The position numbers and the translations under genes were made by a program. This document shows, piece by piece, positions 1-24,518 of a DNA stretch of 24,518 nucleotides. Under the pieces are notes generated by a model, which saw only the letters and a program-made list of their open reading frames with translations, was not told where the DNA came from and did not search any database. The stretch is from a virus: positions 1 through 24,518 of IMG/VR virus record IMGVR_UViG_3300030060_001699; one strand, 5' to 3'. Numbering within the stretch: the stretch's first letter is position 1; every line of letters starts with the position of its first letter.

Positions 1-703
1 GCAGGGAGAAGCTTTTGTCCCTGTAAATATAGAAGGGGTATCAGCAACATTCTCGATTGGTTCAGTATCTGTAGTAGATATGCAGGTTGGATTAACTGGT
101 CAGTCTGCAACAAGTTCTGTTGGATCTGTAACTGTTAATGATATGACTGTTGGTCTATCAGGACAAGAATTTACAGCAAGTCAAGGAACAGCAAAAGCAC
201 CAAATGAAACAGCTATTCTTTCTGGTGTATCAATCACATCAGCACAAGGAACAGCACAGGGTATTTCTTCACAAGAGGCACAATTAACTGGAGTGCAATT
301 TAGTGCAAGTGTTGGTAGTGTTACAATACCAAATGATACAGTTCAACCGTCTGGATTAGAAGCAACTTTTAGTCAAGGGTCTATAATTGGATTAGGGGGT
401 GCAGTAGCACAACCAACAGGACAATCAGCTACAGCATCTGTAGGTTCTTTAACAATAGAAGAAGGCCTAGGATTAACTGGTCAGTCGTTTAGTGCTAGTG
501 TTGGATCCATATCATTAACTGATATTATTGTAGGATTAGATAGTCTTTCAATAACATCTAGTGTGGGAGCAGTGGATATATTTGCTTATGGTGATGTTGA
601 CACTGGTTCAAATACATCATATAGTAATGTTTCAACAGGCTCGAATGACACTTATTCAGATGTTGCAACTGGATCAAATACAAGTTATAGTGACGCTGCA
701 TAG
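1..703 (+). CDS. Repeat-rich phage virion/tail-appendage protein, 3' part
   Basis: The reading frame is open from the first complete codon at position 2, so the gene starts upstream of the window and the ATG at 80 is only internal. About nine short repeats of roughly 20 residues are visible, on the pattern L-T-G-Q-S-A-T-A-S-V-G-S-V-T-V. Each gives two short beta strands rich in Ser, Thr and Val. The C-terminus changes to three copies of a 12-residue unit of the type TGSNTSYSDV. No catalytic motif is seen. Low-complexity beta repeats of this kind are common in marine phage structural proteins. The stop codon TAG at 701-703 overlaps the AGGAG that serves the next gene, which suggests co-translation. 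The role as a virion or tail-surface protein is inferred from composition and neighbours. Confidence 0.75.
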   Translation, partial: QGEAFVPVNIEGVSATFSIGSVSVVDMQVGLTGQSATSSVGSVTVNDMTVGLSGQEFTASQGTAKAPNETAILSGVSITSAQGTAQGISSQEAQLTGVQFSASVGSVTIPNDTVQPSGLEATFSQGSIIGLGGAVAQPTGQSATASVGSLTIEEGLGLTGQSFSASVGSISLTDIIVGLDSLSITSSVGAVDIFAYGDVDTGSNTSYSNVSTGSNDTYSDVATGSNTSYSDAA

Positions 704-716
704 GAGATAAAAATTT

Positions 717-1541
717 ATGGCATCAACATACACACCTTTAGGGGTAGAACTTCAACAAACAGGTGAAAACGCTGGAACTTGGGGTTCAAAAACAAATGTA
801 AACTTACAAGTCATTGAACAAATATCTGGTGGTTTTACACAACAAGCTTTAACTAGTGGTGGGACTGTTGCTTTAACAAGTAGTGATGGAGGAACAGGAG
901 ATGTTCTTGCGCATAGAATAATAGAATTTACTGGTTCATTATCCGATAATGCAGTTGTTACAATACCTCTTGATGTACAAAATTTTTATCTTTTAAGAAA
1001 TTCTAGTTCTGGTGCATATACGGTTCAGTTTAAATATACGTCTGGATCAGGAAGTTCTGTAACTTTTTCTGCTACAGATAAAGGAGATAAATTAGTTGTT
1101 GCAAAAGGTGATGATGGAACTAATCCTAACATAGTAGAAATATCATTAGCTACAGCAGGCACAGTAACAGAAACTGGCACACAAACTTTAACAAATAAAA
1201 CATTAACATCACCTAAAATAGGAACATCTATTTTAGATACGAATGGCAATGAACTATTTAAATTAACAGCTACAAGTTCCGCGGTTAATGAAATAACATA
1301 CAATAACGCAGCTACAGGAAACAAACCAACACTTACTGCATCTGGTGATGATACTAATATTGGTGTATCCATACAGCCAAAAGGCTCAGGGACAGTAACT
1401 ATTGATGCTTTGACATTTCCAGCGGCGGATGGTACAAGTGGCCAAATACTACAGACTGATGGTTCTGGAACACTAAGTTTTACAACGTCAAGCGGTATAT
1501 CAATGGGAAAAGCTATTGCAGCTGCGATAGTTTTCGGATAA
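717..1541 (+). CDS. Phage tail-fibre-like structural protein
   Basis: 274 residues. The start is supported by AGGAG at 702-706, ten bases before the ATG. The N-terminus (TPLGVELQQTGENAGTWG, then a TNVNLQVIEQ-type stretch) is a recognisable opening of fibre-like proteins in marine phages. A short motif near residues 155-168 (TQTLTNKTLTSPKI) occurs widely in phage fibre and collar proteins. The C-terminal third carries a GTSGQILQTDGSGTLSF segment, also typical of fibres, and ends in a short hydrophobic tail (GKAIAAAIVFG). There is no enzyme motif. The neighbours on both sides are beta-rich virion proteins, so a role in the tail or adsorption apparatus is likely. Assignment to a particular virion position is not possible from sequence alone. 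Confidence 0.8.
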   Translation: MASTYTPLGVELQQTGENAGTWGSKTNVNLQVIEQISGGFTQQALTSGGTVALTSSDGGTGDVLAHRIIEFTGSLSDNAVVTIPLDVQNFYLLRNSSSGAYTVQFKYTSGSGSSVTFSATDKGDKLVVAKGDDGTNPNIVEISLATAGTVTETGTQTLTNKTLTSPKIGTSILDTNGNELFKLTATSSAVNEITYNNAATGNKPTLTASGDDTNIGVSIQPKGSGTVTIDALTFPAADGTSGQILQTDGSGTLSFTTSSGISMGKAIAAAIVFG

Positions 1542-1563
1542 AAGGAGTTTAGGAGAATAAAAA

Positions 1564-1923
1564 ATGGCAGCACCAAATATAGTAAATGTCACAACGATTA
1601 ACGGTAAATCAGCAGTAGCTGATTTAAGCACAACTTTAACAACTACATTATTAACTGCAGCATCAGATCAAGTTAACAAAATTAATTTAATCAGAGTTAC
1701 AAACGTAACAGACAACGATGCAACAGTTACAATCGATTCAGAAGTTTCAGGAACTCACAAAGAACTAGCTGATGAACTTACAGTTCCAGCTCACGCTTCA
1801 GTTGACGTAGTAGATAAAAATTCATCTTTCTATTTACAAGAAACTGATCTTATTAGAGGTGGAGCATCAGCAGCATCAACATTAGTAGTCACAATATCAT
1901 ACGAATTGATAGACGACGCATAG
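1564..1923 (+). CDS. Small beta-rich phage virion protein (first of two related copies)
   Basis: 119 residues, with AGGAG at 1551-1555 eight bases before the ATG. The opening MAAPNIVNVTTI is one I recognise from T4-like cyanophage and other marine phage structural proteins. The rest alternates hydrophobic and Thr/Ser-rich segments, consistent with a single beta-sandwich. It shares its layout with the 113-residue protein at 13660-14001: a TTLTTTLLT-like start, a strand with K-I-N-L-I-R-V, then T-V-T-I-D. The two are probably diverged paralogs. No signal peptide or membrane segment is present. Its stop TAG overlaps the Shine-Dalgarno (AGGAG, 1922-1926) of the next gene. It is likely a decoration, neck or tail-accessory protein; the exact role is unknown. 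Confidence 0.75.
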   Translation: MAAPNIVNVTTINGKSAVADLSTTLTTTLLTAASDQVNKINLIRVTNVTDNDATVTIDSEVSGTHKELADELTVPAHASVDVVDKNSSFYLQETDLIRGGASAASTLVVTISYELIDDA

Positions 1924-1935
1924 GAGAACTAAGCT

Positions 1936-3915
1936 ATGGCTGAAAGTTATCCTAGACGAAACCAAGCCAGAGGGCTTTGGAAGATCAACGACATTACTAA
2001 AAATATAAAAGACGAAGGAACTTATCCTCAAGCATACTCTAATAAAGGTTTTTTTGGTGGAGGGAATACTGGTTCTAATGTAAATACAATTGATCAGATA
2101 ATTATACAAAGTGCTGGGAATGCAACTGACTTTGGCGATTTAGCACAAGGCAAAAATGGTATGGGTTCTACTGGTACACCTACAAGAGCATTTTGGTTAG
2201 GTGGATATACTGGAGGTGGTTCTCCAAATATGACATCTCAAATTGATACTATAAACTTTGCAACAGCAGGAAACTGTTCGGATTTTGGTGATACAAGTGT
2301 TCAAAGATACATGATGGGAACAGCAGGAAAAGATACAAGAATATGTGTTGCTGGTGGCTATGCATCACCTAGTTTCCAAAACGTAATAGATTTTATAACC
2401 CCTACAACTTTGGGTGATGCAACCGATTTTGGAGATTTAACAGGATCAAGATCAGATGTTGGAGGAACATCTAATACAACAAGAGGTGTTTTTTTTGCAG
2501 GTGCACCAGGAACAAGTAATGTTATAGATTTTATCGAATTTTCTACAACAGGTAATGCTGTGGATTTTGGTGATTTACCAACAGCCATTAAATCTCCTAC
2601 AGGTTCATCTACTTCTACAAAAGGTTTTATAAGTGGTGGAGGATCAGGAAGTTATCCAGCGGATACACCTGTAAACACAATATCTGAAATTACATTTGGT
2701 ACGTTAGGAAATGCCACAGATTTTGGAGACTTAACTGTTGCCAGAATAACTGCTGCTGCAGTTTGTGATAATACAAAATCTGTAATTGCTGGTGGTTCAA
2801 CAGCCTCTAGTCAAGACTCAAGAAATACAAGTAACGTTATTGATTCATTTATAATGACCACACGAGGTAATGCTACAGATTTTGGTGATCTAAGTGTAGC
2901 TAGAAGAGTAGCAGGTGGTGCATGTGGTGGTCACGGTGGTATAGAAAAATCTCAACCAAGAGCCCCAGAACTTTATTCACCAACAGGTAAACCTTTAGCA
3001 CAAGGTGCTGGTATAGGAAATATTGGTATTTTTATGGGTGGAAAAAATAATGGAGGCACCGCACAATCAAAAATTGATTTTATAAATATTTCAAATTTAG
3101 GTAATTCTTTAAATTTTGGAGACATGGGTGCTACAGCATTTGCTAATGCTAGTTTTTCAAGTGCCACAAGAGGGTTTACTGCAGGGGGAACTAGCGCAGC
3201 TCAGTCTACTGACATTCGATACATTGAAATGCAATCAAAAGGAAATGCTTCAGATTTTGGAGACTCAACAATAAATTTTTGGTACGCTAGTGGAGGATCT
3301 AATTCTACTAGAGGTATAACTTATGGTGGTGAAGTTTCTCCTGCTGCAGTTAATACAATACAATATGTGACTATGGCTAGTATCGGTAATGCAACTGATT
3401 TTGGAGATTTGACTTTAATTAGATATACTCCAAATGCAACTGGAAATTCAACTCGTGGAATATGTGCAGGTGGATATGCTACAGCACCTACTAATTCGGT
3501 GGTTAATATTATAGATTACATAACAATTGGATCTACAGGAAATGCTACAGACTTTGGAGATTTAACACAAGCGAGATATGATGGTGGTGCTGTTAGCTCT
3601 ACAACAAGAGGTATAGTAGGTGGAGGAACTGATTCAGGTCCAAATAAATATAATATTTTAGATTATATAACAATTGCTTCTACGGGAAATGCAACAGATT
3701 TTGGCGATCTAACAGTTGCTAGAGGTGGATTAGCTGGATGCACTGGTAATTCTTTAAGAGGTCTATGGGCAGGAGGACAGTCGCCTACTATAGATACTAT
3801 AGACTACGTAACAATCGCTTCAACAGGTAATGCAATTGATTTTGGAGATTTAAGTTTGGCTATGTATGGTGGATGTCGTGGAGCTATTTCTACTGGACAT
3901 GGTGGACTTTCATAA
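1936..3915 (+). CDS. Repeat protein A: two six-repeat (propeller-like) arrays, putative receptor-binding or fibre protein
   Basis: 659 residues. AGGAG at 1922-1926 lies nine bases before the ATG. Residues 1-30 hold a short N-terminal module with ARGLWKINDI, shared with proteins B and D. Two arrays follow, at residues 34-336 and 361-659. Each has six repeats of about 48 residues on the pattern R-G-(h)3-G-G, N-x-I-D-Y-h-T-I, then T-G-N-A-T-D-F-G-D-L-T-x-A-R. Each array ends in a His-Gly-Gly cap (GHGGI, GHGGL). A linker rich in Pro, Gln and Gly joins them. The Gly-Gly doublet followed by strands recalls Kelch beta-propellers, and six repeats would suit a six-bladed ring; this is inference. No coiled coil or catalytic residues are seen. 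The best guess is an adhesin or fibre on the virion. Confidence 0.8.
   Translation: MAESYPRRNQARGLWKINDITKNIKDEGTYPQAYSNKGFFGGGNTGSNVNTIDQIIIQSAGNATDFGDLAQGKNGMGSTGTPTRAFWLGGYTGGGSPNMTSQIDTINFATAGNCSDFGDTSVQRYMMGTAGKDTRICVAGGYASPSFQNVIDFITPTTLGDATDFGDLTGSRSDVGGTSNTTRGVFFAGAPGTSNVIDFIEFSTTGNAVDFGDLPTAIKSPTGSSTSTKGFISGGGSGSYPADTPVNTISEITFGTLGNATDFGDLTVARITAAAVCDNTKSVIAGGSTASSQDSRNTSNVIDSFIMTTRGNATDFGDLSVARRVAGGACGGHGGIEKSQPRAPELYSPTGKPLAQGAGIGNIGIFMGGKNNGGTAQSKIDFINISNLGNSLNFGDMGATAFANASFSSATRGFTAGGTSAAQSTDIRYIEMQSKGNASDFGDSTINFWYASGGSNSTRGITYGGEVSPAAVNTIQYVTMASIGNATDFGDLTLIRYTPNATGNSTRGICAGGYATAPTNSVVNIIDYITIGSTGNATDFGDLTQARYDGGAVSSTTRGIVGGGTDSGPNKYNILDYITIASTGNATDFGDLTVARGGLAGCTGNSLRGLWAGGQSPTIDTIDYVTIASTGNAIDFGDLSLAMYGGCRGAISTGHGGLS
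2035..2943 (+). repeat. Six-repeat array A1 (GNATDFGDL type)
   Basis: Six repeats carrying FGD cores (GNATDFGDL, GNCSDFGDT, GDATDFGDL, GNAVDFGDL and two more), closed by CGGHGGI. Confidence 0.85.
3016..3909 (+). repeat. Six-repeat array A2 (GNATDFGDL type)
   Basis: Six repeats. The first core is diverged (GNSLNFGDM); the last four are close to consensus. It is closed by STGHGGL at the protein C-terminus. Confidence 0.85.
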
Positions 3916-3931
3916 GATTCTATAGTATAAA
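3903..3931 (+). promoter_or_regulatory. Candidate promoter in the gap before the 284-residue gene
   Basis: TGGACT at 3903-3908, a 17-base spacer and TATAAA at 3926-3931 resemble a sigma-70 promoter (four and five of six consensus bases). It lies at the start of a 62-base gap, the longest gap in this gene-dense region. In AT-rich DNA such matches occur by chance, so support is modest. Confidence 0.35.
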
Positions 3932-3977
3932 ACCCACAACATGATCATATACATGCTAAATCATAAAGGAGAAAAAT

Positions 3978-4832
3978 ATGTCATCATCTAAAGATCTGGT
4001 AATTCAGAAACTATCAAACTCACCACTGGTTAAAAAAGAGTATAAACAAATGTTAACCAACATCAACGCAACACTACCAGCAATAAAACAATCAAGCTCA
4101 AACTTTTATAAATCACATTCACAATTTATGGGTGTTATGCTAGATGTTACAGCAATTACACCTATTAGATCAGTTAAACATACGCTAGCTGAACTAGATA
4201 AAACTAGAATGGCTTTAGAAGAAGCACAGCTTAAACTGATGAAAAAGGATATAGAGCTTCGTCAAAAAGAAAAAAAGATGGCTGATGGAGATTACAAGGA
4301 CGAGTTTGAAAGAGAACTACTTGATACAGAGATTCTAGAGATTAAGGTAAATATGAACAATATACAAAATTCAGTATCTGGAGCCATTAGAAAGATGAAC
4401 TTCTTTACTAATCAGTATAAGAGTATCTTGAAGAAGTTAGGTAAAGATGATATCACAGAGGAAGAGTACGAAAAAGAAGAGTCTAGATATCATGTGATGA
4501 CTTGCATGAAACAGGCTCTGAATGCTGCCCGTGCTAGAGGTGGAGTCATTGACGAAGGAAACTTGATTTATCTCTTTGATATGGGTATAAATAGTGCACA
4601 GGCACAAGCTGAAATTTATGCTTATTTAGAAATGGAAAATAAGTTAATGAAAGAAGGCAAAGCGCCTACCCACGAAATGACCATGCAATGGTTAGAAGCG
4701 TGCGCTGACAAATTCTCTGGTGACTCTGTTAAGTTTGCAGAACGAAGAGGATTCAAGCTATACGATGAAGAGTCGCTCAATACTAAACTTTTAGATAATA
4801 AGGAGAAACCAAATGGCAAACAAGATAGTTAA
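3978..4832 (+). CDS. Phage protein of unknown function with coiled coil
   Basis: 284 residues. A good Shine-Dalgarno (AAAGGAGAAAAAT) precedes the ATG. Residues about 68-115 are strongly charged and heptad-like (a Leu/Ala pattern with many Lys and Glu), predicting a long coiled coil. The C-terminal half is helical, with a conserved-looking segment around AARARGGVIDEGNL and a closing stretch with EACADKFSGD. I see no catalytic or metal motif. It is unlike its neighbours: helical, charged, and with more varied codons (several CGT and CTG codons) than the surrounding AGA-rich fibre genes. It overlaps the next gene by 20 bases. Together they interrupt the repeat-protein series, suggesting an inserted two-gene cassette. 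The function is unknown; chaperone or assembly roles are possible but unproven. Confidence 0.75.
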   Translation: MSSSKDLVIQKLSNSPLVKKEYKQMLTNINATLPAIKQSSSNFYKSHSQFMGVMLDVTAITPIRSVKHTLAELDKTRMALEEAQLKLMKKDIELRQKEKKMADGDYKDEFERELLDTEILEIKVNMNNIQNSVSGAIRKMNFFTNQYKSILKKLGKDDITEEEYEKEESRYHVMTCMKQALNAARARGGVIDEGNLIYLFDMGINSAQAQAEIYAYLEMENKLMKEGKAPTHEMTMQWLEACADKFSGDSVKFAERRGFKLYDEESLNTKLLDNKEKPNGKQDS

Positions 4833-5100
4833 ATACAAACTTACAGATGCAGGTACAATTCCAACATGGATAGATGATGGTGGATATTATCCTGACCCTG
4901 AAGAAGTTATGATCGGTGCAACGGTTGATGGTTCAAGTGAAGTAGGACTTGGTGAACTTGCAAGTGAAGCAGATGTAAAAACATATTTAGATAGTTATAC
5001 ATCTGACTGGACTGATGAAGATCCTACTAATCCAGATGCAACTGTACCATTCGATCAAGCAGCTGCAGCCACATACGTCTGGTCTAAAAAGATAGGTTAG
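4813..5100 (+). CDS. Small acidic phage protein of unknown function
   Basis: 95 residues, with AAGGAG at 4800-4805 seven bases before the ATG, inside the end of the preceding gene. It has many Asp and Glu and few basic residues after the first 10. It begins MANKIVKYKLTDAGTIPTWI, reads into an acidic middle (SEVGLGELASEADVKTYL), and ends with an Ala-rich helix and VWSKKIG. I recognise no domain. It stops three bases before repeat protein B begins, whose own ribosome binding site is weak, so translation of B is probably coupled to it. Acidic small proteins directly before a fibre gene could act as an adaptor or chaperone, but that is only a positional argument. Confidence 0.7.
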   Translation: MANKIVKYKLTDAGTIPTWIDDGGYYPDPEEVMIGATVDGSSEVGLGELASEADVKTYLDSYTSDWTDEDPTNPDATVPFDQAAAATYVWSKKIG

Positions 5101-5103
5101 TAA

Positions 5104-6993
5104 ATGGCTAACTACCCGCAACTCGATAACGCTAGAGGCGTTTGGAACCTGCGTGAAGTCTATGACGCGGTAATGGGTGGGTATTGGCCTAATTATAATT
5201 CAATAGCTTTAGTTTCAGGTTTTGATTCTTCTACTATGAGTGTGGATAAAGCTACTATTTCAACAACAGGTAGCTCATCTGTTTTTGGTAATTTATCAGT
5301 TGGAAGAGCACAATTAGGAGCTGCAGGATCTATAACTAGAGGATTATTTTTTGGCGGCTATACAGGATCAACACTTCAAGATGAAATAGATTATGCAACT
5401 TTTACTACAACAGGAAATTTTGCAGACTTTGGTAATTTAACAACTGCTAGAAGACTTACTGCATCTGCTAGTAATTCAATAAGAGCGGTAACTATGGGAG
5501 GAGCAACTCCAAGTGGTTCTAATGTTGTTGATTATGTAACAATAAATTCTACCGGTAACGCAACAGATTTTGGCGATACAACTAGTGCAAGATTTGTTAA
5601 TGGTTCAGGTTCGTCTCCAACGAGAGCATTTAACGCTGGTGGTGGAACACCTTCAGCTAGTAACATAATAGATTTTTTAACTTTTTCTACAACAGGAAAT
5701 ATGACAGACTTTGGGGATCTTCAACAAACTAATGATGGTGCCCCTCAAGGTGCATGTAGTTCTACAAGAGGGGTATTTTGTGGTGGTACACCAGCCACAT
5801 TAACAATGCTTCAGTTTATAACAATGGCATCACAAGGTAATTCTATTGACTATGGAGACCTAACAGATGGCAGACAAAATGGTGGAGCAACTTCTAATTC
5901 TGTTAGAGGTTTATATTTATCAGGATATAAATCACCCTCAACTCAAACTAATATTGATTTTTGGACAATAGCAAATGGCGGTACAGCGGCAGATTTTGGA
6001 AATACAACTAGAGCGTATTATTATGCAGCTGCAACTTCAAGCTCACACGGCGGACTAAACGACGGGTATCAAGGAACAAGACCAATACCTTTCAACGAAG
6101 CTGGTGGAGATAGAGGATTATTTATGGCTGGTGAATCACCTACTCTTAGATCTCTTATAAACAAAATAACAATAAGCACAGATGGGGACGCAGCAGATTT
6201 TGGAGATTTAAGTATTGCACGTTATGGTGGATCAGGAGGAGGAAGTAAAACTAGAGGTATTATTATAGGAGGTTTGGCACCATCTGTAACTAATAGCATA
6301 GAATACGTTACTTTTTCAACAGATGGAAATGCAGCAGATTTTGGAGATGATCTAGAATCAAAACAGATTGCAGCAGCATGTAATAACAACACAAGAATGT
6401 TAAATGCAGGTGGAAGAAAATCTTCCAACTATGACACAAATGTTATTAGTTATATTACAATGTCAACATTAGGTAATGCGGCTGATTTTGGAGATCAAAA
6501 TGTTCAAAGACAAAATTTAAAAGGATGTGCTTCTAACACCAGAGGATTATGGGGTGGTGGTTATAAATCTCCAGGAGCTGGAGCAAATGATATAGATTAT
6601 GTAACAATTGCTACTTTAGGTAACGCTGCAGATTTTGGTGATTTAAATAATGCTGTTTACGTTCCTGCTTGTTTAGCTTCTACAACAAGAGGAATTTTTG
6701 CTGGTGGAACTACTACTTCCACTGTTTTAAACGTAATAGAATATATTACTATTGCTACAACAGGTAACGCAACAGATTTTGGTGATTTAACTACAGCAAC
6801 CGCTGCTCTTGACGGAGTATCTAATACAATTAGAGGCGTGACTGGTGGAGGTGAAACACCTAGTAAAACAAACACAATGAACAAGATAACTATTGCATCA
6901 ACAGGTAACGCTACTGATTATGGAGATTTAATTTTTAGTGTAGGTAAACCATCTGGAGCATCAAACGGACATGGAGGATTAGTCGGTGGCTAG
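5104..6993 (+). CDS. Repeat protein B: two six-repeat (propeller-like) arrays, putative receptor-binding or fibre protein
   Basis: 629 residues. Only a weak AGG precedes the ATG, which follows the previous stop by three bases. The N-terminal module (residues 1-30) contains DNARGVWNLREVYDAV and a Gly-Gly-Tyr-Trp-Pro end. This is a recognisable opening of many marine phage fibre proteins and probably a virion-attachment segment. Array 1 covers residues 32-318 and array 2 residues 336-626. Each has six repeats and ends SHGGL and GHGGL respectively. Repeat cores in array 1 vary more (VFGNL, DFGNL, DYGDL) than in array 2. Codons for the final HGGL (CAT GGA GGA TTA) also provide the Shine-Dalgarno for the next gene, with which it overlaps by eight bases. 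Function is inferred as adsorption. Confidence 0.8.
   Translation: MANYPQLDNARGVWNLREVYDAVMGGYWPNYNSIALVSGFDSSTMSVDKATISTTGSSSVFGNLSVGRAQLGAAGSITRGLFFGGYTGSTLQDEIDYATFTTTGNFADFGNLTTARRLTASASNSIRAVTMGGATPSGSNVVDYVTINSTGNATDFGDTTSARFVNGSGSSPTRAFNAGGGTPSASNIIDFLTFSTTGNMTDFGDLQQTNDGAPQGACSSTRGVFCGGTPATLTMLQFITMASQGNSIDYGDLTDGRQNGGATSNSVRGLYLSGYKSPSTQTNIDFWTIANGGTAADFGNTTRAYYYAAATSSSHGGLNDGYQGTRPIPFNEAGGDRGLFMAGESPTLRSLINKITISTDGDAADFGDLSIARYGGSGGGSKTRGIIIGGLAPSVTNSIEYVTFSTDGNAADFGDDLESKQIAAACNNNTRMLNAGGRKSSNYDTNVISYITMSTLGNAADFGDQNVQRQNLKGCASNTRGLWGGGYKSPGAGANDIDYVTIATLGNAADFGDLNNAVYVPACLASTTRGIFAGGTTTSTVLNVIEYITIATTGNATDFGDLTTATAALDGVSNTIRGVTGGGETPSKTNTMNKITIASTGNATDYGDLIFSVGKPSGASNGHGGLVGG
5197..6057 (+). 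repeat. Six-repeat array B1 (GNATDFGDL type)
   Basis: Six repeats with variable cores (SVFGNL, ADFGNL, TDFGDT, TDFGDL, IDYGDL, ADFGNT), closed by SSSHGGL. Confidence 0.8.
6109..6981 (+). repeat. Six-repeat array B2 (GNATDFGDL type)
   Basis: Six repeats, mostly with the core GNAADFGD or GNATDFGDL and the last GNATDYGDL, closed by SNGHGGL. Confidence 0.85.
6973..6988 (+). promoter_or_regulatory. Shine-Dalgarno inside the HGGL cap codons, with a GTG start
   Basis: GGAGG at 6973-6977 lies eight bases before the GTG at 6986. The same bases encode the Gly-Gly of the cap of protein B. This decides the non-ATG start of protein C. Confidence 0.7.
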
Positions 6994-8230
6994 GTCAACA
7001 ACATTTAAATTAAATATAACTGTAGTAAATCCAGGTTCTGGCAATAAATACTACATAGATGGAATATTACAAACGTATATAACTTTGTTTCCTGGTTGCA
7101 CATACGAGTGGAATCAAGATGATAGTTCTAATAGTGGACACCCTTTAAGATTTTCTGAAACACCGGATGGCACACATAATTCAGGATCGGAGTATACCAC
7201 TGGAGTGACCACATCAGGAACACCTGGTTCTGCAACTGCATTCACAAAAATAGAAGTTACAACTTCAACACCATATAGATTATATTATTATTGCACTCAA
7301 CACTCTGGTATGGGTAATGAAGTTACTGTACAACAAGCAGGTGGAAATACACGAGCTTATTACGCAGGTGCTTATCCATCTTTTTCAAACCAAATAGCAA
7401 TGACGGATATGGCGTCATCTGGAAGTTTTTTTGATTTTGGAGACATAAGTGGAAGTAAATATGCTGTTGGTGGATTTGGAAATACCATTAAAGGTTGTTT
7501 ATTTGGTGGCTCACCTGATGGAGGAACCACTCTTTCAAATGTTATAGATCAATTTTTCCCATTATCATCAGCAATAGTTTCTGACTTTGGAAATTTAACA
7601 CAAGGAGCTAATTATCCAGTTGGGATATCAAATGATACAAGAGGTGTAAGATGTGGGGGGTATGTATCACCAGGAACATATACCAATGTTATGGATTATG
7701 TTACTATAGCTACAGCAGGTGATGCAACTGATTTTGGTGATATGAGTGCTGGTAAAAATAATATTGGTTGTTTTGGTTCTACTACTAGAGGAGTAATAAA
7801 TGGTGGTTATTCAGGTTCAGTAATAAACGTAATAGAATACATAACAATATTATCAACAGGTAATACAACAGATTTTGGAGATTTAAGTTCAGTTAGAAGT
7901 GGGTTAGCTGGTGCATCTTCTTCAACGAGAGGTGTAGTTGCAGGAGGGGCAAGTCCTAGCGTTGTAAACACTATTGAATATGTGACAATTGCCTCTACTG
8001 GTAATGCTACAGATTTTGGAGATTTAACATCAGCTAGAGGAAATATAAAATGTTCAGCTTCAAATAAAACACTAGCCATATATGGTGGTGGTAGAACGCC
8101 TAGTAATGTTTCAACTACCGATAGGATAAATATAGCTTCAACAGGAAATGGAACAACTTATGGTGATGTTCTTACTGCTGGAGGATATAATCAAAGCTCT
8201 AGTTCTACAGGTCACGGAGGTTTAGCATAA
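6986..8230 (+). CDS. Repeat protein C: N-terminal cupredoxin-like domain plus one six-repeat array
   Basis: 414 residues with a GTG start, chosen because GGAGG lies eight bases upstream. Residues about 5-117 look like a cupredoxin beta-barrel: a first strand (FKLNITVVNPG), a mid-domain His in GHPLRF (His52), and a closing loop YYYCTQHSGMGNEVTV giving Cys103, His106 and Met109. The spacing Cys-x2-His-x2-Met matches amicyanin-type blue copper sites, so all four type-1 ligands appear present. Residues 121-413 form one six-repeat array ending TGHGGLA. Unlike A, B and D it lacks the ARGVW-type N-terminal module, so the copper-like domain takes that place. There is no signal peptide. Related domains occur in marine phage structural proteins. 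Copper binding is inferred; a purely structural domain is possible. Confidence 0.78.
   Translation: MARSTTFKLNITVVNPGSGNKYYIDGILQTYITLFPGCTYEWNQDDSSNSGHPLRFSETPDGTHNSGSEYTTGVTTSGTPGSATAFTKIEVTTSTPYRLYYYCTQHSGMGNEVTVQQAGGNTRAYYAGAYPSFSNQIAMTDMASSGSFFDFGDISGSKYAVGGFGNTIKGCLFGGSPDGGTTLSNVIDQFFPLSSAIVSDFGNLTQGANYPVGISNDTRGVRCGGYVSPGTYTNVMDYVTIATAGDATDFGDMSAGKNNIGCFGSTTRGVINGGYSGSVINVIEYITILSTGNTTDFGDLSSVRSGLAGASSSTRGVVAGGASPSVVNTIEYVTIASTGNATDFGDLTSARGNIKCSASNKTLAIYGGGRTPSNVSTTDRINIASTGNGTTYGDVLTAGGYNQSSSSTGHGGLA
7346..8224 (+). repeat. Six-repeat array C1 (GNATDFGDL type)
   Basis: Six repeats, starting from FFDFGDI and including GDATDFGDM, GNTTDFGDL and GNATDFGDL, with the last GNGTTYGDV. Closed by STGHGGL. 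Confidence 0.85.
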
Positions 8231-8232
8231 TG
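8216..8232 (+). promoter_or_regulatory. Shine-Dalgarno inside the HGGL cap codons for protein D
   Basis: GGAGGT at 8216-8221 encodes part of the cap of protein C and lies eight bases before the ATG at 8230. The stop and start share a base (TAATG). Confidence 0.7.
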
Positions 8233-10095
8233 TCTAACGCAGGAAAAGTTTGGGATATTAGAGAAGCTTATAAAAAACAAAGAGGTAACCAGTGGGACGC
8301 TGGTAATGGTAGTAAAGCTTTAGTAGGTGGTGGATACACTCCAAGTAATACAAATAAAATTGAAACTTTTAATATAGCTGTAGCAGGTAATGCTACAGAT
8401 TTTGGTGATTTAAGAGGAACTGTTGGTGAAGCCCAATCTGGAGCTTCTCCTACTCGTGCTTTTTGGGCAAGAGGAGGGTCTACTGAACAAGTAAATTTTG
8501 AAGCAGGAGGAAACACTGCAAATTTTGTATCGCTTGGAATAACTCCTAGAACTCATGGAGCAGCAGGGGACAGCACTCGTTCTATGTTTATGGGTAATGG
8601 AGCACCTGCATTTTCAAATACAGTTGAGTATATAGAAACAGCAAATAGTGGATTTAAAGCAGACTTTGGAAATCTTTCAAATGGAACTGATAGAGGAGGT
8701 GCTTTATCTAGTCCTACAAGAACTTTATTTGCAGGAGGAGAAAAATCAGATGGAAATAATACAAACGCTATTGATTTTTTTACAACAGCAACAACTGGTA
8801 ATGCGACAGACTTTGGTGATTTAACTGTAGCAAATCGACATCTAGGTGGAGCAGGTTCAACTACTAGAGGTCTTTTTTTTAATAGTTATACAACCACTAG
8901 AATAAAAACTGTAGATGTTGTTCAAATCGCCTCAACAGGAAACGCAACAGACTTTGGTGATATGACAACTGCTGTCGCTGTTCCAAGTTCAACGTCAAAT
9001 AAAACAAGAGCAGTTCGTTGTGGTGGTTCTACACCAACTCTTCAAAACACAATAGAATTTGTAACAATAGCAACTACCGGGGATGGAACAGATTTTGGTG
9101 ATTTGACCGAGGCTAAAAGTGGTACTAATACTTGTAGTAATGGTCACGGTGGATTAGATTTAGGAGTGTTACCACGTTCATCAGTAACCCATATGCCTGG
9201 ATCAGGTAGAGGTTTAGTTCAAGGTGTTGGAGTGCCATTTAACACTAATGTTGATCTTGTTCATATTCCTACTGCAGGTAATTCATCAGATTTTGGAGAT
9301 ACTACTTCATCTAGAAATTATGCTGCAGGAGCTAGTTCTTTAACAAGAGGTATTGCAGGAGGAGGATCTAGTCCATCTGCTGTAAATGTAATTGATGTTA
9401 CAGAAATGGCATCAAGAGGTACGTATTCTGATTTTGGAGATACATCAGTTACAAGAGCTAGATCTGCAGGAAACGTGTGTAGTCCAACAAGAGCATTATT
9501 TTCAGGAGGAGACACTCCTACAAAATCAGATGTAATTGATTACATTACTATGGCGTCTGTTGGTAACGCTACAGATTTTGGAAACTTAACAGTAGCAAGA
9601 ACAGATGCAGCTGGAGGTTTATCTAGTTCAGTAAGAGGAGTCGTAGGAGGAGGTGCAACTCCAAGCACTACAGAATCAAATATAATGGATTACGTAACTA
9701 TTGCTTCAACAGGAGATTCTACAGATTTTGGTGACTTGTCTGCTGGTAGAACTTATTTAAACGGAGTATCTTCTTCTACAAGAGGAGTATTTGGTTCAGG
9801 AATAACCACACCATCTTCTCCTTACGGAGGGGCAATACTTGATTACATAACAATAGCATCAACAGGTAATGCTACTGATTTTGGTGATCCTAGTCAAAAT
9901 AGATACGGCGCTGCAGGAATGAGTAATTCAATTAGAGGTGTATTTGCGGGAGGTAGATTGGCTCCAAACAACTATAACACTATAGACTTTATAACAATTG
10001 CTTCAACAGGAAATGCTGCAGACTTTGGAGATTTATCAAATACAGGTGAATGTTTATGTGGAGCATCTGATAATCATGGTGGTTTACAAGCATAA
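8230..10095 (+). CDS. Repeat protein D: two six-repeat (propeller-like) arrays, putative receptor-binding or fibre protein
   Basis: 621 residues. The start overlaps the previous stop as TAATG with GGAGGT eight bases upstream. The N-terminus carries a diverged copy of the shared module (AGKVWDIREAYKKQRGNQW). Array 1 spans residues 28-309 and ends NGHGGL. Array 2 spans residues 326-619 and ends DNHGGL. The second repeat of array 1 is degenerate: the FGDL core has become NFVSLG, though the flanking Gly-Gly and the repeat length are kept. The linker between arrays (DLGVLPRSSVTHMPGS) differs from those of A and B. The last member of the cluster, it is followed after 24 bases by the oxygenase pair. 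The role as a surface adhesin is inferred. Confidence 0.8.
   Translation: MSNAGKVWDIREAYKKQRGNQWDAGNGSKALVGGGYTPSNTNKIETFNIAVAGNATDFGDLRGTVGEAQSGASPTRAFWARGGSTEQVNFEAGGNTANFVSLGITPRTHGAAGDSTRSMFMGNGAPAFSNTVEYIETANSGFKADFGNLSNGTDRGGALSSPTRTLFAGGEKSDGNNTNAIDFFTTATTGNATDFGDLTVANRHLGGAGSTTRGLFFNSYTTTRIKTVDVVQIASTGNATDFGDMTTAVAVPSSTSNKTRAVRCGGSTPTLQNTIEFVTIATTGDGTDFGDLTEAKSGTNTCSNGHGGLDLGVLPRSSVTHMPGSGRGLVQGVGVPFNTNVDLVHIPTAGNSSDFGDTTSSRNYAAGASSLTRGIAGGGSSPSAVNVIDVTEMASRGTYSDFGDTSVTRARSAGNVCSPTRALFSGGDTPTKSDVIDYITMASVGNATDFGNLTVARTDAAGGLSSSVRGVVGGGATPSTTESNIMDYVTIASTGDSTDFGDLSAGRTYLNGVSSSTRGVFGSGITTPSSPYGGAILDYITIASTGNATDFGDPSQNRYGAAGMSNSIRGVFAGGRLAPNNYNTIDFITIASTGNAADFGDLSNTGECLCGASDNHGGLQA
8311..9156 (+). 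repeat. Six-repeat array D1 (GNATDFGDL type)
   Basis: Six repeats with the second core degenerate (GNTANFVSLG). Closed by CSNGHGGL. Confidence 0.8.
9205..10086 (+). repeat. Six-repeat array D2 (GNATDFGDL type)
   Basis: Six repeats (SSDFGDT, YSDFGDT, ATDFGNL, STDFGDL, ATDFGDP, AADFGDL). Closed by SDNHGGL. Confidence 0.85.
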
Positions 10096-10103
10096 TAAAA
10101 TAG

Positions 10104-10117
10104 TGTAGTATCCTACA
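10104..10117 (+). other. Small hairpin just before the oxygenase start
   Basis: TGTAG, loop TATC, CTACA form a perfect five-pair hairpin that ends two bases before the ATG at 10120. No Shine-Dalgarno is visible there, so the hairpin could affect initiation. It is short and may be chance. Confidence 0.3.
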
Positions 10118-10119
10118 AA

Positions 10120-10746
10120 ATGAAAGAAGAATTATTACAGTTATTTCCTACACCTTTATTGATCGTGCCATACGAACAACCGATTGATAAAGAGTTAGAT
10201 TATTTAAAAACTATTAGTTATCGTAAACAACAACAGAATGGTAATTTTAGATCTGATGATTCTTATCTGTTACGTAACGAAGAGTTTAAAGATATAAAAA
10301 ATTTTTTAGGAGAGGCTATAAATAAATTTACAACAAACGTTTTAAATACAAAACAAAGGTTAGTTATTACACAATGTTGGGCTAACAGAAATCCAAAAGG
10401 ATCTAAACATCATGAACACGTGCATCCAAATAGTATTATATCTGGTGTAATGTATTTTCAAATAAACGAAAAACTACCGCCTATATCTTTTTCTAAAGAT
10501 AGACAAGATGGTATGAAACTAGATCCAGAAAAATATAACCATATGAATTCAGAATCATTTATGCTACCTTGCAAACCAGGTGAATTAATATTATTTCCAT
10601 CTTCATTGAAACATAGCGTACCAATTAATCACGGTGAAGAAGATAGAATAAGTGTATCATTCAATACATTTTGTATTGACGCTATTGGATCAGAACAATC
10701 ACTAACTCATTTAGATATAAGGAGGTTAATGAATGAGCACAATTAA
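10120..10746 (+). CDS. Putative 2-oxoglutarate/Fe(II) oxygenase (2OG-FeII_Oxy_5 / TIGR02466-like)
   Basis: 208 residues. The N-terminus LFPTPLL is the usual opening of this family. Residues 97-112 (His-rich HHEHVHPNS followed by ISGVMYF) match the family signature H-x-H-x-x-S-x-x-SGVYY, supplying Fe ligands from His100/His102. The distal ligand is His165 in LFPSSLKHSV. Arg176 in DRISVSFN would bind the 2-oxoglutarate carboxylate. The length suits a single double-stranded beta-helix. The substrate is unknown; phage copies often lie near structural genes. The start has no clear Shine-Dalgarno. The last codons overlap the next oxygenase by 14 bases and contain its strong AAGGAGG. Family membership is fairly sure; a target among the tail proteins is speculation. 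Confidence 0.82.
   Translation: MKEELLQLFPTPLLIVPYEQPIDKELDYLKTISYRKQQQNGNFRSDDSYLLRNEEFKDIKNFLGEAINKFTTNVLNTKQRLVITQCWANRNPKGSKHHEHVHPNSIISGVMYFQINEKLPPISFSKDRQDGMKLDPEKYNHMNSESFMLPCKPGELILFPSSLKHSVPINHGEEDRISVSFNTFCIDAIGSEQSLTHLDIRRLMNEHN
10721..10735 (+). promoter_or_regulatory. Strong Shine-Dalgarno fixing the second oxygenase start
   Basis: GGAGG at 10721-10725, in the context AAGGAGGT, lies seven bases before the ATG at 10733. The nearby ATG at 10729 is in the frame of the upstream gene (its Met204), so it is not the start. Confidence 0.7.
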
Positions 10747-11299
10747 AAGTTATATATACGTAAAAAATCACATACCAAAAGAAGTATGTGAAGCATTAAT
10801 AGATGAATGCAATAAAAAGATATGGGAGAAACATAAATGGAATAATTACGCTGCAGGCACAATGACATCAGAACCAACAAAAGAATTAGATGTAATGCCT
10901 TGCACTAAAGAACAACAAGAAAAGATAACACCATATTTAGTCAAAGCATTAGGTGAGTATCAAGAAAAACATAGTGTACCAGGAGACAAGACTCAAGGAC
11001 CATGGCTCAGTAAATTTAGTCCCATACGTTTTAACAGATATCCTGTAGGCACTATGATGAGAGAACATTATGATCATATACATAGTATCTTTGATGGTCA
11101 GATGAAAGGGGTGCCTTTAGTATCTATTGTAGCCAACCTAAATGAAGACTATGAGGGCTCTGAATTCTATTGCAGAGGAGAGAAAATTGAGTTAAAAACG
11201 GGTGATATACTATTATTTCCATCTAATTTTATGTATCCACATGAAGTTAGAGAGACTACAAAAGGCACGCGTTACTCATTTGTAAGCTGGGCCTTTTAA
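10733..11299 (+). CDS. Putative 2-oxoglutarate/Fe(II) oxygenase, prolyl-4-hydroxylase type
   Basis: 188 residues. The core runs from FNRYPVGTMMREHYDHIH through LVSIVANLNEDYEGSEFYC to TGDILLFPSNFMYPHEV and GTRYSFVSW. The facial triad is complete: His112 and Asp114 (H-Y-D), and His170. Arg180, ten residues after the distal His, is the expected 2-oxoglutarate binder. The layout is that of prolyl-4-hydroxylase (P4Hc) and related phage oxygenases, which hydroxylate protein side chains. It overlaps the upstream oxygenase by 14 bases and has the strongest Shine-Dalgarno in this region, so the pair is likely made together. They belong to different subfamilies, so this is not a tandem duplication. The substrate is unknown. 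The gene ends just before the next start at 11316. Confidence 0.86.
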   Translation: MSTIKSYIYVKNHIPKEVCEALIDECNKKIWEKHKWNNYAAGTMTSEPTKELDVMPCTKEQQEKITPYLVKALGEYQEKHSVPGDKTQGPWLSKFSPIRFNRYPVGTMMREHYDHIHSIFDGQMKGVPLVSIVANLNEDYEGSEFYCRGEKIELKTGDILLFPSNFMYPHEVRETTKGTRYSFVSWAF

Positions 11300-11300
11300 T

Positions 11301-11318
11301 ATATAATGAGGTTATATG
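11301..11318 (+). promoter_or_regulatory. Start-site hairpin with ribosome binding site in the loop
   Basis: ATATAA (11301-11306), loop TGAGG (11307-11311) and TTATAT (11312-11317) can fold. The GAGG lies in the loop and the first two bases of the ATG at 11316 lie in the stem. The stem is all A-U and weak. Confidence 0.3.
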
Positions 11319-13496
11319 CTACAAAAAATAGGGTTTGCACCTGGAATCAATAAACAAGTAACACCAACAGGAGCAGAAGGTCAATGGATCGACTGTGATA
11401 ATGTTAGATTTAGATATGGCACACCTGAAAAAATAGGTGGCTGGAAACAATTAGGTGAGAGTAATTTAACTGGTGCAGGACGTGGACTTCATCATTTTGT
11501 AAACAGCCTAGGCAGAAAATATGCAATTATAGGCACAAATAGAATTTTATACGCATACTCAGGCGGTGTATTTTATGATATACATCCGATTAAATCTACA
11601 ACAACTCTTACAAGTGCATTTACCACAACCAACGGATCATCAGCTGTTACAATAACTTTTAGCAGTGCTCACAACATATCGGCAGGTGATATAATATTAT
11701 TAGATAATTTTTCATCTATTACTAATTCTGATTTTGCAGCTGCAGATTTTAACGATAAAAAATTTATGGTAACAACTGTACCTACAAGTTCAACAATTAC
11801 AGTTACAATGCCATCAAACGAGTCAGGATCTGGTGCAACAACATCTGGTGGTATTAGAGTGCAACATTATTATCCTGTAGGACCAGCAGTGCAAGCAAAA
11901 GGTTTTGGTTGGTCTTTAGGTACTTGGGGTGGTGAAGAAGTAGGAGCTTTTACCACAACACTATCAGGAGCGATTAATGCATCAGCAACTACTGGTATTA
12001 CATTAGCAGATCCATCTCAGTTTCCAGATTCTGGTACAAACTTTGTTTTAATAGGTACAGAAGAAATATCTTATACAGGTATTAATTCATCTAATGAATT
12101 AACTGGTGTTATAAGAGGTGTAAGAAATACCACTGCAGCATCTCATGGTGCAGGAGATACAGTGACTAGTACAGCAAATTATGTAGCATGGGGTGAAGCT
12201 GCATCTGGTGATTTAGTATTAGAACCTGGTATGTGGTCACTAGATAATTTTGGTGACAAAGCAATCTGTCTTATCCATGATAGTGCAGTATTTGAATGGA
12301 ACTCTGTTGCATCAAATGCAACAGATACAAGAGCTGTAATTATAACAGGTGCACCAACTGCATCAAGACACATGTTAGTATCTACACCAGATAGACACTT
12401 AGTATTTTTTGGAACAGAAACAACTATCGGAGATACATCTACACAAGATGATATGTTTATAAGATTTTCTGATCAAGAAGATATTAACACCTATGTACCA
12501 ACAGCAACTAACACAGCCGGCACACAAAGACTGGCCGATGGATCACAGATCAGAGGGGCTATTAGAGGTAGAGATGCAATATATGTTTGGACCGATACAG
12601 CATTATTTACGCAACGTTTTGTTGGTCAACCTTTTACTTTTGCATTTGCACAAGTTGGAACTAACTGTGGACTTGCAGGACAGAATGCATGTGTTGAAGT
12701 TGATGGTGCTGCATATTGGATGTCAGAAAATGGTTTTTTTAGATATGCTGGTAAACTAGAATCATTACCTTGTTTAGTAGAGGATCATGTTTACGATAAC
12801 ATAAATTTAGAATCTGGTAATCAAATGGTGTCTGCAGGATTAAATAATTTGTTTGGTGAAGTTATGTGGTTCTATCCAACAACAGGATCATCAGTTGTAA
12901 ATAGAATGGTTGCATATAATTATTTTGATTCGTCACCACAAAGACCTGTATGGACTGTAGGTACACTTGCTAGAACTATGTGGGAAGACTCTGCTATATT
13001 TGGTAAACCACATGCATTAGAATATGATGCAGCTACAGATACATCTTTTGATGTTGTAGGAAACACTGAGGGTAGAACAACATACTATGAACATGAAACA
13101 GGAACAGATCAAGTTAAGGGAGGGTCTGTTACAGCTATCACCGCAAACATTGCATCAGGAGATTTTGATATAAGTCAAAGAGTACAAAGAGGTCAGACAA
13201 CTGGCGCTGCTGATTTAAGAGGGGATGGTGAGTTCTTAATGAAAATAAGAAGATTTATACCAGACTTTATATCACAGACTGGTAATACACAAGTTACGTT
13301 ACAATTAAGAAATTTTCCAAATGATAGTCAAGCGAGCTCAGCATTAGGACCTTTTACTGTTTCGTCTTCTACACAAAAAGTAGACACACGTGCAAGAGCT
13401 AGAGCTGTTGCATTAAAAGTAGAAAATACATCTTCTGCTCAAAGTTGGAAACTAGGCACTTTTAGATTAGACATACAACCAGATGGACGTAGATAA
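11316..13496 (+). CDS. Large phage structural protein, possible tail-hub or nozzle protein
   Basis: 726 residues. The N-terminus (IGFAPGINKQVTPTGAEG, then WIDCDNVRFRYGTPEKIGGW) is typical of a phage structural family that places a beta-rich protein at the head-tail connection or tail tip. Parts resemble P22 gp10-like or tail-tube-B-like proteins, but I cannot separate these by eye. The middle has alternating strands with repeated Gly-Thr-Asp turns, including a Thr/Ser-rich insert around residues 95-180. The segment with YVWTDTALFTQRF looks like a propeller blade. The C-terminus (LQLRNFPNDS, RARAVALKVEN) is beta-rich. There is no membrane segment. TGAGG upstream may serve as the ribosome binding site. 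The next small gene starts on the TAATG overlap. Confidence 0.7.
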   Translation: MLQKIGFAPGINKQVTPTGAEGQWIDCDNVRFRYGTPEKIGGWKQLGESNLTGAGRGLHHFVNSLGRKYAIIGTNRILYAYSGGVFYDIHPIKSTTTLTSAFTTTNGSSAVTITFSSAHNISAGDIILLDNFSSITNSDFAAADFNDKKFMVTTVPTSSTITVTMPSNESGSGATTSGGIRVQHYYPVGPAVQAKGFGWSLGTWGGEEVGAFTTTLSGAINASATTGITLADPSQFPDSGTNFVLIGTEEISYTGINSSNELTGVIRGVRNTTAASHGAGDTVTSTANYVAWGEAASGDLVLEPGMWSLDNFGDKAICLIHDSAVFEWNSVASNATDTRAVIITGAPTASRHMLVSTPDRHLVFFGTETTIGDTSTQDDMFIRFSDQEDINTYVPTATNTAGTQRLADGSQIRGAIRGRDAIYVWTDTALFTQRFVGQPFTFAFAQVGTNCGLAGQNACVEVDGAAYWMSENGFFRYAGKLESLPCLVEDHVYDNINLESGNQMVSAGLNNLFGEVMWFYPTTGSSVVNRMVAYNYFDSSPQRPVWTVGTLARTMWEDSAIFGKPHALEYDAATDTSFDVVGNTEGRTTYYEHETGTDQVKGGSVTAITANIASGDFDISQRVQRGQTTGAADLRGDGEFLMKIRRFIPDFISQTGNTQVTLQLRNFPNDSQASSALGPFTVSSSTQKVDTRARARAVALKVENTSSAQSWKLGTFRLDIQPDGRR

Positions 13497-13660
13497 TGGC
13501 AAAGATAGTACAAGTATTAACAAGACCAAGTGAAGAGTATGATTTATTTACAGCAGAAGCACAAGTTAGAGATCTTGATGCAATAGTAGAAAAATTAAAC
13601 ACAACGTTTCAAGAAGAACTAAAAGATGAGGTAGAAGCATTTAACTTCTTTTTACAATAA
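13496..13660 (+). CDS. Small phage protein of unknown function (54 residues)
   Basis: The start codon shares a base with the previous stop (TAATG) and the stop shares one with the next start (TAATG), so it is clearly part of the translated chain. It begins MAKIVQVLTRPSEEYDLF and continues with an acidic helix rich in Glu, Asp and Leu, ending FNFFLQ. A short amphipathic helix or coiled coil is likely from residue 20 onward. I recognise no family. Its placement between two virion genes suggests an assembly or structural accessory role. Confidence 0.72.
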   Translation: MAKIVQVLTRPSEEYDLFTAEAQVRDLDAIVEKLNTTFQEELKDEVEAFNFFLQ

Positions 13661-14001
13661 TGGCTAATAATTTTATAAATAAAAAAGCAGATTTAACTAC
13701 AACAGATTTAACTACACTATATACGGTGCCTAGTTTTAAAACAGCTGTTGTTAAATCTATATTAGTATCCGAGGATGCCGGATCAGGAACCACGATAACA
13801 GTAACATTGGTTGATGCTAGTAGTAATATATTTAGTTTGTTTAAAACAAAAACTATATCAGGTAATGCTACAACAGAACTTTTAACTCAACCTCTTGTAA
13901 TGGAGGAAAGTGAGATACTTAAAGTACAAGCTGGTGACGCGAACGAGCTGCACGTCATAGCTTCAATATTAGAAATACAGCCAAGAGAGGTAACAACATA
14001 G
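13660..14001 (+). CDS. Small beta-rich phage virion protein (second related copy)
   Basis: 113 residues. Alternating Thr/Val/Ile strands (AVVKSILVSEDAGSG, then TTITVTLVDASSNIF) suggest a single beta-sandwich with the same layout as the 119-residue protein at 1564-1923: an N-terminal Thr-rich leader, a K-x-x-x-I strand, then Thr-Val-Thr. Identity is low, so this is a remote paralog if real. No catalytic residues are seen. The gene is joined to both neighbours by stop/start overlaps (TAATG at its start, TAGTG at its end). It is likely a decoration, neck or tail accessory protein. Confidence 0.72.
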   Translation: MANNFINKKADLTTTDLTTLYTVPSFKTAVVKSILVSEDAGSGTTITVTLVDASSNIFSLFKTKTISGNATTELLTQPLVMEESEILKVQAGDANELHVIASILEIQPREVTT

Positions 14002-14180
14002 TGAAAGATATACCAACAATAGAACCAAAAGAGGTTATAACAACTATAACAAATATAAAAACGGGCGAAGTATATAAAGACGATTCCGAGTGGAAAGCTA
14101 AAAATATACCAGAATCTGACATAAGAAAAGATGTAAGAGTTATCATGCCAAGCCTTGATTTATTTGGAGAAACAAAATAA
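14001..14180 (+). CDS. Small phage protein of unknown function with GTG start (59 residues)
   Basis: The GTG at 14001 shares its first base with the previous TAG (TAGTG). The frame is open to TAA at 14178-14180. It begins MKDIPTIEPKEVITTITNIK, then a charged middle (VYKDDSEWKAKNIPESDIRK) and a hydrophobic end with VIMPSLDLFGETK. Codon use matches its neighbours. No domain is recognised. It has no Shine-Dalgarno of its own, so translation probably depends on coupling. The gene is followed by a nine-base gap before the 663-residue protein. Confidence 0.65.
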   Translation: MKDIPTIEPKEVITTITNIKTGEVYKDDSEWKAKNIPESDIRKDVRVIMPSLDLFGETK

Positions 14181-14189
14181 GATAGTAAG

Positions 14190-16181
14190 ATGGCCATAAC
14201 AAGATCACAACAAGCAAGACAGATGTTAAAAACAGCAGGAGCTGTGGAACAAGATGGAGTTTTAAATTACATAAAAAACTCTGAATCTGTAACTGTACCA
14301 AAAGAATTTAAAGCTAGAAAAAATGCACCGGCAACTAAATTAGCATACATTACAGCTGCTGAGGCTAAGATGTTAAAGAAAAAGAAGCCAGGAACACCGC
14401 ATAAAGGACCAAAAGGTATACCTAGTTATGATTCATTTGATGCTGATGGTGGTTTTACATCTGGTGCTGCGATGAGCGCAGCTGAAACAGGTAGTAGAGA
14501 TGCAAGAGATAGGGCGGAAGTTAGAGCAGCGTTTGCTCCAAAAGGTTTTGCACCTGGCGCTAAAACAACTCAAGAACAAGATTTAAGATCTTCATTTATT
14601 GCAGCAGGTGCAGGTCAAAGAGTTAACCCAGGTTTCTTTGATAGTAGAAATGTTATATCTCCAATTGAATTAGCAAGAGCTAGACAATTTGCTAAAACAA
14701 GTCCGTTTGCAAAAAAAGCCATGAGAAGAACAAGGGGTGGTGGTCTTTTAGGATTTTTAACAAGCGGTGGATTTTTTGGAAATATAATTAGAGGTCTTGG
14801 ACAAAGGCTTGGTTTAGGAAAAAGATTTGATCAACCAACTTATGACATGTCACAATTTAATAATTTAGGTTTATTTGGACAAGTGCCAGAGGACTTTGAA
14901 GACGATCCTAAAATATCTAATATAAGTTTTACAGCAAATGATCCTAATAATTTATTAAATCAAAATATGATTATTCCAAGAAGCAAACCTGATACAAAAG
15001 GTTTATTGGAAGTACCTGGAATAGAATTAACACCTTTTCAAAAAGATATTAACCAAGATAGTTTTGAAGATGATTTACCCGCTGATGTTCTTGATAATTT
15101 AATGGCATTTGAACCAGGTTCAAAAAAAGATAAACGATTAAAAAGTTTATTTAAAGAAAAAGGATTAACTGAAGATTTAGGCATACCATTCCCTGCAAAA
15201 AAAGAAAAAGAACTTCAAAAATTATTACAAGAAGACGAAGAACAGACTGATTTTCCAAAAACACAATTAATGAGGGCAGCTGATGGTGGTATGATAGGTG
15301 GAGGCATTATGGATGCTGCAGGTAGACAACAATATTTTTTAGGTAAGTTAGTTAAAAAAGCTAAAAGAGCAGTTAAGAAGATAGTTAAAAGTCCTATTGG
15401 TAAATTAGGATTAATGGGTCTTGCAACTTTACCTTTTGGAGGTCCAGCTGCAGCGTTTACAAAATTTAAAGCATTAAGTCCAGGAATGAAAGCTTTAGTA
15501 GGTGGTGGATTATTATCAGCGGCACCACTTTTTCTTCAAGAAGAAGAAGAACAAGGAGAAGGATTAGGAACAACTGGATCAGTTGGTGGTAAAATAGATC
15601 CAAGAGCATATACAGATCCTAGAAGTGTTTTATTTCCTGCATTTAGAATGGCTGAGGGTGGTAGAATTGGATTAAAAGATGGTGAAGGTATTATGAAAAT
15701 GGCTGGTTACTTAGACCCCATGTCAGAAAAAAATGACATGGCCATGGAGATGTTTGGTAAACAATTAAAAGATTTAACAGAATCAGAATTAGAATTATTA
15801 GACGAAGAGATTGACAGATTAAGATCTAAGTTCATGGCAGATGGTGGATCTACAGAAAAAGAACCCGTAGCTAAAAAGACTATGCCACTACTAGACATGG
15901 GTGGACAAGAGATGGATTTAAGAGCTGAAGGTGGCTTTGTGCCAATAGGACGTATGGAAAAAGCAGATGATGTCCCTGCAAGATTATCAAAGAATGAGTT
16001 TGTATTTACAGCGGAGGCTGTAAGAAATGCAGGTGATGGAGATGTAGACAAAGGCGCAGAAGTTATGTATAACATGATGAAGAACCTCGAGTCCGGGGGT
16101 GACGTATCTGAAGAATCGCAAGGATTAGAAGGCGCACGTAAAATGTTTCAAACATCAAAAAGATTAGAGGAAGTAATTTAA
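14190..16181 (+). CDS. Large phage protein, probable internal virion or ejection protein
   Basis: 663 residues. Basic and hydrophobic stretches alternate. Around residues 185-215 is a Gly/Leu/Phe-rich amphipathic run (RGGGLLGFLTSGGFFGNIIR), and around 385-450 a Lys-rich segment (KKAKRAVKKIVKSPIGK) precedes another hydrophobic run. The C-terminal part (residues about 590-640) includes DDVPARLSKNEFVF, then AEAVRNAGDGDV and a GAEVMYNMMKNLE-type end. I recognise this motif from many uncultured marine phage genomes, without a firm function. Membrane-active segments plus positive charge would suit a protein ejected into the host envelope, as with podovirus internal core proteins. That is inference. 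The ribosome binding site is weak. It ends on a TAATG overlap with the next gene. Confidence 0.7.
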   Translation: MAITRSQQARQMLKTAGAVEQDGVLNYIKNSESVTVPKEFKARKNAPATKLAYITAAEAKMLKKKKPGTPHKGPKGIPSYDSFDADGGFTSGAAMSAAETGSRDARDRAEVRAAFAPKGFAPGAKTTQEQDLRSSFIAAGAGQRVNPGFFDSRNVISPIELARARQFAKTSPFAKKAMRRTRGGGLLGFLTSGGFFGNIIRGLGQRLGLGKRFDQPTYDMSQFNNLGLFGQVPEDFEDDPKISNISFTANDPNNLLNQNMIIPRSKPDTKGLLEVPGIELTPFQKDINQDSFEDDLPADVLDNLMAFEPGSKKDKRLKSLFKEKGLTEDLGIPFPAKKEKELQKLLQEDEEQTDFPKTQLMRAADGGMIGGGIMDAAGRQQYFLGKLVKKAKRAVKKIVKSPIGKLGLMGLATLPFGGPAAAFTKFKALSPGMKALVGGGLLSAAPLFLQEEEEQGEGLGTTGSVGGKIDPRAYTDPRSVLFPAFRMAEGGRIGLKDGEGIMKMAGYLDPMSEKNDMAMEMFGKQLKDLTESELELLDEEIDRLRSKFMADGGSTEKEPVAKKTMPLLDMGGQEMDLRAEGGFVPIGRMEKADDVPARLSKNEFVFTAEAVRNAGDGDVDKGAEVMYNMMKNLESGGDVSEESQGLEGARKMFQTSKRLEEVI

Positions 16182-17161
16182 TGGCCGTACAAGAAACTAG
16201 AACACTACCCGCACCATTTGTAGATAAATTAGGTACAGATCTTGCAACACAGATCACGGCCCAAGCACAGATACCTGTTGTTGCACCAGGAACAGCTGGT
16301 ATATCACAATTAGCAGGTGAATCAGCTGCAGATTTTGCAAAAAGACAACAAGCAGCACAACAATTTGATATTAGACAACAGAGTTTAGCAGGACTTGCAC
16401 CACAAGTTGCAGGTTTAAGTCAATTAGAACAAGACGCAAGAACTAGAGCACAAGCAGGTTTAGGATCATTTCAACCATTTTTAACTGCAGCGCAACAACA
16501 AGTAGGAGCTGCTGCAACAGGATTAGGGGCCATACCTCTTGGAGCACCAACTACGCAACAAGTAACAGATTTTATGTCACCATTTCAATCACAAGTGATT
16601 GATGCAACTTTATCTGAATTTGATCGTAACACTGCACAAAGAGAGCAACAGATAAGAGATCAACAAGCAGCTTTGGGTGTGCTCGGCGCTGGTCGAGCGG
16701 GCGTACAACTCGCCGAGTTTGGTACGGGGGCGGCACGTGAACGTGCTTTATTGCAAGCAAATCTTTTACAACAAGGATTTGGACAGGCAATGGGTGCGAG
16801 ACAGCAAGATATCGCTAACAGATTTGGTGTTGCCCAAGCACAACAAGGTTTAGGACAATTTCAAACAGGACTAGCATCACTAGTCCCTGGATTACAAAGA
16901 GCAGATGTCGGACAACTTGGAGCATTGGGCGCAATCGACAGATCATTAAGCCAAGCACAACTTGATGCACAAAGACAAGCAGCAACAACAGCAGCATTCC
17001 AACCACAACAACAGTTAGATAGATATGCTGCACAAGTAACAGGTCTAATGGGTGGTTATCCAGGTGGAACAAGGCAGGAGTTCATACCACAACCTACACC
17101 ATTACAGTCTGCTCTAGGTATTGCAACCACACTAGGAGGCCTATATTTAGGATCTAGATAA
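16181..17161 (+). CDS. Gln/Ala-rich phage protein, probable internal virion protein
   Basis: 326 residues, very rich in Gln, Ala and Leu, and almost entirely predicted helical. Gln runs follow heptad-like patterns (QQLAGLAPQVAGL, LLQQGFGQAMGARQQD). The segment around residues 165-190 (ALGVLGAGRAGVQLAEFG) is glycine-rich, possibly a conserved turn. At DNA level this same segment is the unusual GC-rich patch described in the findings. Helical Gln/Ala-rich proteins of this size with a conserved Gly-Arg-Ala-Gly core occur among podovirus internal virion proteins (compare T7 gp14-like), so ejection is a plausible role. The start shares a base with the previous stop (TAATG), as does the next gene's start. 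Confidence 0.68.
   Translation: MAVQETRTLPAPFVDKLGTDLATQITAQAQIPVVAPGTAGISQLAGESAADFAKRQQAAQQFDIRQQSLAGLAPQVAGLSQLEQDARTRAQAGLGSFQPFLTAAQQQVGAAATGLGAIPLGAPTTQQVTDFMSPFQSQVIDATLSEFDRNTAQREQQIRDQQAALGVLGAGRAGVQLAEFGTGAARERALLQANLLQQGFGQAMGARQQDIANRFGVAQAQQGLGQFQTGLASLVPGLQRADVGQLGALGAIDRSLSQAQLDAQRQAATTAAFQPQQQLDRYAAQVTGLMGGYPGGTRQEFIPQPTPLQSALGIATTLGGLYLGSR
16681..16740 (+). other. GC-rich island with inverted repeat inside a coding gene
   Basis: 42 of 60 bases are G or C, against a local background near 40%. CTCGGCG at 16682-16688 and CGCCGAG at 16711-16717 form a perfect seven-pair stem with a 22-base loop that contains further GC pairing. The codons (CTC, GGC, CGA, GCG, GGG) are rare elsewhere in the window. 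Confidence 0.75.
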
Positions 17162-17997
17162 TGAGAAGTAGAACACTAAAAAGACCAATGTTTAGAATAG
17201 GTGGTTCATCAGGAACTGGCATTACATCAGGACTTGATAGACCAGGATATAGAAATGGACCAGGACCAAACATGCTAGATGTTGCTGGTAGATCATTACC
17301 AGGTAATGCACTCACAAGTAAAATAACTTCAAAAATAAAGAAAGAACCAACTGGTCTTGGTCTTGATACAATACCAGGATTTTTAACAAGTTTAGGTTTA
17401 AATATAGCTACTGCTAGACCGACAGGAAATATTTTTTCTACTATTGCAGGAGCAGCAAAAGATCCGTTTGATACTTATCAACAAGCTCAATTTGCTAGAA
17501 AAAAAGAAGAGCGAGAGTTTGAACAAGAAAAAGAATTACAATTGTTAGAGGATTTAGGTGATGACGATAGAATTCAAATACAAAAAGAAGCACAAGTTTT
17601 AGCCGATAATCCAGACAGTGAATTTTTTGGAAAATATAATGCTGCACTTAACGCTTTAGCAAAGAAAAAAATATATGGTGTAGATTTTATGCCTGGAGAA
17701 AAACGTGAAAAAACAATTGAAACTAACGCAGCAGAAATATCCAAAAATATGAGAGTTAATAGTTTAGTTGCAAATCGAATGGCAACTTTTGAATATGATT
17801 TTCCTAGCATACAGAAGAAAAACGAAGATCTTTCATTTGATATTGAAGATCCTTATTGGAATCCAAATAAAAAAAATTACAAAGAAGGATTTACTTATCA
17901 TGATGCAATTTCAGGTAAATACTTTCAAAGAGATTCAAATGCACCAGGTGGTGATGGTGTACCAAAAGGGTTTGTTGAAATACAAATTAATAAATAG
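17161..17997 (+). CDS. Phage protein, probable internal virion protein
   Basis: 278 residues. The N-terminus is basic and Gly-rich (KRPMFRIGGSSGTGITSG, then LDRPGYRNGPGPNML); this 'MFRxGG' opening is familiar from marine phage internal proteins. A helical coiled-coil-like region follows at residues about 105-130 (QFARKKEEREFEQEKELQ). The C-terminal half is charged, with a region around YWNPNKKNYKEGF, and ends VEIQINK. No enzyme motif is seen. It starts on a TAATG overlap and sits between the Gln-rich protein and the giant 1261-residue protein, so it probably belongs to the same particle sub-assembly. Confidence 0.68.
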   Translation: MRSRTLKRPMFRIGGSSGTGITSGLDRPGYRNGPGPNMLDVAGRSLPGNALTSKITSKIKKEPTGLGLDTIPGFLTSLGLNIATARPTGNIFSTIAGAAKDPFDTYQQAQFARKKEEREFEQEKELQLLEDLGDDDRIQIQKEAQVLADNPDSEFFGKYNAALNALAKKKIYGVDFMPGEKREKTIETNAAEISKNMRVNSLVANRMATFEYDFPSIQKKNEDLSFDIEDPYWNPNKKNYKEGFTYHDAISGKYFQRDSNAPGGDGVPKGFVEIQINK

Positions 17998-18005
17998 GAT
18001 CTACC

Positions 18006-21000
18006 ATGGTACAAAAGTACGATAGATTCGCAATTCAAGAACCAGAAACAGAAACAAATTTAGCCGTATCTGTTGCAGCAGGAATCGGTTCTGGTCTAAT
18101 TAAAATACCTTTAGGTTTGGTTTCGGTGGCAGCAGAAATATATGATGCTACACAAGGTGAGGGTGTTAATTACGATGACAGTGCTGTTGCAAGATTAGAA
18201 AAGTTTATTGATGACAGTGTTGTAGGTGATGTTATCAACGGTTTAGAAGATAAAGCAAGAGATACCGCAGCAGGTAGAATAACAGAAGCATTAGTACAAG
18301 TTGGTGTGCCTGCAGCAAGAGCTGCAAAACTTGCTGGTAATATAGCTGTTAAAGTAGTTGGTGGTATACAAAAAGGTAAGAGAGTTGCCGTAACAGGTAA
18401 ACAAGGTAAAAATTTATTAAAAGGTGCACAGAAAGCAAACGAATTAAATAAAACAGCAAGATATTCTAAATATGCTGCAACTAGTCTTGGTGGTGCCGCA
18501 GGTGCAGCTGCTGTTTACGATATAGAAGATATAGGAACTTTTGGCGATGTTGCACCAGCCATAGGGACAGGTTTAGATAGAGATGCTACAAGAGATACAG
18601 AAGATGATGCTATTAGAAGATTAGAAAACAGGGCTAAGTTTTTTGCAGAAGGTGTTTTGTTAACGCCTTTTGTATATGGTATCGGACAAGGTGCAAAATT
18701 TCTTGGTAAAAAAGGTAAAGAACTTGCATATAGTAATTCTAAATTTGAAAGAATATTAGATAAATTTGCATCTACGTTTAGACCTAGAAGTAAAAAGTCA
18801 CAAGAGTTGTTTGAAGCACAAATGAGAGTTGAAGGACAAGAGGGTGCAGCAGCTATTGTTGCAAAAGATTTAGTAAGAGACATTGATGATTCTTTTAAAA
18901 CTATATTTGATAAATCATTTACAGCAGCTGAAAGAGTAAAAAATACAGATGCCATATTAGAAAGTATGGATGGTTTGATTAGAACTGGTAAAGATACTAT
19001 TGTAAACAACGAAGTAGTTTTTAGAAATTTTGATAAAAAAAAATTATTAGATTTTAAAAAATCATTAACTAATCTTAAAATACCCGCAGCAAAACAAGAT
19101 GAATTAATAGCTGCAGTTACTAATTCTAAAAAAGCTTTTAACAGATTACAAACAGATTTGTTACAAGGCGGTAATTTAACTACAACAAACAAAGATGAGT
19201 TATTGAATTTTTTTAGCCAAAGATTAAATTCAACACTATCAAACGATTACAAAATATTTCAAAATAATAAAATAGTAAAAACAACAAATTACATACCATC
19301 AGACGAAAAAAGACAGGCTGTTGCACAAGTGTTTATGAACTATGCAAAAAATAATAAAGTTAAAGGATATACAGATAAAGATGCCTTGTTGGATGTGGAT
19401 AGAGTTCTTGAAAATGTAAAAATGGACCCTGTAACAAAGTCACCAGCATTTAGATTTGAAAGTAAAAGTGCACTTTATGATGGCGTAACACAAGAGATAA
19501 ATATTTCTAAAATGATATCTACAAACAAATTTGATCCTAAAGATTTAATTACAGGTCAAAGAGATTTAAAAGCATTTAGGGAATTATTTGGAGAGATAAA
19601 AGACGCAAGAAGAACAATTATTAATAATATGCAGGCAATGTCTTCAATCACTGCAAGAGATAAATTTTATAATACAATCGTACAAAGTGGTAAAATTGTT
19701 TTTGATAACCCATCACAGGCACAATTAAATTTACCTAATAGACCAGGATATACCATGGGTAGAAATGGTATGCAGATAAAATCACCTCTTGGAGAAGAAA
19801 TATACACTAACCCTATGAACGGTAAATTTACCTCATCAGAGTTTGAACAAGCAATAAAATTTGCAGAAGAAATGCCACTAGATGGTTTAATGAAATCTAG
19901 TCTGTATAGATATCTAATAGCAGTGCCAAAAGCAGGAGCACAGGTTGCTAAAACAGTATTGAGTCCATTTACACACATGCGTAACTTTACAAGTGCAGTT
20001 GCATTTAGTGCGGGTACAGGTAATTTATTTAAAGATCCAAGATTTATTTTAAAAAGTTTTAAACAGTCTTTTAATACAATACAACCACAAATAGCTTATA
20101 GAAATCTACCAGAAGATCAGGCGTTCTATAGATTTTTACTGGATGAAGGTGTAGTTAATTCAAGTTCTACATTTCAAGATGTGCAAGGACTATTAAAAGA
20201 TATTGCAAAAGGTGGTGATTTCGTAGAGAGAGTTTTTGGTAAATTAGGTAAAAGAATGAACAAAGTGTTTAGAGGAGCACAAGATCTATACGTTGCAGAG
20301 GATGATTTTTATAAAATATATAATTATCTTGCAGAGTTTGATAATTTAAAAAACGCTTACAGAGGCACAAAACCTGATATAGAACTTGCAAAACAGGCTG
20401 CAAGTATTGTTAGAAATACAGTGCCAAACTATGCATATGTATCAGATTTTATAAAAGGTTTACGTAGATCTCCTCTTGGTAACTTTGTATCGTTTCCTGC
20501 TGAGATTGTTAGAACAACATTTAATATTACAGAACAAGGTCTAAAAGAATTAGCAGATCCTGCACTACGTAGTATAGGTGCAAGAAGATTAATTGGTTTA
20601 GGAACTACCTTAGCAATAATACCCCCAGCTGTTGTTGAAACTTTTAGAGGTATTTATGGTATTACAAGAGAAGAGTTGGCAGCTATGAGAAAATTTTTAC
20701 CTGAGTGGTCTAGAGAATCTACGATCATACCAAGTAAAGATAAAGATGGTAATTATTATTACACAGATTTTAGTCATGGTTTTGCGTATGATACGGTTGT
20801 AAACCCAATCCAATCTGTAATAGCAAATGTAGAAGCTGGTAAAGAACAACCTTTGATTCAAGGCATGATACGAGGAACAACAAGAGCATTAGGTAGATTT
20901 CTTGATCCATTTGTTAGTGAATCTATTTGGGTACAGGCGTTAAATGATTTATATTCAAGAGGTGGTAGAACAGATACGGGTTCAGAAGTATGGAATCCAA

Positions 21001-21791
21001 GAGATCCTGAAGGAGATAAAATGGCCAAAGGTATTAAACATTTAGTTGAAGCTCTTGCACCATTATCATTACCACAAATATCAAGAACTATAAAAGCAGG
21101 TATCTATGGAGAGGATCCTGAAACAGGTAGAGATTTAAGTTTAACAGGTGAACTTGGTGGATTCTTTGGATTTAGAAATCAAAAAATGGATTTTGAAGAA
21201 TCTCTTGGTTACAAGATATCTGACTACAATGGAGCGTTAAGAGATAGTAGAAAATTTTTACCAAGACCTAGAGGTAAAGTTGATGCAAATGACATTTTAA
21301 AAGAACTTGTTCAAGGAAATGCTTCTTGGTTTGAAGCACAAAAAGATATGAAACAAAGCATCGAAGCTATGAAAACTTTAGGATATACTGATCAACAAAT
21401 AGGAACTATATTTGACAGACGTGGAAAAGGTAAAGATTTTAATGCGATACGTGCAAATAGATTTACACCTTTTGATATACCTGAAGGATTAATTGATGAG
21501 TATATTAGAAACGCAGAAGTAAATGGATATACAAATCCCATGACACAAAGCACATTTGGAGTTATTAATAATGTTCTTAGAGAACTTAATAGACTATATT
21601 TAGATAACGATTTTCCTTTAGATTTAATAAGAGAGTTTACAATAGGTAGTGCACCTCCTTTACCAAACATGCCAATGCCTAATGTAAATACCGTAAGCAC
21701 AACACAAAATGTTAACCCAAATACCAACTTGACACGTACAGAGACTGCTTTATTATCTCCTGAAGAACAAGTAATAGCGAGTAGAACATAA
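18006..21791 (+). CDS. Giant phage protein (1261 residues), probable internal virion or ejection protein
   Basis: 1261 residues, the largest gene here. The start has only a weak AGGAT upstream. The N-terminus has a hydrophobic run (AVSVAAGIGSGLIKIPLG, residues about 20-45) and basic helices (GKRVAVTGKQGKNLLKG). Residues about 640-870 contain the most distinctive text: SPFTHMRNFTSAVAF, then VPNYAYVSDFIKGLRRSP and GNFVSFPAEIVRTT, followed by a hydrophobic segment LIGLGTTLAIIPPAVV at about 860-880. This part resembles a large-polyvalent-protein or internal-virion domain of podoviruses, though I recall it only loosely. Later come a Gly/Asp-rich stretch (GGRTDTGSEVWNPRDP) and a helical C-terminus. 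No lytic transglycosylase Glu motif was spotted. A role in genome ejection is inferred from size, hydrophobic segments and neighbours. Confidence 0.72.
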   Translation: MVQKYDRFAIQEPETETNLAVSVAAGIGSGLIKIPLGLVSVAAEIYDATQGEGVNYDDSAVARLEKFIDDSVVGDVINGLEDKARDTAAGRITEALVQVGVPAARAAKLAGNIAVKVVGGIQKGKRVAVTGKQGKNLLKGAQKANELNKTARYSKYAATSLGGAAGAAAVYDIEDIGTFGDVAPAIGTGLDRDATRDTEDDAIRRLENRAKFFAEGVLLTPFVYGIGQGAKFLGKKGKELAYSNSKFERILDKFASTFRPRSKKSQELFEAQMRVEGQEGAAAIVAKDLVRDIDDSFKTIFDKSFTAAERVKNTDAILESMDGLIRTGKDTIVNNEVVFRNFDKKKLLDFKKSLTNLKIPAAKQDELIAAVTNSKKAFNRLQTDLLQGGNLTTTNKDELLNFFSQRLNSTLSNDYKIFQNNKIVKTTNYIPSDEKRQAVAQVFMNYAKNNKVKGYTDKDALLDVDRVLENVKMDPVTKSPAFRFESKSALYDGVTQEINISKMISTNKFDPKDLITGQRDLKAFRELFGEIKDARRTIINNMQAMSSITARDKFYNTIVQSGKIVFDNPSQAQLNLPNRPGYTMGRNGMQIKSPLGEEIYTNPMNGKFTSSEFEQAIKFAEEMPLDGLMKSSLYRYLIAVPKAGAQVAKTVLSPFTHMRNFTSAVAFSAGTGNLFKDPRFILKSFKQSFNTIQPQIAYRNLPEDQAFYRFLLDEGVVNSSSTFQDVQGLLKDIAKGGDFVERVFGKLGKRMNKVFRGAQDLYVAEDDFYKIYNYLAEFDNLKNAYRGTKPDIELAKQAASIVRNTVPNYAYVSDFIKGLRRSPLGNFVSFPAEIVRTTFNITEQGLKELADPALRSIGARRLIGLGTTLAIIPPAVVETFRGIYGITREELAAMRKFLPEWSRESTIIPSKDKDGNYYYTDFSHGFAYDTVVNPIQSVIANVEAGKEQPLIQGMIRGTTRALGRFLDPFVSESIWVQALNDLYSRGGRTDTGSEVWNPRDPEGDKMAKGIKHLVEALAPLSLPQISRTIKAGIYGEDPETGRDLSLTGELGGFFGFRNQKMDFEESLGYKISDYNGALRDSRKFLPRPRGKVDANDILKELVQGNASWFEAQKDMKQSIEAMKTLGYTDQQIGTIFDRRGKGKDFNAIRANRFTPFDIPEGLIDEYIRNAEVNGYTNPMTQSTFGVINNVLRELNRLYLDNDFPLDLIREFTIGSAPPLPNMPMPNVNTVSTTQNVNPNTNLTRTETALLSPEEQVIASRT

Positions 21792-21967
21792 TGGCGAGAA
21801 AATCGGCACTACAAAAAATTGAATCACACGAAAAGCTTTGCAGAATAATGCAAAAGCAAACGTTTGAACAAATAAAAGAAATGCAAGAACGTATTAAAAG
21901 ACTAGAATATTGGATAGTTGGAGGTATGGGAGCTGTTTTAATAACTTTATTAACAGATATAACATGA
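21791..21967 (+). CDS. Small coiled-coil/membrane protein, possible holin or XhlA-like lysis protein (58 residues)
   Basis: The start shares a base with the previous stop (TAATG) and the stop overlaps the next start (ATGA). Residues 1-40 are a charged helix (QKIESHEKLCRIMQKQTF, then EMQERIKRLEYW) with heptad-like spacing. Residues 41-55 are hydrophobic (WIVGGMGAVLITLL) and could form one membrane segment. The helix-then-membrane layout matches the small haemolysin-XhlA-like family. Position directly before a peptidoglycan peptidase supports a lysis role. The function is inferred; no experiment-based marker is visible. Confidence 0.7.
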   Translation: MARKSALQKIESHEKLCRIMQKQTFEQIKEMQERIKRLEYWIVGGMGAVLITLLTDIT

Positions 21968-22440
21968 ATCTTACACGGAACTTTACTCTCTCAGAGTTAA
22001 TTAAATCAGACACTGCAATACGTAAAGGCATTAATAATAATCCTAACGCAGAGCAAATAGAAAAATTAAAAGCGTTGTGTGAGAATATTCTTCAACCGGT
22101 ACGTGACCATTTTGGCAGGGTTAAAATCACCAGCGGTTTTCGTAGTGTAGAGTTATGTCTTGCTATTGGTAGCTCTTCAAATTCACAGCACGCCAAAGCT
22201 GAGGCCGCAGACTTCGAAGTAATTGGAACAGACAACGCTGAATTATTTGATTGGATAAAAAATAATCTTACGCCAGATCAGCTTATCCTCGAGTTCTATA
22301 CTCCGGGTGAACCTAACAGCGGGTGGATTCATTGCTCATGGATTCCGGACCAACCAAGAGCATCATTTTTACATGCATATAGATCAGAGGGAAAAACAAA
22401 ATATAAACCTATATTGGGATCTGCTAAAGATCTGTTTTAG
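21964..22440 (+). CDS. Putative peptidoglycan endopeptidase, M15 family (M15_3-like)
   Basis: 158 residues from the ATG at 21964, chosen because it overlaps the previous stop as ATGA. An upstream ATG at 21910 would add 18 residues of coding inside the small gene. The family pattern is clear: ITSGFRS (residues 55-61), SNSQHAKAEAADF giving Zn ligands His76 and Asp83, and GWIHCSW giving His123. Glu110 in LILEFY is the likely catalytic Glu. The Gly usual before the second ligand has become Ala. Length is normal for phage single-domain M15 enzymes, without a cell-wall-binding domain or signal peptide. It cuts peptide cross-links of peptidoglycan at lysis. The stop TAG shares the four bases TTAG with the stop of the convergent helicase. 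Confidence 0.88.
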   Translation: MNLTRNFTLSELIKSDTAIRKGINNNPNAEQIEKLKALCENILQPVRDHFGRVKITSGFRSVELCLAIGSSSNSQHAKAEAADFEVIGTDNAELFDWIKNNLTPDQLILEFYTPGEPNSGWIHCSWIPDQPRASFLHAYRSEGKTKYKPILGSAKDLF

Positions 22441-23867
22441 ATCCAAGATCTTAATTCTTCTCCAAGGACCTCAGATGCAATATTTATTTTATCTCTTAAA
22501 GCCTTCACAATTTTCTCGTCAACAGTGTCCTCACAAATCAGATCAACATAAGTCACTGTTTTGTCTTGTCCTATTCTGTGTGCTCTGTCTTCTGACTGTA
22601 ATCTCTTTTCTAGGTCATAACCATTAGAAAAATACACAACGGTATTTGCTTTAGTAAGTGTAATACCATAACCACCAGTTTGCGTTGTACCAACAATAAA
22701 TCTACATTCATCACCATTTTGAAATTTTTTAATGTTCTCTTGTCTTTCTTCTTGTGGCGTTAATCCATAATAATCGACCACGGACCCTGGACCATATTCA
22801 TCGACAATTGCTTTAATAATATGTTTTACATCTCTTTGATAATTAGCCCAAATTATAACTTTACCTTCTGTTTCTTCTAATACATTCATTAATTCTGTAA
22901 TTCTGTTATTAGGTATTAATTGAACACTACCATCATCAGCAGTAAAATGACCGCAAGTTATTTGGTGTAGACGCATTAATTGAGTAAGCACGGTCATGGT
23001 TGTAGTAACTTTGCCGTTTAACACAGCCATAGCTGCTTTTTTCATTTGATCGTATATTTTTCTTTGATCCGCCGTTAACGTAATATGTCTTTTAATAAAT
23101 ACTTTTGGAGGTAAATCTAAGCAATCCTCTTTTAAAACTCTGTAAGAAAAAGGTTGCAAAATTTCTGACAACTCGGATAAATTTTGGAATTTGTGCACTA
23201 CTTGAATTGATCTTCCTCTAACATGCATAGTTTTCATTATGGCATATCTATTTCTAAAAGAATAGTAAGAGGCATGATCTAATAGGTAAGGGTTTAAAAA
23301 ATAACATTGAGTAAATAAATCTAGTGGATTTTTTGTGACAGGGGATCCTGTCATTATTCTTTTGTATTTGGCTAGTTCACCAAGATCAATAATATTTTTC
23401 GTTCTTTTTGCACTAGGTGTTTTAATAGTTGTAGATTCATCTATTGCCATTAATACCTTGTGAGAGTTTAAAAATTTAGACGCAAACTTAACACCTTTTT
23501 CGGTGCTAAATGCTTCAACATTCATAACTAAAATATGTAAAGCTGTTTCTATTTCAAACAAACTTTCTAATTTTTCTTGTTGTTTTTTAGTAATGTTAGG
23601 TTGCCATAATACTGTCACATTTTCTATGTGATCTGGTAAATGCGTAGGAAGCTCTTGTTCATACCAGGTTTTTATTACACCTTTTGGAGCTATAATTAAA
23701 GCACCATCTATCTTGCCTTTGTCATAAAGCATAGACATGTTATCTATTAATACTTTTGTTTTACCCGTACCCATTTCCATAAAATAAGCAAAGTTTTCTT
23801 TGTTCCATGACTTTTCTAAAGCAGTCAATTGATGCTTATACGGCCTTGTCTTAAATTTGTAATTCAT
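22437..23867 (-). CDS. SNF2-type DEAD-like helicase (superfamily 2)
   Basis: 476 residues from the ATG at 23867. A longer frame to 23966 exists but would place the promoter inside the gene. Motifs in order: YKHQ (10-13); Walker A GTGKT (33-37); motif II DEST (143-146), a variant of DExx; motif III TGSP (173-176); motif V VGTTQTGGYGITL (392-404); motif VI QSEDRAHRIGQ (424-434) with the Arg fingers. The DRAHRIGQ form is typical of SNF2-family translocases. No nuclease or methyltransferase domain is attached. Phage SNF2-like helicases are usually placed with replication or recombination genes. It is the only minus-strand gene in the window, convergent with the lysis genes. A weak GAAAG lies before the start. 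Confidence 0.9.
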   Translation of the reverse strand: MNYKFKTRPYKHQLTALEKSWNKENFAYFMEMGTGKTKVLIDNMSMLYDKGKIDGALIIAPKGVIKTWYEQELPTHLPDHIENVTVLWQPNITKKQQEKLESLFEIETALHILVMNVEAFSTEKGVKFASKFLNSHKVLMAIDESTTIKTPSAKRTKNIIDLGELAKYKRIMTGSPVTKNPLDLFTQCYFLNPYLLDHASYYSFRNRYAIMKTMHVRGRSIQVVHKFQNLSELSEILQPFSYRVLKEDCLDLPPKVFIKRHITLTADQRKIYDQMKKAAMAVLNGKVTTTMTVLTQLMRLHQITCGHFTADDGSVQLIPNNRITELMNVLEETEGKVIIWANYQRDVKHIIKAIVDEYGPGSVVDYYGLTPQEERQENIKKFQNGDECRFIVGTTQTGGYGITLTKANTVVYFSNGYDLEKRLQSEDRAHRIGQDKTVTYVDLICEDTVDEKIVKALRDKINIASEVLGEELRSWI

Positions 23868-23874
23868 CTTTCTA

Positions 23875-23904
23875 TTGACTTTAATATAAAGGATGTTATA
23901 TGAT
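23875..23904 (+). promoter_or_regulatory. Candidate promoter for the rightward module
   Basis: TTGACT at 23875-23880 and TATGAT at 23899-23904, spaced 18 bases, match sigma-70 with five of six bases each. Transcription would start about seven bases on, near 23911, where the ATG of the next gene lies, giving a leaderless message. Confidence 0.55.
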
Positions 23905-23911
23905 TTGTCAA
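23883..23911 (-). promoter_or_regulatory. Candidate promoter for the leftward helicase gene
   Basis: Read on the minus strand, TTGACA (23911-23906) is a perfect -35, followed by a 17-base spacer and TATATT (23888-23883), five of six bases of the -10. The predicted start near 23876 would leave about nine bases before the ATG at 23867. It interlocks with the rightward promoter. Confidence 0.65.
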
Positions 23912-24270
23912 TGTCAGAAAGTAGAGTTTTTGTAATACAAGAAATAGCTGGAACTAAAGCAGGCAATCCTAAAATAAATATTATGGGCGCATCTAGTTAC
24001 GGTCAATTTAAATTTTTATTACCAGAGTTTTCACAAATTATTTTTTCACCTGGACCACTCGTATATAAGTTGAGACAAGGGTTAAAAGATTTTACAACGG
24101 AAGATTATTTACTACTTACAGGCGATCCTGCAATAATTGGTGTTGCATGTTCTATTGTATCTGATATTACAAACGGCAAATATAATTTGTTAAAATGGGA
24201 TAAACAAGAAAGAAAATATTATCCTATTGAAATTAATCTATACGAGAAAGGAGAAGTAGATGACAATTAA
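23911..24270 (+). CDS. Phage protein of unknown function
   Basis: 119 residues from the ATG at 23911; an in-frame ATG at 23893 would put the -10 element inside the coding part, so I prefer the later one. It begins MSESRVFVIQEIAG, then KINIMGASSYGQFKFL, a central hydrophobic core (EDYLLLTGDPAIIGVACSIV) and a charged C-terminus. No catalytic motif is recognised. The alpha/beta layout suggests a compact globular protein. No Shine-Dalgarno is seen and the transcript may be leaderless. It overlaps the next gene by 11 bases, with a good AGGAGAA in the overlap region. As first gene of a rightward module beside a helicase, it may belong to early or replication functions, but no direct evidence is visible. 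Confidence 0.7.
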   Translation: MSESRVFVIQEIAGTKAGNPKINIMGASSYGQFKFLLPEFSQIIFSPGPLVYKLRQGLKDFTTEDYLLLTGDPAIIGVACSIVSDITNGKYNLLKWDKQERKYYPIEINLYEKGEVDDN

Positions 24271-24518
24271 TTTTGAAAAAGACCAACAAGATGCGATGAA
24301 AAAAACAGATAGTTTATATTCATTAGCAGATCAAGTTGAAAAGTTAGAGTTATGTGATGATCGTATTGCGGATTTAGAAAACGATTTGAAGATGATGAAA
24401 AAACAGAGAGACCATATTTCAGGAGAGGTTATACCAACTATGATGTCTGAAATGGGTTTAGCAGAATTAAAACTTCATGATGGATCACATCTAAAAGTTT
24501 CAACGTCGTATCGTGCCA
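24260..24518 (+). CDS. Phage protein with coiled coil, 5' part (gene runs off the window)
   Basis: 86 codons visible. The ATG at 24260 is preceded by AAAGGAGAA and overlaps the end of the previous gene. It begins MTINFEKDQQDAMKKT, then a heptad-rich helix (LADQVEKLELCDDRIADL, then LENDLKMMKKQRDHIS), followed by IPTMMSEMGL and a strand with LKLHDGSHLKVS. The sequence of helix, then I-P-x-M-M-x-E-x-G-L, then L-x-D-G is one I recognise from small podovirus early-region proteins of unknown function. The 3' end lies beyond the window, so length and final domain cannot be judged. Confidence 0.72.
   Translation, partial: MTINFEKDQQDAMKKTDSLYSLADQVEKLELCDDRIADLENDLKMMKKQRDHISGEVIPTMMSEMGLAELKLHDGSHLKVSTSYRA

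Follow-up and report, generated by a model that had tools for sequence, protein, structure and literature searches.

Predicted six-bladed Kelch-type rings of a marine phage gene block are exchanged whole between related phages

Kelch proteins are already known in phages. Kelch-type propellers occur in jumbo phages, as CBB_550, CBB_552 and CBB_554 and in Erwinia phage pEa_SNUABM_12, PhiPA3 and BcepSaruman, and CBB_552 has been found in the virion (PMC5259590); the function of the jumbo-phage Kelch proteins is given as unknown (PMC7760394). Marine phages carry metaviromic islands with host-recognition modules, in which hypervariable recognition genes are surrounded by conserved phage genes; for these, the accessible part of PMC3909814 lists tail fibres together with domains of the C1q, lectin and carbohydrate-binding kinds. 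Here, we describe a block of four open reading frames, A to D, in a marine phage (the window, that is the whole stretch analysed, comprises 24,518 nucleotides of IMG/VR record IMGVR_UViG_3300030060_001699). The block resembles the first group in its predicted Kelch-type propellers and the second in its hypervariability between conserved genes; however, the jumbo-phage proteins match standard Kelch families, and the domains named in that part of PMC3909814 are not propellers. HGG-capped strict hexads, a tandem seven-ring block and ring exchange are not described in PMC5259590 or PMC7760394, nor does the accessible part of PMC3909814 describe an exchange of whole rings.

Seven arrays of six repeats

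The 42 repeats of the block fall into seven arrays of six, encoded on the plus strand by ORF A (1936-3915, two arrays), ORF B (5104-6993, two), ORF C (6986-8230, one) and ORF D (8230-10095, two). ORF A begins with an N-terminal tag (1936-2040, starting MAESYPRRNQARGLWKINDITKNIKDEGTYP; mean ortholog identity about 0.6 over residues 1-20, the blades being variable), followed by array A1 (2041-2943), an inter-ring linker kept among A orthologs (2944-3018) and array A2 (3019-3912). ORF B has the same layout, with the tag MANYPQLDNARGVWNLREVYDAVMGGYWPN (5104-5196; residues 1-30 have a mean identity of about 0.87 among orthologs), B1 (5197-6060), the linker NDGYQGTRPIPFNEAGG (6061-6108; residues 311-330 are about 0.8 identical among orthologs) and B2 (6109-6984). 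In ORF C, an N-terminal cupredoxin-like domain (6986-7345) precedes the single array C1 (7346-8227), and ORF D consists of a tag starting MSNAGKVWDIREAYKKQRGNQW (8230-8307; ortholog identity 0.76-0.80 over residues 1-20), D1 (8308-9159), a linker (9160-9204) and D2 (9205-10089). Repeats end in [D/V/T][F/Y]G[D/N] or a degenerate version of it, and the arrays, from A1 to D2, end in GGHGGI, TGHGGL, SSHGGL, NGHGGL, TGHGGL, NGHGGL and DNHGGL. An earlier, sequence-only reading had counted seven arrays of six, all closing in (G/S/N)HGG(L/I), and this count was borne out. The four ORFs are paralogs, as it had proposed, but they are not all adjacent: A is split from B by two unrelated, non-propeller genes on the same strand, a companion gene conserved in relatives (3978-4832; phrog_1409, of unknown function) and a small companion gene (4813-5100). 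Nor does the degenerate repeat of D1 keep its length, as had been claimed, since this second repeat has 41 amino acids and is the sole exception to the 46-53 amino acids of intact repeats.

The strictness of the repeat number was then examined in about 230 loci related to the block, in which 528 of 567 complete arrays had six repeats and 9 had twelve. Most of the apparent counts of 3, 4, 5, 7, 8 or 11 were read by hand, and these came down to weak blades that detection had passed over, spurious matches in N-terminal domains, broken ORFs, truncations or a frameshift; the last explains the odd count of locus L228, and L230 is assumed to carry the same lesion. Thus, the repeat number of these homologs does not vary freely but equals six or one of its multiples, as anticipated; six is its true quantum, and the census excludes a chance origin of the six-repeat arrays. 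Similarity between repeats falls smoothly with distance and has no clear peak at lag 6, which rules out ring-block duplication as the sole origin of the arrays and indicates that blade-level turnover or homogenisation also acts.

Predicted fold and relationship to Kelch

AlphaFold2 models of the whole proteins D (pLDDT 82) and C (mostly 80-95 in the ring part) contain four-stranded blades, one per repeat, and even the degenerate second repeat of D1 forms four strands in the D model. Using Foldseek, we found that the best PDB matches of both were binding-type Kelch domains, the six-bladed rings Keap1, KLHL12 and the designed SAKe6, at a target TM of 0.83-0.91 and in alignments spanning the whole ring; an open solenoid was not seen. 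These predictions, together with repeat numbers of six or its multiples, support the earlier proposal that each array forms a closed six-bladed ring with a Kelch-type fold. Like Keap1, KLHL12 and SAKe6, the A-D rings have six blades, each with four strands and about 47-50 residues, and their strand b finishes with the Kelch glycine doublet (repeat positions 25-26, which are 0.71 and 0.85 identical among orthologs), but sequence identity to those three is just 10-18%, the A-D rings finish in HGG, and the Tyr-x6-Trp of Kelch strands c and d is absent. Instead, the A-D-type consensus has Tyr36 and Phe48 and no Trp, the strand d aromatic being the Phe of DFGD, 12 residues past the Tyr. Unlike the Kelch domains, A-D gave no Pfam Kelch match at curated cut-offs, and no enzyme family was matched either; of 50 relatives, one reached E=0.07 against Pfam Kelch, and a PDB sequence search returned chance matches only.

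The link to Kelch runs through a sister family, the S-SKS1-like Kelch proteins of Synechococcus phage S-SKS1 and its metagenomic relatives (L101-L173). These pass the Pfam Kelch cut-offs, with matches up to E=9e-34, and hhalign related A-D-type to sister-family repeats with a probability of 99.2%, with repeat HMM matches down to E=1e-101; through this family, the A-D rings are homologous to Kelch. Intact sister-family proteins have 12, 18, 24 or 6 repeats, with longer spacers exactly past repeats 6, 12 and 18 (reading S-SKS1 across the two ends of its record gave a count of 13, which was left out because the junction is unreliable). Thus, both groups have homologous repeats organised in hexads, whereas the sister family has no HGG cap and its consecutive rings lie 56-77 residues apart.

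Each array runs from the TRG strand (strand b) to the ...LTxARxxxxGxS strand and, compared with the repeat, is therefore permuted by a single strand. In the D model, strands E300-303 and E610-613 lie shortly before HGG, and in the C model the closing strand is two residues long and of low confidence. By these models, it is probably this strand a, about 12 residues upstream of HGG, that closes the ring, and HGG lies where the next TRG strand would begin, at the exit of the chain from the ring. HGG was missing at 69 of 287 array ends, about 60 of which had another ending (NGG, SGG, NPA or AVQ-type) and were not cut by contig ends, ruling out HGG as an essential closing element. The motif is frequent yet dispensable, which corrects the earlier view that HGG completes the ring.

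Exchange of whole rings

In close relatives, identity can be about 98% in one ring and about 45% in the adjoining one, with dS at about 0.08 and about 1, respectively. Sharp identity breakpoints fell at tag/ring or ring/ring boundaries in 85 of 88 cases (43 of 45 after deduplication), these boundaries being 13.8% of the length. Retained rings had a dS of 0.02-0.28 versus 0.87-1.44 for replaced rings, a test that covers the ring/ring cases only, as tag/ring breakpoints alone could stem from unequal evolutionary rates. For example, between A and its counterpart in L010, A1 is 98% identical in amino acids (dS 0.08) and A2, swapped whole, 49% (dS 1.07), with the breakpoint at residue 353 in the linker, and between B and L009 the tag and B2 are 98-100% identical and B1 43% (dS 1.18). 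In D, the breakpoint with L084 and L041 lies at linker residues 328-329. Moreover, one B2 ring is common to this virus, L010, L009 and L090, paired with several different B1 rings, and, across several independent contigs, A-type and D-type proteins have a ring 2 in common (L029 with L038 and L026; L048 with L077).

The block is a hypervariable island with conserved flanks, its flanking genes being 90-100% identical while the rings drop to about 45%. The companion gene at 3978-4832 is 95-100% identical in close relatives with differing A-D and adjoins most ring blocks, at 56-65% identity or more. Linker DNA at the swaps is up to 95% identical over about 60 bases, but only 44-65% in several of them (L012/L063, L029/L038 and L048/L077), which consequently have no shared k-mers there. 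In the closest pairs dN/dS was 0.29-0.58, so this test gave no support for positive selection. We conclude that the whole ring is a unit of exchange between related phages, which is new here.

Virion context, proposed role and alternatives

A-D sit among the virion structural genes, with a tail-fibre-like gene on one side and a gp10-like hub gene on the other. A tail-fibre-type N-terminus is encoded at 717-1541, and the P22 gp10-like gene just downstream of A-D is 45-48% identical to its counterparts in phage 023Pt_psg01 and in the pelagiphages HTVC027P and HTVC023P (48% for these two). With a similar tail-fibre N-terminus, a helicase and 2OG oxygenases, the virus may be akin to HTVC023P-type pelagiphages. 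The cupredoxin-like domain of C, beta-rich in a low-confidence model, matches PHROG tail-fibre groups (phrog_30742, E=4e-25; phrog_693, E=7e-16). No cultured phage in the phage collection was found to have the A-D subfamily, and a plasmid search gave no matches. Cultured pelagiphage relatives have different genes at this position; HTVC023P gp70, located there, is a glycine-rich protein and was ruled out as a ring.

Gene position thus suggests that A-D belong to the virion, and with the shared tail-fibre domain and the variability pattern it makes virion adhesins with interchangeable rings their most likely identity. Residues vary most within the d-a segments and where the b-c loops begin, the tags and linkers being conserved; in known Kelch domains, d-a segments and b-c loops form the ligand-binding face. 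We propose that each repeat folds into one four-stranded blade and each array into one closed six-bladed Kelch-type beta-propeller, whose last strand would complete the first blade before the chain leaves at the HGG cap. The conserved N-terminal tag, or in C the cupredoxin-like domain, would dock the protein on the virion, presumably close to the P22 gp10-like tail hub, and the variable face would attach to a molecule on the host surface, with host range as the presumed selective force. A ring is complete in itself and has conserved tag and linker DNA next to it, so that recombination could replace single whole rings, between phages and between paralogs, and leave the fold intact. That virion-docked, host-binding Kelch-type rings swapped whole by recombination jointly explain the data seems to us probable.

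Other readings were weighed against this one. An open solenoid, a form possible for long repeat proteins with nothing else in its favour, has a negligible chance and is ruled out by the fold search and the census, as the structural matches are closed Kelch rings and the hexad quantum holds even at 12-24 repeats per protein. The data come almost entirely from metagenome contigs, and linker DNA can be as similar as noted above, so junctions could be assembly chimeras formed at conserved tags or linkers; the poorly conserved linkers of L012/L063, L029/L038 and L048/L077, the ring 2 common to A-type and D-type in independent contigs and the B2 ring paired with several B1 rings make this improbable.

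The rings could also be structural decoration or whisker-like virion parts, diverging mostly by neutral drift and general recombination. Membership of CBB_552 in the mature virion of the whisker-bearing phage CBB (PMC5259590) and dN/dS below 1 speak for this, but neighbouring virion genes stay 90-100% identical in the very genomes where rings fall to about 45%, and variability clusters in the segments of the Kelch ligand face, leaving decoration unlikely though worth keeping in mind. A further reading takes A-D for intracellular, non-virion adaptors made during infection, like the Kelch proteins of poxviruses, which are among the structural matches; the position of A-D between tail-fibre-like and hub genes, the tail-fibre domain of C and a variation typical of surface proteins render that very improbable. 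Enzymes acting on surface glycans, resembling galactose oxidase or sialidase, are scarcely credible: enzymatic propellers with such folds exist and some phage records bear the name galactose oxidase, but the residues that do not vary are mostly glycines, aromatics and turn residues that recur in each blade, no catalytic set confined to particular blades was seen, Pfam gives A-D no enzyme family, and binding-type Kelch domains match best.

With A-D taken as virion adhesins, ring exchange probably changes which cell surface the phage recognises. We see an even chance that recognition is combinatorial, the seven rings of a phage serving as cassettes swapped whole at conserved tags and linkers, even from one paralog to another, which would create new host-recognition surfaces with the fold undisturbed. 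A large group of proteins from marine phages, mostly without annotation, thereby gains a fold and a testable role, and the hexad rule provides a sequence-only means of delimiting ring domains, of which single ones, at about 300 amino acids, are convenient for expression and testing. The closed ring as a natural unit of exchange would explain why recombination between highly divergent repeat proteins can be safe, and may bear on host recognition in pelagiphage-related phages, about which little is known so far.

Six repeats per array in the window and its relatives

In the window, a 24.5 kb virus record with no further contigs, ORFs A (1936-3915), B (5104-6993), C (6986-8230) and D (8230-10095) hold 12, 12, 6 and 12 repeats, respectively, with HGG after each array, which bears out the seven six-repeat arrays (rings A1, A2, B1, B2, C1, D1 and D2) of the sequence-only reading. 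Each array comprises six TRGxxxGG...NxIDYxTIASTGNATDFGD halves, then one LTxARxxxxGxS half after the sixth, then HGG. The same reading described four adjacent paralogs in which even the degenerate D1 repeat kept its length; paralogs they are, but two unrelated genes separate A and B, and the weak D1 repeat measures 41 aa, below the usual length. The 2+2+1+2 ring layout also occurs in five related loci (L010, L035, L043, L048 and L090). The full seven-ring phage block of L090 (1015-9140) lies on a contig catalogued with an Epulopiscium single-cell genome; this contig is probably a phage or seawater contaminant. Seven rings are reached by a different route in locus L015 (392-8767), as seven consecutive one-ring genes, each six-bladed.

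Among the first 80 viral loci, six repeats were found in 261 of 264 complete arrays, the other three being detection misses or cut. In a wider set (L009-L096 without Synechococcus phage S-SKS1, plus L174-L324), 528 of 567 complete arrays had six repeats and nine had twelve, while whole ORFs carried six (n=347) or twelve (n=90), all figures being counts rather than independent events since the loci are partly redundant. Of the fifteen odd ORFs, most were inspected by hand and traced to interrupted ORFs, frameshifts, or repeats that detection had missed or wrongly called. Also in the set were contigs assigned by binning to Parcubacteria, Nomurabacteria, Porticoccaceae, Maricaulis and a Thermoprotei archaeon, each with six repeats. 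An open chain of free length was ruled out by the sister family, the S-SKS1-like Kelch proteins, since both its repeat numbers and its long spacings follow sixes: its uncut ORFs have 12 (68 ORFs), 18 (5), 24 (3) or 6 (3) repeats, the remainder being mostly frameshifted or poorly detected. Where this family has 12 repeats, repeats 6 and 7 are spaced by at least 54 in 99% of proteins (median 58), against only 3-15% for the other spacings (median about 48); with 18 or 24 repeats, long spacings come precisely after 6, 12 and 18. Thus, repeat number in homologs does not vary freely but is six or a multiple of it. S-SKS1 itself carries two 12-repeat Kelch genes (1657-6192 of L089), both disrupted by frame changes in the published record and for the most part lacking annotation.

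Predicted fold and relation to Kelch domains

Pfam Kelch models gave no match among A-D; in PHROG, the proteins matched families of unassigned function and, at the N-terminus of C, tail-fibre families as well. AlphaFold2 models of D and C, built with alignments of relatives, reached pLDDT 82 and 77 (in C, mostly 80-95 in the ring and 40-65 in the N-terminal domain), with four strands in every blade, the short D1 blade included. Foldseek matched both models to the six-bladed Kelch domains of KLHL12, Keap1 and the designed SAKe6 in the PDB (E 1e-13 to 1e-16; best target-normalised TM 0.83-0.91) over the whole ring, about 290-300 columns, supporting the proposed closed six-bladed ring. The best BFVD matches were uncultured Caudovirales proteins, S-SKS1, a BcepSaruman Kelch protein and poxvirus Kelch proteins. 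Judged by profile similarity, the window and sister families are homologous (hhalign probability 99.2% over 283 columns; window-family repeat HMM matching the sister family with E down to 1e-101). Because Pfam Kelch models recognise the sister family above their cut-offs (PF24681 up to E=9e-34; Kelch_3, E=9e-12), the window proteins are divergent Kelch relatives; they lack the Tyr-x6-Trp signature and fall short of the Pfam cut-off, and we therefore class them as a Kelch-type propeller family outside the Pfam Kelch motif families. Unlike the window proteins, the sister proteins lack the HGG cap and a fixed array end, and their repeat reads YGYFGGG...IDRLDFSNET...LPQARxxLAAVSSSS.

The HGG segment had been proposed to complete the ring. 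In the D model, however, the closing strand (residues 300-303 or 610-613) immediately precedes HGG, which sits where a next TRG strand would start, and HGG is present at 218 of 287 array ends, the others showing NGG, SGG, NPA or AVQ-type endings or contig-end cuts. In the model, HGG thus looks like a chain exit rather than a lock of the ring. The evidence therefore supports the original observation and its ring interpretation but revises the role given to HGG.

Exchange of whole rings

Beyond that observation, we found that whole rings are exchange cassettes. In close relatives the genes flanking A-D are 90-100% identical, and A-D about 40 to 95%. Compared with the window, A of L010 is about 99% identical over residues 1-350 and about 48% over 351-659; B of L009 is 100% identical in the N-terminal tag, 43% in B1 and 98% in B2; and C of L010 is about 96% identical in its cupredoxin-like domain and about 52% in its ring. 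When 92 two-ring proteins were segmented in every pairwise combination, 88 sharp breakpoints emerged. The tag/ring-1 boundary held 64 of them and the ring-1/ring-2 linker 21; three fell inside ring 2 and none inside ring 1. The boundary regions make up 13.8% of the length. Tag conservation alone could explain the tag/ring-1 breakpoints. Those in the linker reflect recombination, because synonymous divergence jumps as well (dS in examined pairs 0.02-0.28 for the kept ring, 0.87-1.44 for the replaced one). Some rings occur in both A-type and D-type proteins (L029 with L038/L026; L048 with L077), and as the linkers at these shared rings are only 44-46% identical in DNA, assembly chimeras formed at shared k-mers are argued against.

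Gene neighbourhood and probable function

The protein encoded upstream of A-D is of tail-fibre type and matches HTVC023P gp69 at its N-terminus; a protein of short TGxxxSxSxGSxxx-type repeats (2-703) resembles HTVC023P gp68 in style. Immediately 3' of the ring block are two 2OG-Fe(II) oxygenase genes (10120-11299), which most close relatives share at 84-99% identity. Another downstream gene is 45-48% identical to its counterpart in phage 023Pt_psg01 and in the pelagiphages HTVC027P and HTVC023P; its other homologs carry the annotation phage stabilization protein (P22 gp10-like). Similar oxygenase genes flank the equivalent place in pelagiphages and S-SKS1. Cultured relatives carry different genes where the window has the ring block. 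In many phages, two companion genes (3978-5100 in the window; one phrog_1409) sit next to most of the ring blocks. They are strongly conserved among close relatives and are perhaps assembly or attachment factors. The cupredoxin-like domain at the C N-terminus (6986-7345) is common to phage tail fibres and baseplate wedge proteins, and is also joined to rings in L028, L035, L048, L050 and L090. In L013 and L082 a single ring follows a long N-terminal domain, and Pfam identifies Laminin_G_3 in two members of the set that was scanned, so rings are paired with several other anchor domains.

Jumbo phages encode Kelch proteins, one of them in the CBB virion (PMC5259590), with function given as unknown (PMC7760394); Kelch repeats are reported to be enriched in marine long reads (PMC9238414), and metaviromic islands are the known form of hypervariable recognition genes (PMC3909814). 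Our literature search, which reached few subscription papers, found neither hexad-quantised rings nor an exchange of rings described.

Tags and inter-ring linkers are conserved across A, B and D orthologs. Within blades, the best-conserved positions are G49, G43, F48, G26, D47 and R20, and the least conserved are positions 10-12, between strands d and a (0.13-0.14), and 27 and 31, in the b-c loop (0.15-0.17). The ligand face of Keap1-type domains is built from the d-a and b-c loops. We infer that the rings most likely function in receptor binding.
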